Assembly: GCA_001913845.2 (NCBI GenBank)
Contig: MKGP02000048.1
Span: forward strand, 1-64,000
DNA: 64,000 bases
Direction: 5' to 3'
Origin: Limnothrix sp. CACIAM 69d
Lineage (GTDB): Bacteria; Cyanobacteriota; Cyanobacteriia; CACIAM-69d
Shown here: positions 1 to 64,000 of the stretch, in pieces
Numbering within the stretch: the first letter of the stretch is position 1
How the letters are laid out: the number at the start of each line of letters is the position of its first letter
The notes under the pieces: model-generated
What the model saw: the letters and a program-made list of their open reading frames with translations, nothing else
What the model was told of the DNA's origin: nothing
The model's database searches: none
Made by a program: the position numbers and the translations under genes

Positions 1-12
1 AAAGCAAGTTGT

Positions 13-260
13 GTGCTCAACGCCTTACGGCATCAGAGGTTTGGGCACGCGAGTTTGGGCACTTCCCCCAACGTTGCCAAAATCTGTGCTCAACGCCTTA
101 CGGCATCAGAGGTTTGGGCACGGTATTTTCCAGCAGGTCAACCGCTGCATGGATGTGCTCAACGCCTTACGGCATCAGAGTTTGGGCACGCGTGGGGACT
201 GGTATTTAACGGGTTTCCACTTGCGTGCTCAACGCCTTACGGCATCAGAGGTTTGGGCAC
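13..260 (-). CRISPR. CRISPR array, leader-proximal end (4 repeats, 3 spacers visible)
   Basis: Repeats lie at 13-48, 86-121, 155-189 and 225-260. Three are identical 36-mers; the one at 155-189 lacks one G before TTTGGGCAC and is 35 nt. Spacers are 49-85 (37 nt), 122-154 (33 nt) and 190-224 (35 nt), and bases 1-12 are the end of a further spacer, so the array continues beyond the window. Read on the minus strand, the repeat starts GTGCCCAAACC and ends GGCGTTGAGCAC, with a short GCC-GTAA-GGC stem-loop. The cas genes run toward the array on the same strand, so the leader should lie at 261-522 and the 225-260 repeat should be the newest. Spacer targets cannot be told from here. Confidence 0.97.
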
Positions 261-522
261 CCCGCCGCCCGAAACCCTTACGGGACAAGCGCCGAAATGC
301 AACCTTACAAGCATCTTACCCGATCGCCCCCCGATCGCCCCGAAAGCTGCAAACAATTGACATTTTCCCGATCGCCCAAGCCTTGCCCCACAAGCCTTCC
401 AGCCATTTACAAGCATCTCCAATCCCCCCAAAGTCCCCCAAACCCAGGCCCCAAAACACCTCCAGCTCCCGCGAAACCCGATCGCCCCGCCACGGCCAGA
501 GGTGCTTGTAAAATCCCCAACC
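261..522 (-). promoter_or_regulatory. probable CRISPR leader
   Basis: This is the non-coding stretch between the cas2 stop and the first repeat. It is C-rich on the plus strand. The 11-mer TTACAAGCATC occurs at 305-315 and again at 407-417, 102 bp apart, and a partial inverted copy (GTGCTTGTAA) lies at 504-513. The position upstream of the newest repeat in the direction of transcription is what identifies it as leader. No promoter hexamers stand out clearly enough to be called. Confidence 0.6.
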
Positions 523-816
523 CTACAACATCCGAAAACTGTCCGGCTTCAACGCCCAATCCACCGAGTCATTGCAGCGCTGCGCCCGCTTCACACAGGC
601 ATCGCAAACCCCCAAAATCAACAGATCATCCTCCGGTTTCAAGATCTTCGATAACTCCCATCGCAATTTCTCCCGATCGCGCTGACTCAGCCAACAGCGA
701 AAAATCGACAATTGCAACCGATCGCCATAGCCCTGTAACAGCTTGTAAGCCTTGCGCCACCGCTTCGGACAGCGGATGTCATAGCAAACCAAATACCAGG
801 ATTTTGCCTCCGCCAT
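523..816 (-). CDS. cas2: CRISPR-associated endonuclease Cas2
   Basis: A protein of 97 residues starting MAEAKSWYLVCYDIRC. The N-terminal beta strand ending in YDI carries the conserved Cas2 metal-binding Asp, followed by the ferredoxin-like fold (LQGYGDRLQLSIFRCWL). Cas2 forms the Cas1-Cas2 integrase that inserts new spacers. The ATG at 816 is preferred over an upstream GTG at 864 because it leaves a 2-bp gap after the cas4-cas1 stop, whereas the upstream start would overlap that gene by 46 bp. It is the last gene of the cas operon and lies about 260 bp from the array. The length is normal for Cas2. Confidence 0.93.
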   Translation of the reverse strand: MAEAKSWYLVCYDIRCPKRWRKAYKLLQGYGDRLQLSIFRCWLSQRDREKLRWELSKILKPEDDLLILGVCDACVKRAQRCNDSVDWALKPDSFRML

Positions 817-818
817 GA

Positions 819-2549
819 TCAGCGCACCGACCAGGCCGCAAACAGACCCGGTTCGCCCGACCACTCCTTCTCCAATAGCCGCGCCTCCAGCTCAAACAAC
901 CGCCGATAGGTCAGTGAATAGCCCGTCACGGGATGTTTCCAAACATCTTGCTTCCGCCGCTCATAGAGCTGGATGAATTTCCGTCGGCCCTGATCACTCA
1001 GCCAAACTTGCTGCACCTGCTGTTGCGCCTTGCCTCGCCCCACCGTGCAGATCGCAAAATCTTCCTCCGGCTGCCACATGCCGCGATTCACCGAAGCCAA
1101 CACCAACAGTTCCACCAGGGGCAAGCGAAACAGTTCCATCAAATCCAAGGCCAGCGGCGGGGCCTGGCTGCGCGGTTGGTGATAGAACCCGAGGGCCGGT
1201 TCCAGCCCGATCGCGATCAGTGCATTGGTGATGTCCTTCAGCAGCAAGCCATAGCCAAACCCCAACAGACAGTTGAACCGATCGCGTGGGGGGCGACGGT
1301 TGCGATCGCTGAACTGCAACTCTGGCGGCACGGTTTCCACCAACAACGACGGCAGGGCGCTGAAGTAGAGGGCCGCGATTTTGCCCTCAAAGCCCAGCAG
1401 CCCCGCGAGGGATTCGGCCCGCTCCAGCCGATCGATCAGGGGCTTCATTTGGATAATTGCACTGTCCACCAGGGGCAACACCGCCGATCGAGTGCGCCGA
1501 ACGCGCATCAGAAATTGGCGCTGACTCTTGGTTTTGGCGATCACCAGTTTCCGAGCCAGTTGCAAACTGGTGTCGGGATCGCTGAGGGCGCAGTATTGCC
1601 GAACGCGGCGCTGAATGCTGCCGGCCCGGTAGTCAAAGCCGCCCATGTAGCGCCCGCCACCGGAGACAAAATGCACGCCGATCGCTCGATCGTGGCAAAA
1701 ATGCAGCGCTTGGGTGGAAATTTGGGCATAGCTGTGCAACACCACTTGGCCCACACGCTCCACGGGCATCAGATTGACGGTGTTATCGCGTTGGGTGAGC
1801 TTGAGCTGCTCGCCCTTGCGTCCAACGCGGGTTCCGGCTTCCAAAACATGGACGACTTCCCGATCGTCGTCGGCCGGAAACAGGCGCACCGGCTCCCAGC
1901 CGCGATCGTGAACGAGGCGAGCTTCCTCGGGCAGGCAAACGGGAGCCAAGGAACAGCGGGTACAGAGTCGATCGTTGTCCGTGACCGGTGGGCGCTGGGT
2001 CGATCGCCGCAGTTCCCGCGCTTGGGCGATCGCCGCCGCCACCTCCGCCCGGCCGCCCGGGTCGATCGGCACGCGCACCAACACATTCTCGGCATGGTAG
2101 CGAATCCGCCCCTCTTGCACCTGAACGCTCAAGGCCGCTTCCAGCAAACAGGCATAGGCCAACAGTTGCAGGCGATCGCTCGGCCAGGCTTCCGGCTGTT
2201 TGTTGGCCCCGCGTCGACAGCGGCCCCGCTTGTGCTCGTAGGGAATGAGTTGCCCATCGCGCGATCGCAGGGCATCCAACTTGCCCCGCAACCCCAAGGC
2301 TTCGCTTTCCAAAGTCAGCTCCACCCACTCGCCTTCCGCCACCTCCGCCAGTTCCTGATGCAATTTGCGACCGGCAAACACCGCCGCATCTTGCACATAA
2401 AGTTCTTCAACTTCTTCGAGATAAAACAGACGCGGACAATAGGCGAGGGCGTGGAGTGCCGAAACCCGGATCGTTGCTGTCAGTTCGGATGAATCTGATG
2501 CGGGCGTGGTGGATGTCGGCTCCAGCCAAGGATCAGTGTCTATCTCCAT
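819..2549 (-). CDS. cas4-cas1: Cas4-Cas1 fusion (spacer acquisition endonuclease)
   Basis: A 576-residue fusion. Residues about 28-215 are Cas4, a PD-(D/E)XK nuclease with an iron-sulfur cluster: Cys38 of the YCPR motif, Asp92, the EHK motif at 105-107, and C196, C199 and C205. Residues about 235-576 are the Cas1 integrase, with Glu388 in GFEGKIAALYF, His457 in GFYHQPRS and Asp469/Glu472 in LALDLMELFR. Cas4 trims pre-spacers and selects those next to a PAM; Cas1 with Cas2 integrates them. Fused Cas4-Cas1 is known in Myxan-type and some I-B/I-U loci. All expected catalytic residues are present. The ATG has a strong Shine-Dalgarno GAGGTGA six bases upstream; that site lies in a hairpin with a CRISPR-repeat-like sequence, which may gate its translation. 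Confidence 0.95.
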   Translation of the reverse strand: MEIDTDPWLEPTSTTPASDSSELTATIRVSALHALAYCPRLFYLEEVEELYVQDAAVFAGRKLHQELAEVAEGEWVELTLESEALGLRGKLDALRSRDGQLIPYEHKRGRCRRGANKQPEAWPSDRLQLLAYACLLEAALSVQVQEGRIRYHAENVLVRVPIDPGGRAEVAAAIAQARELRRSTQRPPVTDNDRLCTRCSLAPVCLPEEARLVHDRGWEPVRLFPADDDREVVHVLEAGTRVGRKGEQLKLTQRDNTVNLMPVERVGQVVLHSYAQISTQALHFCHDRAIGVHFVSGGGRYMGGFDYRAGSIQRRVRQYCALSDPDTSLQLARKLVIAKTKSQRQFLMRVRRTRSAVLPLVDSAIIQMKPLIDRLERAESLAGLLGFEGKIAALYFSALPSLLVETVPPELQFSDRNRRPPRDRFNCLLGFGYGLLLKDITNALIAIGLEPALGFYHQPRSQAPPLALDLMELFRLPLVELLVLASVNRGMWQPEEDFAICTVGRGKAQQQVQQVWLSDQGRRKFIQLYERRKQDVWKHPVTGYSLTYRRLFELEARLLEKEWSGEPGLFAAWSVR

Positions 2550-2554
2550 CGAAA

Positions 2555-2645
2555 TTCACCTCTGAAATGGATGGGGTTGATCAGATTGGGCCAGCAGTTT
2601 TGTTCTTTTCTGCTCTGCTCAACGCCAAAGGGCATCAGAGGTGAA
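2555..2645 (-). promoter_or_regulatory. repeat-derived 5'-UTR element able to mask the cas4-cas1 ribosome site
   Basis: At 2616-2642 the sequence matches positions 2-28 of the CRISPR repeat at 24 of 27 bases without gaps. All three differences fall in the loop (TTAC becomes AAAG), so the GGC/GCC stem is kept. Immediately beside it, TCAGAGGTGAA (2635-2645) is the exact reverse complement of TTCACCTCTGA at 2555-2565. On the minus-strand RNA the second arm contains GAGGUGA, the Shine-Dalgarno of cas4-cas1, six bases before its AUG. An inner AGCAG/CTGCT stem (plus-strand 2592-2613) adds a second hairpin. The structure is read from the sequence; the regulatory role is inference. Confidence 0.7.
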
Positions 2646-2670
2646 GGGCGATCGCATCAATCAAATCGTT

Positions 2671-2750
2671 GGGAGCAAGGGGCTTTATCACCTTGTCTAG
2701 GATGCATTCAGCCAGTTTGGGGCAAGGGGTTTAACCCCCTTGTCTGGTTA
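2671..2750. repeat. two copies of a dispersed palindromic repeat (family A)
   Basis: Copies at 2671-2700 and 2719-2750 share the form GGGGCAAGGGG-TTTAA-CCCCCTTGTCTGG, a GC-rich palindrome with a short AT centre. Further pairs occur at 46488-46604 and 59548-59638. The copy at 2671 is degenerate. They fill most of the gap between the DUF29 gene and the cas4-cas1 leader and resemble REP-type extragenic palindromes; on the minus strand they could also act as a weak transcript end for DUF29. Confidence 0.75.
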
Positions 2751-2754
2751 GTGT

Positions 2755-3213
2755 TTAGCTCAAGTCGGGCGCATCAAATTGATCGGAATTGATCACAAAT
2801 TCCCAATCAAAGGGTGATGCTGAAGGCACGAGATTTTCCTCATAATCTTCCAAACCCATTTCATCGATCGCCAACAATCGCCCCAACTCATAGGCTTCGG
2901 CAAACGCTTCCGAGATCACTGGTTGCAAGCTGGGATTTTTGGTCAGCAACTTGCGAATTTCCAAGCGCTGCACCCGAATGGTAGTCATCCACGATCGACT
3001 TTGGCGATCGGGTTGATAGCGCCACTTCAACAGATGCCCCAACAAAATTCGCAACCGGTTGACGAGTTCCTTGCGTTCCTGTCGTCCCATGCTTTCAATT
3101 TCGTCTGCCAGTCGTTCCCAGTCGATCGCTGCCCCATTGCGATCGCGCAGCAGGGCGGCCTGGGCGATCGTCCAGCCATAGAAATCGGTGTCGTAGGCGC
3201 TGTTTTCCGTCAC
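2755..3213 (-). CDS. DUF29 family protein inside the cas operon
   Basis: A protein of 152 residues with the DUF29 pattern: an N-terminal YDTDFYGWTIAQAALLRDR stretch, then IDWERLADEIESMGRQERKEL, and a helical segment LGHLLKWRYQPDRQSRSW. DUF29 proteins are common in cyanobacteria and have no established function. It begins at a GTG that overlaps the cas5 stop by 4 bp, so it is translationally coupled to the effector genes. It lies between cas5 and the adaptation genes. Nothing catalytic can be pointed to. It could be a passenger or an accessory factor; the coupling favours co-expression but does not prove a role in immunity. Confidence 0.85.
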   Translation of the reverse strand: MTENSAYDTDFYGWTIAQAALLRDRNGAAIDWERLADEIESMGRQERKELVNRLRILLGHLLKWRYQPDRQSRSWMTTIRVQRLEIRKLLTKNPSLQPVISEAFAEAYELGRLLAIDEMGLEDYEENLVPSASPFDWEFVINSDQFDAPDLS

Positions 3214-3878
3214 GTCTTCCGCCCTCCTTTAACCGGTTTCGCCGTGGGTTGACCATTGATCGTTACCCAAGCGCGATCGTCAAAATCGGCAGCTTCAGTC
3301 AGTGAAAAGCGCTGAAAGGTTCCTCTGGTGGTTGTGCGATCAATCCAGACCGGCAACCCAATCAAGCCCCTTGCATCTTTAATCAGCCAGCGCACAGGGC
3401 CATCGGTTTCCCGATAGAGCCGCATTCCATTCACCATTGCCCAAGATTCGCCGAGGCTCAAGCCACCAAATCGACGAATTTTTTCAGGTGTTGTGAGGGC
3501 GATTGAAAGGCGATCCAATAATCCAATAGTCGCTAATTCCTGGCTGGAATCCACCCGCAAAACCAGCTTCAAATCAGTCAGAATTTCTTGAAAATTGGGT
3601 TTAGAAAACTGACTGGTTGGATAATTGCCCAGATGTTGCTTGCTGAACTTATGGTGGCGCTGTTTTCGCAAAATTCGTGAAATGGGTGGTGCTTGGCCAA
3701 TTAGCCCGATCGCCAGTTGCACACCGAGATGCGCCGTCATATCTTCTTCGCCCACCAGCGACAAAAGAAATCCATAAACCGTCGAAGGCGGTGGGTATTG
3801 GTAGGTTTCCTTATAGTCCCTGGCAAAGCTGCGTGGAAAGCTGGTGCAAGGACAATCCAAATAGAACCAGTTGTTCAT
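3210..3878 (-). CDS. cas5: Cas5 (DevS/Cmx5-type Cascade subunit)
   Basis: A 222-residue protein with the Cas5 N-terminal RAMP strand (NWFYLDCPCTSFPRSFAR) and the family signature YPPPSTVYGFLLSLVGEED. Cas5 caps the 5' handle of the crRNA in the Cascade surveillance complex. The sequence most resembles the DevS/Myxan type rather than Cas5 of I-E or I-C. Its ATG overlaps the cas7 stop by one base (TAATG), and its own stop overlaps the next gene, so cas7-cas5-DUF29 form a tightly coupled unit. Length is in the usual range. Confidence 0.92.
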   Translation of the reverse strand: MNNWFYLDCPCTSFPRSFARDYKETYQYPPPSTVYGFLLSLVGEEDMTAHLGVQLAIGLIGQAPPISRILRKQRHHKFSKQHLGNYPTSQFSKPNFQEILTDLKLVLRVDSSQELATIGLLDRLSIALTTPEKIRRFGGLSLGESWAMVNGMRLYRETDGPVRWLIKDARGLIGLPVWIDRTTTRGTFQRFSLTEAADFDDRAWVTINGQPTAKPVKGGRKT

Positions 3879-4744
3879 TAGGCAATAATCCCCGCTGCTT
3901 TTAGTTGTGTTTTTGCAGCATCCTTGGCAGCTTTTACGCCATCAAAAACAGGAGCTCCCAAACTCTTGAGGGTTTCTCCATAGGGCGTTTTGGCAATCTT
4001 ACCCCCAATGATTAACTCTTCGGGGTTGATATCGCCCGCCTCCAGTAGTCGAATCAATTCTGGGCAGCCCACCTCTTCTCCAACGCGCTTGAAGCAACCC
4101 ATAATCCAAGGGCTGGGATCTTCAGTAATTCGCAAGACGATCGATTCCGGTCGAAATTCATACAGGAACCGCGAGTGATTGCCACCCACGTGGCGAACAC
4201 CCACCAGCGCTTCCAAAAAAGCGGCAGCGCGATCGGGCTTTTTCAGGTGCTCAGGAGTCAGGGCGATCGCATACTGATAAGCCGTGTTGTGCATTTCTGT
4301 GTTGTGAATTGAGGTGCTGCCTTTTTCACCCCCCTTGGAACCAAAAGCAATATCACCCCAGTAGGGATCAAGGCTGATCGCGCGGCTAACTTCTAATGCA
4401 CCACGACGCTTTTCAGTGGCGTTTTTGTTGTCCTTGTCCTTCTTCGCATCCATGTAGCCAAACAAGTCATCATCAATGAACTTTTCAGCGCTGTGTTTTT
4501 CGTCCTTGATATCGTACTTGTCGCGATCGGGGTCAAATGTTCGATTGACTTCCTCGGCTGCGAAATGATGCTGAAAATATTCCCGATAGCCCCAACGAAT
4601 GGCATCAGCACTGACCGTGGTGTATTGGTCATTGCCTCGTGTGATCTTTTGGAGTGTAGCCAAAGTGCTACCGTCACCTTCACCTCGGTTATTCGCCGCG
4701 ATCGCAGTGGGAGTGACAATATTGGCAAACAAATGCTTAGACAT
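3878..4744 (-). CDS. cas7: Cas7 (DevR/Cst2-type Cascade backbone)
   Basis: A 288-residue Cas7 of the DevR/Cst2 family. The N-terminus MSKHLFANIVTPTAIAANN, the segment ITRGNDQYTTVSADAIRWGY, and the later HVGGNHSRFLYEF are typical. Several copies coat the crRNA spacer and form the Cascade filament; in Myxococcus the homologue DevR also feeds back on dev operon expression. An internal Lys/Asp-rich segment (DAKKDKDNKN) is a likely loop. The ATG is preceded by CAGAGGA, and this ribosome site, within TCAGAGGA, shares 7-8 bases with the CRISPR repeat in the complementary sense. Confidence 0.93.
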   Translation of the reverse strand: MSKHLFANIVTPTAIAANNRGEGDGSTLATLQKITRGNDQYTTVSADAIRWGYREYFQHHFAAEEVNRTFDPDRDKYDIKDEKHSAEKFIDDDLFGYMDAKKDKDNKNATEKRRGALEVSRAISLDPYWGDIAFGSKGGEKGSTSIHNTEMHNTAYQYAIALTPEHLKKPDRAAAFLEALVGVRHVGGNHSRFLYEFRPESIVLRITEDPSPWIMGCFKRVGEEVGCPELIRLLEAGDINPEELIIGGKIAKTPYGETLKSLGAPVFDGVKAAKDAAKTQLKAAGIIA

Positions 4745-4798
4745 GGTTCGAGTCCTCTGAAGTTAGATCAAAATTGTTAGCAAAGCTGACAGTAAGAG

Positions 4799-6301
4799 TT
4801 ACGAAAAATTGTATTCAAAGCCTTCTGAGTCTTCCTCTGGCTCGATCTCATCCACACTCAAATCAGGATCGCCCGACCCTTCGATCGTCTTTTTCTTGTA
4901 GGTTGCGATCGCCAACAGTGCCAAATCCCGAGCCTTCCGCCAGTTATCGCCAGTGTGCAGCCAAGCATAAATCTCTAAGCCTTCCCCCTTCGCTGTGGAA
5001 GGGCGATACTGAGCCAGAAAGTCAACCAAAGCCTTAGCAAATTCTTGCTGAGTGGCTGGTCGTTGCAAGCGATAAATGGCCTTATCAGCACTCCGTTTAG
5101 CAACATCCCAGCCTTGCTCCTGGGTTAAATTGCCTCCCATTTGATCAGATCGAGCCTTAAATTGTCCTGCTCGAAATTTACCGAAAGCATCATGTACCGA
5201 TTGAAAAAGTAGCCGCTCTGATTCCGAAAGAAATTGTGTCATTTTGGCTAATCCTTGACGTTCAAACAGTTTATTTTTCTTGAGAAACTCGAAAAATCCC
5301 GAGTACCAAGGGCGATCGCCAATTAAGTTATCAGCAATCCAAGGTAAAGCCTGGGACGTTGCTAACCAAGTCTGTCCCTTATCCATCGTGCGAAAGCGAA
5401 CAGGAAAGAATTGCTCGGCACTTGCATAAATTTCCAAAACTTTCTCATTAGTTTTCACTCGATAAACAGCCTGCTTGAGATAGTTTTGATTTTTATCCCA
5501 AGCCTGCTTACCCAGTTGGTAAACTTCGCAGTACTCAAGCCCTAAAAGTTGCCCATTCTCCACAGTCTGCTGCTGAATCAAAAATCGCAATCCCGACTCA
5601 CCCGCTCCGCCCGCTTTGAACTTGATGTAGGGCGTTCCAGCGGACTTACGGCGCAGCCGAACCCAGTTCTTGAGATTTTTGACTTCAGGGATGACTAAAG
5701 CCGATCGCCCCGCCGGTAAGGCGTAATACCCACAACTTAAGGGCAAAAAAAGCAGCGAGACAAAACCAACCGGCGATTCGAGATAGGGGCCATTGACAAA
5801 ACACTCCACCAAGCCTGGTAGATGATGCCCCTTGATGGGAATTTCATCCTTGAACTTACCTTTAGAGGTGAATGCGTCCTTAAAGTCACCCGTGTAATAG
5901 CAATCGAGCAAATCTTTATAGGAAAGCTCAATTTCTGGTTGAGTCTCATCAATCAAAAAATTCAGCGATTTTGGCTGTTTTTCAAGCGTTCGCTGCTGGT
6001 TATGTTGAAGCAAGGTTGAAGTCACACCTTGGGTGAAGGTATAGCGACTTTGGCGATCGAGCTTCAGAACGGGTGGATTGAGATAGCCGTCTTCAATGCA
6101 GTAAGTCTTGTGGGTCAACCACTCGATCGCCTCGCGATCGCTCCCCTCCCAAGACAGCCGAACTTCATCAGCCGTCACGAGCCACGTGAGAGGCGCATCA
6201 TCTGGGGAGATTGCTGACAAAGCCAACGCCAGGCCAGCAATCCCCGCCCGATGTGGCAGGAGCGTATTGGGATCAAGCAGAGATAGTACGAGATCAGTCA
6301 C
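4799..6301 (-). CDS. cas8a1: Cas8a1/Cmx1-type large Cascade subunit (DevT-like)
   Basis: A 500-residue protein with the N-terminal pattern of Myxan Cas8a1/Cmx1: residues 1-60 contain LLDPNTLLPHRAGIAGLALA and SWEGSDREAIEWL, followed by KTYCIEDGYLNPPVLKLD. Cas8 recognises the PAM and recruits Cas3. It begins with a GTG preceded by AAGGAG. It is separated from cas7 by 54 bp and lies 24 bp downstream of the small helix-turn-helix gene. The C-terminus is acidic (DEIEPEEDSEGFEYNFS). Family assignment rests on the N-terminus and on gene order; the middle is divergent, as usual for Cas8. Confidence 0.88.
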   Translation of the reverse strand: MTDLVLSLLDPNTLLPHRAGIAGLALALSAISPDDAPLTWLVTADEVRLSWEGSDREAIEWLTHKTYCIEDGYLNPPVLKLDRQSRYTFTQGVTSTLLQHNQQRTLEKQPKSLNFLIDETQPEIELSYKDLLDCYYTGDFKDAFTSKGKFKDEIPIKGHHLPGLVECFVNGPYLESPVGFVSLLFLPLSCGYYALPAGRSALVIPEVKNLKNWVRLRRKSAGTPYIKFKAGGAGESGLRFLIQQQTVENGQLLGLEYCEVYQLGKQAWDKNQNYLKQAVYRVKTNEKVLEIYASAEQFFPVRFRTMDKGQTWLATSQALPWIADNLIGDRPWYSGFFEFLKKNKLFERQGLAKMTQFLSESERLLFQSVHDAFGKFRAGQFKARSDQMGGNLTQEQGWDVAKRSADKAIYRLQRPATQQEFAKALVDFLAQYRPSTAKGEGLEIYAWLHTGDNWRKARDLALLAIATYKKKTIEGSGDPDLSVDEIEPEEDSEGFEYNFS

Positions 6302-6325
6302 AAGACGCTCCTTAACTTGATTCGT

Positions 6326-6553
6326 TTAGGCAATGTAGACGCGCCAGTAGTCTGAACCCTTTCGGTGGCCGGCATATTCGATCTGTGCCGTGGCCCATTG
6401 GCACGGCCAAAGCAGTGGCAACCGTTTCTGATGTTTGGCCTTATTCAAGGTGCTGCGGGAGATACCGACTTCCGCCACAACTTGCGCGGTTGAGATCGGC
6501 CAAGCTTCTTTTGGAGGAACATCACTCCAGAAATTCAGTTGCTTGGGAGGCAT
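6326..6553 (-). CDS. small helix-turn-helix protein of unknown role
   Basis: A 75-residue protein starting MPPKQLNFWSD. Residues about 20-48 read as a helix-turn-helix (STAQVVAEVGISRSTLNKA), and the C-terminal GSDYWRV segment could form a wing, as in MerR- or excisionase-like proteins. The ATG at 6553 is chosen because GGAG lies 9-10 bases upstream; an in-frame ATG at 6568 and a TTG at 6586 are alternatives. It sits 24 bp before cas8 on the same strand and downstream of an 18-bp direct-repeat pair. It is not one of the standard Myxan cas genes. I infer a DNA-binding regulator of the effector operon; no function is proven. Confidence 0.7.
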   Translation of the reverse strand: MPPKQLNFWSDVPPKEAWPISTAQVVAEVGISRSTLNKAKHQKRLPLLWPCQWATAQIEYAGHRKGSDYWRVYIA

Positions 6554-6619
6554 GACACTGTGCTCCATGCGAAACAGTGCGCTCAATATAGCGCAATTTT
6601 TTGCTGCTTCGCTTATAAC

Positions 6620-6668
6620 AAGCTAACATTTTCAAAAACTCCGCACTAGGAAGCTAACATTTTGAAAA
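6620..6668 (-). promoter_or_regulatory. paired 18-bp direct repeats, candidate operator
   Basis: AAGCTAACATTTTCAAAA at 6620-6637 and the same sequence with one change (C to G) at 6651-6668, exactly 31 bp apart, about three helical turns. They lie 67-115 bp upstream of the small helix-turn-helix gene in the only AT-rich part of this gap. Two close copies of one site on one face of the helix suit dimer binding by that protein or another repressor. A perfect 6-bp stem (AGACAG/CTGTCT, 6675-6693) follows. The role is inferred from position only. Confidence 0.55.
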
Positions 6669-6705
6669 TTCTGAAGACAGTTAAGAGCTGTCTAGGCTGC
6701 ACGAG

Positions 6706-6790
6706 CTACTCAACGCCTGAAGGCGATCAGAGGAAATGGCGCTGCGCGCAGCTAGCAAGCTAAGTGCCCAACGCTTAGGAGCGATAGCGG
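6706..6790 (-). repeat. degenerate two-repeat mini-CRISPR between cas3 and the HTH gene
   Basis: The first pseudo-repeat, 6709-6733, matches repeat positions 4-27 at 22 of 24 bases plus one inserted G; both substitutions are in the loop and a CGCC/GGCG stem is kept. The second, 6764-6790, begins GTGCCCAACGC and matches about 20 of 27 with small indels and the same inserted G. Both have the same orientation as the real array. Starts are 58 bp apart compared with 69-73 in the array, so the enclosed pseudo-spacer is short. A 12-bp palindrome (GCTGCGCGCAGC, 6741-6752) lies between them. The layout resembles CreA/CreR-type crRNA-like regulators. Confidence 0.6.
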
Positions 6791-6814
6791 GCAAATCCAT
6801 TCTACGGTTTATGC

Positions 6815-9082
6815 TCATCGCTTTTTAGCTCCTCGATCTGCTGTGTAATCCCACTCCTTGATTGGGGCGATCAGATAGCCTCCATGTCGCTTCCACTGAC
6901 TCACCGCCTTAACAGATGCAATCAGCGGCACAGTGTATTCCCCTAGCTTGCTGTGCGGCAGATTACCCCACGTTGCTTGGTGCTGTTCCAGCAAGGCCGT
7001 AACCGTCATACCTGCCTCGCGCACGGGAGCCGGATAGGTTCGCCACTCGCCATCCAGCAAAACAAAATCCTTTTCTGGTTCAATTGCCTTCGATTCTTGT
7101 TCCAACCATCGGGCTAAATCCCCTTGGCTGACCTCCCCCGGACAATCCCGAATCAAAGCCCAGCCTCGTGCCTTCGTTTCCTGGTTGTAGGGAAGAATTT
7201 CCGGGTCGTCATAAAACACTGCATCTAGGGCGTGGCCGCAATAGCGACGGTTGAGCCGCCCCAATCGTTGAATCAGAGCTGCTGGTTCAGCAACTTGTGA
7301 CACCAGCAACGTCGCCGACAAATCCAACGACATTTCCGCCACCTGGGTACAAATGGCCAACACAGGCTCGTGGCAATCGTCTTTGAAAGCCGCAACTACG
7401 TGGCGATGGTGCTGGACTCGATCGCGATAGCAAAAACGACTGTGATAGAGCACGGCATTTAACCCCCGCTTGAGGGCGCGATCGTACACATCGATCGCCG
7501 TATTCACCTGGTTACAAACCCAGAGAACTTTGCCACCCGATTTCAGTTCATTTTCAACACGCTCCCAATCTGGTTCTTGGCTTTCATGGAACCGATAACG
7601 CCGTAAATCTTCCAGATCGCGCGGCCCAGCAATCAGATTTTCACCTTCAATCAGTCGCCCCCCGCTTACCCACTCGATCGCCCGTATTTGCCAGGGTAAA
7701 AACGAAGCTGACATCAACAATATTGGCGCTTTAACAGTTTCCAGAAATCGCAAAAGCGCCCCAAACAGGCCTTTGTCATAGCAATGCACCTCATCAAAAA
7801 TAAAGGCTGCATTGGCGATCGCCGGAAAACAATACATCGGTCGCCGATTGCATTGCATCAAACCCAAAACCGTATCAACCGTACAGATAATGACTTGACT
7901 TTCCCAAGCTTCAAAGGACTGAAGTTTTAGTGTGGCCTCGTTTTCTGTGTTATCGCCGGCTTCTCGCTCTTCACCCGTACTGGCCAGGTCGATCGCTGCT
8001 CGCGAGTGCATCAAAACTGATTCCACTTCATCTTGCACATAGTCGATGAATCCCTCAGTGCTGGTTCCTGTGGTGGGATAACAGAAAAAGAGTTTCCGAC
8101 CGATCGCGTGACGCTTGGCCCAGTTATATGCCCCAACAGTTTTGCCCGTTCCACAACCAGCCCGCACCAAGCCAACCTGCGAGGAAATATCACCAATAGA
8201 CTTCTGAAAATCTCGAAGCGCTTTCCCCTCTAGACGAACATTAATCACACGATCAAGATCTACTTCCGTCAGTCCTTTCTCAATTGACTCAATAATCCAA
8301 TGTTCTAAATTTAAATCAGTGCTAGAAATTGCCGACCCAATAGAGTCACCCGCCACCAATAGCGATTTAACTACCGCATTTAAGACAATATTTGGCTCCC
8401 AGCTTTCCAAGGCTTGCTTATAAATTTCAAGACGACGATTTTCGATGTCCGACAAAACCCATACACTCTCAGGTTTGGAAGCAAACTTAATCTGTTTAGG
8501 GAGTCCCAATTCTGAGGTTCCAAATTTCAAAAGACCTTTGAAATCGTGATGTAGTGGGTAAAGAAATAAGCGATCATCTCCTGTTTCTGTGCGAACTTCC
8601 CCGACATTATTAGTCTTTTTTCCTTGATTGCCACCTAGTTTCAGGTGATGCCCACCAGCCGCAGCAAGAGCTACTAGAAAATCACCGTCAGACTGCTGCA
8701 ACCAGTCCCGAAACTTCCAAGCCAGTAAAATGGACACAATTTCATGGCGTAGAAGCTGGGGATACTTCAATGGGTTTCGTTGCGGACTTGCACCGACCAT
8801 TTTCTGACGGACAACTCCTTGAAAATGGTGATTCGCTTTGCCCCAATCGTGAATATAGGCAGCCAACCGAGCCGTCGATCGCACATAAGCCAAATCACAC
8901 CCCAGATCAAATTGAGTCATGAGTCGATCGCCCAAGACATCAACCAATGTCGTCACGGCCCGAACAACATTGGCCGTATGCCCAACTAAGCTATAAGCAC
9001 CTTTCCATGGCTCTTCTACAGATTTGGCCAGCAAGCGATCGGGGACAAGCTTAGGAACTGATTGACTAAATTTAGACGACAT
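6815..9082 (-). CDS. cas3: Cas3 nuclease-helicase
   Basis: A 755-residue protein. The N-terminal HD nuclease has GHTANVV near residue 35 and IHDWGKANHHFQ with His78-Asp79. The superfamily 2 helicase follows: Walker A GCGTGKT at about 309-315, DEVH at 430-433, and motif VI IQRLGRLNRR. Cas3 is recruited by Cascade and degrades the target strand. Start ATG at 9082 (MSSKFSQ) overlaps the cas6 stop by 11 bp, which favours it over an upstream in-frame start that would run 74 bp into cas6. HD and helicase are in one chain, as usual. The degenerate mini-CRISPR begins 24 bp after its stop. Confidence 0.95.
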   Translation of the reverse strand: MSSKFSQSVPKLVPDRLLAKSVEEPWKGAYSLVGHTANVVRAVTTLVDVLGDRLMTQFDLGCDLAYVRSTARLAAYIHDWGKANHHFQGVVRQKMVGASPQRNPLKYPQLLRHEIVSILLAWKFRDWLQQSDGDFLVALAAAGGHHLKLGGNQGKKTNNVGEVRTETGDDRLFLYPLHHDFKGLLKFGTSELGLPKQIKFASKPESVWVLSDIENRRLEIYKQALESWEPNIVLNAVVKSLLVAGDSIGSAISSTDLNLEHWIIESIEKGLTEVDLDRVINVRLEGKALRDFQKSIGDISSQVGLVRAGCGTGKTVGAYNWAKRHAIGRKLFFCYPTTGTSTEGFIDYVQDEVESVLMHSRAAIDLASTGEEREAGDNTENEATLKLQSFEAWESQVIICTVDTVLGLMQCNRRPMYCFPAIANAAFIFDEVHCYDKGLFGALLRFLETVKAPILLMSASFLPWQIRAIEWVSGGRLIEGENLIAGPRDLEDLRRYRFHESQEPDWERVENELKSGGKVLWVCNQVNTAIDVYDRALKRGLNAVLYHSRFCYRDRVQHHRHVVAAFKDDCHEPVLAICTQVAEMSLDLSATLLVSQVAEPAALIQRLGRLNRRYCGHALDAVFYDDPEILPYNQETKARGWALIRDCPGEVSQGDLARWLEQESKAIEPEKDFVLLDGEWRTYPAPVREAGMTVTALLEQHQATWGNLPHSKLGEYTVPLIASVKAVSQWKRHGGYLIAPIKEWDYTADRGAKKR

Positions 9083-9791
9083 TAGGAATTTCCTTGGAGG
9101 GATAGAACCAACCACAGCCAAAGTGCTTTCGCCCACCAATACCAACAGACTGGAGCAGAATCGAGTCTTCAGGACTCAAATCTTCAATAATTACGCCATA
9201 GCCCAAAATATGTTTTCCCTTGACCTGCAATGATCGCAGGGCCAAATCACCATCTACATCACTATCAATAGAAAGTTTTCCTGAAATTCCCAGCTTCTCA
9301 AATGCTTTGCGGCACGATTCTAAAAAATGTACTGGTGCGCTGTGAGTATCCCATTCTTCTAAGCGGAACGTCACGAGTCTTGCCCGTAGCGTAGAACTAG
9401 GCTCAGGCAGGATTAAACGTGGTTGAATCAGGCGAATATCATGACTGCGCAGATTTAAAACCTGATTTTGCAAGAGTCGATACCAATAGCTAGCCTGATC
9501 GCTAGGACAGCGTAAGCGCAATCGCGATCTCTGATAAATCTGGATACGTTTATGCCCATCAGAAATTCCAGGAATGCTACTTAGTAGTAACTCTGGACAA
9601 AGTAAGTAATCAACAATTTCTGTTTTCCAATTCTCTGAGCTAGGAAACTGTTTTTTGAATAATGCGATCAAGCTTTCTGGCAGTGCTTCACTTTGCAAGA
9701 GTTGCTTAACTGCTGAGTACAGCGAATAGCCGTGATCGGCTGGCAGTAACTGCCCTTTGACGGAAAATTGGACTTCTAGAATGTTGCTCAT
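9072..9791 (-). CDS. cas6: Cas6 (Myxan-type pre-crRNA endonuclease)
   Basis: A 239-residue Cas6. The C-terminal glycine-rich loop GIGGRKHFGCGWFYP is the RAMP signature, preceded by the second ferredoxin fold. Cas6 cuts the repeat transcript at the base of its stem and leaves the 5' handle on crRNAs. The N-terminus (LEVQFSVKGQLLPADHGYSL) is like Cmx6 proteins. ATG overlaps the stop of the WYL gene (ATGA), and its stop overlaps cas3, so WYL-cas6-cas3 is one coupled unit. The same enzyme would be expected to recognise the pseudo-repeats, whose stems are kept. Confidence 0.92.
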   Translation of the reverse strand: MSNILEVQFSVKGQLLPADHGYSLYSAVKQLLQSEALPESLIALFKKQFPSSENWKTEIVDYLLCPELLLSSIPGISDGHKRIQIYQRSRLRLRCPSDQASYWYRLLQNQVLNLRSHDIRLIQPRLILPEPSSTLRARLVTFRLEEWDTHSAPVHFLESCRKAFEKLGISGKLSIDSDVDGDLALRSLQVKGKHILGYGVIIEDLSPEDSILLQSVGIGGRKHFGCGWFYPSKEIPNVV

Positions 9792-10786
9792 CGTTCAAAG
9801 GTCTCCGTTTCGTATTGGCGTTGCATGATCTCCACCTCCCGCGCGATCGCCCTGACCAGTTCCGGCGGCTCCCGGGCGATCGCCCCCTTGCCATAGCTCA
9901 ACACCCACTGGGTCACATCCCGTAAGCCGCTGACCTCCATCGACAGCAACAGCCCCCCACCCGGCAAATCGGTCAAGTCCTGGGTGCTGTGCCACTGCCG
10001 CCCGCGCACAAAAGGAGCCGTTGCCCGATCGAACTCCACCACCACCCGCCGCGCCGTGTCGCCCACCTCCCAGCGAAAGGCCGTCGCCATGTACTTGCGT
10101 AGGCTGAATCCCGGCTGAACCTGGAAAGGCTGCTCTAGCACCTGTAATTGCAAAATGCGATCGACCCGGAACGTAATCACCTTCTGGCGCTGGTGGCAAA
10201 ATGCCAGCAATTGCAGTGCGTTGTACTGCACCAACATGCCGTAGGGATCCACCACCCGATCGCTCACCGCATCCCGATTAGCTGTGTGGTAGGTTATTTC
10301 AGCGCTGTAGCCATCCCGACAAGCCCGCTCTAGCTGACTCACCACCGCCAAGTCCAAGTTCAAGTCGGCCTTGCTTTGGAATAGGAAGTAATCGTTGCGC
10401 AGTTCACGCGCCTCGATCGCCACCTTGCTGTCCAGCCGTTCACTCAGCCGCCGCAAGCCCGATCGCAACTGCCGGATATAGGGCGAATCCGCATAGGTTT
10501 CCAGCAATCGATCGGTCACCACCAGCGCCAACAGATCGCCTTCCGTAATCAGGATTTGATTCAGTTGCCAATCGGGGTCGCTGTAGTGATGTCCCCGACG
10601 ACTGTTATAGATAATCGGTGCGCCACAGTCTTTTTTAAGAAAGCCTAAGTCCTTGCGAATAATGCGCGGATCGACAGCGTTGTCACGATCAAGGGCCGCC
10701 GCTAGGGATTCATGGGTGTTTCGTCGTTGGGGATCTCGCAACAAACCATCGAGCTGCAAAATGCGCTTGAGTTGGTGAAGCGTCAT
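9788..10786 (-). CDS. WYL-domain transcriptional regulator of the cas operon
   Basis: A 332-residue protein. Residues 1-80 form a winged helix (LHQLKRILQLDGLLRD, then RIIRKDLGFLKKDCGAPI), and the middle and C-terminal parts carry a WYL domain (VVDPYGMLVQYNALQLLAFCHQR) and a C-terminal extension. WYL proteins bind nucleic-acid ligands and commonly regulate CRISPR-Cas and other defence loci. The ATG at 10786 is used; a GTG at 10822 would add 12 residues. It is the first gene of the cas6-cas3 unit and overlaps cas6 by 4 bp. I infer that it controls cas expression; the ligand is unknown. Confidence 0.88.
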   Translation of the reverse strand: MTLHQLKRILQLDGLLRDPQRRNTHESLAAALDRDNAVDPRIIRKDLGFLKKDCGAPIIYNSRRGHHYSDPDWQLNQILITEGDLLALVVTDRLLETYADSPYIRQLRSGLRRLSERLDSKVAIEARELRNDYFLFQSKADLNLDLAVVSQLERACRDGYSAEITYHTANRDAVSDRVVDPYGMLVQYNALQLLAFCHQRQKVITFRVDRILQLQVLEQPFQVQPGFSLRKYMATAFRWEVGDTARRVVVEFDRATAPFVRGRQWHSTQDLTDLPGGGLLLSMEVSGLRDVTQWVLSYGKGAIAREPPELVRAIAREVEIMQRQYETETFER

Positions 10787-11004
10787 GATTGAAGATTTTG
10801 TGAGGAATTGAACGTTGCTCACTGAACCCAGTGTGGCATGTTTCTCGGGGACTGGGGAGGCCTAAATCGATCCACCCTGGCCACTTGATTGCAAGAAATG
10901 CCCCTAGCCGATCGCTCGGATGGCAGCATGAACGGGCGATCGATGGCCAAGCCAGACAGTCGCCCTAAACTAGGAACAGTTCGCCCATTCCCCAGCCCGT
11001 TCCC

Positions 11005-11784
11005 ATGGCCAAGCTTGCGGATTCTCGATTAGGACAGTGGGCCCAGCGCTTGCAAGCGGCCGCCCTGATTGGTGGTCAAACCCTGGTTCACCTCAGCCGT
11101 GGCAAAATTCACCGCCGCAACACGATCGAACAAATGCACCTGGTGGGGCCCGACTCCCTGGGCATTGTGCTGCTGGCCGGCGTGTCGATCGGGGCGGTGT
11201 TTACGATCCAAGTAGCCCGCGAATTTATCAAATATGGAGCCACCTCCGCGATCGGGGGCGTAATGGCCGTGGCCATGGCGCGGGAACTGTCGCCGGTCTT
11301 TGCCGCCGTGATTTTGGCCGGGCGGGTGGGGTCGGCCTTTGCGGCGGAAATTGGCACGATGCGCGTGACGGAGCAAATCGACGCGCTTTATGTGTTGCGC
11401 ACCGACCCGATCGACTATTTAGTCGTGCCTCGGGTTTTGGCCTGTTGCACCATGCTGCCCCTGCTCACAGAATTGGGGTTGCTGGCGGCCATGCTGGCTG
11501 GACTGACGATCTCGGAGTTGGGCTTTGGCATCACCCGCTACGAATTTCTCGACTCCGTGAAAACCTTTTTGGAAGTGCGGGATTTGTTTTGCGCTGCCAT
11601 CAAAGGCGCTTGTTTCGGGGGGCTAATCGCCGCGATCGGCTGTGGTTGGGGTCTCACCACCAGCGGCGGGGCCAAGGGCGTGGGCCAAGCCACCACCTCC
11701 GCCGTGGTCACCTCTTTGCTGGCGATTTTGATTGCCAATTTCTTTTTGTCCTGGTTGATGTTCCGCAGCGCTCCCACGCTCTAG
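11005..11784 (+). CDS. MlaE/YrbE-family ABC transporter permease
   Basis: A 259-residue membrane protein with five or six hydrophobic segments and the MlaE signatures AAVILAGRVGSAFAAEIGTM and EQIDALYVLRTDP. These permeases pair with an MlaF-type ATPase and an MlaD/MCE protein to move lipids between the inner and outer membranes; cyanobacterial and plastid (Ycf63/TGD1) homologues belong to the same family. The ATPase and MCE partners are not beside it here. It is divergent from the cas operon across a 218-bp gap. Start ATG as given. Confidence 0.9.
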   Translation: MAKLADSRLGQWAQRLQAAALIGGQTLVHLSRGKIHRRNTIEQMHLVGPDSLGIVLLAGVSIGAVFTIQVAREFIKYGATSAIGGVMAVAMARELSPVFAAVILAGRVGSAFAAEIGTMRVTEQIDALYVLRTDPIDYLVVPRVLACCTMLPLLTELGLLAAMLAGLTISELGFGITRYEFLDSVKTFLEVRDLFCAAIKGACFGGLIAAIGCGWGLTTSGGAKGVGQATTSAVVTSLLAILIANFFLSWLMFRSAPTL

Positions 11785-11985
11785 GCACAATTGATCGGCG
11801 TGGTCGATCGATTCAGTTGAATGGCTACCAGGCGCTGAATCAAAAATCCCAATTCTCCTGAAACTTCTGGCACGGGATGGGGCTTTTTCGATCGGGTCAG
11901 CTCACCCCAAGAAATCTGTCACAATAGAAGGGATTTCTGGCGCAAAACAGCCGCCGTTTTTAACCCCCCAATTCCGTTCTTGATC

Positions 11986-12387
11986 ATGGCTTTTAAGATT
12001 CAAAAAACCGATGCCGAATGGCAATCGCAACTGACTCCGGAACAGTTTCAAGTGACGCGCAAGCATGGCACGGAACGCGCGTTCACGGGAGAACATTGGG
12101 ATAACAAGGCTCCCGGAACCTACAACTGCGTTTGCTGTGGAACGCCCCTTTTTATTTCAGATACCAAATACGATTCGGGAACCGGCTGGCCCAGTTTTTG
12201 GCAGCCGATCGCCCCGGAGAATATTGAAACCCAGGTCGATCGCACCCTCTGGATGACCCGTACCGAGGTGCATTGCGCCAACTGTGGAGCACACTTGGGC
12301 CATGTGTTTGAAGATGGCCCGCCGCCCACCGGCCTGCGCTATTGCATGAATTCCGCTTCCTTGAAATTTGAGTCGAATCAGGCTTAA
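11986..12387 (+). CDS. msrB: peptide-methionine (R)-S-oxide reductase
   Basis: A 133-residue MsrB. Two CxxC zinc pairs (C48/C51 and C97/C100) and the catalytic Cys120 in [11 protein letters not shown] are all present, with the TGWPSFW substrate-site motif at about 66-72. It repairs the R-epimer of oxidised methionine in proteins using thioredoxin. ATG at 11986 is chosen over a TTG two codons upstream. The gene stands alone and is followed by a strong bidirectional terminator. Confidence 0.96.
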
Positions 12388-12493
12388 GTTGCGATCGGCT
12401 GCCATCAATTTTTGCTCAATGGCTGCTGAGGAGGCGCTGAAGGATTGACCGAATTTTTCGAGCAATTGGCTCGATCGCATTTTGAGCTAAGAA

Positions 12494-12529
12494 AAAATCC
12501 CCCGCAATCGATCGACTGTGGGGGATTTT
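12494..12529. terminator. bidirectional rho-independent terminator
   Basis: AAAATCCCCC at 12494-12503 pairs with GGGGGATTTT at 12520-12529, extended by GCA/TGT next to the loop. The arms end in A/T runs on both sides, so it can terminate msrB from the left and ftsH from the right. Confidence 0.8.
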
Positions 12530-12590
12530 GATTGAAGATGAAAGCTTTTCTGAATTCAGACCATGAAGTCTAGCACTGATTCTGAAGCTT

Positions 12591-12628
12591 GGGGGTGATT
12601 TCAAGGTCAATTTCCTGTGATCACCCCC
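12591..12628 (-). terminator. GC-rich hairpin after ftsH
   Basis: GGGGGTGAT (12591-12599) and ATCACCCCC (12620-12628) are perfect complements separated by a 20-nt loop, 33 bp past the ftsH stop. There is no U run, so it may stabilise the 3' end of the message or aid termination rather than end it alone. Confidence 0.45.
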
Positions 12629-12661
12629 CTTGAATTGCGATGCTTCAGGGCCGGTTGCAAT

Positions 12662-14500
12662 CTAGGCGATCGCGGCCATTTTCACATCGCTTTCGTTCAG
12701 CAGGTCTTGCAATTCCTGGGCATCAACGGTTTCTTTTTCCACCAGCATTTGAGCCAGGCGATCGAGCACGGCGCGGTTTTCTTGCAGCACCTGCTTAGCG
12801 CGGCGGTAGGCTTGATCCACCAAGTTGCGGACTTCCTCATCGATCGCGGCGGCCGTTTCTTCCGAGAAGTCGCGCTCGGAGGCAATGTCACGACCCAGGA
12901 ACATGTTGCCTTGCTGGCGACCCAGGGCCACCGGGCCCAGGCGATCGCTCATGCCAAAGCGGGTCACCATCTGGCGCGCCACGCGGGTTACCTGTTGCAG
13001 GTCATTGGAAGCGCCCGTGGTCACTTCCTCTTCGCCGAAGATGATTTCTTCGGCCAAGCGCCCCCCCAGGGCCACCGCCATTTGATTTTCCAGATAGGAG
13101 CGGGAATAGAGACCCGAATCCATCCGATCTTCACTGGGCGCAAACCAGGTCAAACCGCCGGCCTGACCGCGCGGGATGATGCTGATTTTTTGCACCGGGT
13201 CGTAGTCGGGCATCAGCGCACCGACCAGGGCGTGACCGGCTTCGTGGTAGGCCACCAGGGTCTTGCGCTTTTCGCTCATCACGCGATCTTTCTTTTCGGG
13301 GCCGGCCAAAATCCGGTCGATCGCGTCGTTGATTTCGTCCATCGAGATTTCCGTCAAGTTGCGACGGGCGGCCAAAATCGCCGCTTCGTTCAGCAGGTTC
13401 GACAGATCCGCACCGGTAAAGCCGGGGGTACGGCGAGCAATCCGCTCCAGATCCATATCCTTCGAGAGGGACTTGCCACGCGAGTGGACACCCAGAATTT
13501 CTAGGCGGCCGTTGAAGTCGGGGCGATCGACCACCACTTGGCGATCGAACCGGCCGGGACGCATCAGCGCCGCATCCAACACATCGGGGCGGTTGGTGGC
13601 GGCGATCACGATGATCCCCGTGTTGCCCTCGAAGCCGTCCATTTCGGTCAGCAGTTGGTTCAGGGTTTGTTCGCGCTCGTCGTTGCCGCCGCCGAGACCT
13701 GCGCCCCGCTGACGACCCACTGCGTCGATTTCATCGATGAACACAATGCAAGGGGCGTTTTGCTTGGCCTGCTCAAACAGGTCGCGCACGCGGGAAGCCC
13801 CCACACCCACAAACATTTCCACAAATTCCGAACCGGAGATGCTGAAGAAAGGCACGCCCGCTTCGCCAGCTACAGCCCGGGCCAGCAGGGTTTTACCGGT
13901 TCCCGGAGGGCCCACCAGCAGCACGCCCTTGGGAATCTTTGCACCCACGGCGGTGAAGCGATCGGCATTTTTCAGGAAGTCCACCACTTCCGTCAGCTCC
14001 AACTTGGCTTGCTCAATGCCGGCCACGTCGTTGAAGGTGATTTGGGTTTGGGGTTCCATTTGCACCCGGGCCCGCGATTTGCCAAAGTTCATGGCCGGGT
14101 TGCCCGCGCCGCCTTGGGCCCGCCGCAACAGGAAGAACAGACCCACCAGCAGCAGAATCGGCAGGAACAGGCTGCTCAGGGCCCGGAACCAGAAGCCTTC
14201 GTCGCTGGGCGGTTGCACGGAAATATCAACGTTGTTGCTGGTCAGAATGTTGATGATTTCCGGGTCGTTCGGCAGGTTCACCAACACGGTGCTGCCGTCT
14301 TCGGTGGTGGCCAAGGCCCGGGAGCGATCGGCGCTAATTCGCACACGATCGACCTTCTTGGCTTGCACTTCCTGCACGAATTGGCTATAGCGCCAGGTTT
14401 CGCGGGTTTGGGGCTGTCGATCGAAGAACGCTGTACCCAGGGCGATGATTACGATCGCCAACAGGGCATAGAGTCCGGCATTTCTCCACCGTTTATTCAC
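12662..14500 (-). CDS. ftsH: ATP-dependent zinc metalloprotease FtsH
   Basis: A 612-residue membrane protease. TM segments lie at about 8-26 and 107-126 around a periplasmic/lumenal domain; the AAA module has Walker A GPPGTGKT (197-204), Walker B FIDEID (254-259) and an SRH arginine motif near MRPGRFDRQ; the zinc motif HEAGH is at 419-423. Cyanobacterial FtsH hexamers degrade damaged photosystem II D1 and regulatory proteins. The length and sequence suggest the FtsH2/FtsH3 group, but which paralogue cannot be settled here. Start is GTG, with AGGAGG upstream; an out-of-frame ATG nearby opens only a two-codon frame. Confidence 0.96.
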
Positions 14501-14781
14501 TGGTGCATCCTCCTAAAAGGCGTTCTGCCAGGGCGTTTGTTATGCCAGGGCTGTACTTGCCGTAGCTCAAAAATTAACTGGTTGTTAACTAATGTTAACG
14601 CAATGGCTTCCAGTCCGTCGCCATCGCTGCTATTAACGATTATGCGGATTTCCGACTCAGGATGGGTGTGGACGAAATCGCTCGGTGGGTGTAACAGCGC
14701 GATCGCCCCGCCGGCAAAGGGTTGCGCGATCGTTGCCGCCAGCCGGTCTAGCCGTCAGCAGGTTGAAGCGTTTGGGGAGCA

Positions 14782-15741
14782 ATGAAGAGAATGCAGGCAT
14801 TTGGCGGCCCAAGGGCCACACAATTTCCGATGCCGCTGGAGCCGGGCGATCGGGTGTGGGTGATTGCCCCCAGCGGGCCGGTTTTGGATTCGGCGGCGAT
14901 CGCCCGGGGGGTGGAAATTTGGCAAGACCGGGGCTTTCGGGTGCAGTTTGCCGCCGGTTGGGATGCGCAAACGGGATTTTTGGCGGGCACTGATGCCCAA
15001 CGTCGATCGCAACTGGCGGCGGCCTTGGCGGATCCCGGTTGCCGAGCGATCGTCTGTGCGCGGGGGGGCTATGGTTCGGCCCGACTGCTGGAAGATTGGG
15101 ATTGGCCGCTGTTTGCCGGTCGGGGGGCGGCGTTAGTGGTGGACTCAGCGCGATCGCCCCTGTGGTTAGTTGGGTTTTCGGACATTACGGCCCTGTTGTG
15201 GAGTTTGGCCCGGCAAGGGGTGGCGGGTGTGCATGGGCCCCTGCTCACCACCTTGGGCCAGGAACCGGCCTGGACGGTCGATCGCCTGTTTAATCTGTTG
15301 GCCGGTCAGTCCCTGGAACCGCTTCAGGGCCAGGGTTGGGGCGGTGGAACCGTGGTGGGTCGCCTGTTTCCGGGGAACCTGACGGTGATTGCCAATTTGC
15401 TCAATACGCCCTTGCAGCCCGCTTTGGCAGGGGCAATTTTGGCGATCGAGGACGTGACGGAATATCCCTACCGAATCGATCGGCTGTTGACCCAGTGGCG
15501 TTTGAGCGGTCTGTTGCGGTCGATCGGGGGCATCGCGATCGGTCATTTCACCGCTTGCGACCCACCGCCCAACCGGCCCAGTTGCTCCATGGCGGAAGTG
15601 CTGTGCGATCGGCTGGGAGATTTGGGCCTGCCGATCGTTTCCGGGTTGCCCTTTGGCCATGAGCCCCCAAATGCGGCTTTGCCCGTGGGCACGTTGGCCC
15701 GGCTGGATGGGGAGGCGGGCACTCTGGAACTCTTGAGCTAG
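14782..15741 (+). CDS. ldcA: LD-carboxypeptidase (S66 family)
   Basis: A 319-residue S66 serine peptidase that removes D-Ala from murein tetrapeptides during peptidoglycan recycling. The catalytic triad is visible: Ser133 in [11 protein letters not shown], Glu223 in [14 protein letters not shown] and His293 in [13 protein letters not shown]. The N-terminal half has the family's APSGPV and ARGGYGS motifs. It is divergent from ftsH; the gap holds three TTAAC motifs, two as GTTAAC palindromes 10 bp apart (14584 and 14594). Its stop overlaps the end of a transposase remnant on the other strand. Confidence 0.93.
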
Positions 15742-15984
15742 GCAATTGCGCCCAGCATCTCAGCCAAGGGGCCGATGGGGCGGGCAAGACCCATTTTTAA
15801 CATCAGTTCGGGTTCAGCAGGCAGCTCAATCCCCAGCACAGCCAAATCGAGGGACAGTTTCTTGGGTTGATGACAGTAGGCAATCAGCCCACTGAGTAGA
15901 TGCACAAAACAATTGACCGGACGGCGGTGATGGGAATGTTCAATCTGGCAATGGTTCTTGAGCTGGTCAATAGACTTCTTGCCT
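15738..15984 (-). pseudogene. transposase C-terminal remnant
   Basis: Read on the minus strand in one frame this gives about 81 residues without a start: [20 protein letters not shown], then a segment with [14 protein letters not shown], ending in a TAG that overlaps the ldcA stop. The [13 protein letters not shown] and [12 protein letters not shown] pattern is that of the C-terminal end of IS982-like cyanobacterial transposases; the family call is tentative. The N-terminal two thirds are missing. The fragment ends abruptly at a repeat element at 15985, so it is dead. No inverted repeats or target duplication are visible. Confidence 0.7.
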
Positions 15985-16140
15985 TAATTAAAACCCTCAC
16001 CCTCAATTAAAACCCTCACCCTAAATCCCTCTCCCAAGTCGGGAGAGGGACTTGACAACCAACAACGAAATCGCTGCCATTCTCTCTTTCTGGCTCCCCT
16101 TCGCTCTCCTTAGGAGAAGGGGTTGGGGGATGAGGGCTGT
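15985..16140. repeat. dispersed pyrimidine/purine-rich palindromic repeat (family C)
   Basis: Opens with AATTAAAACCCTCACCCT twice in tandem, then CCCTCTCCCAAGTCGGGAGAGGG, and closes with AGGAGAAGGGGTTGGGGGATGAGGG, the approximate inverse of the start. The same elements, with the flanking word GCAAGAGGTCTA, recur at about 48030-48380. It appears to be a non-autonomous mobile repeat that broke the neighbouring transposase fragment. The rest of the gap up to the pdhB stop shows nothing coding. Confidence 0.65.
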
Positions 16141-16201
16141 TAGCTGATTCGCGCAAGAGGTCTATATAAATTTGCCGTGCTGCTAGACGCGGCGATCTTG
16201 A

Positions 16202-17185
16202 CTAAATGCGGTTGTCCAACAGTTTCTTCGTGGCTTCCACAATTTGGGCCGGCTGCACGATCGTCAGATTCTCTAAAATCCCGTTATAGGGCGTGGGAAT
16301 ATCTTGCGAAGACAACCGTACTGGCGGTGCATCCAAATCATCAAAGCATTGTTCGATGATTTGAGCCGTCAATTCTGCCGCGATGCCGCCCGTCTTCATG
16401 CACTCTTCCACAATCAGCACCCGATGGGTCTTGCGCACCGACGCGGCGATCGTGGCCATATCCAACGGTTTCAGGGAAATCAGGTCAATCACTTCCGGAT
16501 CGATCCCTTCCTTCTCCAGGGTCTTCACCGCCTGCATCACGTGGTGGCGCATTCGGGAATAGGTCAGGATCGTGATGTCCTCGCCCGATCGCACCATTTC
16601 CGCCTTGTCCAGCGGCAACAGATATTCTTCGTCCGGCAAATCTTCCTTCAGGTTATAGAGCAGCACATGCTCAAAGAACAGCACCGGGTTATTGTCACGA
16701 ATTGCCGACTTCAGCAAACCCTTAGCGTTGTAGGGCGTGGAACAAGCCACAATCTTCAACCCGGGAACCGCCTGGAAATAGGCCTCTAGGCGCTGGGAAT
16801 GTTCAGCCCCCAACTGGCGACCCACCCCGCCGGGGCCCCGGATCACCATCGGAATCGTGAAGTTGCCGCCGGAGGTGTAGCGCAGCATCCCGGCGTTGTT
16901 GGAAATTTGGTTAAAGGCCAGCAACAAGAAGCCCATGTTCATGCCTTCCACGATCGGGCGAAGGCCCGTCATGGCTGCTCCCACGGCCATCCCCGTAAAG
17001 CTGTTTTCCGCGATCGGGGTATCCAGCAGCCGCAGATCACCGTATTTCTTATACAAGTCCTTGGTGACCTTGTAAGAGCCGCCATAGTGACCCACATCTT
17101 CTCCCATCACCAACACCCGAGGGTCACGGGCCATTTCTTCGTCGGTTGCTTCACGAAGGGCGTTGAAGAAAATCGTTTCTGCCAT
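16202..17185 (-). CDS. pdhB: pyruvate dehydrogenase E1 component, beta subunit
   Basis: A 327-residue E1-beta. Landmarks are [24 protein letters not shown], the [20 protein letters not shown] core, and the C-terminal [18 protein letters not shown]. With the alpha subunit and thiamine diphosphate it decarboxylates pyruvate to feed acetyl-CoA synthesis. Length is standard. pdhA is not adjacent, which is common in cyanobacteria where pdh genes are scattered. Single gene on the minus strand, divergent from the next gene. Confidence 0.96.
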
Positions 17186-17472
17186 CGGTTTGTTGTGGAA
17201 TTCGTTGTGGAAGTTGAATCAAGGTTGGCTCAGCGGGGTTTATTGTACCGCCAAGGTTGCGCCCGATCGCGCCTAACTCCGGTCGTGGGGCCCCAAATCC
17301 CGTCACGGTTTGTTCAAAAATCAACCTTAACGATCGCCCCCAACCCACAGAAACCAAGCCACAATACGAGGCAACGCGCACTGCAAAACGCGCCACCGCA
17401 AACCGCACCCCAACCCCCGCACTCGCTAGGGTTTTGATTTCTAGGGTTTTGATTTTTAAGGACAGATTCACC

Positions 17473-17922
17473 ATGGGCCTACTCGACAGCGTGTTTCGGA
17501 AAGCAACTCCCGACGGGACGATCACCCTGTCCTCGCCCGAGGCGTTTGCGGCGATTTTGGTGATTGCCATGGCCGCCGATGGTTACGCCACCGATGAAGA
17601 AGTGCGCACCCTCCGCGACAGCCTCTATCGAATGCAACTGTTCAAGCGCTTTGACGAAGAGCACATGGCCAAGATGATCGACAAACTCTTGGGCATCATG
17701 CAATCCCAAGGGCCCGATGCGCTGTTCCAAGGAGCCCAAGTGGCCTTGCCCGAAGAGCTGCGCGAAACTGCCTACGCCGTGGCCGCTGACATGACCCTCA
17801 CCGACGGAACCTTGGACGCTTCCGAGCAAGACTTTCTGACGGAACTGGCCAGCGCCCTCGCCATTTCCCCCCAAACTGCTGAATTGTTGATCACCGCCAT
17901 GACCATCAAAAATCGCGGCTAA
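17473..17922 (+). CDS. TerB-like protein
   Basis: A 149-residue soluble helical protein starting MGLLDSVFRKATPDG. The segment AFAAILVIAMAADGYATDEE and the later VAADMTLTDGTLDASEQDFL are the paired acidic metal-binding helices of the TerB (tellurite resistance) fold. The actual role of stand-alone TerB proteins in cyanobacteria is not established. ATG at 17473 is used; earlier in-frame codons give an arginine-rich N-terminus unlike the family. Confidence 0.8.
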   Translation: MGLLDSVFRKATPDGTITLSSPEAFAAILVIAMAADGYATDEEVRTLRDSLYRMQLFKRFDEEHMAKMIDKLLGIMQSQGPDALFQGAQVALPEELRETAYAVAADMTLTDGTLDASEQDFLTELASALAISPQTAELLITAMTIKNRG

Positions 17923-18144
17923 GCAAAAATCGCGGCTGAGGTTGAGACCAGCAGGTCAGCAGCCCAAGAACCGCGATCGGGGGGGAGGCTGCCCCAGAAG
18001 TGCAGCAGTTTTTGAGGGCTAATCAGAGGGCTAATCAACGGAGCGATCGACCACCGCCCCAGAAAGATTCCCCCAAAAGCTCGTTTGGGGAGCACCGTTT
18101 GCTAGGCTGGCTTTGCACCGAAATGCAATCTCCAACGTTCCTCA

Positions 18145-18696
18145 ATGGGCGCGACTTTAGAACAAATTGCCAGCTACCTCGATCGCCGGGGTTGGACCTA
18201 CGACATTGACCACGAGCGATCGTGGATTGTCACCGCCGTTCAGGCCGACAACCTCGATGACTTTCAATTGGTGGTGCAGCTCGAAGAAGAAGGGCGTTTT
18301 TTCAAGCTGTTTGCGCCCCAGGTCATCAGCGGCATTCAAAACCACCCCCACAAGGCCGCCATTTTGCAAACCATGCTGAGCATTTCCTGGGAAACCAAAA
18401 TGCTCCAGTGGGAATATGACCCCTCCGATGGAGAAATTCGGGCCATCATTGAATTTCCCCTAGAGGACGCTCCCCTCACGGAAAAGCAATTTAACCGCTG
18501 CTTGGTGGGGCTGATTCAAATTGTTGACGATTTCGCCATGCCGCGACTGATGGCGGTTATGGAAACGGGGCTGGACCCAAACGATGAGGAGGCTGGGGAA
18601 CGGCTGTTGTTGGCCCTCCAGGAAGAAGCCCCCGGCCTGTTGGGCCTGTTGGAACGGGCCATGGAGGCTCGCAAACGGCGCGGCTTGTTCCCTTGA
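18145..18696 (+). CDS. YbjN domain-containing protein
   Basis: A 183-residue protein with the YbjN/type III secretion chaperone-like alpha-beta fold: MGATLEQIASYLDRRGW at the start, LVVQLEEEGRFFKLFAP in the middle and FNRCLVGLIQIVDDFAMPRL toward the end. YbjN proteins occur widely in cyanobacteria; molecular function is uncertain. A Leu/Glu-rich C-terminal tail follows residue 150. It is a single gene with a 222-bp gap upstream. Confidence 0.85.
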   Translation: MGATLEQIASYLDRRGWTYDIDHERSWIVTAVQADNLDDFQLVVQLEEEGRFFKLFAPQVISGIQNHPHKAAILQTMLSISWETKMLQWEYDPSDGEIRAIIEFPLEDAPLTEKQFNRCLVGLIQIVDDFAMPRLMAVMETGLDPNDEEAGERLLLALQEEAPGLLGLLERAMEARKRRGLFP

Positions 18697-18757
18697 AGAA
18701 CCGACGGCGCGATCGAGCGAGTGATTAATCTCCACCCGCAATCAGTCTCCAATCGTG

Positions 18758-18872
18758 ATCAGAGTGCTGAATCAGAGTGCTGAATCAGAGCAGCTTTGGG
18801 ATAGGGGCATTACGCGAAGTAGAAATGCGAAGTAGAGATCAGAAGTAGAGATCAAAGGAGATCAAGAGGGTC
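18758..18872. repeat. short tandem repeats upstream of gpsA
   Basis: ATCAGAGTGCTGA occurs at 18758-18770 and 18771-18783, followed by a half unit. From about 18819 a second, looser series repeats GAAGTAGAGATCA with variations. The rest of the 306-bp gap between the YbjN gene and gpsA shows no coding content. The repeats may be binding sites or simple slippage products. Confidence 0.6.
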
Positions 18873-19002
18873 GTTTGGGGTTGAGTCTTTTACGGTTCCT
18901 CTGCGATCGGCAGTGGATTGATAGTTGATTGGGTTGCCGAGGCCGGCAAGGAGATGCTGAGGCCGGTGGCCAGGAATCGGCACAGGAGCGAGAGGAGGAG
19001 TG

Positions 19003-19974
19003 ATGATCAATACGGCAAGGGGCGATCGGGTGGACATGGCTCCCGTCACGATCGCCATCATTGGTGCGGGCGTTTGGGGAGCGGCCTTGGCCCGGCTGGC
19101 GCGGCAAAATCCCCAGGCGATCGTGCGGCTGTGGTCGCGGCGGAGTCCCGAGAGTCTGGCGGAGGCGATCGGGGGAGCCAACTTCGTCCTGTCGGCGGTG
19201 TCGATGAAGGGGGTAAGCGACTCGATTGCCCGGCTAGCTGTCACGGAGATGCCCCCCTCCACGGTGTTGATCACCGCCACCAAGGGGCTGGATGCCCAAA
19301 GCCACCAAACGCCTTCCCAGATGTGGCATTCGGCTTTTCCCCAGAACCCGATCGTCGTGTTGTCGGGGCCCAATCTCTCCCAGGAAATTGAACATGGGTT
19401 GCCGGCCGCAACGGTGGTGGCCAGCTATGACCAAGGGGCGGCCGAAGCAGCCCAGCGACTTTTTGCCTCTAATGTGTTGCGGGTCTATGCCAACCTCGAC
19501 CCGATCGGGACAGAATTGGGCGGAACCCTCAAGAACGTGATGGCGATCGCGGCGGGCGTTTGCGACGGTCTGCAATTGGGAACCAACGCCAAGGCGGCCC
19601 TCCTGACTCGGGCCCTGCCGGAAATGATTCGGATTGGCACGCATTTGGGGGCCCAAGCGGAAACATTTTTTGGGCTGGCGGGCTTGGGCGACTTGCTGGC
19701 CACCTGCAACAGTGCGCTCTCGCGTAATTACCAGGTGGGCTATGGGCTGGCCCAAGGGAAACCCCTCGATCGCGTCCTGGCGGAAATTCACAGCACCGTG
19801 GAGGGGATCAACACCGTGGAAGTGTTGGTGGCCATTGCCCGCGAGCAACAAATTCCCGTCCCGATCGCCCGTCAAGTCCATCGCCTGCTGCATGGCCAAA
19901 TCACGCCACAGCAGGCCGTGCGCGCCTTGATCGATCGCGACCTCAAACAGGAATTTGAAGACGAACTGCTGTGA
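19003..19974 (+). CDS. gpsA: glycerol-3-phosphate dehydrogenase [NAD(P)+]
   Basis: A 323-residue GpsA: the Rossmann motif GAGVWGAALARLA, then NPIVVLSGPNLSQEI, the catalytic-lysine region LGGTLKNVMAIAAGVCDGL, and the FGLAGLGDLLATC segment. It reduces dihydroxyacetone phosphate to sn-glycerol-3-phosphate, the backbone for membrane lipids. AGAGGAGGAG directly precedes the ATG at 19003, favouring it over the overlapping GTG at 19000. The Rossmann loop has WGAALA where WGTALA is more common, a mild change. Confidence 0.95.
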   Translation: MINTARGDRVDMAPVTIAIIGAGVWGAALARLARQNPQAIVRLWSRRSPESLAEAIGGANFVLSAVSMKGVSDSIARLAVTEMPPSTVLITATKGLDAQSHQTPSQMWHSAFPQNPIVVLSGPNLSQEIEHGLPAATVVASYDQGAAEAAQRLFASNVLRVYANLDPIGTELGGTLKNVMAIAAGVCDGLQLGTNAKAALLTRALPEMIRIGTHLGAQAETFFGLAGLGDLLATCNSALSRNYQVGYGLAQGKPLDRVLAEIHSTVEGINTVEVLVAIAREQQIPVPIARQVHRLLHGQITPQQAVRALIDRDLKQEFEDELL

Positions 19975-20176
19975 GCCAGCGGCCCGTTAACCCCCAACTC
20001 AGCTCCAACTCAGCCCAAGTCCCACAAGCCCGCCGATCGCCCCGCCAAGCGCTCGCCAAATTGCCCGTAAAATAAGGATTGGCTCATGGCTTCCAGGGCC
20101 GGCGTTTCCCAACTCAACGCCCCTTGCCCAGGCGATCGCCTTTTCCTCGCCGGTTGAAATCACCGTTGAAATTCCC

Positions 20177-20383
20177 ATGCAAGACTTTTTGAATAACGTT
20201 TTACGCTATCCCCGATTTCTGATTAGCTTCAGCCTGGGCGTGGTGCTCACGCTGCTCTCGCCCTTTACGGGACTAATGAAAGACCGGCGATCGGCCATTG
20301 CCGTGGGCTGCTTATTTGCCTCTGCCTTGGGATTTGTGTTCTTCACGCTGCGGGCCATGTTGGGCTTGGTGGAAGTTCAATAA
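20177..20383 (+). CDS. DUF751 (Ycf33-like) membrane protein
   Basis: A 68-residue protein with two hydrophobic segments (FLISFSLGVVLTLLSPF and AIAVGCLFASALGFVFF). This matches the DUF751/Ycf33 family found in cyanobacteria and red-lineage plastids; function is unknown. It starts at an ATG and is followed after 69 bp by rbfA on the same strand, an arrangement that suggests co-transcription. Confidence 0.9.
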   Translation: MQDFLNNVLRYPRFLISFSLGVVLTLLSPFTGLMKDRRSAIAVGCLFASALGFVFFTLRAMLGLVEVQ

Positions 20384-20452
20384 AATTCAACGGCAAAATC
20401 CAACGGCCAGCGTTTTAGCGGCATTTCGACTGCATTTTTGGAGAATTGAGCA

Positions 20453-21001
20453 ATGGCTACAAACCGGCGAGTCGCGCGGGTGGCGGAAATGATTCGGCGC
20501 GAAGTCAGCCAGATGCTGATGAATGATATCAAGGACGATCGGGTGGGGCTGGGAATGGTCAGCGTCACCGATGTGGATGTGTCCGGCGATTTGCAACATG
20601 CCAAGATTTTTGTCAGTGTCTATGGCACAACGGAAGCTCGCGAAGCCGCCATGGCCGGCTTGCGATCGGCTACTGGCTATGTGCGCAGTGAATTGGGGCA
20701 GCGGGTGCGGCTGCGACGAACCCCGGAAGTGATTTTTATCGAAGACAGTTCGATCGAGCGGGGGAGCCGCGTTCTCAGTCTTTTGGATCAGCTTGAACAA
20801 CACCGCAAAGAACATCCCCTGGACTTGGAAACGGATCATCCAAACGGGGCCGATGCAGCCTTAGTTGATGATGAATTCGATGATGACCTAGACGACGAAT
20901 TTGAAGACGAGTTCGACGATGAAGATGATGAATTCGACGATGAGCTAGACGACGAAGACGAACTTGATCATGAATTAAATGCAGGATCGGAGGCTGGCTA
21001 A
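20453..21001 (+). CDS. rbfA: ribosome-binding factor A with acidic tail
   Basis: A 182-residue protein. Residues 1-120 are the KH-like RbfA domain ([56 protein letters not shown]), which helps mature 16S rRNA in the 30S subunit. Residues about 138-176 are an Asp/Glu/Phe repeat tail (units like [10 protein letters not shown]), longer than the short acidic tails usual in this family. The arsM-type gene begins 5 bp after the stop. Confidence 0.95.
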
Positions 21002-21006
21002 TTGCC

Positions 21007-21975
21007 ATGAGTTACCTAGAAACCGCTGCTGATTTTTATCGGGCCGCCGCCGTTACCCCAGAAGTGGGGCTGTGTTGTGTTCAAGGCAGCACGGTGCAAT
21101 TTCCAGGGCTGCGAATTCCCGCCCGCATGTCCAACATGAATTATGGCTGCGGCACAACGGTGCAGCCCACGGAACTGACCGGACAACCCACCGTGCTCTA
21201 TGTGGGCGTGGGTGGTGGCCTGGAAGCTTTGCAATTTGCCTATTTTTCGCGGCGGCCGGGCGCGGTAATTGCAGTGGAGCCGGTGGCAGAAATGCGATCG
21301 GCGGCGATCGAGAACTTACAGCAAGCCGCCCAGTTAAACGACTGGTTTGATTTGAGCTTTGTGCAAATTGTGGCCGGTGATGCCTTTGCATTACCGATCG
21401 CCCCTGAGTCAGTGGATGTGATGGCCCAAAACTGCTTGTTCAATATTTTTGAACCGGCGGATCTTGATCGGGCCCTGGCGGAAGCACATCGCGTTCTGAA
21501 ACCCGGCGGCCGGTTGATGATGAGCGACCCGATCGCCCAGCGACCCATCCCCGAGCACCTGCGCCAGGATGAACGGCTGCGGGCCATGTGCCTTTCCGGG
21601 GCCCTCCCCTACGAAGCCTACGTCGATCGAATTGTGGCCGCCGGATTTGGCCAAGTGGAAGTTCGGGCCCGTCGTCCCTATCGCCTTCTCGATCGCGCCA
21701 CCTATCAAATTGAGAGTGACCTGCTGCTCGAAAGCCTTGATAGTGTTGCCTTTAAAGTCCCCATTCCTGAGGATGGCCCCTGCATTTTCACGGGCAAAAC
21801 AGCCATTTACACTGGCCCCCAAGATCGCTACAACGATGGCCAAGGCCATCAACTCGATCGGGGCGTACCGGCGGGTGTTTGCGACAAAACCGCTGCCAAC
21901 TTAGCAGCCAAAGAACCCGATCAAATTACCATCACCCCTCCCACTTGGCACTATCGCGGTGATGGTTGCTGTTAG
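21007..21975 (+). CDS. arsM: arsenosugar-type arsenite S-adenosylmethionine methyltransferase
   Basis: A 322-residue class I methyltransferase: glycine motif YVGVGGGLEAL, EPVAEM acidic loop, and the post-motif ALAEAHRVLKPGGRLMMSDP. The N-terminus MSYLETAADFYR..VGLCC and the MNYGCGTTVQPTEL segment match the cyanobacterial arsenite methyltransferase of arsenosugar synthesis. Cys residues at GLCC, NYGCG and the C-terminal DGCC could bind As(III). The radical SAM partner usual in arsenosugar clusters is not next to it. It overlaps no gene but follows rbfA by 5 bp, so they probably share a transcript. Confidence 0.82.
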   Translation: MSYLETAADFYRAAAVTPEVGLCCVQGSTVQFPGLRIPARMSNMNYGCGTTVQPTELTGQPTVLYVGVGGGLEALQFAYFSRRPGAVIAVEPVAEMRSAAIENLQQAAQLNDWFDLSFVQIVAGDAFALPIAPESVDVMAQNCLFNIFEPADLDRALAEAHRVLKPGGRLMMSDPIAQRPIPEHLRQDERLRAMCLSGALPYEAYVDRIVAAGFGQVEVRARRPYRLLDRATYQIESDLLLESLDSVAFKVPIPEDGPCIFTGKTAIYTGPQDRYNDGQGHQLDRGVPAGVCDKTAANLAAKEPDQITITPPTWHYRGDGCC

Positions 21976-22020
21976 GAATTGGGGGGCATGTAGCATCAGC
22001 CGTTTGAGTGTCTTACCTGC

Positions 22021-23325
22021 TCAAACAGCCTCGGCACGCAGGGCGATCGGTAACTCAATGCAGAATTCAGCCCCCGCTCCCTTGGCTGACTCAACGGTCA
22101 ATTGGCCGTGGTGATGATTCACAATAATTTGATAGCTACTGGCCAAATTTAAGCCCACCCCTTGCCCGATCGGCTTCGTGGTGAAGAAGGGATCAAATAA
22201 TTGGCGCTGAACTTCTGGAGAAATCCCCACCCCGTTGTCCCGAATCCGCACTTGAATGGTGGTGGGGCTGGTGCGCTCGGTACAAATCCAAATGGTTGGA
22301 TCTTCTTGAAGTTGCTGTTTTTGCACCGCAGAACTCAACGCCTCGATCGCATTATTCAGAATATTCAAAAAAACCTGGTTCACCTGCCCCGCATGGCACT
22401 TCACAGGCGGCAAATCTCCATAGGTTTTAATCACGCGGATTTTTAAATCGGCTAAGGATTGATTCAGCAATAGCAAAGTGCTATCCAACCCATCGTGCAA
22501 GTTCACCGACTTAATTTCAGCTTCTCCTAATCGCGAAAAAATGCGTAAGGCCAGAATAATTGACTGAATGCGATCGACCCCATTTTGCATCGCATCCACC
22601 AGTGATTTAAAGTCGCGGGCAATGAACTCTAAATCGATTTCTTTCAGAATCCTTTGCACCGACTCCGGCGGATTAGGGCAAGCCGCTTGATACTGATCCA
22701 GCAACTCAAACAGCGTTGCCAAATACTCCCTTGCAGGCGACAAATTACCCGCAATAAAACTCAGGGGATTATTAATTTCATGGGCCATTCCTGCAGCCAA
22801 CTGACCAATGCTGGCCATTTTTTCCTGCTGCAACAGTCGCAAATGGGTTTGGCGCAATTCTTCCAAAACCCTTTGCAAGGTTAAGTTTTGGGCAAGGAGG
22901 CTCTCTTGGGCCCGCTTCAGAGCGAGCTGATTTTCAATGCGGGCAATGACTTCTTCTAACTGAAAAGGCTTGGTGATGTAGTCAGCGCCGCCCATTTGAA
23001 AGGCTTGCACTTTATCCTGAGCGCTATCTAGGGCACTCAAGAAAATAATTGGAATCTTTTTAAGCTGATCATTGTCCTTGAGGACTCGACAAACTTCATA
23101 GCCATTCATGCCCGGCATGTTGATATCCAACAGAATCAGGCTGGGCGGATCGGCATGGATTGATTGCAAAGCCATCGGGCCGTTAAGGGCCTTGCGAACC
23201 AAGTAGCCCTGTTCTACTAGGAGGGACGATAGAAACTGAATGTTGGCGATCGTGTCGTCAACAATCAGAATGTCCTCTTTGGTGTCCGATTGGGTAGACA
23301 TCGCGGGTGCAACCGTGGCATTCAT
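22021..23325 (-). CDS. REC-histidine kinase
   Basis: A 434-residue protein: receiver domain at about 20-135 (DILIVDD, phosphorylatable Asp in LILLDINMPGMNGYE, and DYITKPF), then a coiled linker, HisKA with His in AAGMAHEINNPLSFIAGNL, and a HATPase (DNGVGISPEVQRQLFDPFF, then GQGVGLNLASSYQI). The receiver is at the N-terminus, so kinase output may be set by an upstream phosphodonor. It is last of three same-strand signalling genes with gaps of 17-23 bp. ATG at 23325 is chosen over TTG two codons upstream. Confidence 0.92.
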   Translation of the reverse strand: MNATVAPAMSTQSDTKEDILIVDDTIANIQFLSSLLVEQGYLVRKALNGPMALQSIHADPPSLILLDINMPGMNGYEVCRVLKDNDQLKKIPIIFLSALDSAQDKVQAFQMGGADYITKPFQLEEVIARIENQLALKRAQESLLAQNLTLQRVLEELRQTHLRLLQQEKMASIGQLAAGMAHEINNPLSFIAGNLSPAREYLATLFELLDQYQAACPNPPESVQRILKEIDLEFIARDFKSLVDAMQNGVDRIQSIILALRIFSRLGEAEIKSVNLHDGLDSTLLLLNQSLADLKIRVIKTYGDLPPVKCHAGQVNQVFLNILNNAIEALSSAVQKQQLQEDPTIWICTERTSPTTIQVRIRDNGVGISPEVQRQLFDPFFTTKPIGQGVGLNLASSYQIIVNHHHGQLTVESAKGAGAEFCIELPIALRAEAV

Positions 23326-23348
23326 CGGCAAAACTCAGGAAATAAATA

Positions 23349-25472
23349 TCAACCCTGATGAGACCAGGATTTAATGGGATAGTTGATCAAGAAATCTTCC
23401 ATTTCGGCAACCGTGAGGGGTTTAGCCACCCAATAGCCTTGAATGAAGTCACATTTAAATTCTTGTAATTTTTGGAGTTGAGCGATCGTTTCAACGCCTT
23501 CCGCCACAATCTGTTTTTGCATGGTTTGGGCAATGTGAATGATGGCGGCCACGAGTTCGCCCCGTTCGTGAGACTCATTCAGGGGCGTGATGAAGGAGCG
23601 ATCGATCTTGAGAATATCTACGGGCAGTTTCTGTAAATAACTCAGGGATGAGTAGCCCGTCCCAAAATCATCGACGCAAATTTGAATTTCTCGATCGCGC
23701 AAATTATTCAAAACGGCAATGTTTTGAGGGGTGTGACCCATAAATACCCCTTCGGTAATTTCTAGCTTGAGACAGGAGAGATCTGCAGCCAGGCTTTGAA
23801 CAATTTGATTGAATTTTTCCAAAAAATCCTGTTGGTTAATTTGGCGAACCGAAAGATTCACACTCACAAATAAAGGGCGATCGCCCGGGCGATCGCGATT
23901 CCACTGTTGAATCTGCTTCAGCGCTTCGGTCAACACAAATTCCCCGATCGCCACAATTAATCCTGTCTCTTCTGCGACGGGAATAAACATCGAAGGGGGC
24001 ACATAACCGTGAACGGGATGGGGCCAGCGCACCAGGGCTTCACAACCGGCCAACTCCCCCGTGGCCACGCAGACAATGGGCTGATAGGCCACTTGCAGCG
24101 CCTGGTTTTGGAGGGCATGGCGCAGCTCGGTTTCCATCTCCAGGGTCTGGAGGGCGTAGCGATGCATGGCCTTGTTGAACTGTTGGTATTGACCCCGGCC
24201 CATGGTTTTGGCTTGGTACATGGCCGCATCGGCATCCCGCAGCAGGTGTTCCGGATGGCTGTAGTTGTCGGAATCTACGGCAATGCCGATGCTGGCGTTG
24301 GTGAAAATTTCATGGCCCTGGAGCTGAAACGATCGCTGCAAGGCTTCCATGACCCGATCGGCATAGGTTTGGGCCAAGGCGAGGGGATCGGGCCCCTGTA
24401 GCAGCAAGGTGAATTCATCGCCCCCAAACCGCGCCATGAGGTGGGGCGGCTCCAGCAGGGCCTGAAGCCGTTGGGCCAGGCTAATTAGCAGTTGATCGCC
24501 CACAAAATGCCCCAAGGAATCGTTCACCACTTTGAAGCGATCGCAGTCAACAAACAGCACTGCCACCCGATCGGCTTGGGCTTGGCGAGCGGCTTGAAAC
24601 CGTTCCGCCAACTCCCGCGTAAAAGCGGTTCGGTTAGGCAACCCCGTGAGGTCATCCCGCAGCACCAGATCCATCAGTTGTTCTTGTAGCCGTTGGCGCT
24701 CTTGAATTTCCGTATGCAGGGCCGCATTTGCCTGCTCCAGGGCCCAAGTACGCTCCCGCACGCGCCGTTCCAAGTCCAAGTTCAGCTCGGCCATTCGCTG
24801 TTGAGCCGATCGTGCCTGCAAGTGGGTGCGCACCCGGGCCAGCACCTCTTGGCCATGAAAGGGCTTGGTAATGTAGTCTGAGCCGCCCGTTTCAAAGGCC
24901 CGCACCTTGTCGAAGGCATCGCTGAGGCCACTGAGAAAAATGACGGGAATGTCGGCCGTGCTGGGATCCGCCTTCAGGGCCTGGCAAACGCTGTAGCCGT
25001 CCATGTCCGGCATCATGATGTCGAGCAGGATCAAATCTGGCGGGTCGGCGGCCACGGCCCGCAAGGCCATGGAACCGTTGATCGCCTTGCGGATTTGATA
25101 ATGCTCAGTGGCTAAGAGGGCTGCCAAGAGCTTCAGGTTTTCGGGGGTATCATCCACAATCAAGATATCGGCCGGCTGGAGATCCACCTGTTGGAAACTA
25201 GCTGGCTCGATATTGGTGTCAGCACGAATGTCAGCTATTGCAGAGGTCGCCGCCCGATCGGGAGCGATCACCGTAGCGGTCGCGGGTCGATCGAGCGGTT
25301 GGTCGGCATGGGGCCAGCCGCTCGATCGATCCAGGCCAGGTTCCTGGAATTCACTCACAACCCCGGGCAAATGCCCCGCAAGGGGCGCGTGAGCGGCGGC
25401 AGGCGAGTCCGGTGGTGGCTGATCGGGTTGGGAAGCGGAGTGCGACATGGCAGGCAACAACTCAGGTGGCAT
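23349..25472 (-). CDS. REC-GGDEF-EAL bifunctional c-di-GMP protein
   Basis: A 707-residue protein. After a Pro/Ala-rich N-terminus come a receiver (ILIVDDTPENLKLL, LILLDIMMPDMDGYS), a coiled coil, GGDEF (ARFGGDEFTLLL, no RxxD inhibitory site) and EAL (CEALVRWPHP, DDFGTGYSSLSYLQKLP). Both active-site sets appear intact, so it could make or break down cyclic di-GMP under phosphorelay control. It sits between the MHYT kinase and the REC-kinase in one operon, and either kinase is a plausible phosphodonor. Confidence 0.93.
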   Translation of the reverse strand: MPPELLPAMSHSASQPDQPPPDSPAAAHAPLAGHLPGVVSEFQEPGLDRSSGWPHADQPLDRPATATVIAPDRAATSAIADIRADTNIEPASFQQVDLQPADILIVDDTPENLKLLAALLATEHYQIRKAINGSMALRAVAADPPDLILLDIMMPDMDGYSVCQALKADPSTADIPVIFLSGLSDAFDKVRAFETGGSDYITKPFHGQEVLARVRTHLQARSAQQRMAELNLDLERRVRERTWALEQANAALHTEIQERQRLQEQLMDLVLRDDLTGLPNRTAFTRELAERFQAARQAQADRVAVLFVDCDRFKVVNDSLGHFVGDQLLISLAQRLQALLEPPHLMARFGGDEFTLLLQGPDPLALAQTYADRVMEALQRSFQLQGHEIFTNASIGIAVDSDNYSHPEHLLRDADAAMYQAKTMGRGQYQQFNKAMHRYALQTLEMETELRHALQNQALQVAYQPIVCVATGELAGCEALVRWPHPVHGYVPPSMFIPVAEETGLIVAIGEFVLTEALKQIQQWNRDRPGDRPLFVSVNLSVRQINQQDFLEKFNQIVQSLAADLSCLKLEITEGVFMGHTPQNIAVLNNLRDREIQICVDDFGTGYSSLSYLQKLPVDILKIDRSFITPLNESHERGELVAAIIHIAQTMQKQIVAEGVETIAQLQKLQEFKCDFIQGYWVAKPLTVAEMEDFLINYPIKSWSHQG

Positions 25473-25493
25473 GTTGAGACAAATGGACTGAAT

Positions 25494-28400
25494 CTAGGGA
25501 GCGGATTGCGCTTCATCCAGTAATTCCAACACCCGATCGAACCGCAAACCGTCAATCCATTGGCTGAAGACTTGCCGCAAGGCGTTGGCACTGTCCGGCA
25601 GCGCCTCCAAAAGCTGCAAGGCTTGGCTATCGCTGCCTCGGGTGACGGCCGCTCGGAATTGTTGCTGCCAAGGATCGGGCAAGCTCGCCAGTTGGGCCAG
25701 CAAGGTATGGGGATCCGCATCGATCGGGGCGGTGTTGGGTTCCGGTTCCGCAGGCGCTTGGTAGAGATATTGCACCCCTAATTTTTGACCCAGCAACTCC
25801 AACAAATCGGTGAAGTTAAAGGGTTTACAAATCAAATCATCACAGCCGGCCGCCAAGATTGCCGCTCGATCTTGGTCAAAAGCACTGGCCGTTAAGGCAA
25901 TGATCAGAGTCTGGTGGCCGCCGGGCTGGGATTTGATCAGGCGACTAGCCGCGTAACCATCCAAACCAGGCATTTTCATATCCATAAAGATGGCCTGGGG
26001 GTGGTGCTGTTGCCACAGTTCGACAGCCATTTGACCGTTAATGGCGGTGATGGTCTGAAAGCCCACCTGATTCAGCAAGTCCGTGAGCAGGGCGCGGCTG
26101 TCCGCATGGTCATCGGCCACCAAAATCATGTAGGCCGGTTGCCCCGGAGCCAGCCGCAGGATGGGTTGCTGGGAAGCGGAGTCGATCGCGCCGCTGGTTT
26201 CCGCCCGCTGGGCTTGGATCGTGACCGTGAAGGTGGCTCCCGTTTGCGGTTGACTATAAACCGAGATGTCGCCGCCCAACAAGCGGGCAAATTCCCGAGA
26301 AATGGACAGGCCCAACCCGGTTCCCTGACCCGATCGCTGGCCAACGGCTGTTTGCTCAAAGGGCCGAAACAGTTGGGCAATTTCTTCGGCGGATAGGCCC
26401 GGCCCCGTGTCGCTGATGTTGAACTCCAGGCCAATGGCGGTGGGGTCGGTCTCGCGGGTGGCCGGGGCCTCGGCGATCAGTGGCGATCGCTCCCCGATCG
26501 GGGTGGTTGACAGTTCCCGCGCCGTCAAAATCACCCGCCCCCGATCAGTAAATTTCAACGCATTGCCCAACAAATTCAGCAAAATTTGCCGCAATCGGTT
26601 CTGATCGGTAATCACAAATTGCGGCAGGGTGGCCGATCGCTCAAAAAGCAACACCAATCCCTTGCTTTCCGCCTTCACGATCAACAGGTCTTGCAAGGTG
26701 TCTAGCAACCGGTGCAGATCAAACCGCTCCAGTTGCAGCGTCATTTGGGCCGCCTCAATTTTGGACATATCCAAAATGCTGTTGATCAGGCCCAAGAGAT
26801 GCTCGCCGCTGCGGTTCACAATATTGGTCTGCTGGCGGTGGGTCAGAGAAAGGGATGGATCTCGCGCCATCAGTTGGGTAAAGCCCAAAATCGCATTCAG
26901 GGGGGTGCGGAGTTCGTGGCTCATTTGGGCTAAAAAGTGACTTTTGGCCCGATTGGCTCGATCGGCCTCTTCCTTGGCAGCCAACAGTTCGGCCGTTTGC
27001 TGTTGGGTTTTGGCGAGCAGTTCGGCCTGTTGCACGGCCACGCCAAATTGCTCAGCAATCCGCACCACGCTGGCCACTTCCACCTCCGTCCAACTGCGCG
27101 GCTGGTCGTTTTGGTAGCAGGCCAACAGGCCCCACAACTGCTCCCGACAGAAAATCGGCACGATGATATAGGCTCTAGCCTCCAAGGCCTCTAGTAACCG
27201 GAGATAGCAATCATCGAAACCGTAGGCATAGATATCACTGACACAGCGACAACTGCGGGTGGTTTGGTAGCTGCCCCCTTGGGTGTCCTGGAGGTAGGAA
27301 TCTTGAATCAACAGATTTTGGCTGTCGATGGTTTTAATGATGCATTCGGGGCGATCGACCGCAATTCGCTCAATGGTGGCGTTGTTATAAACCGGTGTCC
27401 AACCGGGCATCACGGCCTCCGAAACCACTCGCCCGCTCCAGTTCGGCTCAAAGCGGTAGACCAAAACGCGATCGCACTCAATAATTTGCTGAAGCTCGCT
27501 GGTGGTGGTGTCCAGGATGGTTTGTAACTCCAGGGTGCGCCGCATTCGTTGAATCACGCGGGCGATGGTGGTTTCGCGGCGGGCAGTTTTTTGGAGGGCT
27601 AACTCGGCCAGCCGGCGATCGGTAATGTCTGTTAGGGAACAAACCACCCGCTCCACCTGCTGATCTTCATTCAGAATTGGATCCGCATTCACCAACAACC
27701 AGCGCCGCTGTTCGCCTTCGTTCAAGCTCAAGATGGTATTGGCCAAGCGCCATTGGGGATTGGTGATGCGATCGGTTGTCCAAGATTGCCCCGCCGATCG
27801 ATTGGCGGCCCCGCCGCTGCCGGTTTCTCCCCCATCCCAACCCAAACTGGCGCTGAAGCTGGAACTGAAGCCGGTGAAATTGGCTTTCAGCAGGTTACCC
27901 ACACCTCGGTTCACCGTCGGGCGATCGGGCACGGTGGCATCCGGTTCCCCCAAAGCCAAAATCTGCTGAAGCGGCATCAAATCTTGGCCAAGGGTGAAAT
28001 CATTCGGATTGAGAGTGGGCAACCCCGCATGGAAAATTTGCCCCTGCAAAGCCTCTACAGACGTGCCCAACAGCTTAGCTGCCATGGGATTGCAAGACAA
28101 AATGCGCCCACCCGCATCCACCAGCAGCACGCCCGTTGGCAGGCGATCGATCAGCAGTCGGAACCGCATCTCACTTTCGCTGAGGGTTTGCTCCCGCACT
28201 CGCTGTCGATCGAGCATCCGCTCAAACGTGGAAATGGCCAGAGCAATCACCAAAATGACGATCGCCCCTAAGGCCACATCCACCGCCAACCCCGCCGAAG
28301 TGATGCTGGGCAAGTTGGAAGGCTGATTGAGGCCCTCGCTCCCGATCGGGAAATCTGGGGTCTGCTCCGACAACCCAAAAACCGAGTGATTCACCATCCA

Positions 28401-29033
28401 AAACTGCGTGCTGGCCATGGCGGTGTAATGCATCCCCCCAATTCCGCAACCCATGATGGTGGCGCTGCTGAGGGACTGCCAGGAGAAGGGAATTCCACTG
28501 CCAGCCGTTTCCATGCCCGATCGCCCCAACCGCAGCGACAGCCAAGCCGCCCCATAGGCAGACACCAGAGCAATCACCACAGAAGCACCAACCCCCAGCC
28601 AGGAATAGTGAACCTCACCGGGCAACTGCATCGCGCCCATGCCGGTATAGTGCATCGCCACGATCGCCAGCCCCATGCACAGCCCCCCCACCAACAGTGA
28701 AAAACGCACTGCACTGCGGCTCATGACATACAGGCCAATTCCCGAGGCGATCAGGGCCCAAAATAGCGATAGTAATGTGGTGTTGAGGTCATAATGAACG
28801 GCCATGGGCAACTGAAAGGCCAACATGCCCACAAAGTGCATGGACCAAATGCCCACCCCCATGGCCAGGCTGCCACTGACCAACCACAACACCTGCTGGC
28901 GCACGGTTTGGGCCAGGCGCAATCGGCCTGCCACGTCGAGGGCGGTGTAGGACGCGACGATCGCGATCGCCAGCGAAGCACTAACCAACGACCAGTCATA
29001 CATCCCAAAAACGGGACTCAGCAGAGGCTCCAT
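25494..29033 (-). CDS. MHYT-PAS-GAF hybrid histidine kinase
   Basis: A 1179-residue sensor. Residues 1-about 260 hold a seven-helix MHYT domain (MHFVGM, MHYTGMGAM, GGMHYTAMAS), thought to sense O2, CO or NO through metal. Then follow a PAS domain, a phytochrome-like GAF domain (ECDRVLVYRFEPNWSGRVV to GFDDCYLRLLEALEARAYII), HisKA (AQMSHELRTPLNAILGFTQL), a HATPase (GTGLGLSISREFARLLGG), a receiver with Asp in AIFMDMKMPGLDGY, and about 100 helical residues. The GAF keeps the cysteine used for bilin attachment, but the next residue is Tyr instead of His. ATG at 29033 is chosen over TTG at 29039. It heads the signalling operon. Confidence 0.93.
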   Translation of the reverse strand: MEPLLSPVFGMYDWSLVSASLAIAIVASYTALDVAGRLRLAQTVRQQVLWLVSGSLAMGVGIWSMHFVGMLAFQLPMAVHYDLNTTLLSLFWALIASGIGLYVMSRSAVRFSLLVGGLCMGLAIVAMHYTGMGAMQLPGEVHYSWLGVGASVVIALVSAYGAAWLSLRLGRSGMETAGSGIPFSWQSLSSATIMGCGIGGMHYTAMASTQFWMVNHSVFGLSEQTPDFPIGSEGLNQPSNLPSITSAGLAVDVALGAIVILVIALAISTFERMLDRQRVREQTLSESEMRFRLLIDRLPTGVLLVDAGGRILSCNPMAAKLLGTSVEALQGQIFHAGLPTLNPNDFTLGQDLMPLQQILALGEPDATVPDRPTVNRGVGNLLKANFTGFSSSFSASLGWDGGETGSGGAANRSAGQSWTTDRITNPQWRLANTILSLNEGEQRRWLLVNADPILNEDQQVERVVCSLTDITDRRLAELALQKTARRETTIARVIQRMRRTLELQTILDTTTSELQQIIECDRVLVYRFEPNWSGRVVSEAVMPGWTPVYNNATIERIAVDRPECIIKTIDSQNLLIQDSYLQDTQGGSYQTTRSCRCVSDIYAYGFDDCYLRLLEALEARAYIIVPIFCREQLWGLLACYQNDQPRSWTEVEVASVVRIAEQFGVAVQQAELLAKTQQQTAELLAAKEEADRANRAKSHFLAQMSHELRTPLNAILGFTQLMARDPSLSLTHRQQTNIVNRSGEHLLGLINSILDMSKIEAAQMTLQLERFDLHRLLDTLQDLLIVKAESKGLVLLFERSATLPQFVITDQNRLRQILLNLLGNALKFTDRGRVILTARELSTTPIGERSPLIAEAPATRETDPTAIGLEFNISDTGPGLSAEEIAQLFRPFEQTAVGQRSGQGTGLGLSISREFARLLGGDISVYSQPQTGATFTVTIQAQRAETSGAIDSASQQPILRLAPGQPAYMILVADDHADSRALLTDLLNQVGFQTITAINGQMAVELWQQHHPQAIFMDMKMPGLDGYAASRLIKSQPGGHQTLIIALTASAFDQDRAAILAAGCDDLICKPFNFTDLLELLGQKLGVQYLYQAPAEPEPNTAPIDADPHTLLAQLASLPDPWQQQFRAAVTRGSDSQALQLLEALPDSANALRQVFSQWIDGLRFDRVLELLDEAQSAP

Positions 29034-29417
29034 GGGCAATTGTTCACCAGTTCAGGGCTATAGTCGCGGGGAATTAGCTAGGGCGATTAGAGCTTATTTT
29101 GTATAGTGTTCCCAGCCTCACGGGGAATTTCGGCCCTGAGGAAACAACTGCGTTGCTGATCAGTGGTGGTGTTGATCAGTGGCGATCGGTCACGATGATG
29201 AGTCCCGATGATCAATACCGAATGATCAATACCGACAAGCACTATCGATCGATATCGATATAGATACCAAACCGAATATCGATCACTGAAACTAAATCCT
29301 GTCAACAGCCTGTCAACGTGCCTCTTTCAATGTGCCTCAAGGAGCCAATTTGTGCATCTTGCACCGATGGATTGTCCTGTGGGTCTGGTGGAGCTGATTG
29401 ATCAAGTATTGATCGAA
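29034..29417. other. intergenic region with short repeats
   Basis: This 384-bp gap precedes the MHYT kinase and follows the pentapeptide gene. It contains a perfect 14-bp tandem repeat, ATGATCAATACCGA at 29208-29221 and 29222-29235, two copies of TGATCAGTGG around 29160-29185, and an ATCGAT-rich stretch at 29244-29265. No gene or clear promoter can be called. Confidence 0.5.
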
Positions 29418-30587
29418 TTATTGATCGAAGCTGACCCAGAGTCGGTAATTGGTGAAGCCGCCCATCGTGCCCACGGAAATGTCATAGCGAGCGTCTTCTA
29501 GGGCCCGGAAGCGCGTTTTGCTGACCTGGCGGGCGAGGACGCGGCCGTCATCATTGGTTAAGTCAAACCTGGCGCGACCATTGTAAGAATCAAGCCGGAT
29601 TTCAACCGACCCGGACGGTAAATCCACCTGCCAGATATCTTGCTCACCACTGGTCACCTCCCCTTGGGCCGTGCCGTAGCGGCTGAGGGGGTCGATCGAC
29701 AGGGCGTAGGTGTTGGAGCGATCGGCCAGGGTGGGGCCCGCTTGGAAAGGACGAGTCACCACCTGGCGCTCCCAAGGATTGCTCTCGTCGCGGTTGGTGG
29801 ATTGGGCCCGCTGTTCGATCGGGGACAGTTCCACCGACAGTTCATAGGTTTCCGGGCCGCGCAAACTGCTGACCACCACTTGGTATTGGCCTTCGCTGGG
29901 AATTTCAATAAATGCTTCGCCCGTATTGGTGGCCAACCGAGACCCATCGGGCCCCAACACATCAAAGCGTGCATTGCTATTGCGGGAGGAAATCAACACC
30001 TGCATTCGCCCGGGCCGCCCATTCACCAACCACACATCACTGCGATCGCTCGTGACCGTGCCGGTGACCAAGCCGGCCGTCCCGGCCGCATTCAAAGACA
30101 GCACTTGTGGGCCACTGGCCGTTGGGGGCGAGGGCCGAAAATCAGAGCTGGAAAAGTCCACACAGCCCACGTTCGATCGCGCGCCGCTGGGCACGATCGC
30201 CCCGCAAAGGTTGGCCCCGTCCAGGCGTGCTCCGGTTAAATCTGTGCCCCACAGGTAAGCGCCCCGCAGATCTGCGCCGCTCAGGTCGGCTCCCCGCAAG
30301 TTAGCCCGAATGATCAGCGTGTCGCGCAGGTTGGCCCCTCGCAGGTTGGCCCCTCGCAGATCCAACCCATTCAAATCATTGCCCTGAAGGTTGCAACTGG
30401 GGCATTGGTTGCTTTGTACCAAGTTGCGCCGGTTGAAGGTGGTTTGGTTAAAGTCGCTGGCCTGGGCGGGAGTGGCAAATCCCATGGCCAGGGCGGCGAT
30501 CGAGCCAGCTAACCCCCAGCGGCCGACGGCGGAAACGGCAGCAACGGCCAGGGAACGATTGCGGAAGTGGGATTCGATCGCGGACAT
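29418..30587 (-). CDS. exported pentapeptide-repeat protein with two C-terminal beta domains
   Basis: A 389-residue protein starting MSAIESHFRNRSL. A signal peptide ends at about TPAQA-SDF. Pentapeptide repeats of the A(N/D)LRG type run through roughly residues 65-125 (DLRGANLRGANLRD and following). The rest holds two related beta-sandwich segments, each with an (I/V)W-V..RMQV..NARFD..G..L pattern like pre-peptidase C-terminal domains. Function unknown; it should act outside the cytoplasmic membrane. ATG at 30587 is preferred because it places the signal peptide at the N-terminus; an upstream in-frame start would add 86 unlikely residues. Confidence 0.8.
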   Translation of the reverse strand: MSAIESHFRNRSLAVAAVSAVGRWGLAGSIAALAMGFATPAQASDFNQTTFNRRNLVQSNQCPSCNLQGNDLNGLDLRGANLRGANLRDTLIIRANLRGADLSGADLRGAYLWGTDLTGARLDGANLCGAIVPSGARSNVGCVDFSSSDFRPSPPTASGPQVLSLNAAGTAGLVTGTVTSDRSDVWLVNGRPGRMQVLISSRNSNARFDVLGPDGSRLATNTGEAFIEIPSEGQYQVVVSSLRGPETYELSVELSPIEQRAQSTNRDESNPWERQVVTRPFQAGPTLADRSNTYALSIDPLSRYGTAQGEVTSGEQDIWQVDLPSGSVEIRLDSYNGRARFDLTNDDGRVLARQVSKTRFRALEDARYDISVGTMGGFTNYRLWVSFDQ

Positions 30588-30860
30588 GGCAGGGAAATGT
30601 TGTTGAAATGCTGGCTGAAATTCGGGTGGAAATTCGTTCTTGGCGAGGTCGTTTGGAGGCAAGATGCTCTTGCATCCATTCGTTTTTAGCATTCGTTGGC
30701 GAAGACGGCGAGCGATCGGGGGACAGCAAATGGGTTCAGGAGCGCAAAATTGCCCCCAGACCTCGATCGGTTCTCGCGTGATTTTTGATCGGTTCTCGAT
30801 CGGTCCCTTGATCGCCCCTCTGAGCAAGATTGCTCCTTTGATCAACTAATGATCAAATGA

Positions 30861-31904
30861 TCAGTCCAGTGACCGATCGCCCTGCTCAGTTTGGCCGCTG
30901 GAAGATCCGGCCGGCAACCAAACCAGCCAACGATCAAGCACCCGCACCACGGCCCCCTGAGGCAGGGAACGGGTTTGGCTGCCCTGGGGGGCGCTCACCA
31001 AGGCCAACACCGCCGCCACTTGGGCGTAGGTGGGCGATCGGGCGGCTTGTTGGGTCAACCAGCGACGCAACACCCGCCGCTGAAGGGCGATCGGCTCCCG
31101 TTGCAGTTGAGCGCGATCGAGCCGATCGCCCCCATTGCCCAGGTCTGGCCCAGCACGATCGTGCCCATGGGTCTCCAGCCATTGGGCGGTGAGCTGTTCC
31201 AACCATTGGGCCTCATCCGCCAACAGTTCCGCCGTTTGGGCCAAGTGGCGCTCCACCTGGGGGTTAAACGCTGCTCGCAACAGGGGCAACACCTGCGATC
31301 GCAACCGGTTCCGAAAATAGCGCTGATCCTGATTGGTGCTGTCTTCCCAGAGGGGCAACTGCCAAATTCGGCAAAATTCCGCCGTTTCTGCCCTTGTCCA
31401 ATTCAGCAGCGGGCGCACCAATTGCAGCGACCCGAGCGATCGTTGCCAATCCAAAGACCCCAACCCATCGCCCCCGCTGCCGCGAATTAGGTGATGCAAC
31501 AAGGTTTCTGCCCGATCGCTGGCCGTGTGTCCCGTCACGATCGCGCTGCACCGGTGCTGTTGGGCCAAGCTGCTCAGGGCATCGTAGCGCCAGGCGCGGG
31601 CGGCCGCTTCGTTGGCTTGGGGCGCATCCCAGGTAGCCAAAACGGCGGGCAATCCCCAATCGTTGGCTAATTGAATCACGAAGTCCCCATTGGCGGCCGC
31701 ATCGGAGCGCCAACCGTGGTTGCAGTGCCCCACCACCAATTCCCAGTGCCAAAGGCGGCGCAGATCCACCAACAACCGCAACAGGCCGATCGAATCTTGA
31801 CCGCCGGAAACCGCCACCAACACCCTGGTTCCGATCGGGAGTAAACCGCGCGATCGCAGGGTCTGGTGAAAACGGGCATGTTGATCACTCCAGGGTTCCG
31901 CCAC
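30861..31904 (-). CDS. tilS: tRNA(Ile)-lysidine synthetase
   Basis: A 347-residue TilS. The PP-loop AVSGGQDS at about 30-37, NEAAARAWRYDAL and VTGHTASDRAETLLHHLIRG are family hallmarks, and STNQDQRYFRNRLR follows. It converts C34 of tRNA-Ile(CAU) to lysidine so that AUA is read as isoleucine; it is essential in bacteria. It begins at GTG. The compact C-terminal region is normal for cyanobacterial forms. Confidence 0.94.
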   Translation of the reverse strand: MAEPWSDQHARFHQTLRSRGLLPIGTRVLVAVSGGQDSIGLLRLLVDLRRLWHWELVVGHCNHGWRSDAAANGDFVIQLANDWGLPAVLATWDAPQANEAAARAWRYDALSSLAQQHRCSAIVTGHTASDRAETLLHHLIRGSGGDGLGSLDWQRSLGSLQLVRPLLNWTRAETAEFCRIWQLPLWEDSTNQDQRYFRNRLRSQVLPLLRAAFNPQVERHLAQTAELLADEAQWLEQLTAQWLETHGHDRAGPDLGNGGDRLDRAQLQREPIALQRRVLRRWLTQQAARSPTYAQVAAVLALVSAPQGSQTRSLPQGAVVRVLDRWLVWLPAGSSSGQTEQGDRSLD

Positions 31905-31976
31905 CCTTACTGTTCCCCCTGCACCTCAAGGAGTGGAATCGCCTAGGACTATCACTGAGCACTCTAGGACTATTGC

Positions 31977-34013
31977 CTAAAACTTGGGCAACTCAACGGC
32001 GGCCAACGAATCGCGCCGTTTGCGAGCCTTAGCCAAGGTGGGGGCGGGCCATTGGGGCAACGGTTCCGAGGTCGCCACTGGAGTCGATCGCGCCGGCCAA
32101 TCCATCAACTCCGCTTCCAAGGACAGCACCTCCGCCAAAGGCGTTGCTAAATCTTCCCCATCAATGGGTTCAAGATCAATAGGTTCAATGGGTTCCACCG
32201 GATCCGGTCGCTGATCTTGATCGCTCAGATCCGGTCGTTCAGGCTCCGACAGTGGATCAAAATCCGTCGAATGGGAGTCCAGGGGGTACAAGTCAATCGA
32301 AGGGCGGGCCGGGCGATCGCGCTGGGTTGATTCGGCTTCGATCGTCCCTAGATCCGCCAGCGATCGGGGCGAGCTGCTGTGGTGCGGCTCGGTCAGGGGC
32401 AGTTGGATCGATCGCCTCGGAGCGGGGGCCGGCAGGGGGGAAACTGGGCTGGGCAAATTCGCTGCCTCCGTCTCCGCCAAGGCCATCAACTTAGCCAACA
32501 GATCGCTTTGCTCCGTAGGACTGAGGGGGCGGGGCCAATCACTCAACCACAGAGCATCGGCTAGATCATCGAGGCCATCGGGATCCAGACCCGCGAGGTC
32601 ATCGGTTGCCGCCGCGTCCGGTAGGGATTCCCACTCGGAGATCACCCCATCGGACTCGATCGGGGACAAAGCCTTGGGCGTAAGGCCCTGTGCATGATTA
32701 GCATGATCGGCCGGTGCATGATCGATCGCCGCCAATTGTGCTTGCTGTCGAATTTGATAGGACAAATTTGGAGCAGTTTGCTCTAGGTCCCAATTCAGTA
32801 GGGCCAAAATTTCTTCAGTCCGAATGGCATCGATCGGGTCGGCCGTCAGTTCCGCAGGCGGCTCCGGTGCTGGGGTCGAGATTGCCGTTGCCTCCCAATC
32901 CCCATCAGCCCAATCCCCATCAGTCCAACCCTGATCAACCCATTGATCCTCTTGATCATCAATCAAGTCACCTTGATCATCAGTCAAGTCACCACTGCCC
33001 AAGGAGGACGGCTCAGATTGGGTCAGGGCCAACGAATACGCCAGCGATCGAGGTTCCGTTTCGTTCAAGGGCGGCAAGACCGATCGCCCATATTCCTGCT
33101 CTAGGCATTGTTCCAAGGCGGTTCGTAGTTGCAGGGTTTGCCGTTGTTGGCGCTTGAGTCGTTCCTGCAAGTCCTGTTGCCGCCCTTGCAGTTGCATCAG
33201 CTCATCGGCTTGCTTCAAGCACTGCTCTTGCAGCAATGCACAGGCCCGTTCCAGTTGGGCAATGCGTCCCCGATCGCAGGACTCCTGCTGCACCCATTCC
33301 GCCCGTTCCTGATCCTGTTGGGTCAACTGGGCTTGGGCCGCGGCCAAGGCTTCGGCCAAGCGTGCCGCCTCCTGTTTGGTGCTCTCAAAATCTCGCGATC
33401 GCGCGTCGTAGAGGGCCTGTTGGGTTTGGGCCCGCATTTGTTGCAAATCCAGGGTGGCCCGGCATTCCGCCACCGCCGTTTCCAACCGGGTCACCTGTTG
33501 CCGCAATTGCTCGTTTTCTTGGTTCAGGGACTCCGCCACCGCCACCAATTGGGCCACATCCGTGGGCCCGATGGGTAACCCGCCTGAGGAGCGATCGCCC
33601 CTGAGTCGAGAGTCACCCAATCGGGAACCATTCAAGGCGGCATCATTGGGCCGAGACCCCCTCAACCGAGAGCCGCCATTGTTGGGTTCCTCGCGCTGGC
33701 ATGGTAGCTCCGCAGGTGATCGGGCTGGCCGATTTCCTGACCAATAGGGCTGCAAAACATCCGTGCCCGATCGCGCCGGCCCCGTTGCTGCTGGGTTGGT
33801 GCTGTTGGGATTAGGGATTTGGGAATTGATTATCTCGGAACTCGAGTTCGCCCCCGCTTCCATCCGATCGCCCCGATCGGCCAGGCGATCCAGGGCCGCA
33901 TCCGCTCCGCCATCCGCTCCATCCTCAACCAATGCTTCCAAAGACAGTGCTCCCGGAAAATTAACCGTCGTCCAGTCTTGGTCAGAATCAGGGCAAGGGG
34001 GCGTTAAATCCAT
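31977..34013 (-). CDS. large coiled-coil protein of unknown function
   Basis: A 678-residue protein from the ATG MDLTPPCPDSDQ. Residues about 1-160 are low-complexity (with RLRGSR/RLGDSRLRGD repeats). A long coiled coil spans roughly 165-320 (VAVAESLNQENEQLRQQV onward, rich in Gln, Leu and Arg). The remaining half is acidic and disordered, with DDQ and DGDW repeats (LTDDQGDLIDDQEDQW; TDGDWADGDWEAT). No enzymatic motif is seen. It may be a scaffold or filament-like protein. An in-frame start at 34115 would add 34 residues. Confidence 0.7.
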   Translation of the reverse strand: MDLTPPCPDSDQDWTTVNFPGALSLEALVEDGADGGADAALDRLADRGDRMEAGANSSSEIINSQIPNPNSTNPAATGPARSGTDVLQPYWSGNRPARSPAELPCQREEPNNGGSRLRGSRPNDAALNGSRLGDSRLRGDRSSGGLPIGPTDVAQLVAVAESLNQENEQLRQQVTRLETAVAECRATLDLQQMRAQTQQALYDARSRDFESTKQEAARLAEALAAAQAQLTQQDQERAEWVQQESCDRGRIAQLERACALLQEQCLKQADELMQLQGRQQDLQERLKRQQRQTLQLRTALEQCLEQEYGRSVLPPLNETEPRSLAYSLALTQSEPSSLGSGDLTDDQGDLIDDQEDQWVDQGWTDGDWADGDWEATAISTPAPEPPAELTADPIDAIRTEEILALLNWDLEQTAPNLSYQIRQQAQLAAIDHAPADHANHAQGLTPKALSPIESDGVISEWESLPDAAATDDLAGLDPDGLDDLADALWLSDWPRPLSPTEQSDLLAKLMALAETEAANLPSPVSPLPAPAPRRSIQLPLTEPHHSSSPRSLADLGTIEAESTQRDRPARPSIDLYPLDSHSTDFDPLSEPERPDLSDQDQRPDPVEPIEPIDLEPIDGEDLATPLAEVLSLEAELMDWPARSTPVATSEPLPQWPAPTLAKARKRRDSLAAVELPKF

Positions 34014-34184
34014 AGTCGCTGCTCGGGCCGTTTCGCAAGCGTCCCAACAAAGGGTGGCTTTCTCAGTAACGCATACAATTTTCTGGAGTGCAATTTTTTC
34101 TGGAGTGCAATCCACAAAACGCTAATCTGACGTTTTGATGAGGGAATTTAATGATGGGCCGCTCCCTGATTTTTCCCCCTGATT

Positions 34185-35141
34185 TTAAGGTTGCCACCCC
34201 CACCAGAGCCGCACACCGACGATCAACAACAGCACCCCGATCGCCACCCCATCCCGGGCCCGCAACCGAGGCACAGACAGGGGCAAAGAATGACGATCGG
34301 GGCTGGTGAATCCGCGTACTTGCATGGCGGTGGCCATCTGCTCCGCTCGCATCAACAGATTTTCCAGCAGGCGTTCTGCCAAAATCAGCCAAATTTTGAC
34401 TGCGCCGCGCCAACCCAGCCGCCGCCAGTTGATGGCGCGGGTGCGAATCGATCGCACCAGATTTTGCACCTCTTCTAACACCAGCGGAATGAACCGCAGG
34501 GAGAGGGTCAACGTCAGGGTCACTTCTGCCACGGGCAGGCCCAAGCGTCCCAAAGGAGCCATCAAGCTCTCTAAACCCGCTGCAATTTCTTCGGGAGCCG
34601 TGGTCAACAAAAACAGCGTGGTGCTGTAAATCAAAATGAAGACCAAACTGCCAACCCGCACGCCCAAGCCCAGCGATCGCCGGGACACCTTCAACCAGCC
34701 CTGCTGCACCAACCAATACCGATATGAGGTGGGCTGGGGCAAGGCTTCAGGCGAGATCGCCTGGCCCGCTGGGGCTGAACCACTGGCTGGGTATGGGTTG
34801 TTAACCCCGCTCAAATTAGGCCAATTCAAATCCGCCGGCGATCGGGATTGATATTTCAGGCCGTAGCCATCGGGAGACAGGGCCGTGAGCAAGGTGGCGA
34901 AAAAGCCCACCAGCAACAACCAAACCAACTGCTGTCGCCAAACTCGCCAGGGAATTCCGGCCCCCACGGTCAACAGCACCAACAAGGCCACCAACCCTAA
35001 CCGGGCCACCCCGCTGGCCAAAATGGGCATCAGCAGGAAAGCCAACAGCCAACCCAGCTTCACCCGAGAATCCAGGCGATGGAGCCAAGTGACCGGTTGT
35101 TCAAGGTACAGCCCCAAGGGGAGCGATCGCATTAAGTCCAT
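34185..35141 (-). CDS. ecfT: energy-coupling factor transporter T component (CbiQ/EcfT family)
   Basis: A 318-residue membrane protein with about six TM segments and the EcfT cytoplasmic signature with Ala-Arg-Gly motifs (SIRTRAINWRR and AMQVRGFTSPDRHSL). EcfT couples the ATPases to a substrate-binding S protein for vitamin or metal uptake. No ATPase or S gene is beside it, so the substrate cannot be told. An unusual Pro/Ser/Gly loop of about 45 residues (about 100-145) separates two TM segments. Confidence 0.88.
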   Translation of the reverse strand: MDLMRSLPLGLYLEQPVTWLHRLDSRVKLGWLLAFLLMPILASGVARLGLVALLVLLTVGAGIPWRVWRQQLVWLLLVGFFATLLTALSPDGYGLKYQSRSPADLNWPNLSGVNNPYPASGSAPAGQAISPEALPQPTSYRYWLVQQGWLKVSRRSLGLGVRVGSLVFILIYSTTLFLLTTAPEEIAAGLESLMAPLGRLGLPVAEVTLTLTLSLRFIPLVLEEVQNLVRSIRTRAINWRRLGWRGAVKIWLILAERLLENLLMRAEQMATAMQVRGFTSPDRHSLPLSVPRLRARDGVAIGVLLLIVGVRLWWGWQP

Positions 35142-35165
35142 GAACGGCAGCGCCTAAGGGCAGCG

Positions 35166-36398
35166 CTAGTTGGCGAGCGTATCAAACCGCACGAGAGATT
35201 GGCGCTGCTCGATCGGCTGGTACGATGCCCCATGTTCACCCGTGTAGATTTGGGTGGGTCGGAAGATGCGATTGGTGGACAGTTGTTCGCGCCAGTGAGC
35301 TAACCAACCGGCCACGCGGGCGATCGCAAAAACCGGCGTGAACAGATCCGTCGGGATGCCCAGGCGACGATAAACCAAGCCCGAGTAGAAGTCCACGTTG
35401 GGGTAAATGCCCTTGTGGCCCAGGCGATCGGACACGACGCGCTCCACTTCCAAGGCCAAGTCGTAGTATTGGTCGCGGCCCAAGTTGTCAAACAGTTCTT
35501 CTGCGAGGCTTTGCAGCACCGTGGCCCTTGGATCTTTGACCTTATAAACCCGGTGACCAAAGCCCATGATTTTTTGCTTTTCCGCGATGCAGCGATCGAT
35601 GTAGGGAACCACATTCTCGATCGAGCCGATCGCCTCCAGCATATCGATCACTTCCTCATTCGCCCCGCCGTGCAGCGGCCCCGCCAACGTGCCCACCGCC
35701 GAAGCCACCACCGCGTAAGGGTCGGTCATGGTGGAGGCGGTCACCATGGCCGAGAAGGTGGATGCATTGATCGTGTGCTCCGCATGGAGGATCAAGCAGG
35801 TGTCAAACACCCGGGCCGCCAGGGGAGCCGGCTCGCGCTCATTGAGCATGTACAGGAAGTTGGCCGCATAGCCCAAGTCATCCCGAGGCTGAATCGGGTC
35901 ATTGCCCTTGCGGATCGACTGGAAGGCCGCCACCATCGTTGGAATCTTCGCCAGCAACCGAATGGCCGCTTGGCGGATGTAGGCCGGGTTGGGCAGGGCC
36001 CGTCGCGAATAAAACAACCCCAGGGCCGCCGCCGAAGCTTGCAGCGCATCCATCGGGTGGCCGCTTTCCGGGAAGCATTTCATCATGTCCCGAATCCGGA
36101 ACTTCACCCGCCGGTGATAGCGAATGTCATGCTCAAATTCTTCCAGCTCTTCCTGGGTGGGCAAACAGCCCCAAATCAACAAAAAGGTGGTTTCCAGGAA
36201 GGTGCTATGCCGCGCCAACTCCTCGATCGCCATCCCCCGATATTCCAAAATGCCGTTTTTGCCATCCACATAACTGATGGCCGATTGGGTTGCGGGAACA
36301 CCTTCGAGACCCGGCCGGAATTCACTGGCAGGGGCAGCCGTTTTGGCTGAATCGCCAGTGCTTTCGTTGACGCGATCGGAAGTCGCTGGTGTAGCCAT
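35166..36398 (-). CDS. gltA: citrate synthase
   Basis: A 410-residue citrate synthase: ILEYRGMAIEELARHS near the N-terminus, LHAEHTINASTFSA with the first active His, GFGHRVYKVKDPRA with the second, and the catalytic Asp in NVDFYSGLVYRRLG. It condenses oxaloacetate with acetyl-CoA. ATG at 36398 is chosen; a longer start at 36461 would add a hydrophobic leader without support. It lies 24 bp before ecfT on the same strand. Confidence 0.96.
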   Translation of the reverse strand: MATPATSDRVNESTGDSAKTAAPASEFRPGLEGVPATQSAISYVDGKNGILEYRGMAIEELARHSTFLETTFLLIWGCLPTQEELEEFEHDIRYHRRVKFRIRDMMKCFPESGHPMDALQASAAALGLFYSRRALPNPAYIRQAAIRLLAKIPTMVAAFQSIRKGNDPIQPRDDLGYAANFLYMLNEREPAPLAARVFDTCLILHAEHTINASTFSAMVTASTMTDPYAVVASAVGTLAGPLHGGANEEVIDMLEAIGSIENVVPYIDRCIAEKQKIMGFGHRVYKVKDPRATVLQSLAEELFDNLGRDQYYDLALEVERVVSDRLGHKGIYPNVDFYSGLVYRRLGIPTDLFTPVFAIARVAGWLAHWREQLSTNRIFRPTQIYTGEHGASYQPIEQRQSLVRFDTLAN

Positions 36399-36415
36399 AG
36401 GGCAAGGACAGAAAA

Positions 36416-36982
36416 CTATAGGAATAATCGGGGAGGGGTCAGCCAAAAGAGCTGGCTGCAACCGAGAGGGGAACCCATGGGGGGCAAAATCAAACCAATA
36501 ATACCTGCTTTTTTCAGCACGATTGTGTCCCGTGCATCATTGATCGGGTTTCCATCGCCCCAGATCAGTTGGTTGGCCCACTGGCTGAGGGTGGGTTCGT
36601 GGCCCACCAGGGCCAGCCGCAGCCGGGAAGAGGGCTTGGCAGGAAAGGCGGCTTGGGCCAGGTGCTGGGTTCGCCACTGATCGTAGCGCTCTAACCAGGG
36701 GTCGATCGCCCGATCGGGGGTCAGTTCGGGCCAAGTCTCCACTTGGGCGGCCAAGCCCACCCCTTGCAGAATGGCGGCGGTTTCCCGGGCCCGCACGAGG
36801 GGGCTGGTGACCAGGGTGTCAAAGAACAGCTTCTGTTCCCACAGCCGATCGGCCATGGCGCGGGTTTTGGTTTGGCCCACAGGGGTGAGGGGGCGATCGT
36901 CATCGTTAACATAGGTGCCGCGTTCGGCGGCGATGCCATGGCGAATTAAATACAGCTCAATGGCAGAAATCACAGAGGACAT
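36416..36982 (-). CDS. sixA: phosphohistidine phosphatase SixA
   Basis: A 188-residue histidine phosphatase: RHG motif in YLIRHGIAAERG, TSPLVRARETA, and the second catalytic His in LALVGHEPTLSQWAN. SixA removes phosphate from histidine phosphotransfer proteins, so it could tune the kinases encoded nearby. ATG at 36982 is used. gltA begins 17 bp after its stop. The four-fold 10-bp repeat at 37041-37080 lies just upstream. Confidence 0.93.
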   Translation of the reverse strand: MSSVISAIELYLIRHGIAAERGTYVNDDDRPLTPVGQTKTRAMADRLWEQKLFFDTLVTSPLVRARETAAILQGVGLAAQVETWPELTPDRAIDPWLERYDQWRTQHLAQAAFPAKPSSRLRLALVGHEPTLSQWANQLIWGDGNPINDARDTIVLKKAGIIGLILPPMGSPLGCSQLFWLTPPRLFL

Positions 36983-37040
36983 GGAGGTTTTAGCCAAACC
37001 GATAGCCAAACCAGGTTAGCCAACTCCGGGTTTCTCATCA

Positions 37041-37080
37041 AATTTCCAAAAATTTCCAAAAATTTCCAAAAGTTTCCAAT
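37041..37080. repeat. four 10-bp tandem repeats between hybrid kinase and sixA
   Basis: AATTTCCAAA repeats exactly at 37041, 37051 and 37061, and a fourth unit at 37071 reads AGTTTCCAAT. The period of exactly 10 bp places each copy on the same face of the helix. It occupies the short gap between the kinase stop (37092) and sixA. Confidence 0.85.
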
Positions 37081-37091
37081 TTCCGCCGTGG

Positions 37092-40000
37092 CTAGACCGC
37101 CGCTTGCCCGATCGAGGGGTGATTGGCTCGCACACAATAGCGATCGCGCCCGGCCTGCTTTGCACAGTAAAGGGCGGAATCGGCCATGGCAATCAGGGTC
37201 GCGGGTTGGCAATCATTGCTAGGCACGAGGCAAGACACGCCAATGCTGACTGTCACAAAGGGGGCCACAATCGATCGCTCATGGGGCAATTGACGACCAC
37301 GGATCCGGGTGCGGACTTGATGGGCAATGGCGATCGCCCCTTCCAAGGGGGTTTCCGGCAAAATAATCGCAAACTCCTCGCCCCCATAGCGAGCCACCAA
37401 ATCCGCCGGCCGGCAAATCATGTCTGCCAACACTCGCGCCACTTGAATCAGGCAATCATCACCGGAGGGATGGCCATAGCAATCGTTGTAGGCCTTGAAG
37501 CAGTCCACATCCAACAACAACAGGCTCAGGGGACGGCCCGATCGTGCCAAGCGGGCCCACTCCCGCGCCAGGTGCTCATCGAACCCCCGTCGATTGGCCA
37601 CTTGGGTTAGCCCATCCAGTTGCGCCAAGCGGGTCAGTTCTTGGTTGGCCCGCTGGAGGGCCTGTTCGGCCCGTTGCCGCTCCAAAATTTGAATTTCGAG
37701 CTGACGATTGGACTCAATCAGGGCGGCGGTGCGATTGGCCACTTCCGCTTCCAGCGATCGGGAATAGTTGGCCAAAATGGTGGCGGTTTTTTGGCGCTCG
37801 GTGATGTCCTGGAAGGTGACCACCGCATAGGTGACCTGCCCCGCTTCATCGGTGATGGGCACAGCCCGCATTTCAAAGGGGATACGCTTGCTGCCCCGAT
37901 CGAGTTCAACGGTCTCCGTCACGGCGGCTTGGCCCGTTGCGCCCAACTGCACCGGAATCTGAGCCAGCTCAATGGGTTGATCGGTTCCGGCCCGATACAG
38001 GCGATCGGCCAGCGACACCGACAAGGGCGCAACCGAATTGAAACTTGGGTTTAAACTCGGGTCTAAGTTCGGATCCAAATTCAGCAGTTGTCGCCCCAAG
38101 CTGTTCAGGTAGAGCAGGTCACCCCCCGCTTGATAGACCGCCACCCCCACGGGCAACGCATCCAAAAACAGGGCAATTTTGCGCTCATGCTCGGCGGCCG
38201 TGCGCTGCTGTTGCAGTTGCAGTTGGCGTACTTGCAAATGGGCCCGGGTGCGGGCAATCAGTTCGCTGGCCGTCACCGGCTTGGTGAGGTGATCGTTGGC
38301 TCCCGCCGCCAAGCCGGCGACAATTTCTTGAGGACAGGCTCGCTCGCTTAACAACACGATCGGCAAGGCCTGGGGTGACCAGGTTTGGCGCAACTGGGCA
38401 ATCACCTCGTAGCCCGTGAGATCGGGCATTCGCAAATCCAGCAACAGCAAGTCAGGCACAGGGCCTTGTTGAATTTGGGCCAGGGCCGATCGCCCGCTGA
38501 GGGCCACAGACACCCGAAACCCCGGTTCCAGCGCCAGCCAGTTGGCCAGCCCTTGCAAAATCAACGGGTCATCGTCCACCACCAAAATGTGAGATGGCAG
38601 CAAATCGGGATCGGCGGTGGTTGGGGGCTGGGGCTGAGGCGCTGTCCAATGGTCGCTGGGGGCGATCTGGAGGGTGGGAGATTCCCCTGTCCAGGCGATC
38701 GGGATTGTGAAATTGATGCGCTCGCGGATTGCAGGAGCAGCAGTCATTGTGTGATCTCCCGAGGCATTCTCCGGATGATTCCCCGAGTGATCCCCCCAGC
38801 CATGGCCGCAGACATCGCCCAAAGCCAAAGTTCCCCCATGTAATTCCACCAGGCGCTTGGTGATGGTTAAGCTCAGGCCGCCAATGGAATCTAACTGAGC
38901 TGGCTCTAGGACTAGGGACGGGGGAGAATTAGCCATCATGGGCAGCACCGCCCACCCCGGAGCAAGGGCCGACTCTTGCCCCCAAGACCCGATCGCCGGT
39001 TCCGGGCCCCGATCGAGCGTTGAGACCCGCACCATATCTTGCTCAGACAAAAACTCAGCCGTAATTAGAATCTGTTGGCCCGCAGTCTGTTGAATGGCAT
39101 AGTCCAATAGATTCAGCAAAATTTGCTGGAGCCGATCGGGGTCAGCCATCACCGGCGGCAACTGGTCAGGAATTTGCATCACCATAGTCAGATGTCGTCG
39201 ATCGGCTAGGGGCTGCAACATCGTGATCGCCACCTGCACCGCCGATCGCAAATCGATCGCCTGCGGATCCAATCGCACATCCCCGTAGCGCAACCGCGCC
39301 ACATCCAGCAAATCATTCACCAGGTTTTGCAGGCGTTGATTACTGGTTAACAACAGTTCCAAATTTGTTTTTTGCAGGGAAGTCAGCGGGCCGCCCGTCC
39401 CCCGCAACAGAGACTCCACAATCGCAATCATCCCCGCCAAGGGCGATCGCAAAGCATGGGAAGTACTGGCCAAGAACTCATCCTTGAGCCGATCGATCCG
39501 TCGTAGCTCTTGATTTTGGGCCGTCAGTTGAATAAAAGCCCCCTCCACGCAATTGGCCATGAAGTTAAAGGCCCGGGCCAATTCCCCCAGGCGATCGGGG
39601 CGATCGTCCCCCGTCACCCGTCGCTGCCATTGGCCACTGGCCAGCGCTTGGGCCGCCTCATGCACCTCCATCAACGGCCGCGTCACCCAATGGGCCAAAC
39701 CCCAACCCGTTAACCCCGCCAGCACCATTGCACCGCCACACAACCCCACAATTAGCCATCGATTGTGCTCTAGGGGACTGCTATAGGCTTGATGGGGAGT
39801 CACTACCAGCAACCACCAGTCCAAACCGCTGGCATCGTTGAACGGCCGCAAAAAAACGGCGTATTGTTCCTCATTCACCGTGATCGTGGCTTGGCGATCC
39901 TGAAGCGGTTGCTGGCCCTGAATGAACCGCATTGTGGCTCGGGCGGCCTCCGCCGTCACGGGGTTTTCGCTGCGGGTGGCCGTCAGGCGCTGGCGACCGC

Positions 40001-40808
40001 CTCCAGACAAGGGCAGCACCGCTGGCTTTTCTCCCGTGGAGGCAGCAATTAAATGGCCGCTCCGTTCCAAGATCAAGAGTTGCCCTGGTTTTCCCGCTTG
40101 CATCGTGGCCAGCCGTTGCCCCAGATGCGAAAGCCGCAACCCCGCCATCAACACGCCCAACGGCCGGCCCCGATCGCCCCACAACGGTTGAGTCACACTT
40201 AAATAAGTCGTGGTTTTCTGAAAGGGGGGATCAATAATGCTCCAAGTGGGTTCCCCTGTCCCGACCGCCATTCGATACCAAGGCTGCTGTCGAAAATCTG
40301 GATTGGGAACGCTTGATAAACAATCAACCTGGGCCTGGCGATCGCCCTGATGGTTCACGAGATAGCGACAAAGTCCCCCGTTATCAGTGGTGCTGCGGAT
40401 CAGCAGTTTGCCCCGACTGTTACGCTCAACTCCCGTGAACTCACCGGTGGCCGTTGCGAACCCCACCAAGTCCACATCATCACTGGTAATCACCTGATTC
40501 CACAGGTAGCGATCGAGTTGAACCCCTTGGGGCATGGTGTTGGTTTGTTGAGTCCGCTGGCCTGCGATCGGGCGCAAATTATTCGCATTCCGTTGGTTCG
40601 CGTCTTGCAACCCGCGCAAAATTTCCTGCAACAGGTCATCGGCGCGATCGGCCGTATCTCGCTGCATTTGCGCCAACACACCCAAAATGGACGATTTGCC
40701 GCCAGCATAGGACAAATATCCCACCAAGCTCACAATGACCAAGATTTGCGCCATGAATGGCACAACCAACACGATCGGGAGTGGCAAACGTCGCAACTGC
40801 TGAATCAT
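37092..40808 (-). CDS. dCACHE hybrid histidine kinase with REC-PAS-GGDEF output
   Basis: A 1238-residue receptor. TM1 at about 13-33, a periplasmic double-CACHE region to about 345 (VDLVGFATATGEF, PQVGF-like sensing folds), TM2 at about 352-370 (WLIVGLCGGAMVLAGLTGW), HAMP, HisKA (STSHALRSPLAGMIAIVESL), HATPase, receiver (LVVDDDPLILQGLANWL, LLLLDLRMPDLTGYE), PAS, and a diguanylate cyclase with GGEEF at about 1142. The RPAD motif five residues before GGEEF is the product-inhibition site. It probably senses small ligands outside the cell and makes cyclic di-GMP through its own phosphorelay. Confidence 0.92.
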   Translation of the reverse strand: MIQQLRRLPLPIVLVVPFMAQILVIVSLVGYLSYAGGKSSILGVLAQMQRDTADRADDLLQEILRGLQDANQRNANNLRPIAGQRTQQTNTMPQGVQLDRYLWNQVITSDDVDLVGFATATGEFTGVERNSRGKLLIRSTTDNGGLCRYLVNHQGDRQAQVDCLSSVPNPDFRQQPWYRMAVGTGEPTWSIIDPPFQKTTTYLSVTQPLWGDRGRPLGVLMAGLRLSHLGQRLATMQAGKPGQLLILERSGHLIAASTGEKPAVLPLSGGGRQRLTATRSENPVTAEAARATMRFIQGQQPLQDRQATITVNEEQYAVFLRPFNDASGLDWWLLVVTPHQAYSSPLEHNRWLIVGLCGGAMVLAGLTGWGLAHWVTRPLMEVHEAAQALASGQWQRRVTGDDRPDRLGELARAFNFMANCVEGAFIQLTAQNQELRRIDRLKDEFLASTSHALRSPLAGMIAIVESLLRGTGGPLTSLQKTNLELLLTSNQRLQNLVNDLLDVARLRYGDVRLDPQAIDLRSAVQVAITMLQPLADRRHLTMVMQIPDQLPPVMADPDRLQQILLNLLDYAIQQTAGQQILITAEFLSEQDMVRVSTLDRGPEPAIGSWGQESALAPGWAVLPMMANSPPSLVLEPAQLDSIGGLSLTITKRLVELHGGTLALGDVCGHGWGDHSGNHPENASGDHTMTAAPAIRERINFTIPIAWTGESPTLQIAPSDHWTAPQPQPPTTADPDLLPSHILVVDDDPLILQGLANWLALEPGFRVSVALSGRSALAQIQQGPVPDLLLLDLRMPDLTGYEVIAQLRQTWSPQALPIVLLSERACPQEIVAGLAAGANDHLTKPVTASELIARTRAHLQVRQLQLQQQRTAAEHERKIALFLDALPVGVAVYQAGGDLLYLNSLGRQLLNLDPNLDPSLNPSFNSVAPLSVSLADRLYRAGTDQPIELAQIPVQLGATGQAAVTETVELDRGSKRIPFEMRAVPITDEAGQVTYAVVTFQDITERQKTATILANYSRSLEAEVANRTAALIESNRQLEIQILERQRAEQALQRANQELTRLAQLDGLTQVANRRGFDEHLAREWARLARSGRPLSLLLLDVDCFKAYNDCYGHPSGDDCLIQVARVLADMICRPADLVARYGGEEFAIILPETPLEGAIAIAHQVRTRIRGRQLPHERSIVAPFVTVSIGVSCLVPSNDCQPATLIAMADSALYCAKQAGRDRYCVRANHPSIGQAAV

Positions 40809-41538
40809 GAAAACAGTTTTCTGATCAAGGTTTTCTGCTCAATTGAGGTTGCGGCATCATCTAGGCTTGCCAAGCAGCGACCAAACTCAACCTCGATCCC
40901 ATCCCAACCCCAGCAACGGTTCACGACAGCAGCCCCTAGCGATAGCTATCTATTCCCACCTGGCGATTGACCGAATTTTGCTGCACAACGAAACTGATCG
41001 CGAGTGATCGATTATCTGAACCCTGTCATTTTAGTGATTTGTGATTGATCTAAACTGACTCAGCAATCAGGGTTGCAGACCCAGATCACTCGATCGCGGA
41101 GTTCCCGTGGGCTAATTTCTTTGAGAATAATCCACCCTGATCAAGGTTTTTCATTCATTGTTTGTCTAAATATTTTCAAAAGTGTGAATTATGCCCAGAA
41201 ATCACAATTTTTTGAAATCATTGTGAATTTCGGTTTGTTTTTGGCGATTTCTGCAAAGCAAGTCTTGAGAAAATCAATTTTCCTCAGACAAGAATTCCGC
41301 AAGAGTCTTTAGAGTTCCTCAAGATTACGATAGACCAAATTTGAAAAATCGGGGGCCGCCGCCACTCCCTGTGCCGAGGGCAATTGGTTGACGGCTCACT
41401 CTACAAAGTTGAATTGATACAAAAAAATTTACAAAAACAGTCGAAATTCCCCAAATTAGTTCACTCAACTCAAGTTCACTCAACTCAAGTTCGATCAATT
41501 CAAGTTTGATCACCATCCCCCAGACCAGTTCCCTGGGG
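40809..41538. other. AT-rich intergenic region with tandem repeat
   Basis: No convincing gene in 730 bp between two minus-strand genes. A 15-bp unit TTCACTCAACTCAAG is repeated at 41460-41474 and 41475-41489, with a third variant at 41490-41504, just past the LprI gene stop. The stretch 41130-41330 is strongly AT-rich. No terminator or RNA gene can be called with confidence. Confidence 0.6.
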
Positions 41539-42306
41539 TCAACGGTTGCTCAAGGCTTCTTCCAGGGCAACGGTGCGCTGATCAGATAAGCGAATCACAC
41601 AGCGATCGCCCGTTGATTGCAGACTTTGTTCAAAGGCACAGGCGCGATCGCGAAATCGAATCCAGGCTTCTTCAGCCGCAATCAGGCGCGATCGCTGGCT
41701 GCCCGACTGGGCTTGCAACAGGGCTTGGTAGGCCCGATTTAAAGCCGCATCCGCAGCGGGTTGGCTGAGGCGGCCGGCGGGAGGAGTTGTGCCTCGGCGA
41801 TAGGCCTGCAAATCGTTCAGTCGCTCCTGGGTCACAATCTCCTTGCAACTCCATTCAATTAACGGTTGCATGGAGCCACCTTCAAACTCGCCAGACGCAA
41901 AAGCACAGTGCCGATCGCGGAAGGCGATCCAAGCCTGCTGGGCACTCACCAACTGGTGCTGTTGGGGGGCACTGAGCCGGACGATCGCCCGTTGGTAGGT
42001 TTGATTTAAGGTGCGATCGACCCGTTCCCAGCCTTCATAGGCACAGCGGTTCATGGTGGTTTGATCTTGCGGATCCTGGCAATCCTGAGCCTGGGCCGCA
42101 GCGGGCCAAACCCCTACCCCAAAAGCCATTCCCATGCCAGCGATCAACCCAACGAACCATAGCTCCAACCATCCAGGGGCCGATCGTTGGATTTGCTGCT
42201 GGATCCAAGTTGGGGAATGATTGTGCGAATTCATCTCTGAATTCATCTGTGAACTCATTTGCGAACCCGTTTGTACCGATAATTGCGCCAGTGGGTGGTG
42301 CAACAT
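41539..42306 (-). CDS. secreted protein with two LprI (DUF1311) domains
   Basis: A 255-residue protein. A hydrophobic export segment lies at about residues 47-72 (LELWFVGLIAGMGMAFGVGVW) ending AAAQAQD. Two LprI/DUF1311 units follow: the first with DQTTMNRCAYEGWERVDRTLNQTY and AWIAFRDRHCAFA, the second with ADAALNRAYQALL and AWIRFRDRACAFE. The family includes lysozyme inhibitors, but cyanobacterial members are of unknown role. Cysteines are paired within each unit. ATG at 42306. Confidence 0.85.
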   Translation of the reverse strand: MLHHPLAQLSVQTGSQMSSQMNSEMNSHNHSPTWIQQQIQRSAPGWLELWFVGLIAGMGMAFGVGVWPAAAQAQDCQDPQDQTTMNRCAYEGWERVDRTLNQTYQRAIVRLSAPQQHQLVSAQQAWIAFRDRHCAFASGEFEGGSMQPLIEWSCKEIVTQERLNDLQAYRRGTTPPAGRLSQPAADAALNRAYQALLQAQSGSQRSRLIAAEEAWIRFRDRACAFEQSLQSTGDRCVIRLSDQRTVALEEALSNR

Positions 42307-42911
42307 GATTCAATCCCCTATTTGCCGACTTGTTCAATGCTGATTAGATTCGCTGCCCAGTTGATGCCTATTCAATCACTTGGGATTTGAGGGGATTGGA
42401 TTTTGAGGGAATGGGATATCGAATCTTCAAATCGAATCCTTCAGTTAAATCCATCAATCGAATCTGTGGCTCAGATCCAGGAGCATGATCTAGTGATCAA
42501 TACTTAGTAATAAATACTTAGCAATGTCAGGTTGCTGATCAACTATTTCGATCGATTCTGATCAGCCCCGATCGCCCGTTGCCGCCCGTCTCATAGTCCT
42601 TTACAGCCCCACAACGCGATCGTCCTCCGGATCGTTGACTCAAAACTCTTGATCGGCCCTGGCGATCGGCCCTCACAGGGATCCCAAATGTCAGGGATTA
42701 GCAATAAGCCACACTTAGACCCTTCATCGGAGTTTCCAAGCATTTGCTTATAGATTTTCCCTTTTGAACCCAGTAATCTTAAAAACAACTAAAGCATTCT
42801 TAAACTTGCATAACAGGACTGCGTTGCTGCATTGTCTGTTTCAGACTCTGCGGCCCAAAATTCTGCGCCCGAAACCTGCTATTCGTACCCTGATTCCCAT
42901 GGAAAACGCCT
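42307..42911 (+). promoter_or_regulatory. upstream region of the ndhF3 operon
   Basis: A 605-bp gap between the divergent LprI gene and ndhF3. It should contain the inducible promoter of the CO2-uptake operon, which in cyanobacteria is repressed by the LysR-type regulator CcmR/NdhR under high CO2. A direct repeat AATACTTAG at 42498-42506 and 42512-42520 is seen. No clear copy of the CcmR/NdhR site could be identified by eye. No gene is seen. Confidence 0.4.
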
Positions 42912-44756
42912 ATGGATCGCTGGATTATCGATAACCTTTGGCTGGTGCCGACCTACGCCCTCTTTGGCGGGCTGTTGGCCCTGCTTTGGTCGCCGGCCTT
43001 CATTCGGCGCACCGGCCCGCGCCCGGCGGGCTATTTCAACATTCTGTCTACGGGCCTAGCGTTTTTACATAGCGCGATCGCCCTGCCCCTGATTTGGAAC
43101 CAGCCGGAAGCCACCATTTCCTTTAACTGGCTGGATGCGGCGGGGTTGAATGTGGACCTTGACCTCAAGGCTTCCGTGGTGAACGTGGGCACGATGGCCC
43201 TGATTTCCGGGATTACCTTCCTGGCGCAACTGTTCGCCGTGGGCTACATGGAAATGGACTGGGGTTGGGCCCGGTTCTATTCCTTGCTTGGCCTGTTTGA
43301 AGGCGGCATGTGCCTGTTGGTGCTGTGCGACTCGGCATTCTTCAGCTACATCGTGCTGGAAATCCTGACCCTGGGCACCTACCTGCTGGTGGGGCTGTGG
43401 TTCAGCCAGCCGCTAGTGGTGACGGGGGCGCGTGATGCATTCCTGACCAAGCGGGTTGGGGACTTGGTGTTGCTGATGGGTGTGGTGGCCCTGCTGCCGA
43501 TCGCCGGCACTTGGAACTTTACGGACTTGGCCGAATGGGCCAAGACGGCGGAACTGGATCCAACCGTGGCGACGCTGCTGGGCTTGGCCCTGGTGGCCGG
43601 CCCGATCGGGAAGTGCGCCCAAATTCCGTTGCACCTGTGGCTCGATGAAGCCATGGAGGGCCCGCTGCCCGCATCGATTTTGCGGAATGCAGTGGTGGTG
43701 CCGATCGGGGCTTGGGTGCTGGTGAAATTCCAGCCGATCGTTGCCCTGTCGCCCGTGGCGGTGACGGTGGAATGGGTGGTGGGCTTGGTAACGGCCCTGC
43801 TGTGCAGCGCGATCGCGATCGCCCAAATCGATATCAAGCGGGTGATGTCCTACGCCACCAGTACCTACATGGGTTTGGTGTTCGTGGCGATCGGCTTTGG
43901 TCAGTTGAATTTGGCTCTGTTGCTCTGCTTGACCTATTCCGTGGCCATGGTGCTGTTGAGCATGAGCATCGGCTGCGTGATTTCCAACTGCGTCACCCAG
44001 GACGTGACTCAGTTGGGCGGCCTGTGGCCCAAGCGCCCGGCAGCGGGCCCCGGCTTCCTGATCGGGATGTTGGGTTTGGTGGCCGTGCCTCCCTTGGGCT
44101 GCTTCTGGGCCCTCGCGGCTCTGGGCGGTGAGCTGCTAAATGCCAATCAGCCGTTGATTTTTGCGGCCCTGCTGCTGATCAACGCCATGACAGGCTTTAG
44201 CCTGATGCGCACCTTTGGCCTGGTGTTCTTTGGCTCCGAATCACCCATGACCGAACGGGCACCGGAAGTGTTGTGGCCCATGAGTTTCTCGACGCTGGTG
44301 ATGGTGGGCGTGGTGTTGCACACACCGCTGCTGTTGATCCAATGGCAGATTTTGCCGAGCCTGGGAGCCACGGAGGCGATCGCCCTGGCGGCTTCGTCCC
44401 TGGTCGGCTTGGGCGCAGCGGCGGCCCTGTACCTGAATCCGCAGGTGGCCAAGCCGGTGCATTCGATTCCGGCTCCGATTCGCGATTTCTTTGCCTACGA
44501 CCTCTATACGGCAAAGCTCTATCGCAACACGATCGTGCTGGTGGTGGGCGCTGTGTCCGGCGTTCTATTCTGGATCGATCGATTCATTGTCGATGGTTTT
44601 GTGAATGCGGTGGGGGCGCTAACGGTGGTGGGTGGCCAAGGTTTGCGCTACAACACCACGGGTCAGGTGCAGTTCTATGCCCTATCGATTCTGTTGGGGG
44701 TGGTGCTGTTTGGGGCGTTGGTCGCCTGGCCGATTTTGGCCCCGGCGGTTCCCTAG
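42912..44756 (+). CDS. ndhF3: NDH-1 subunit F3 (inducible CO2-uptake complex)
   Basis: A 614-residue, 15-16 TM subunit of the NDH-1MS complex. Conserved motifs include the HLWLDEAMEGPLPASI proton-channel motif and IAIAQIDIKRVMSYAT. The gene order ndhF3-ndhD3-cupA identifies it as the low-CO2-inducible paralogue, not the respiratory NdhF1. In the thylakoid, electron flow through this complex drives conversion of CO2 to bicarbonate by CupA. ATG as given. An 84-bp palindromic repeat separates it from ndhD3. Confidence 0.95.
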   Translation: MDRWIIDNLWLVPTYALFGGLLALLWSPAFIRRTGPRPAGYFNILSTGLAFLHSAIALPLIWNQPEATISFNWLDAAGLNVDLDLKASVVNVGTMALISGITFLAQLFAVGYMEMDWGWARFYSLLGLFEGGMCLLVLCDSAFFSYIVLEILTLGTYLLVGLWFSQPLVVTGARDAFLTKRVGDLVLLMGVVALLPIAGTWNFTDLAEWAKTAELDPTVATLLGLALVAGPIGKCAQIPLHLWLDEAMEGPLPASILRNAVVVPIGAWVLVKFQPIVALSPVAVTVEWVVGLVTALLCSAIAIAQIDIKRVMSYATSTYMGLVFVAIGFGQLNLALLLCLTYSVAMVLLSMSIGCVISNCVTQDVTQLGGLWPKRPAAGPGFLIGMLGLVAVPPLGCFWALAALGGELLNANQPLIFAALLLINAMTGFSLMRTFGLVFFGSESPMTERAPEVLWPMSFSTLVMVGVVLHTPLLLIQWQILPSLGATEAIALAASSLVGLGAAAALYLNPQVAKPVHSIPAPIRDFFAYDLYTAKLYRNTIVLVVGAVSGVLFWIDRFIVDGFVNAVGALTVVGGQGLRYNTTGQVQFYALSILLGVVLFGALVAWPILAPAVP

Positions 44757-44783
44757 TCCCAGCTTGCCAATGGGTTCAGTTTC

Positions 44784-44867
44784 GTAGGTTGGGTTGAGCT
44801 TTGCGAAACCCAACGCGATCAACCGCAGCCTTGCGGGTGTTGGGTTTCGTGCCTCAACCCAACCTAC
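44784..44867. repeat. 84-bp palindromic mobile repeat (family B)
   Basis: Begins GTAGGTTGGGTTGAG and ends CTCAACCCAACCTAC, a 15-bp terminal inverted repeat, with inner CGAAACCCAAC/GTTGGGTTTCG arms. The same 84-bp element is at 48177-48260. Such GTAGGTTGGGTTGAG-type elements are widespread non-autonomous repeats in cyanobacteria. It lies between ndhF3 and ndhD3 and could shape operon transcript stability. Confidence 0.85.
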
Positions 44868-44954
44868 AACTTCAGCCCCTTGCCCCCAGTGATTCAGGTT
44901 TAGACCGTCGTTTTGATCACAGCCGTTCATCGCAGCAATAGAAAGTAAACGCCT

Positions 44955-46481
44955 ATGTTGAGCGCATTGATTTTAATTCCGGCGATCGGGGCGGCCCTGG
45001 TGGGTCTGTGGCCCGGTCAGCCCAACTCCGCCCTCCTGAAGAAGGTGAGCCTGGCCGTTGCCAGCGTGATTTCCCTTTGGACGTTGTATTTATTTGCCCA
45101 GGTCGATGTGAATGCGATCGGGGCGCAAATGACCGAATATTTGCCCTGGGTTCCGCAACTGGGCTTGAGCTACAGCCTGGGCGTGGACGGCCTGTCGCTG
45201 CCCCTGGTGGGCTTGACCGCCCTGCTGGCTTGGATCGCCATTTGCAGCAGCGATCGAGACTTGCAGCGCCCCCGGCTCTACTACTCAATGATTTTGCTGG
45301 CGATCGCCGGGATTAACGGCGCATTCCTGGCCCAAAACCTGCTGCTGTTCATCCTGTTCTACGAACTAGAACTCATCCCCTTCTACCTGTTGATCGCCAT
45401 TTGGGGCAGCGAGCAAAAACGCAGCTACGCCGCCACCAAATTCCTGATCTACACCGCCATTTCCGGCGTGTTGGTGCTGGCAGGCTTCCTGGGTCTCACC
45501 TGGCTCAGTGGCTCCACCAGCTTTGACATCAGCCAAATCGACATTCGCAACCTGTCCGAAAGCACCCAACTGATTTGCCTGCTGCTGTTGGTCGTGGGCT
45601 TCGGGATCAAGATTCCCCTCGTGCCGCTGCACACCTGGCTGCCCGATGCCTACGTGGAATCGTCGCCCGCCACCACGGTGTTGCTGGGTGGTGTGCTGGC
45701 GAAGTTGGGAACTTACGGCTTGCTGCGCTACGGCTTGGGTCTGTTGCCCGACGCTTGGGGGACGATCGCCCCGGGTCTGGCACTGGTGGGCGTGGTCAGC
45801 GTGATGTATGGCGCATTGACCGCGATCGCCCAAAAGGACATCAAACGGATGGTGGCCTACAGCTCGATCGGGCACATGGGCTACATCATCGTTGCCGCCG
45901 CCGCCCTCAATCCCCTCTCGTTGCTGGGTTCCGTCGCTCAAATGGTCAGCCACGGCTTGATCTTGGCGATTCTGTTCTACCTGGTGGGTGTGATCGAAAA
46001 GAAAGTCGGCACCCGCGACCTGGACAAGCTGAACGGTCTGATGAGTCCGATTCGCGGCTTGCCCCTGACCAGTGGCTTGTTGGTGTTGGCGGGCATGGCC
46101 AGTGCGGGCATCCCCGGGATGGTCGGCTTCGTGGCGGAATACATGGTGTTCCAAGGCAGCTTCACCACCTATCCCGTGATTTCGCTGCTCTGCATCCTGG
46201 CTTCCGGTCTGACGGCGGTGTACTTCGTGATTTTGCTGAACCGCACCTGCTTTGGTCGCCTGGACAACGCCACCGCCTACTATCCCGCTGTGCGGTTTGA
46301 TGAACACCTGCCGGGTCTGATTTTGACCGGGCTGATTGTCTGGCTAGGAATTCAACCGAGCTGGCTGGTGAAGTGGATCGAGCCGACCACGGACGCGATG
46401 ATCGCTGCGATTCCGACGGTGAACCAACCAGTGGCGATCGCCCCGACCAAACCAGCCATGAAGGCCCCCGCGATCGACTAA
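44955..46481 (+). CDS. ndhD3: NDH-1 subunit D3 (inducible CO2-uptake complex)
   Basis: A 508-residue membrane subunit homologous to complex I ND4, with about 14 TM segments. Landmarks are ELELIPFYLLIAIWGSEQ, PLHTWLPDAYVESSPATTVL and AIAQKDIKRMVAYSSIGHMGY, whose charged residues line the proton path. It partners with NdhF3 and CupA in the NDH-1MS form. The palindromic family A repeats follow its stop before cupA. Confidence 0.95.
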   Translation: MLSALILIPAIGAALVGLWPGQPNSALLKKVSLAVASVISLWTLYLFAQVDVNAIGAQMTEYLPWVPQLGLSYSLGVDGLSLPLVGLTALLAWIAICSSDRDLQRPRLYYSMILLAIAGINGAFLAQNLLLFILFYELELIPFYLLIAIWGSEQKRSYAATKFLIYTAISGVLVLAGFLGLTWLSGSTSFDISQIDIRNLSESTQLICLLLLVVGFGIKIPLVPLHTWLPDAYVESSPATTVLLGGVLAKLGTYGLLRYGLGLLPDAWGTIAPGLALVGVVSVMYGALTAIAQKDIKRMVAYSSIGHMGYIIVAAAALNPLSLLGSVAQMVSHGLILAILFYLVGVIEKKVGTRDLDKLNGLMSPIRGLPLTSGLLVLAGMASAGIPGMVGFVAEYMVFQGSFTTYPVISLLCILASGLTAVYFVILLNRTCFGRLDNATAYYPAVRFDEHLPGLILTGLIVWLGIQPSWLVKWIEPTTDAMIAAIPTVNQPVAIAPTKPAMKAPAID

Positions 46482-46487
46482 TCGGCT

Positions 46488-46604
46488 ACCAGACAAGGGG
46501 CTTAAGCCCCTTGCTCCCCGATGAAGTCGTTGGTTGGAGCCAATTAATTGGATTGATGTTCGTTGACCACTGACTAAACAAGAGGCTTAAGCCCCTTGCC
46601 CCCA
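46488..46604. repeat. two dispersed palindromic repeats (family A) between ndhD3 and cupA
   Basis: Copies at 46488-46519 (ACAAGGGGCTTAAGCCCCTTG) and 46574-46604 (AAGAGGCTTAAGCCCCTTGC) are near-perfect GC palindromes with a TTAA centre. They match those at 2671-2750 and 59548-59638. They fill the 130-bp gap inside the CO2-uptake operon and may affect expression of cupA relative to ndhD3. Confidence 0.85.
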
Positions 46605-46611
46605 CAACATC

Positions 46612-47922
46612 ATGGTTCAGACCCCAATCAAACCGGACACTGCCCCAAAAATTCCGCCATCGCAGCATGAATTCGCGGAAGTAATTCATCGGCTGGAAGC
46701 GGGCGGCGCAATGTTGCCCGATACGCCGGAAAACCTGATGCAAATCATCGGGATTTACAAGGCCTATGCCGTGCCGATGGACTTCTATTGGCGCGACTTG
46801 CTCTACATCGCCGAAGAAGTTTTCCTCAATCCGTTTCCCTTCTTCAAATATTTCCTACCTCAGAAATATTTAGACCTACCCAACCACTACGCGGGCGACA
46901 CCGCCGACTTACGAATTTGGCGCGGGATTGCCACAGCGCACCCAGAATTGCTCGAATTCATGAGCAAGGGTGAAACGATCAAAATGCCGAAGCTGTTCCA
47001 TCACCTGTGGCACGATCGGGTGAACATGGAATTCGCCGAAGCTTGCATGCAGGCCATGCTTTGGCATCGCAAAATGTATGCGGGCGTGAATCGGTTTGAT
47101 GATTTCCTGAACACCGAGGAATATCGCCAAAACTGCGATCGCGCTATCAAAGCCTACTTCAAGGGCAATCCGGTCATGTTGGGGATGTATAAACTCTTCC
47201 CCGAAGCCTTCGTTGAGCAATGCCGGATGATGTCCTATTACAGCAATTTGGGGCTGTTCTGGGAAATCATGGCTCCGGTGTTCTTTGAGATGTCGGACAT
47301 CTACGATGAAGGCGGCTTCAAGGGTGTGCCCGATGCCATGAACTTCCTGATTAATGGCATTTTTGCAATTTCCGGTCGCCCGATTTATCACCGTGTCAAC
47401 ATTCGTGGTGAATGGTTCGATTTGGTGCCTAAGGATAAGGGCTTTATGTGGCTGTATGATGCCGCATTGCCCTACGTGGAAGCAGTGTTTTATCGCACGG
47501 CTCCGTTCCGGGGAACCAAGTCCTACAACGCCCAAGCGGGTCAAGTGCCCAGCGAGCAAGCAGATTTCCATTACGGCATCCTGTACGCTGATGTGTTCCC
47601 TGTAGGGACCGCCGGGATTCCGCCCACACAATTGATGCAGGATATGTTGCACTTCCTGCCGCAATACCTGTTGGATTACTATCACCAACATTGCCGGGGC
47701 GAGGACGATATGTTGATCCAGCTCGGAATTACCTTCCAGCGATCGATGTATTGCGTCACCTCCGCCGTAATCCAAGCGCTGCGGGCGGCGTTGCTCTATC
47801 CGTTGGATGACGAAAACCCGGAGCACCTGATGGCCAACCGCAAATTCTTCGAGGCACAAATGGATCGCTTCAAGCGCCCCGAAGCTCGCCTACGCGACAT
47901 CCAAAATCGCGATTACCGCTAA
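46612..47922 (+). CDS. cupA: CO2 hydration protein CupA (ChpY)
   Basis: A 436-residue CupA. The sequence from PSQHEFAEVIHRLEAGG through AYAVPMDFYWRDLLYIAE and the motif HHLWHDR at 130-136 is diagnostic; structural work on NDH-1MS places a zinc site in this part of the protein. It hydrates CO2 to bicarbonate at the distal end of the NDH-1MS complex. The usual next gene, cupS, is not present; the next 620 bp is repeat-rich and non-coding. Confidence 0.95.
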   Translation: MVQTPIKPDTAPKIPPSQHEFAEVIHRLEAGGAMLPDTPENLMQIIGIYKAYAVPMDFYWRDLLYIAEEVFLNPFPFFKYFLPQKYLDLPNHYAGDTADLRIWRGIATAHPELLEFMSKGETIKMPKLFHHLWHDRVNMEFAEACMQAMLWHRKMYAGVNRFDDFLNTEEYRQNCDRAIKAYFKGNPVMLGMYKLFPEAFVEQCRMMSYYSNLGLFWEIMAPVFFEMSDIYDEGGFKGVPDAMNFLINGIFAISGRPIYHRVNIRGEWFDLVPKDKGFMWLYDAALPYVEAVFYRTAPFRGTKSYNAQAGQVPSEQADFHYGILYADVFPVGTAGIPPTQLMQDMLHFLPQYLLDYYHQHCRGEDDMLIQLGITFQRSMYCVTSAVIQALRAALLYPLDDENPEHLMANRKFFEAQMDRFKRPEARLRDIQNRDYR

Positions 47923-48004
47923 GTTTCCTTCCTAAAGAGTTGCTTGCTCTATCTGAGCGGCAGGGCGATCGGGTTAGTGTGTCCCACTAGCCCGATTTTT
48001 TATC

Positions 48005-48480
48005 GGTCAGGACTTACGCAGGATTTTCCGAAACCCTCACCCCTAGCCCCTCTCCCAAGGAGGGCGGGGGGAACCCAGAAAATACTAGACCTCTTGCATC
48101 AATCAAGAACCTCATCCCAAATCCCGCTCCCAGATCCCTGATTGACTGAAAAAACACTCAAACACTGGGTTGTTCCGTAGGTTGGGTTGAGCTTTGCGAA
48201 ACCCAACTCGATCACTGCAAGCCTTGTTGCTGTTGGGTTTCGTACCTCAACCCAACCTACGAAATGATCGTTAATTAGCCCATCTTGATCAGAGGGGGTT
48301 AATTCGTGCAAGAGGTCTACTGACTCCCTTTCTCCCAGGACGGGAGCAGGGGTTGGGGAATGAGGGCAATTGAGATTTTGCGTAAGTCCTGCCTCTATCA
48401 AGTGGCTTACCAACTCCTCTCTGATTTTCTGCGGCAACAACTCGCAACCCCCTCTCTTGTCTTTTCTTTTGCGTAAGTCC
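48005..48480. repeat. nested dispersed repeats after cupA
   Basis: An outer family C element (AAACCCTCACCCCTAGCCCC near 48031 and GGGGTTGGGGAATGAGGG near 48350) is flanked by TCAGGACTTACGCA and its inverse TGCGTAAGTCCTG. An inner pair AGACCTCTTGCA / TGCAAGAGGTCT (about 48086 and 48307) encloses an 84-bp family B copy at 48177-48260. This shows successive insertions, family B inside family C. Open frames here are shadows of the repeats. The rest of the 47923-48543 gap shows nothing coding. Confidence 0.75.
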
Positions 48481-48543
48481 TGACGAATTGAATCCCCATC
48501 AAGGAGTAGGGCCCGGCTGAGTCTTGGGGGCTAGTTTTGGGGG

Positions 48544-50865
48544 CTAGCGATCGTCGCCCCGCAAGGCCAAGGGCGATCGGGGTAACTCAAAGGTTTTCAG
48601 CAGCAATTGCCCCGTCGCTTCTCCGTCGATCGGGCGGGAAAACCAATAGCCCTGGCCATAGGAACAGTCCATCGATTGCAACTGCCGCAACTGTTCGATC
48701 GTCTCAATCCCTTCCGCCACCGTGTCCATCCCCAGGGATTCTGCCAGGGCAATAATTGCCCGGACAATGGCCCAATTGCTTTCCTGGTCTGGGCTGCGGG
48801 TGACGAAGGAGCGATCGATCTTGATTGTGTCGATCGGGAAGCGTTGCAAATAGCTGAGGGATGAATAGCCCGTGCCAAAGTCATCAATGCTCAGTTGAAT
48901 GCCCCGATCGCGCAGTTTTCGCAACAGGGCCTCCGCCGTTTTGGCATCCGCCATCACCACGCTTTCGGTAATTTCCAACTTCAGGTGCTGCGGAGGCAGT
49001 CCCGTTTCCGCCACAATGCCTTCAATGGACTGGGCCAAGTTGGGCTGGGTAAACTGCCGCGCCGACAGGTTCACACTCACACTTAGCCCGGCCCACCCAT
49101 GGGCCGATCGCAGGCTGGGAATGGCCTGCAACCAAACCATCATTTGCTGGCAAGCTTCCCGCAAAATCCATTCGCCTAGGGGAATAATCGTGCCGGTTTC
49201 TTCCGCCATGGGGATAAATTCCGCCGGACTCACCAACCCCCGATCGGGATGATGCCAACGCACTAGGGCCTCCAGGCTGGCAACCCGGCCCGTGGCCAAA
49301 TCCACGATCGGTTGATAGGTCAGGAAAAATTCTTGCCGCTCCATGGCCCGGCGCAAATCGCGCTCCAGATGCAGTTGCGCAATCACCCGCTCGCGGAAGG
49401 AGCGATCGAACGCCGCGTAGCAATTGCGGCCCAACTCCTTCGCCCGATACATCGCCAAATCCGCATCCCGCAGCACATCCCCCGGTCGGGCATATTCTGG
49501 CGTGCCAAAAGCAATGCCAATACTGGTGGTGATCGTGAATTCGTGGCCATCCACATCAAAGGGAGCCTTCAGGGCCAACTGCACTCGCTCGGCGGCGCGG
49601 GTGGCAATTTCCGGCTGATCCAAATCCGTCAGCAAAATGGCAAATTCATCGCCCCCCAGCCGCGCCACCGTATCTTGGGGCCGCACACAGGTGCGCAACC
49701 GGTTCGCCAGTTCCACCAAGAGCCGATCGCCACAGAGGTGACCCAAACTATCGTTCACCACCTTGAAGCGATCGAGATCTAAAAACAGCACCGCAAAATG
49801 GTGATTGCGTTGGCGACGGGCGATCGCCATGGTTTGGCCCAACCGATCGATGAACAGGGCCCGATTGGGCAGCCCCGTCAGCGCATCATGGAGCGCGTCA
49901 TGCAGCAACCGCGACTCCACCAACTTGCGCTCATGGATATCCGCCAGCGATCCCGCCATCCGCAACACATTGCCCCGCCCATCCCGAATCGCTAACCCCC
50001 GACAGAGCACCCAGCGCACGGAACCATCCGCATGGCGAATGCGATGCTCACTTTCAAAGTGGTCACTGCGGCCTTGCAAGTGGGCATCTAGCTCCGCTCG
50101 CAATTGGGCTTGATCATCCACATAAACCCGATCGAGCCATTCTTGGGGCTGGTCACCCACTTCCGAATCGCGGTAGCCCAACAATGCCTTCCAGCGGGGC
50201 GAAAAATAAACCCGATTGGTCAAAAAATCCCAATCCCATAGCCCGTCATTGGCCCCCCGCACAGCCAAGGCATACCGCGCCTCACTTTCCCGCAAAGCCG
50301 ACACCAATTGGGATTGCCCCAAGGCCACCCCCGCCTGCACCGCAATTTGTTGCAACAAGTCCTGCTCAAAGGGTTGCCACTGGCGCGGCCCCTGGCAATG
50401 GTGAGCCAACAGCAGTCCCCACAATAGGTTTTGAGAGCGGTCTGGCTCAATCACCGGCTGCAAAATCGGTACGACCAAATTGGCCTGCACGCCGAACTGG
50501 CGCAGCAGTTGGCGGTGACAAACGGAAATTCGGGCGGTTTCCACGTCGTCAATGGCCGAGGTGCGCCCTTCAAGATATTTCTGGTGATAGTGGGTCGTGA
50601 AGCAGGGGTCGGAAACGGTTTTGCCCAACAGGGAATAGGGGCCATTGCCGGTAGCCTCCACCACAAAAGAGCCTTGCCGCTGTGCATCGAATTGGTAAAC
50701 CAAGACCCGATCGCACTGCAACATCCGCCGTACTTCCGTGACCATGGTTTGCAGGATCGCATCCACCCGTGATGACTGGTGAATTTTGAGGGCGATTTCT
50801 GCGAACAGTTTCGATCGCCAGTATTGACGCTGTAGCTCGACTTCCGCCTCCATTCGATCGATCAC
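48544..50865 (-). CDS. DXCF-type cyanobacteriochrome GAF-PAS-GGDEF-EAL protein
   Basis: A 773-residue photoreceptor candidate (numbering from GTG at 50865; ATG at 50853 is an alternative). The N-terminal GAF domain carries DPCF at 86-89 and Cys116-His117 in ISVCHRQLL, which are the second-cysteine and bilin-attachment motifs of blue/green DXCF cyanobacteriochromes. A PAS domain, GGDEF (404-408, with RPQD I-site at 396-399) and EAL (532-534; IDDFGTGYSSLSYL) follow, all apparently intact. It would turn light colour into cyclic di-GMP level and so control motility, aggregation or biofilm. Family knowledge supports the photochemistry; which direction light drives is unknown. Confidence 0.9.
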   Translation of the reverse strand: MIDRMEAEVELQRQYWRSKLFAEIALKIHQSSRVDAILQTMVTEVRRMLQCDRVLVYQFDAQRQGSFVVEATGNGPYSLLGKTVSDPCFTTHYHQKYLEGRTSAIDDVETARISVCHRQLLRQFGVQANLVVPILQPVIEPDRSQNLLWGLLLAHHCQGPRQWQPFEQDLLQQIAVQAGVALGQSQLVSALRESEARYALAVRGANDGLWDWDFLTNRVYFSPRWKALLGYRDSEVGDQPQEWLDRVYVDDQAQLRAELDAHLQGRSDHFESEHRIRHADGSVRWVLCRGLAIRDGRGNVLRMAGSLADIHERKLVESRLLHDALHDALTGLPNRALFIDRLGQTMAIARRQRNHHFAVLFLDLDRFKVVNDSLGHLCGDRLLVELANRLRTCVRPQDTVARLGGDEFAILLTDLDQPEIATRAAERVQLALKAPFDVDGHEFTITTSIGIAFGTPEYARPGDVLRDADLAMYRAKELGRNCYAAFDRSFRERVIAQLHLERDLRRAMERQEFFLTYQPIVDLATGRVASLEALVRWHHPDRGLVSPAEFIPMAEETGTIIPLGEWILREACQQMMVWLQAIPSLRSAHGWAGLSVSVNLSARQFTQPNLAQSIEGIVAETGLPPQHLKLEITESVVMADAKTAEALLRKLRDRGIQLSIDDFGTGYSSLSYLQRFPIDTIKIDRSFVTRSPDQESNWAIVRAIIALAESLGMDTVAEGIETIEQLRQLQSMDCSYGQGYWFSRPIDGEATGQLLLKTFELPRSPLALRGDDR

Positions 50866-52338
50866 ATCCTACCCAGTCTTCATTGAGTTAAACGTTTGAT
50901 TAAACTGCTCAAATTGGTTCTGTTTTGAGCATTAGCGGGCGATCGCCTGACGAAATCATGACAGCAGCCACCGCCCAACCTTGATGAGCGTTCGATGGTG
51001 ATCCTAACGAAAGGGGGTTGCTGAAACCTCAGCTCAGTGCCTGCGGGCGCAGAATAGCGAATGGGTTTTGAGCCATGGCAATGATGGATCAAAGGCTGTT
51101 TGGTGTTTGTGATGGCTAGCTGGGAGCCAGTCGCCTCTCCGGGGCTGAGATGGCGAGTTTGGACTCGGCTAACGAAACCGGTGTCTTAGGGTGGCACTGG
51201 GGCTGGGTGAGGGTAATGGTGGTTTGAGAGTAACGATTTTGATGCGATCGTAATCGACAAACCCAATTCAAGAAAAGGCGGCCGCGCGATCGTTCCTTTC
51301 GTTAACCCCTTGATTTACGTTGACTTACGCCACGTTCCTCTAAATTTTCCCGCCAAGAGCCTCCAGCCCATCTCAAGTCGCTTCCCCCACACCGAAAGCG
51401 ACCATTTGATCATTTGATCATTTGATCGGGTCAGCCCATTACAGATAGATCACACCTAAGCCACTTTTCAACGCGAAAGTATCTTAGGGTGTCGTCCTGT
51501 CCTCCAAAGCCTAGTCTAAAACCCTGTGAATCTTTTAATGATCATGGTTAATAGGCTGAAATAGATCTTCTGTTTATTCAGTCTCCAATCAGGATTGTCT
51601 TCTTTGTAGCGGAGCATTACGATTTCAATTCAAGGGTCATGGTCGATCGGTTGGGATCATGACTTTGGATGACGCATGGCTAAAGGGATCTTAAGTAAGA
51701 TCAGCAAAAAATCTTGACTACTTCAGGAAAAAACACTGAGATCAACAAAAATCTCGAAGTAATCTATCCGATTTTGATGTCTCAGATTGATCTTCAATGG
51801 TAACGCGATTATGATACTTTTTCGTTTTTGTTCAATTTTTATTGAGCGTTCGTTGGGCTTTTATTAGATTTTTACTTGGAGTCTATAGAATTTGTGGCAA
51901 TATTCTATCAAGATTTGATTAATTTTACAATAAGATTTCGTGAATCACAATTGCTTCAAAATTGTCTTTAAATTGCTTTCAGGTTAATTGAGTTTCGATT
52001 AAAGATCGATTAAAAATCCACTTCAAATGAACTGAAGATTGATTCAATATCAGTTGAATTGGATAGTGGTCATGCCTTGATTTGGTATTTGTTTAATTCT
52101 GATTCGATATGTGATCAAATCTTAATCTGACATTGCCTCAATCTAGAGGTTTTTGGAGCTTTGATTGGGTTTTGGGGGTTGACAAGGCTTGGATGGCGGG
52201 TCAGTTGCCGCTGCGGAGAGGCAACCCAATTTTGAGGCAGACTTGCGAGGCAGACTATTTTGGAAGCGTTTGGGGACAAAAGTTCATCAGCCCCGAGAAT
52301 AATAGTTCAAGACTGCTGCTAACGATCAAACTTCAGCC
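50866..52338. other. long non-coding region
   Basis: A 1.47-kb gap upstream of both flanking genes (divergent). The left third is GC-neutral; 51500-52140 is strongly AT-rich. A 9-bp unit ATTTGATCA is repeated near 51403-51430. Several T-rich and ATTGA/GATTGATT-like words recur at 51900-52080. No gene, tRNA, or rRNA is seen, and no known riboswitch could be recognised. It may contain promoters for the photoreceptor and esterase genes, a decayed gene, or an RNA gene with no recognisable sequence motif. Confidence 0.6.
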
Positions 52339-53148
52339 ATGTCGAATCAGTCGGGTTTCCCCTTTTCGCTCGCAACGTTAGATAATCAGCCCTTTCAAGT
52401 GGTTGCCACACCCGATCGCTCGCGGGCGGTGCTCTGTTTGCATGGTTTGGGGGGTGGGCCCTATGAAATGCGACCGTTAGCACCATTGCTGTTGAATTTG
52501 GGATGGACAGTGGAGGCGATCGCCTATCCGGGCCATGACCAGCCGGGCCCGAAAATGCCCAATTCCCGCTGGGAAGATTGGTATCAGGCGGCGGAGATGG
52601 CGTTCGATCGCCTGGCTCAGTCCCATACCCAGGTGGTGGTGATTGGGTTTTCCACGGGCTGTCCCTTGGCGCTGCGGCTAGCCCTCCAGCGATCGATCGG
52701 GGGGTTGGTGCTGCTGAGTCCGTTTATGGCAATTGTTCGCCCTGCGGCCTGGTTGCCCTCGGCGGAACAGTTGTTGCCTTGGGTTTATCCGCTGTTGAAG
52801 GAAGTGCCCCGATCGGCCTTGGCCATTGCGGATCCGGAAGGACGGGCGGCGGCCGATCGAGTCGCGCCCTATCGCTCTTTCCACCTGGGCGCTGTGCAGA
52901 GTGCGTTGGCGCTGATTCAACAAGTGCGGCCCCGGTTAGGGGAAATTACGGTTCCGACGCTGATTGTGCAACCAAAGCGCGATCGGGTGGTGAATCCTCA
53001 AGGTGCGCTGCATTTGTTCCAATCCCTAGGTTCTTCGTCCAAGCGTCTCTGCTGGCTGGAAAAGTCAGACCATATCCTGACGCTGGACTATGATCGCGAT
53101 CAGGCATTTCAAGAAATCGCCACTTTCTTTGAGCAGCTTCCTGCCTAA
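52339..53148 (+). CDS. alpha/beta hydrolase (esterase/lipase-like)
   Basis: A 269-residue alpha/beta hydrolase. The oxyanion loop HGLGGGPYEMRPL is followed by the nucleophile elbow GFSTG (Ser at about 105), then Asp in QPKRDRVVNP and His in EKSDHILTLD. It belongs to the carboxylesterase/monoacylglycerol lipase group; substrate unknown. No signal peptide. It stands alone on the plus strand between two long non-coding gaps. Confidence 0.88.
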   Translation: MSNQSGFPFSLATLDNQPFQVVATPDRSRAVLCLHGLGGGPYEMRPLAPLLLNLGWTVEAIAYPGHDQPGPKMPNSRWEDWYQAAEMAFDRLAQSHTQVVVIGFSTGCPLALRLALQRSIGGLVLLSPFMAIVRPAAWLPSAEQLLPWVYPLLKEVPRSALAIADPEGRAAADRVAPYRSFHLGAVQSALALIQQVRPRLGEITVPTLIVQPKRDRVVNPQGALHLFQSLGSSSKRLCWLEKSDHILTLDYDRDQAFQEIATFFEQLPA

Positions 53149-53912
53149 ATTGCCTGTGCTTCAAGGGCGATCGGGTTTGGAACTTGCTGAGTTTGTACTG
53201 AATGGGGCTGAATTGGTGCCGTATCCTATGGCCCCATTTGGAGCAGTTGTGAGCGAGGCTGTGGCAGCCCGTTAGCTCCCCGTTGAAAGCTGAAAGTTGA
53301 AAATGCAAATCGGCCCAATGATTGGAACCAGGCTATTAAGAGATGGCTTGCCCTTGACCGTACCAAAATTAACCATCTGAATTACTTTTATGGGATTTCA
53401 TGGAATTTATAATATTGTCTTTTTTGATGCTATTGATTGATTTTTCTGATATTAAATTCAACACGAAATTCTATGATTGCAATCGAAAAAGCTCGATCTC
53501 AGGATTTTGCTCAGGATTTTGGTTCTTGGACAATGAGTACTGAAGCAAGCCTGAAGCGAGTGATGATCCAAAAATTTCTGAAATAAAATCCAAATTTTAG
53601 GCAAATGAGATAATCAAGACTTAAGAAAATAATTGTTAACTAAAATACCAAATATTGAAATAATGACAAAAATCCTGAGCCGTAAATAATGATTAGCGCC
53701 AGTCGTTTTGACTGGGCAACTTAAGGGATGGGTTGTTTTTCGTCACGTTCTGTCATAATAATTTTAAAAGATTCTTAATAAAGGCTGCTGAATCCAAGTA
53801 ATCACCCCCAAGTGGTCTGTGAATCGGGCAGGAAACTGAAAAATGCCATGGGTGATGCGTGGTTGATGACAGTTCCCCGGTGCAAGATCCCAACGACTGA
53901 TCGCTGGCTGAA
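53149..53912. other. AT-rich intergenic region
   Basis: A 764-bp gap between the hydrolase and the DUF2993 gene. The part at 53380-53780 is AT-rich with many TAATT, AAAATT and TTAAG words and no open frame of interest. Nothing specific is recognised apart from probable promoter sequence for the DUF2993 gene. Confidence 0.5.
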
Positions 53913-54761
53913 ATGATGTTTGGATCGATAACTAGGTTTTCGAGTATGCCAAGTGCCGACTGGGGCGAACAGTTGCTGAGTGTTGTGGCTACTCAGGTCA
54001 TCCGCCACCTGTTCACCGCGAGCGATCGGGTGGAGGTGCGGGTGGAATGTACGCCTCAGATTAAGCTGCTGCAAGGCCAGGTCGATCGCTTCCAGATGTC
54101 CGGCTCGGGGCTGGTGATTCGCCATGCCTTTCGCACAGAGGCCATGGAATTCGAGACCGATGCGGTGTCGATCGACTTTGCGGGCCTGTTGCAGGGGCGG
54201 TTGTTGCTGCGCCAACCCACCCAGGCGATCGCGAAGGTGGTGTTGCTGGAGGAAGATATCAACCGGGCTTTCACGGCTCCCTTGGTGGTTCAACATTTGG
54301 AAAATTTGCCGCTCCAGGATTGGCAAGACTTGCCAGGGGGCGAGCTGGCCAAGGCTGAAAGCGTTTCGTTCCAATCGATTCAGGTGCGCTTGCGGGCCAG
54401 TAACCGAATTGCCCTTAGCGCTCAGGCTTGTTTTGGGGCCGATCAACCGGTGCCGATCGCCCTGCAAGCGACCTTGGGCATTGAGCGTCGTCGGCGGTTG
54501 CGGTTTTTGAATTGCCAATTTGATCCCGATGGCCTGCCCGATCGCGCGGCTTTGGGCGAAGAAGCGATCGCCCTGGCGGCCGCGGCCAGTGAGCGGCTAG
54601 GTAAAGTTTTGGATCAGTTGGTGGATCTCGATCGCTTCAATCTGGATGGGGTGACCCTGCGCATCAACACGATCGAAACCCGCGGCCAACAATTGGTATT
54701 TAGCGGTTGGGCCCAGGTGAACCATGTGCCGGAAACGACAACTCCGGGGTTGGTGGCCTAG
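53913..54761 (+). CDS. DUF2993 family protein
   Basis: A 282-residue DUF2993 protein. The motif WGEQLLSVVATQVIRHLFTA and the segment LLQGQVDRFQMSGSGLVIR are typical of this cyanobacterial/plant family, whose role is unknown. An MMFG start is common in the family, so ATG 53913 is kept, though ATG 53916 or 53946 are possible. It is convergent with the next gene. Confidence 0.85.
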   Translation: MMFGSITRFSSMPSADWGEQLLSVVATQVIRHLFTASDRVEVRVECTPQIKLLQGQVDRFQMSGSGLVIRHAFRTEAMEFETDAVSIDFAGLLQGRLLLRQPTQAIAKVVLLEEDINRAFTAPLVVQHLENLPLQDWQDLPGGELAKAESVSFQSIQVRLRASNRIALSAQACFGADQPVPIALQATLGIERRRRLRFLNCQFDPDGLPDRAALGEEAIALAAAASERLGKVLDQLVDLDRFNLDGVTLRINTIETRGQQLVFSGWAQVNHVPETTTPGLVA

Positions 54762-54784
54762 GGGTTTTGGCTGAAGGGGTAACC

Positions 54785-56683
54785 CTAGGGGGCTTGGGAG
54801 TTCACCGGATAATCCGAATAATCCTCTGCATAATCGTCCCTGTAGTCTTCACAGTCTTCGCAATCTTCTGAATAATCTTGTCGGTAGTCGCCATAGTCCG
54901 GGTAATCTGGGGCCGTGCCAAGGCGGGAGATGGGGGGCGCGGCGATTCCTTCAACGAGGTTGAACCGATGATTCAGCAAGCTGGCCACTCCGGAACCGCT
55001 GACCGGCGGCGAAAACCAATAGCCTTGGCCATATTGGCAACCCAAGGCCCGTAGCTCACGGGCTTGGGCGGAAGTTTCAATGCCCTCGGCCACCACGTTC
55101 ATGTTCAGGCTTTCTGCCAGGGCCAAAATGGTGCGGGCGATCGCCACGTTGCGCCCATCGGACTCGATCGGGGCCACAAAGGCGCGATCAATCTTCAACG
55201 TATCGATCGGCAGTTGATGCAAACGACTTAGGGACGAATAGCCCGTGCCAAAGTCATCGATGCTGAGTCGAAAGCCCAGTTCCCGAAACTCGGCCAAGGT
55301 GGCGGCGATCGTATCTTCGCGATCGAGCATCATGCTTTCGGTAATCTCAAACCCAATCCAACTGGGATCAATTTCCTCTCGAACACAGATCGATCGCATG
55401 TGCTGAGCCAGGTTGGGTTGGGCCAACTGTTGCACTGACAGGTTCACCGCCACGGTGATCGGTCGCCCGGCCCGCAAGCCCGAATTCCAGTAGCGCAGGT
55501 GGCGACAGGTCATTTCCAGCACCCATTCCCCAATTTGGCTGATCACCCCGCTTTCTTCCGCGATCGGCACAAACTCCGCCGGAGAAATCAGGCCCCGTTG
55601 CGGGTGATGCCACCGGATCAGCGCCTCAAAGGCCTTCACTTCCCCGGTTGCCAAGCAAATGATCGGTTGATAGTAGGGTTCCAGTTCCCCCCGCTCGATC
55701 GCCCGCCAAAGTTGATTTTCCAGTTGCAAGCGTGCCACCGCCCGATCGCGCATACTGGGATCAAACACCACCGAGTGGCTCTGGCGGAGGGTCTTTGCCC
55801 GATACATCGCAATATCCGCATCACGCAGCAGTTCCTCCGCGTGGCGATAGGCCGGTTTGCCCGGCCCCGTGCGGCTAAACACCACCCCCACACTGGCGCT
55901 GGCAAAGATTTCCATCTCATCGATCGTGAACGGGTCACTCAGCGCCGCATGAACCCGCTGGGTTACGGCCTCGGCTGTTTCCAACTGCCGCACCTGCTCC
56001 ACCAGCACCACAAACTCATCCCCGCCCAACCGGGCCACCATCCCCTGCTGAGGCAAGGCCGAAACCAGCCGCCGAGCAATCATTTGCAACAGGCGATCGC
56101 CTGTGCCGTGGCCGTGGCTGCTGTTCACCAGCTTGAAGCGATCCACATCCAACAACAACAGCGCAAAATCCAATTGCTCTCGATCGAGCAATGACTGCAC
56201 CCGCTCCGCCAAAGCCCGCCGATTGGGCAGCGCCGTCAATGGGTCATAGAGCGCGTGATATCGCAGCCAGCTTTCCGCCTGCTCATGGGCCGTGATGTCG
56301 TGGCAGTTCACCACCACCCCCCGCACCGACGGATCATCCAACAAATTGGTTGTGACCGCCTCCAGCAAATTCCAGTCCCCATTGCGGTGGCGCACACGGT
56401 AGCGAACGGGGGGCTGACTCAACCCCGGCTCCGCCAGGGAACGCAACAGGGTTTGCAACACCACCTGCACATCATCCTCATGAACGAAGGTGCTGAGGTG
56501 ATGGTTAACGGCCTCTTGGGGGGAATATCCTAAAATTCGCTCGGCCGAAGGGCTAACGTAGCAAAACGTCCCTTGCTGATCAAGGATGACGATGATGTCA
56601 CTGGCATTGGCCAGCAAAGACTCAAACCGATGGTTATTTCCTGGAGACACGGAACCATAGGAAGGTTGAAGGGAGTCAGCCAC
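54785..56683 (-). CDS. PAS-GGDEF-EAL c-di-GMP protein with acidic Tyr/Asp tail
   Basis: A 632-residue protein. A PAS domain at about 18-130 (DIIVILDQQGTFCYVSPSAE) and PAC, then GGDEF (ARLGGDEFVVLV, no RxxD I-site) and EAL (FEALIRWHHPQRG; IDDFGTGYSSLSRL). Residues about 595-632 are an unusual tail of Asp-Tyr-Glu-Cys repeats (DYSEDCEDCEDYRD). GTG start. Both catalytic motifs seem intact; PAS ligand unknown. Confidence 0.9.
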   Translation of the reverse strand: MADSLQPSYGSVSPGNNHRFESLLANASDIIVILDQQGTFCYVSPSAERILGYSPQEAVNHHLSTFVHEDDVQVVLQTLLRSLAEPGLSQPPVRYRVRHRNGDWNLLEAVTTNLLDDPSVRGVVVNCHDITAHEQAESWLRYHALYDPLTALPNRRALAERVQSLLDREQLDFALLLLDVDRFKLVNSSHGHGTGDRLLQMIARRLVSALPQQGMVARLGGDEFVVLVEQVRQLETAEAVTQRVHAALSDPFTIDEMEIFASASVGVVFSRTGPGKPAYRHAEELLRDADIAMYRAKTLRQSHSVVFDPSMRDRAVARLQLENQLWRAIERGELEPYYQPIICLATGEVKAFEALIRWHHPQRGLISPAEFVPIAEESGVISQIGEWVLEMTCRHLRYWNSGLRAGRPITVAVNLSVQQLAQPNLAQHMRSICVREEIDPSWIGFEITESMMLDREDTIAATLAEFRELGFRLSIDDFGTGYSSLSRLHQLPIDTLKIDRAFVAPIESDGRNVAIARTILALAESLNMNVVAEGIETSAQARELRALGCQYGQGYWFSPPVSGSGVASLLNHRFNLVEGIAAPPISRLGTAPDYPDYGDYRQDYSEDCEDCEDYRDDYAEDYSDYPVNSQAP

Positions 56684-57042
56684 GCGAGAGCGCCCTCAGA
56701 ATTTGCCACGTCAGTCGTTGTACCAAGAGCAGATGGGGATTAGAGATTAATCGCAATCCACCCAGTGAGTCCTCTGGATAATTTAGAGGTTACCGGTCGC
56801 CTATGGGTCACCGGTCGTTGCTGGTGTCGTGACCATCCGGCTGCACTCATTTCCCCACAACCGCCCCCTGGGCCCGGGTAAACCACCACAGACAATTCCC
56901 GGGGCGATCGCCCAAGGTATGCATTGTTAACAGCAAATGAATGAGAGTTCCATGAACTGGAGGCCAAGGGATGGAACTGACGCTGATTGAGCGGGAGCGA
57001 TAACAGCTCCACGGCAGCACCCGATTCTGGAAACTCAGGCTA

Positions 57043-57124
57043 GCAGGTATGCGGGTTGTCAAGCTCACTAAGTGAATTATTCATCAGCATTTCTTAGCCA
57101 GCCTATGACAATCGGCATACCTGC
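57043..57124. other. long inverted repeat / structured element
   Basis: A 19-bp arm GCAGGTATGCGGGTTGTCA (57043-57061) pairs with TGACAATCGGCATACCTGC (57106-57124), matching 17 of 19. Inner GCT/AGC and CTAAG/CTTAG pairs extend the stem. It lies in the 770-bp gap between the PAS-GGDEF-EAL gene and the XRE-GrpE gene. It could be a structured leader RNA, an operator, or a transposon remnant. The rest of the gap shows nothing coding. Confidence 0.6.
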
Positions 57125-57455
57125 TCGGCCGCTGAGATCCCAAACATTGCACGAACATCAAAAGACTGACACCCTGACAGTCAAACTCTAACGCAGATTC
57201 GCGCTGATTGGAAGCAGCCTCCGAGGGCTTCCGATAAGTGACCAGGGGGCCGCAAGGGTGCGATCGAGCATCGGTCATGCGGACAGTTGCGACGAGTTGG
57301 AGTGCTTTGGATCACCATGGGGTCACGATGAAGTCACTCAAAAATGGTACTGGGATCATTGCTAAATGCCCACTAGTGCAGAGCAAAACAGCCCCGGGAT
57401 CAGCCTGCAATGAGTCTGTAATGAGCCTGTGATCAGCCAACGATCGGCTATGGGA

Positions 57456-58124
57456 TCACTGCACGATACTGACCTGGGCCCGATGCAGCAATCGGCCCTG
57501 ATGACGAAAACCGGGCATGGTTACTTTGACGCGATCGCCCGGTTGCGCATGACCCCAGGCCAGTTGATGCCATTGGGGGTCATAGACCACTTCTTCCCCG
57601 ATCGGGGCGATTTGTTCAACGGCCCAATGTTCCAGCAACTGATCCAGCGGCCGCAACAGGGGCAAGAGATTGGTGGCGGGAATGTGGGGATTGTGCTGGG
57701 CGGCGGCCACGGCCTTATACCAATTCAGCAGCCAAGGCTCCAGGATTTGCAAGCTCGATCGCTGGAATTCCGCCAACAGTTGCTCTCGTTCGCTTTCCAG
57801 GCGGGTTTTCAGCCGGTGATATTCCTGCTGAAGCTGCACCAACTCGGCCGCATGAACATCAGGGGCTAACCGCTGGGCCGGGGATTGGTCGGAGGCGGGC
57901 TTGGTGTTGTCGGCATTGTTGGCCATGCCCAATAGGTCGATCGGGGTGACGTTTAAGGCCTTGGCAATCCGCCCGATCGCATCGAGGCGCAAGCGATCTA
58001 AATTGCCTTGCCGCAACAATCGCACCTGATACATAGAAACCTGTGCGGCATCTGCCAAGGCTCGCCAACTGCGCACCTTGGCCGTCACCATCCAACGTTT
58101 CAGCAACCGCTCCCGATCGCTCAT
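57456..58124 (-). CDS. XRE helix-turn-helix / GrpE-like fusion protein
   Basis: A 222-residue protein from MSDRERLLKRW. Residues 1-70 are an XRE/Cro HTH (SWRALADAAQVSMYQVRLL, AIGRIAKALNVTPIDLL). A coiled coil (about 95-140) leads into a GrpE-like C-terminal beta domain with EEVVYDPQWHQLAWGHAQPG and VTMPGFRHQGRLLHRAQV. GrpE is the nucleotide exchange factor of DnaK; a DNA-binding version suggests a regulator that works with or mimics the chaperone. ATG at 58124 preferred over an upstream in-frame start that would add 48 residues. Confidence 0.75.
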   Translation of the reverse strand: MSDRERLLKRWMVTAKVRSWRALADAAQVSMYQVRLLRQGNLDRLRLDAIGRIAKALNVTPIDLLGMANNADNTKPASDQSPAQRLAPDVHAAELVQLQQEYHRLKTRLESEREQLLAEFQRSSLQILEPWLLNWYKAVAAAQHNPHIPATNLLPLLRPLDQLLEHWAVEQIAPIGEEVVYDPQWHQLAWGHAQPGDRVKVTMPGFRHQGRLLHRAQVSIVQ

Positions 58125-58520
58125 TAACTTCTCGTACTTTTGCTTGAGTCCTTTACTTGGGCCCCGGTGGGCCGCCAATTGCTCCAAACAAGGGCCCTGT
58201 CCCTTTCGCTTTTCCCTGGCGCTGGCCCCAGCTAATGGGCTAGCTGCAAGCTCAGGAGCGGATTGCACCCATATCCTATCAGACTGCGCGAAAGCACCCC
58301 CGAAAGCCGCTGAACCACCCAGCGCAAAGCGCCATCCTTTTCATTGGAACTTGCAACATTGCAGCTTCCAACGTTTCAGCTTTCAGATATTTCAACTTGC
58401 AATATTTCAGCTTTCAACTGGCTAGCCGCCTGAGCCGGAGATCATCGATCGCTGGCTGCCCATCCTCAGCCCGTCCCCATGCCAAGGCCGGGGATAACTG
58501 GCCGCCCATCCTAAACCGAT
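58125..58520. other. intergenic region
   Basis: A 396-bp gap. The stretch 58350-58420 contains recurring TTGCAA, TTTCAGCTTTCA and TTCAAC words. No gene, RNA or terminator can be identified. Confidence 0.4.
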
Positions 58521-59405
58521 TCAGGTCGATTCAAACGGATTCAGCCAGCGCAACAATTCCTGGCTGAGGCGATTCAGATCGCGGAACAAAAATTCCTGCT
58601 TCGCCCACTGGCCGATCGCATCCAACGGACTAAAAGCCCCGCGAGTTTGCCACTGAATATCCTGACCCAGCGGCGTGAGGTGATTTCCCGGCAAATCTTG
58701 GATCGCCAGCCAACCGGGAAAGCGCCGCTGCAAAATCGGAGCCAAACGCGCCGACTGATCCAAATCGTCCGTGCCAAAACGAATGAGCAGGTTGCGGCGA
58801 ATCCCATATTGGGCGGCGATCAGTCGCTCCGTTTCGGCGGGCGAGGGCGTGAATTCCGCATTCAACCGCTTGTCAAATACATCGGCCGGAACAGCCCCAG
58901 GCATAGCCCGGTTAATCGATTCCAGCACGGGGCCAAAGCGATCGAACAGCGGAATTGCCCGTTGCGCCGAATAGTTATTGAACGCCATCAGCGCATTGCC
59001 CGCCCGCTCCACCTCAAAGATGCTGCCGATCAATAGATGCAGCTTGCAACCCATGCTGTGGCCCAAGCCATAGACCGGAATTGATCGCCGCCGCAGTTGA
59101 CCATGCCGGTAGAGCCAATCGATCGCCCGATCGAACCGAATCAGCGTATCTTCCGCGATCGCCTCATGGTCAAACCCAGAATTCACAAAGGGCGTGGCGA
59201 TCGTCCCATAGCCGCGATTGGCCAGCCGCTCCAGCAGCCAACGGTAGGTAAACTGCGGCGCGGCCCCCACGAAGGCCCCGCCCAAGAAATGAATGACTCC
59301 CAATGGATTCGCTGGAATCAGAACCCAAGCGCCATCCAACTCGCGCCACTGTGCCGCTTGTCCCACCATCGATCGCCCGCGCCTGTTGATCAAAACCCTT
59401 GGCAT
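58521..59405 (-). CDS. DUF1350 family protein (alpha/beta hydrolase-like)
   Basis: A 294-residue DUF1350 protein. LGGAFVGAAPQFTYRWLLE is the family's oxyanion-like motif, and GLGHSMGCKLHLLIG is a nucleophile elbow with Ser. Family members occur in cyanobacteria and plant plastids; activity is unproven. ATG at 59405 (MPRVLINRRGR) is preferred over an upstream start. It is divergent from dapL, separated by 288 bp holding a tandem family A repeat. Confidence 0.85.
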   Translation of the reverse strand: MPRVLINRRGRSMVGQAAQWRELDGAWVLIPANPLGVIHFLGGAFVGAAPQFTYRWLLERLANRGYGTIATPFVNSGFDHEAIAEDTLIRFDRAIDWLYRHGQLRRRSIPVYGLGHSMGCKLHLLIGSIFEVERAGNALMAFNNYSAQRAIPLFDRFGPVLESINRAMPGAVPADVFDKRLNAEFTPSPAETERLIAAQYGIRRNLLIRFGTDDLDQSARLAPILQRRFPGWLAIQDLPGNHLTPLGQDIQWQTRGAFSPLDAIGQWAKQEFLFRDLNRLSQELLRWLNPFEST

Positions 59406-59547
59406 TGTAGCGCTTTGCTTATGGGGCGGGAGTTCGGCGGAATTTTCCGAGCGAATCGCCAGAAGATCCCGCCAGGGCCGTAGGCTGGTTAGACACTCCA
59501 ACTCGGGAAACGTTCACCCCATCAAACCTGTGACACGCGATCGCCGT

Positions 59548-59638
59548 GGGGCAAGGTGCTCAAGCCCCTTGTCTGGCTGGTTGATCGGGTCAGGGGCAAG
59601 GTGTTCAAGCCCCTTGTCTGGCTTGGTTGGTTGGGTCA
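59548..59638. repeat. tandem family A palindromic repeat upstream of dapL
   Basis: Two adjacent copies, 59548-59592 and 59593-59638, share GGGGCAAGGTG(C/T)TCAAGCCCC followed by TTGTCTGGCT and GGGTCA. The copies end about 55 bp before the dapL ATG. Same family as 2671-2750 and 46488-46604. Confidence 0.85.
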
Positions 59639-59693
59639 GTGAACCGGGTGAGTGAGTGGTGAACATTCCCGATCGCAACCCCCAGGGGCAACC

Positions 59694-60929
59694 ATGGCCA
59701 GAATTAACGACAACTACCTAAAGCTAAAAGCCGGTTATCTGTTTCCCGAAATTGCCCGCCGGGTGAATGCTTTCGCCGCCGAGCATCCCGACGCGCCGAT
59801 TATCCGCCTGGGCATTGGCGACGTGACCGAACCGTTGCCGGAAGCCTGCCGCACCGCCATGATCAACGCGGTCAACGATATGGGCGATCGGGGCAGCTTC
59901 AAGGGCTACGGCCCCGAGCAGGGCTACGCTTGGTTGCGCGAGGCGATCGCCCAGCACGACTTCCAAGCCCGCGGCTGCGACATTGATGCCTCGGAAATCT
60001 TCATCTCCGACGGCTCTAAGTGCGACTGCGGCAACATCCTAGACATCTTCGGCAACGACAACACGATCGCCGTCACCGATCCCGTCTACCCGGTTTATGT
60101 GGACACTAACGTGATGGCGGGCCACACGGGCGACGCAAACGATCGGGGCGAATACGGCGGCTTGGTTTACCTGCCGATTTCCGCTGAAAACGACTTCACC
60201 GCCCAAATCCCCAGCGAAAAAGTCGATCTGATCTATCTCTGTTTCCCCAACAACCCCACCGGAGCCGTCGCCACCCGCGAGCACCTGCAAGCCTGGGTCG
60301 ATTACGCCCGCAGCCACGGCTCGATCATCTTCTTCGATGCCGCCTACGAAGCCTTCATCACCGATCCGGCAATCCCCCACTCGATTTTTGAAATTGAAGG
60401 GGCCCGCGACTGCGCGATCGAGTTCCGATCCTTCTCCAAAAACGCCGGCTTCACGGGAACCCGTTGCGCCTTGACCGTCGTGCCCAAAACCCTGAAGGGC
60501 CAAACCACCGACGGCACCGGCGTGGATCTCTGGAGCCTCTGGAACCGTCGCCAATCCACCAAATTCAACGGCGTGTCCTACATCGTCCAACGCGGGGCCG
60601 AAGCGGTCTATTCTCCCGAAGGTCAAGCCCAAACCAAGGCCCTGGTGAGTTTCTATCTCGAAAACGCCCAAATCATCCGTGAGAAGCTGACCGAAGCGGG
60701 CTTGGCGGTCTATGGCGGCATCAACGCGCCCTATGTGTGGGTGAAAACACCGAACGATCTGTCGAGCTGGGATTTCTTTGATAAGTTGCTGCACACCTGC
60801 AATGTGGTGGGCACGCCGGGGTCGGGCTTCGGTGCAGCGGGCGAAGGCTATTTCCGCATTTCGGCCTTCAACAGCCGGGCCAACGTGGAAGAAGCCACCC
60901 GCCGGATCGTCGAAACCTTCAAGGCCTAA
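59694..60929 (+). CDS. dapL: LL-diaminopimelate aminotransferase
   Basis: A 411-residue pyridoxal-phosphate aminotransferase: [47 protein letters not shown] and the PLP lysine in [14 protein letters not shown]. It converts tetrahydrodipicolinate to LL-diaminopimelate in one step, the cyanobacterial/plant route to lysine and peptidoglycan. ATG at 59694; an in-frame ATG at 59652 would add 14 residues. Confidence 0.96.
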
Positions 60930-61005
60930 TCCCTAAACCCGGGTCACCACTCGTAGGGGCGCACATTGGTGCGCCCTCGATCGAGGTGAATCGTCCATCG
61001 CTCAA

Positions 61006-61197
61006 TCATGCCGAGCCGCTGTGGGTGTAGCTGGCAAGGGGGCTGTCGGGGCCGTAACAGATGATCGAGGTGGCCCGGGCCGCTTCTTCCCCATCGCGAT
61101 CGAGCTTCCGTCGTTGCATTCCCGGCATGGGCGAATCCATCCAGGTAAGTTTGATGTCAATCACAACGTGCTGGCGGAGGTCGGCGTGCAGTTTCAT
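61006..61197 (-). pseudogene. truncated cupin (ChrR-like) gene
   Basis: The ATG at 61197 gives a 63-residue peptide, MKLHADLRQHVVIDIKLTW then MDSPMPGMQRRKLDRDGEEA and ATSIICYGPDS, ending soon after THSG. This matches the start of cupin/ChrR-type proteins, which normally run on through a metal-binding HTHGGGEE motif and more than 100 residues. The core is missing, so the product is probably non-functional. It follows the NTF2-like gene by 16 bp. Confidence 0.65.
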
Positions 61198-61213
61198 GGT
61201 TCCGGCGCTCGAG

Positions 61214-61636
61214 CTACCGTTCCCAGCGGAATTTGCGATCGGCCTCGGCGATCGGCACATCGTTAATGCTGGCTTCCCGGCGCTGCATTAGGCCGTTGGG
61301 CGCAAATTCCCATTGCTCATTGCCATAGGCGCGATACCACTGCCCCAAGTCCGTGTGGTATTCATACTCGAACTTCACGGAGATGCGGTGATCGGTGAAG
61401 CTCCAAAGTTCCTTCTTGAGGCGATAGTCCAGCTCATGACTCCACTTGCGGGTCAGGAACTCACGGATTTTGTCCCGCCCTGAAAAAAATTCTGATCGGT
61501 TGCGCCAAACTGAATCTTCCGTGTAAGCCAGCGATACGCGCTCCGGGTCGCGGGTGTTCCAAGCATCTTCGGCGGCTTGCACCTTGGCGATCGCGGTTTC
61601 GTGGGTAAACGGCGGCAGGGGCGGACGACTTTCCAT
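61214..61636 (-). CDS. NTF2-like (DUF1348) protein
   Basis: A 140-residue protein from [30 protein letters not shown] and [19 protein letters not shown] with [10 protein letters not shown] match the SnoaL/DUF1348 branch of the NTF2-like fold. Function is unknown in most members. An in-frame ATG at 61651 is possible. A strong terminator-like hairpin lies 67 bp upstream on the same strand. Confidence 0.85.
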
Positions 61637-61702
61637 GGCTGAAACCCTCATGCGGTCACTTCGTAACGACAGTGGGAGCGGGTAGCGGCTCAAAAAATTC
61701 CC

Positions 61703-61744
61703 AAAAAAAATGCAGAGATCCGGCAGACGAATCTGCCAGGTCTC
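61703..61744 (-). terminator. rho-independent terminator or attenuator upstream of the NTF2-like gene
   Basis: On the minus strand, GGAGACCTGGCAGA-TTCG-TCTGCCGGATCTC forms a stem of about 13 pairs with one mismatch and one G-U, extended by TGC/GCA, and is followed by eight T (61703-61710). It is a textbook terminator, but no gene lies upstream on this strand in 61745-62455. It may end a short leader RNA (candidate TATAAG promoter box at about 61775) and so attenuate the NTF2-like gene. Confidence 0.7.
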
Positions 61745-62455
61745 CGCAGCGGTGACACATCTCTCCACTACTCTTGCTTATATTGTTGCCTTGAAAGGGG
61801 AAAAAGTTCCAGCTTTTCTAAAAAATTTTTTTGCCCTGTCGAATTGCCCTGCTGAACTGCTCTGCCCGATCGCGCTGTGCATCACCCTTGATAGCCACTG
61901 ACCACGATTGTGCTTGGTATGATTTGCTTCATTGAGTAATCAGGCGCTTTTGATTGCTGATGCGGAAAAATGCTGCTTTGGCTTGAATTTTCCGTATTTT
62001 AGAGATTCTTTGCTGTTTCAAGGGATATGTATCTCTTGTTACTTGTGCCAGAAAAACCCATTGATTGTTGCCGGATTTGTAACCGTCACATTTCCGGAAT
62101 CAGAATGGAAAAATCACGCTAAGGCTCCATTTCTTAGTGGAGGTTTTGGCGAAGTTCTCCATGGGGTTGTTGCTAGCTAGGTGGGGCAAGATGGAAATGG
62201 GGATGAGAATTGGCCAGAATTTTGATCAAGATTGGCTCTAGCTGGTTTCCGGCCCTACGCTACGATTTGGGATCCCGGAATGGATTGCGACAGATGGGGG
62301 GAGCAACCATCAGAGAGCGATCGGGTGGCTTCGTTTGCAGGTTGGGTCATTTTTGGGCAACTTTAAGCGGATCGAATCCCGGATTGCTTGCAGTCTTGAT
62401 TGCTTGCGGTGAAGTTTGTGGTGAAGTTTGTGGACAAGGGAAACTCTGGATTGCT
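61745..62455. other. intergenic region upstream of the DUF1824 gene
   Basis: No convincing gene in 711 bp. A short plus-strand frame from 61932 starts with TTG and has no recognisable homologue or ribosome site. GTGAAGTTTGTG is repeated in tandem near 62409-62432, just before the DUF1824 start. Confidence 0.45.
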
Positions 62456-62923
62456 ATGGACAACTCAACTCGTCGATCGGATTCGGTAGGGGCCAATGGG
62501 GCGGGAACGTCTCCCCTGTCGTTGCTGGAAGCCCAAAAGGTTTTGGCGGTGTTTAACTGTTTGGAAGAAGCGCCCAGTCTCTCGGAGAGCCAGCAGGCGA
62601 TTATTCGATCGGCCCTGCGGACGGTGGTTCATGAGGCGGACTGCGTGATTTTTGGGGTTTGTGCGGAGTCGATCGCCCAAGGGTTGGCGGCCGTGCGGGC
62701 CTATGGGGCCGGTTTGGATCGCGAAGTGCCGCCGGAGCCGGAACAGCGGGGGGTGGCCAATCCGGAACAGCCGATTTATATCAAGTGCAACACCAACTCC
62801 CTGTTGTTTTATGCGGAACCCTACCAGGGTGAAAATCGAGGGGTTTTGGTGTCCTGTCAGTCCCAGGTAGATGAGGAACTCAATGCGATGTATGGCCATT
62901 TACCCTTAGATTTGTTTGCCTAG
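62456..62923 (+). CDS. DUF1824 family protein
   Basis: A 155-residue protein from MDNSTRRSDS. The family pattern AQKVLAVFNCLEEAPSLSES and LLFYAEPYQGENRGVLVSCQ is seen. DUF1824 is cyanobacterial and of unknown function. An in-frame start at 62210 would add a tail with no family match. The next gene begins 4 bp after the stop, so the two are probably co-transcribed. Confidence 0.85.
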   Translation: MDNSTRRSDSVGANGAGTSPLSLLEAQKVLAVFNCLEEAPSLSESQQAIIRSALRTVVHEADCVIFGVCAESIAQGLAAVRAYGAGLDREVPPEPEQRGVANPEQPIYIKCNTNSLLFYAEPYQGENRGVLVSCQSQVDEELNAMYGHLPLDLFA

Positions 62924-62927
62924 GGCG

Positions 62928-64000
62928 ATGGGGCGGCTAAGGGGACGGTGGTTGAGCGATCGCGCCCGGGGGCTTGGCCGGTGGCAACGGATCCGGCAAC
63001 TCCCGAGAATGGTGCGGGGTGGCGGCGTTTGGGGGCTGCTGTTGGTGTTGCTGGCGATCGGGGGGCTGTTCGCGCTGAAAATGCCACCCACTGCGGGATC
63101 CGCAGCCCTGCACCCGCTTTCCCAGTTGTCAGCCCAGTTATCCGAGGGGGATGCCATGGAGCTTTTGACGGATCCGTTTTTGCAGTTGCCGGGGCCGGAC
63201 TCGGTGCATGTGGTTTGGTTCACGGAATGGCCGGGCGATCGCCATTGGGTGGATTGGGGCGATCGGCTCGATCGGCAAGCTTTGGCCCAAACCCGTCGCC
63301 TGAGCCGTACCCGCGAAGATGGCCAATCGCGACTGCCAGAGCGGGTGGCAGCCCAGCGGCCCGAGGAGGTGAAGGTTTGGGAGCGGCCGATTTGGCGACA
63401 TGAGGCGATCGTTTCGGGACTACTGCCGGGCCAGTCGGTTTCCTATCGGGTGACGAGTCAAGGGGGCGATCGCACCGTTAGTAGCGGAGTGTTTCGCCTG
63501 TCGCCCCAACCGCTGCCGGGCCAACCGCTGCAACTGCTGTTGACTTCGGATCATCAACTGAAGCCGATGGTGGCGGCCAACTTGCAACAGGTGTTGGCCA
63601 CGGTGGGCCGGGTGGATGGGGTGTTGTTTGCGGGGGACTTGGTGAATGTGCCCGATCGCGCTTCGGAATGGTTTGACGATGTGGGCGGTGGGGCGTTTTT
63701 TCCCTGTTTGCAAGGACGAGCCAATCGATCGCTGCAAGGTCACACCTACCAAGGCGGGGCTATTTTGCAGGAGACTCCCCTGTTCCCGGCCCTAGGCAAC
63801 CATGAGGTGATGGGTCGAGTGGGGCGGGCCCGAGATCTCAACCGGGAGTTTTATGACACCGTGCCGCGCTGGGTCGCGCAACAGTGGGCAAGCGATTTAG
63901 ATCCGGCCTCCGACGAAGCCCCAAGGGAAACGCCGGGGAAAGCGTCAGGGGAAGCTCTGAGCCAGGCTGCCTTGGTGGATCAATCCTTCAACACCCGCAC
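62928..64000 (+). CDS. metallophosphoesterase (partial, runs off the window)
   Basis: The frame from ATG 62928 stays open to the window edge (357 codons). A positively charged N-terminus is followed by one hydrophobic segment at about 37-52 (VWGLLLVLLAIGGLFAL), a signal or membrane anchor. A fibronectin-like domain with VHVVWFTEWPG resembles purple acid phosphatases. The calcineurin-like part then shows TSDHQLKP, FAGDLVN and LGNHE, the metal-binding motifs. Likely an exported phosphatase acting on phosphate esters; the C-terminus is not visible. Confidence 0.85.
   Translation, partial: MGRLRGRWLSDRARGLGRWQRIRQLPRMVRGGGVWGLLLVLLAIGGLFALKMPPTAGSAALHPLSQLSAQLSEGDAMELLTDPFLQLPGPDSVHVVWFTEWPGDRHWVDWGDRLDRQALAQTRRLSRTREDGQSRLPERVAAQRPEEVKVWERPIWRHEAIVSGLLPGQSVSYRVTSQGGDRTVSSGVFRLSPQPLPGQPLQLLLTSDHQLKPMVAANLQQVLATVGRVDGVLFAGDLVNVPDRASEWFDDVGGGAFFPCLQGRANRSLQGHTYQGGAILQETPLFPALGNHEVMGRVGRARDLNREFYDTVPRWVAQQWASDLDPASDEAPRETPGKASGEALSQAALVDQSFNTR

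Follow-up and report, generated by a model that had tools for sequence, protein, structure and literature searches.

Stand-alone CRISPR repeats and conserved mini-arrays aimed at cas promoters are said to have been described in cas loci by Shmakov et al. in 2023, and rRNA mimics are found in the mRNA leaders through which ribosomal-protein genes are autogenously controlled. Repeat copies outside arrays act as guides in the cases of CreA, L-tracrRNA, and scaRNA (PMC8730458); together with the mini-arrays, these are the known repeat-derived regulators, and all of them direct an effector complex to a target. Racr are phage-borne RNA anti-CRISPRs with solitary repeat units (PMC10651486). In Myxococcus xanthus, the dev operon represses itself through DevTRS, reportedly by a mechanism that requires neither Cas3 nor Cas6 (PMC8616872, PMC8730458). 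Unrestrained acquisition of spacers risks autoimmunity, which raises the question of how bacteria match acquisition to their capacity for using spacers.

The window analyzed here, a 64,000-nt stretch of Limnothrix sp. CACIAM 69d (contig MKGP02000048.1, positions 1 to 64,000), starts within a CRISPR array that is adjoined by a complete cas operon on the minus strand (Table 1). This operon is a type I-MYXAN CRISPR-Cas system. NCBIfam classed cas1, cas5, cas6, and cas8 as type I-MYXAN, and all four models scored over their cut-offs: cas1_MYXAN TIGR03983 with 506.7 bits (cut-off 358), cas5_cmx5_devS TIGR02586 with 113.3 bits (cut-off 111.5), cas6_cmx6 TIGR02807 with 141.6 bits (cut-off 98.9), and cas8a1/csx13 TIGR03485 with 145.5 bits (cut-off 80.9). 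The Cas6 of the operon matched the solved type I-B Cas6 8fcj as a relative. The DUF29 gene overlaps the end of cas5 and separates the effector genes from cas4-cas1.

Table 1. Positions of the array, the cas genes, and the leader elements in the window.
Feature	Position	Strand	Remarks
CRISPR array, repeat ACCTCTGATGCCGTAAGGCGTTGAGCA	1-262	minus-strand crRNA sense	four repeats (12..262), at contig end; Rfam CRISPR-DR33
cas2	523..801	minus	
cas4-cas1 fusion gene, type I-MYXAN	819..2549	minus	AUG 2549-2547
Anti-repeat arm UCAGAGGUGAA	2555..2565	minus	perfect complement of masking arm, 11 bases
Shine-Dalgarno (SD) GAGGUGA	2557..2563	minus	six bases ahead of the AUG
psi-repeat ACCTCTGATGCCCTTTGGCGTTGAGCA	2616..2642	minus	27-base copy of the repeat core, 24/27 identical to array repeat
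Cas6-type hairpin GAUGCC-CUUU-GGCGUU	2621..2636	minus	within psi-repeat; from sequence
Masking arm UUCACCUCUGA	2635..2645	minus	5' side of psi-repeat plus flank
DUF29 gene	2755..3213	minus	directly upstream of cas4-cas1 leader
cas5/devS	3878-3210	minus	
cas7/devR	4744-3878	minus	
cas8	6301-4799	minus	
Small ORF	6586-6326	minus	upstream of cas8
Second repeat-like element CCTCTGATCGCCTTCAGGCGTTGAGTAG	6706..6733	minus	between cas3 and the small ORF
cas3	9145-6815	minus	
cas6/cmx6	9072..9791	minus	presumed reader of psi-repeat
WYL regulator	10822-9788	minus	

Between the DUF29 gene and cas4-cas1, 92 nt ahead of the cas4-cas1 AUG, lies the copy of the array repeat that we call the psi-repeat. The preliminary description had reported a copy of the repeat core with changes in the loop only, and this proved correct, all three changes being in the tetraloop (CTTT for GTAA). 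It is the best match to the array repeat outside the array; the runner-up in the window agrees in 17-18 of 27 positions, and the best scores in shuffled windows (n=30) were 16-20 versus 24 for the psi-repeat. It shares the crRNA sense strand with the operon and the array and retains the handle UUGAGCA. It is a single copy, with the nearest repeat more than 2 kb off, and is not a member of a regularly spaced array.

Like the ribosomal-protein leaders, the cas4-cas1 leader appears to copy an RNA that the product of a neighboring gene normally binds, placed for translation control; however, the mimic is here a CRISPR repeat, a putative ligand of Cas6, and the predicted effect is release instead of repression. 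The stand-alone repeats, mini-arrays, and CreTA (PMC8501985, PMC9458426) are, as in the window, conserved and presumably regulatory repeat copies outside arrays in type I cas loci, but their spacer part guides to a promoter, whereas the window element has no seed match in window positions 1-12000 and the repeat itself is predicted to pair in cis with the ribosome site. Long-form tracrRNA autoregulation of Cas9 and scaRNA (PMC8730458) similarly reuse repeat or anti-repeat sequences for the regulation of their own system; unlike the window element, they belong to class 2, act via Cas9 on DNA, and involve no leader element. Racr resemble the psi-repeat as solitary crRNA-sense repeat mimics able to occupy Cas6, but they are free RNAs and phage inhibitors, whereas the psi-repeat sits in a cas mRNA leader. 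The dev operon of M. xanthus has the same Cas subtype (devS, devR, and the cas8a1/cmx families) and is likewise a self-controlled operon, but differs in that its self-control is reported to be independent of Cas3 and Cas6. A repeat copy pairing in cis with the ribosome site was not found described in the open-licence literature searched, in line with the earlier remark that no regulator of this layout was known.

The 5' side of the psi-repeat, together with flanking bases (UUCA) that are absent from the array repeat and lengthen the cis helix, forms the masking arm. Its proposed pairing over 11 bases with the ribosome site was confirmed as a perfect complement that covers GAGGUGA and is present in the predicted minimum free energy (MFE) fold of the leader (-39.0 kcal/mol, z -2.87; 1 of 200 shuffles as low). 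When the downstream stretch of the window leader was shuffled with dinucleotides preserved, a run of at least 11 pairs occurred in 6 of 20,000 shuffles, and the duplex energy was reached in none of 2,000. With GAGGTG held fixed, which is the fairest control because any good SD is bound to pair partly with the CCTC of the repeat, a run of at least 11 pairs occurred in 405 of 20,000 shuffles (2%); the pairing in the window alone is therefore suggestive, not compelling. The anti-site UCACCUC does match the 3' (anti-SD) end of 16S rRNA, as had been noted, because it complements the SD.

For comparison, cas4-cas1 loci were gathered by family search, a tblastn-confirmed scan, and direct fetch, giving 102 leaders, of which 77 non-redundant ones were left once near-copies had been removed. 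The arrays at these loci carry a repeat of like kind, CCTNNGATGCCGTAAGGCGTTGANCAC. Sorting by regular expressions placed a repeat copy in 30 of the 77 leaders (a class that includes a few doubtful rows, e.g., L064), another hairpin motif in 25, both in 2, and neither in 20; 45 leaders thus carry no psi-repeat. In the clear cases, the copy starts 45-60 nt ahead of the AUG; downstream of it comes the anti-repeat, a stretch in the opposite sense that ends about 0-4 nt before the AUG. Examples are leaders L065 (TGATGCCGTCAGGC ... GCCTTACGACATCATG) and L042 (GATGCCTATAGG ... CCTTGAGGCATCCAAAATG) and those of the Nostoc group (ATGTCGTAAGG ... CCTTACAGACATATATG). The register of the relatives, in which GAUGNCGUNAGG pairs with the stretch before the AUG, differs from that of the window, where the 5' arm pairs with the SD and the spacing is 92 nt.

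The other hairpin-like motif, CGGAAGnnTTTTTGCCG, occurs in about 27 of the 77 cas4-cas1 leaders (L021, L022, L044, L048, L081, L092, L096, L104, and others), and leader L117 holds it together with a repeat copy. Rfam at gathering score matched only the array at L044, L048, and L081 and left these motif leaders unmatched; Rfam matches were confined to array repeats (CRISPR-DR33), and no leader family was found.

Pairing in the repeat-bearing leaders was compared with that in dinucleotide shuffles of the downstream stretch. In this duplex test, 22 of 29 repeat-bearing leaders were significant at p <=0.05, with a Fisher value of 6e-21 that is only indicative because the leaders are not all independent by descent. 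Of 90 mock arms drawn from copy-free leaders, 5 reached p <=0.05, and an earlier version of the shuffle test gave 19 of 32 leaders. The window leader was among the significant ones (p 0.006); the psi-leaders L063, L066, L082, L089, and L117 yielded no significant partner in the duplex test. A third register, in which the 3' arm of the psi-repeat pairs with CAUGC at the start codon in the MFE folds of L063 and L082, was non-significant by the same test and was rejected. Each copy paired more strongly with its own anti-repeat than with swapped partners (p 0.00025, 26 leaders), also with one leader per lineage (p 0.004, 14 representatives).

In a MAFFT alignment, 79% of the cells of the 12-pair helix were standard pairs, compared with 31-51% when the partner was displaced by one, two, or three columns. 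The clearest double change, from C-G to U-A (GAUGCC/GGCAU to GAUGUC/GACAU), affects one pair in 6 of 26 rows. The column covariation score was reached by 36 of 500 letter shuffles, a modest excess that is small because the repeat side hardly varies; the excess over slid partners was large. RNAalifold on this alignment returned a consensus of three pairs only, corresponding to the short Cas6-type hairpin, and the start-masking helix was the MFE fold of nearly all repeat-bearing leaders, ending just ahead of the AUG. Wobble pairs (26 cells) were not clearly commoner than A-C mismatches (19 cells), and a DNA-level inverted repeat is therefore compatible with that test. Covariance model R1, run on 12 whole genomes, gave strong matches at cas4-cas1 leaders and weaker ones resembling array units, many of them regularly spaced; it failed to find the window's own leader because the register there differs.

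These comparisons give good support to a predicted helix over the SD or start that the relatives conserve and in which each arm is specific to its partner. The claim that a repeat copy is placed to mask the cas4-cas1 start thus extends beyond the window, to a recurrent, non-random architecture in cyanobacterial type I-MYXAN systems. The preliminary description had pointed to conserved pairing with compensatory changes in relatives as the evidence to seek; this was found for the architecture, in the partner-specific pairing and the C-G to U-A change, but not for the window register: among six genomes searched in the order of the window genome, only the window's own has a system over the family cut-off, and no close relative with the system was found. 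In a quick tree, the window Cas4-Cas1 lay at the end of a long branch, apart from the main cluster of repeat-bearing leaders. The window leader is either an old element with a changed register or a repeat copy recruited a second time for the same task. Both readings lead to the same predicted outcome, a repeat copy that masks the start, with the comparison supporting the register of the relatives and the exact pairing of the window standing as a register of its own, outside that comparative support.

The copies also retain the Cas6-type hairpin GAUGCC/GGCGUU (89.7% of cells paired; -2 to -8 kcal/mol). With the repeat hairpin kept and cas6 in the operon, the leader appears to hold a mimic of the normal RNA target of Cas6. 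In the relatives, the hairpin and the masking helix share bases and are therefore mutually exclusive. The predicted openness of positions -17 to -4 had medians across leaders of 0.26 in the free RNA, 0.67 with the hairpin forced, and 0.66 after a cut, where the cut state was obtained by removing all RNA 5' of the presumed Cas6 cleavage site and all openness values are predictions for naked RNA. For the window SD, the corresponding predictions were 0.00 free, 0.14 with the hairpin forced, 0.54 with the arm blocked, and 0.55 cut. The masking arm of the window lies mostly beside the hairpin and the two folds are nearly compatible, so if only the hairpin were bound, the SD would hardly open. The 8-nt handle region of Cas6 is often lost from the psi-repeats of the relatives, which argues for binding by Cas6 more than cutting there.

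We consider that the cas4-cas1 leader is probably a cis-acting RNA switch that keeps translation low until Cas6 binds or cuts the repeat mimic, and put the probability at roughly 55%. A Cas6 switch is the most likely use of the masking helix, the Cas6 step being one that we infer. The unbound psi-repeat would pair with the anti-repeat and hide either the SD or the last bases ahead of the AUG, and the masked start would be poorly translated. Alternatively, the psi-repeat would fold as the repeat hairpin that Cas6 presumably recognizes; free Cas6 would bind this hairpin, or cut at the 3' base of its stem and thereby remove the psi-arm, and the start would be freed. Spacer acquisition would then rise once Cas6 exceeds its occupancy by pre-crRNA. 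In the window, where the arm consists of the 5' repeat side and flank, release would require that the arm be cut or covered, and hairpin formation alone would be insufficient. The direction of the effect, activation by Cas6, follows from the competing folds; bound Cas6 that hinders ribosomes could reverse its sign. If true, the repeat would here be put to a different use, as a cis translation switch on the acquisition genes that is read by the repeat-processing enzyme, comparable to ribosomal proteins controlling their own mRNAs via rRNA mimics. Many related cyanobacteria keep such a fold, which suggests that a repeat-binding protein may time the making of new immune memories.

A scan of the operons at 49 loci (399 kb in all) looked for isolated repeat copies, allowing up to 3 mismatches. 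Between genes, 48 repeat-like sequences lay on the coding strand and none on the other; within genes, 2 lay on the coding strand and 1 on the other. The intergenic copies precede cas4-cas1 (26), cas6 (19), and cas7 (3). Before cas4-cas1, the median gap between the preceding ORF and the psi-repeat is 45 nt, and gaps of 10-15 nt are frequent, so in many genomes it is probably an element inside a polycistronic RNA and not part of a promoter region. In several folds, the hairpin also forms in the copies ahead of cas6 and cas7, for which no matching anti-repeat was found. A broader reading, which we advance tentatively and hold to be somewhat doubtful, is that repeat mimics are the RNA operators of a Cas6 regulon, with a start-masking anti-repeat in the cas4-cas1 leader (adaptation) and none in the cas6 and cas7 leaders (effector). 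One repeat-binding protein would thus sense unprocessed repeat RNA and balance acquisition against interference by translation and possibly by mRNA cutting between the modules.

The absence of anti-repeats before cas6 and cas7 also fits a role of Cas6 as a repressor, autorepression or mRNA cutting being the natural reading at those genes. Binding of the psi-hairpin, or cutting of the polycistronic mRNA, would then block or destabilize the cas4-cas1 mRNA as feedback on all messages marked for Cas6, and the helix would merely tune this. At cas4-cas1 we regard repression as unlikely, because the anti-repeat competes with the hairpin and Cas6 binding should open the start. The anti-repeat might instead act in trans, pairing with unprocessed array repeats so that their surplus shuts off cas4-cas1, with the psi-repeat as a competitor or relic. 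The energies leave room for this: anti-repeats pair with their own array at -12.9 and with their own psi-repeat at -13.9 kcal/mol, the consensus repeat reaches -16.4 versus -15.9 kcal/mol for the psi-repeat (14 representatives set), and the array repeat of the window has 8 bases (ACCUCUGA) that match the SD arm. Proximity, however, favors pairing in cis, as do the UUCA flank, which extends the cis helix only, and the anti-repeats of L045, L049, L051, L054, L070, and L077, which prefer the psi-repeat over their own array repeat by 3-10 kcal/mol; a sensor in trans is rather unlikely.

The psi-repeat could also be the repeat of a CreA/CreR-type crRNA-like RNA that sends Cascade to a cas promoter, its pairing with the SD being incidental. 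Guides of this kind occur in cas loci (PMC8730458, PMC8501985, PMC9458426), the window copy retains the handle, and in five relatives paired repeats with a conserved spacer lie upstream of cas6. Most cas4-cas1 copies in the relatives lack the handle, the stretch that follows each of the two window elements has no 9-nt seed match within the first 12 kb other than itself, and the partner-specific anti-repeat beside the AUG would be left unexplained, which makes a guide improbable. As a candidate for the window element, it found no support, with near-matches of only 11-16/30 in window positions 1-12000. We consider it just as improbable that the copy is a relic or chance occurrence whose CCUC happens to match the SD. 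The 2% of SD-fixed shuffles with an 11-base run, taken for the window alone, and a register that the relatives do not share would allow it; what speaks against it is that copies recur in about 30 of 77 leaders, that the pairing is specific to the partner, and that there is a strand bias. Very improbable, in our view, is a DNA operator in which the psi-repeat and the anti-repeat form an inverted repeat bound by Cas1-Cas2, the WYL protein, or another regulator. Cas1-Cas2 recognize repeat DNA, dimeric operators likewise look like inverted repeats, and the near-equal frequency of wobble pairs and A-C mismatches suits such a site. Yet the preceding gene often ends 10-15 nt before the element and leaves no room for a promoter, every intergenic copy lies on the coding strand, and the second arm keeps a set distance from the AUG.

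In five relatives (L042:3080-3208, L043:3290-3418, L056:937-1065, L057:3255-3383, and L070:3322-3450), two repeats with a spacing of exactly 102 nt flank a conserved 66-nt stretch and directly precede a TTGACAT promoter-like site upstream of cas6; the 66-nt stretch showed no consistent seed match in nearby DNA. Single repeat-like hairpins on the coding strand, lacking an anti-repeat, were observed about 40-125 nt before the starts of cas6 (L043:3531, L054:3548, L055:2763, L056:1217, L060:2632, L066:3438, and L070:3601) and cas7 (L045:7552, L050:8192, and L066:8153). The preliminary description had overlooked the copies in the leaders of the relatives and, in the window, the second repeat-like element, which is more diverged and has an altered loop and a stem one base longer than that of the repeat. 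A direct repeat, TTTTCAAAATGTTAGCTT / TTTTTGAAAATGTTAGCTT, at about 6665-6618 on the minus strand lies just upstream of the small ORF and is possibly its operator. Two similar hairpins, CAAGGGGGTTAAACCCCTTG and CAAGGTGATAAAGCCCCTTG, are found at 2745-2672 between the DUF29 gene and the psi-repeat and are terminator-like on the plus strand only.

What the first reader, a model, noticed from the sequence alone, without database searches (positions are those of the whole stretch)
6706..6790. Degenerate two-repeat mini-CRISPR inside the cas operon
Two repeat-like sequences in the array's orientation, with a short pseudo-spacer, lie between the cas3 stop and the small helix-turn-helix gene. The better copy keeps its stem through a changed loop, as Cas6 recognition would require. 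Crre/CreA/CreR RNAs in type I systems have this layout and use Cascade to repress toxin or cas promoters.
Basis: partly seen in the sequence, partly recalled or inferred. Interest (0 to 1): 0.75.

Follow-up and report, generated by a model that had tools for sequence, protein, structure and literature searches.

The report
CRISPR guide RNA repressing its operon
A worn-down two-repeat mini-CRISPR inside this cyanobacterial CRISPR operon almost certainly makes a guide RNA that points the CRISPR surveillance complex at the promoter just downstream, so the immune system turns down its own genes and a small DNA-binding protein gene; relatives show the same design with different guide and target sequences that still match.

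Summary
The mini-CRISPR is real (minus strand, 6706-6792) and part of a working design. The pseudo-spacer (TTAGCTTGCTAG..., 6763 downwards) matches two sites in the next promoter, each directly behind an ATG PAM (6646-6660, 6615-6629; 9/10 seed bases each). That promoter precedes a small winged-helix HTH gene (6326-6553) and cas8-cas7-cas5 of a type I-B2 (I-MYXAN) system. In eight intact cassettes at the same cas3/cas8 junction in scattered cyanobacteria the spacer sequences differ but each fits its own promoter behind ATG: 1 of 40,320 permutations reaches the true pairing, and ATG is the best of 64 PAMs in 8/8. A second I-B2 clade has such a guide upstream of cas6, aimed at the cas6-cas3-cas8 promoter. 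Over 13 loci pairing is near perfect at seed positions 1-5 and 7-10 and drops at 6 and 12, the Cascade signature known from CreA. Best explanation: CreR-like autorepression of the Cascade genes, with a co-repressed HTH protein. A toxin-guard (CrePA/CreTA-like) role for the small protein is the main rival. No RNA or protein experiment was possible. The WYL promoter is not a target. New variant of a known kind.

The parts
6764..6792 (-). psiR1, first degenerate repeat: compensated 4-bp stem CGCT/AGCG, intact 5' handle GTTGGGCAC
   Evidence: GTTGGGCAC handle shared with psiR1 of L037, L054, L070, L076 and L078 (L038 differs at one base)
6743..6763 (-). psiS, pseudo-spacer TTAGCTTGCTAGCTGCGCGCA; its first 11 nt are the seed
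6706..6742 (-). psiR2, second degenerate repeat: stem CGCC-TTCA-GGCG kept, handle degenerated (GTTGAGTAG)
6676..6692 (-). GACAG-N7-CTGTC hairpin after psiR2, possible end of the guide transcript
   Evidence: read from sequence; not reported as a terminator by the scan, so weak
6646..6660 (-). target site T1: ATG PAM + TTAGCTTCCTAG (seed 9/10, mismatch at position 8)
   Evidence: single best PAM+seed match to psiS in the 4.57-Mb genome
6615..6629 (-). target site T2: ATG PAM + TTAGCTTGTTAT (seed 9/10, mismatch at position 9), just upstream of the putative -10
   Evidence: copy of T1 (direct repeat TTTTNAAAATGTTAGCTT)
6585..6590 (-). putative -10 box TATATT of the HTH-cas8-cas7-cas5 unit
   Evidence: sequence reading and comparison with TATATT/TATACT-like boxes downstream of the targets in L038, L078 and L082; the consensus scan found no full sigma-70 site
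6326..6553 (-). small winged-helix HTH protein (75 aa), first gene behind the targeted promoter; family A
4799..6301 (-). cas8 (type I-MYXAN/I-B2), 24 nt after the HTH stop; probably co-transcribed
3878..4744 (-). cas7, in the repressed unit
3210..3878 (-). cas5, in the repressed unit
6815..9145 (-). cas3, upstream neighbour; the guide is probably transcribed by read-through from here
9072..9791 (-). cas6 (cmx6), the presumed processing enzyme of the guide
5..268 (-). canonical array, repeat GTGCCCAAACCTCTGATGCCGTAAGGCGTTGAGCAC

Best explanation
The locus encodes a CreR/CreA-type guide RNA. It is transcribed leftward, probably as read-through from the WYL-cas6-cas3 unit, and cut by Cas6 at the two degenerate hairpins. 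It is loaded through the conserved GTTGGGCAC handle into I-B2 Cascade and directed, with an ATG PAM and partial seed pairing, to two tandem sites in the promoter of HTH-cas8-cas7-cas5. Pairing confined to the seed should allow binding without efficient Cas3 cutting, so Cascade acts as a repressor: when free Cascade is plentiful it shuts down new Cascade subunits and the HTH protein. When it is titrated by real crRNAs or disabled (for example by an anti-CRISPR), the unit is released. The HTH protein is most likely a second, protein-level regulator in the same loop. Shown by sequence: the guide anatomy, PAM, seed match, covariation in relatives, and the target's position upstream of the gene. 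Inferred: processing, loading, repression, co-transcription, and the HTH role.
For: Own guide-target pairing against all permutations of 8 cassettes: score 86 versus mean 48.4, reached by 1 of 40,320; ATG is the best of 64 possible PAMs in 8/8. Seed matches over 13 loci: positions 1-4 13/13, 5 11/13, 6 6/13, 7 13/13, 8-10 11.5-12.5/13, 12 3.5/13, the 1-5/7-11 rule published for CreA (PMC8501985). An unbiased scan of 8,304 handle-like sites returns only these guides at >=11/12 outside arrays; shuffled spacers reach >=11 in 2 of 19,640. Cassettes are scattered on the Cas8 tree, 9 changes for 9 cassettes, so the pairs are largely independent. In the sister clade the guide targets the cas6-cas3-cas8 promoter itself, and in L049 one guide has sites before both the HTH gene and cas6. 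AYG/ATG is the measured PAM of a type I-B Myxan Cascade (PMC11096372). psiR1 keeps the handle and psiR2 loses it, as in CreA (PMC9458426).
Against: The window's two sites each carry one internal seed mismatch (position 8 or 9). A single seed mismatch abolished CreA function in the Halobacterium hubeiense CreTA test (PMC8501985), so repression here may be weak unless two sites add up. T1 and T2 are copies of each other, not independent matches. The window guide is shorter (49 nt from handle to second cut, against 58-66 in relatives). cas8 could also be read from the cas3 transcript. No RNA data. The PAM of this exact Cas8 subfamily has not been measured.
Confidence: 0.72

Rival explanations
1. 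Toxin guard (CrePA/CreTA-like): the guide keeps a harmful small gene (HTH family A, or the unrelated helical family B) silent, so loss or inhibition of Cascade releases it and stops the cell.
For: The same slot holds two unrelated small-protein families under the same guide architecture, as expected if the payload is exchangeable. I-B2 operons also host classical toxin-antitoxin pairs between cas7 and cas5. CreTA and CrePA are published precedents.
Against: The HTH protein is predicted to be a winged-helix DNA binder without a KilA-N or toxin match. The targeted promoter faces cas8. The sister clade uses the same kind of guide on the cas promoter, in four of five loci without any small gene found.
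Confidence: 0.25
2. The direct repeats at 6615-6660 are operators of the HTH protein, and the resemblance to psiS is coincidence or common descent.
For: Two tandem copies upstream of a DNA-binding protein gene look like operators, and the copies extend 5' beyond the psiS match (TTTTNAAAATG).
Against: Matches start exactly at spacer position 1 behind ATG, and the same holds in 7 other cassettes with unrelated sequences. L076, with a non-HTH gene, also has tandem sites. About 1e-4 such sites are expected in the promoter region by chance.
Confidence: 0.04
3. Decaying relic: an old mini-array that no longer makes a working guide in this genome.
For: The window guide has mismatches in both seeds and a short spacer. 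L070 shows that such cassettes do decay. psiR1 is background-level by sequence alone.
Against: The handle is intact, the stem change is compensatory, both stems fold, the HTH frame is intact, and T1 is the best PAM+seed match in the whole genome.
Confidence: 0.12
4. The hairpins only serve as Cas6 cleavage sites that separate the cas3 and cas8 mRNAs.
For: They lie exactly at the cas3/cas8 junction, and repeat-like hairpins also occur in the cas6 5' UTR of the sister clade.
Against: It does not explain the spacer-target match, the PAM or the conserved handle.
Confidence: 0.04

Closest known systems
CreR (crRNA-like autorepressor of cas operons; reviewed in PMC12737573)
   Same: Degenerate mini-CRISPR in the cas locus, Cascade recruited to a cas promoter by PAM and seed pairing
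   Different: Here, in the window's clade, the guide sits inside the operon at the cas3/cas8 junction and the first repressed gene is a conserved small HTH protein; reported CreR is generally not coupled to a toxin gene. Found in type I-B2 of cyanobacteria
CreTA (CRISPR-regulated toxin-antitoxin RNAs; PMC8501985, PMC9458426)
   Same: psiR1-psiS-psiR2 layout, psiR1 keeps the Cas5 handle, psiR2 loses it, seed 1-5/7-11 with PAM in a neighbouring promoter
   Different: The target gene encodes a conserved protein rather than a small toxic RNA; ATG instead of TTC PAM
CrePA (protein toxin with crRNA-like antitoxin; reviewed in PMC12737573)
   Same: A small protein gene silenced by Cascade plus a crRNA-like RNA
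   Different: No KilA-N domain; the gene lies directly in front of cas8-cas7-cas5; toxicity unknown

Membership tests
CreR | crRNA-like unit outside the array with degenerate repeats | tested here: met
CreR | PAM plus seed match to the promoter of its own cas operon | tested here: met
   ATG + 9/10 seed at two sites before HTH-cas8-cas7-cas5; covariation in relatives
CreR | Cascade-dependent repression of cas genes | not testable with these tools
   needs expression data
CreR | not coupled to a toxin gene | tested here: inconclusive
   an HTH gene is coupled; its toxicity is unknown
CreTA | psiS seed (1-5, 7-11) matches the promoter of the neighbouring gene behind a PAM | tested here: met
   with one seed mismatch per site in the window
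CreTA | toxic small RNA as target product | not testable with these tools
   the first product is a conserved 75-aa protein, which speaks against an RNA toxin
CrePA | protein toxin, typically with a KilA-N domain | tested here: not met
   no KilA-N match in Pfam, PHROGs, NCBIfam or PADLOC
Type I-B2 / I-MYXAN CRISPR-Cas | Cas8/Cmx1, DevR-type Cas7, DevS-type Cas5, Cmx6-type Cas6, Cas4-Cas1 fusion | tested here: met

The most novel reading that the evidence does not exclude
A double lock not described before: Cascade with a built-in guide silences a small dedicated DNA-binding protein together with the Cascade genes, so inactivation of Cascade (for example by an anti-CRISPR) releases a protein that switches or kills. 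Two unrelated payload families (HTH and a helical family) occupy the same slot, making it a general Cascade-integrity sensor with exchangeable output.
Probability: 0.35. Interest if true: 0.78.

Novelty: new variant of a known kind. Interest (0 to 1): 0.62.

Why it matters
It gives a testable, phylogenetically replicated case of a CRISPR effector acting as its own transcriptional repressor in cyanobacteria. It links RNA-guided autoregulation to two small protein families of unknown role, and the natural guide-target pairs read out the PAM (ATG) and the seed rules (flipped positions 6 and 12) of type I-B2 Cascade, whose relatives are also used by CRISPR-associated transposons.

Tried and rejected
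No Cas8 relative was found in viral contigs. A PAM from real spacers was sought by comparing three arrays with the phage collection; only one low-identity hit came back, not usable. The window's HTH as a single sequence finds no homologue in 386 genomes; the profile finds G213 and G284 plus a cas-free relative in G081. Family B profile hits other than G294 are weak (E about 1e-3) and mostly lie inside long open frames, so they were rejected. Foldseek gives no significant fold match for the HTH model; MerR/Xis-like rows (Z about 3.5) are suggestive only. The solitary repeat at 2615-2642 was tested as a second guide: no PAM match of 10/12 or better. The promoter scan found no consensus sigma-70 site in 6300-6850. 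The original CreR paper is not held, so I could not check whether cyanobacterial I-B2 loci were listed there.

Full report
Observation. On the minus strand, the strand of the array and of all cas genes, the interval between the cas3 stop and the small HTH gene holds psiR1 (6764-6792), a 21-nt psiS (6743-6763) and psiR2 (6706-6742). psiR2 is clearly above background (local score 35 against 29 for the best unrelated place in 64 kb). psiR1 alone is not (19), but it has a compensated stem and an intact handle. RNA folding gives the array-like hairpin for both.

System. Family searches identify Cas2, a Cas4-Cas1 fusion of the MYXAN kind, DUF29, Cas5/DevS, Cas7/DevR, Cas8/Cmx1, Cas3, Cas6/Cmx6 and a WYL protein. 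The closest solved Cas8 is annotated type I-B / I-MYXAN (8fcj). This is type I-B2.

Target. The minus-strand promoter region of the HTH gene contains two copies of TTTTNAAAATGTTAGCTT. Behind the ATG, the copies read TTAGCTTCCTAG (T1) and TTAGCTTGTTAT (T2), against psiS TTAGCTTGCTAG. The match begins at spacer position 1, directly behind ATG. Both have 9 of 10 seed bases. About 0.07 AYG sites of that quality are expected in the whole window and about 1e-4 in the promoter region; the only two found are these. T1 is the best PAM+15 match in the 4.57-Mb genome. The two sites are copies of each other, so they are not independent. The WYL promoter has no match.

Comparative test. Of 386 cyanobacterial genomes, 23 carry a Cas8 relative; the genome collection added 33 loci. 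In most, cas8 starts within about 45 nt of cas3. Nine loci carry a cassette there: the window, L037, L038, L054, L070, L076, L078, L080 and L082. Eight are intact; L070 is decayed. Each intact one has psiR1-psiS-psiR2 and, before the small gene, an ATG followed by the seed of its own psiS, on the same strand (HTH family) or on the opposite strand (family B). The spacer sequences are unrelated between loci. In a permutation test only the true pairing reaches the observed score (86; mean 48.4; 1 of 40,320), and among all 64 trinucleotides ATG gives the best match in 8 of 8. An unbiased scan of 8,304 handle-like sites with shuffled controls returns only these guides and those of the sister clade at 11/12 or better outside arrays; the window and L038 score 9 and L044 scores 10.

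Sister clade. In the I-B2 clade with L044, L045, L046, L048 and L049, a mini-CRISPR upstream of cas6 has a psiS that matches an ATG site in the cas6-cas3-cas8 promoter. For L045, L046 and L048 the guide was found by searching the whole 20-kb locus for the best match to the promoter site, and the top hit in each was preceded by GTTGAGCAC or GTTGAGCAG. In L046 the only mismatches within 16 nt are at positions 6 and 12. In L049 one guide has two sites, one before an HTH gene of the window's family and one before cas6. This ties the guide, the HTH gene and cas control together.

Mechanistic signature. Over 13 loci, seed matches are 13/13 at positions 1-4, 11/13 at 5, 6/13 at 6, 13/13 at 7, 11.5-12.5/13 at 8-10, 9/13 at 11 and 3.5/13 at 12 (position 6 against 1-5 and 7-8, Fisher p = 8e-6). 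The sites chosen do not change when positions 6 and 12 are included in the score, apart from the choice between the two equivalent L049 sites. Type I Cascade does not read every sixth base, and published CreA guides pair at 1-5 and 7-11 (PMC8501985). The ATG PAM agrees with the AYG preference measured for the Synechocystis 6714 type I-B Myxan Cascade (PMC11096372). psiR1 keeps the handle while psiR2 loses it, as described for CreA (PMC9458426). Cassettes are scattered over the Cas8 tree (9 changes for 9 cassettes), so these are largely independent realisations, by repeated gain or loss.

The small proteins. Family A (window, L038, L054, L080, L082, the decayed L070, and L049) is a 75-90-aa HTH; the model of the window protein is confident in its core (pLDDT about 90) and shows two helices and a three-stranded wing. 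The best structural neighbours are excisionase and MerR-type DNA binders, with weak Z of about 3.5. Family B (L037, L076, L078) is unrelated and predicted helical, with low confidence. Neither matches a known toxin family.

Explanation. The simplest account is Cascade-guided repression of the HTH-cas8-cas7-cas5 unit, a CreR-like negative loop, with the HTH protein as an added layer. The rival is that the small protein is a guarded toxin, as in CrePA. Against that stand the predicted DNA-binding fold and the placement of the same kind of guide at the cas promoter in the sister clade; for it stand the exchangeable payload and the habit of these operons to host toxin-antitoxin genes. Open points in the window itself are the single seed mismatch at each site and the shorter guide (49 nt against 58-66 nt).

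Novelty. CreR, CreTA and CrePA are known. The I-B2 cyanobacterial version with an internal cassette and a co-repressed HTH protein is, as far as the held papers show, not described; the primary CreR paper could not be read.

Noticed in passing
window 2615-2642 (-), also L044 (cas8 + orientation) near 12395: A single well-kept repeat copy (ACCTCTGATGCCCTTTGGCGTTGAGCAG, stem kept with changed loop) lies between DUF29 and cas4-cas1; L044 has one in the same place before cas4-cas1. No PAM match for a following spacer was found.
   Followed up: partly
L038, L039, L042, L064, L070, L076, L085 (RelE/ParE-like); L040, L060 (MNT/HEPN-like); L041, L055 (PIN/VapBC-like), between cas7 and cas5: Type I-B2 operons repeatedly host classical toxin-antitoxin pairs at the cas7/cas5 junction (assigned by reading the sequences, not by a family search).
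   Followed up: no
L044, L046, L048, L049 (guide 93 nt from handle to second stem), L045 (100 nt): Sister-clade guides have a pseudo-spacer about 30 nt longer than array spacers, with the same length in four loci.
   Followed up: no
L044 about 5998, L045 about 10980, L046 about 3763, L048 about 6315 (cas8 + orientation): An additional repeat-like hairpin (GATGCC..AGGTTTTGA) sits just before the cas6 start codon, suggesting Cas6 binding or cleavage of its own mRNA leader.
   Followed up: no
L037 5684 onward, L038, L054, L070, L076, L078, L082; window 6818 (-) onward: A short open frame, in most loci with its own ribosome site, starts at the cas3/cas8 junction and reads through psiR1 (for example MMNLCIALMPEGVGHR), possibly a leader peptide or a relic of the old cas8 start.
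   Followed up: no
window 2755-3213 (-): A DUF29 gene is inserted between cas5 and cas4-cas1 in the window's operon but not at that place in the other loci examined.
   Followed up: no
window 9788-10822 (-): A WYL regulator heads the operon in most loci of the window's clade and was not found in the sister clade that has the upstream guide instead, suggesting alternative control layers.
   Followed up: partly
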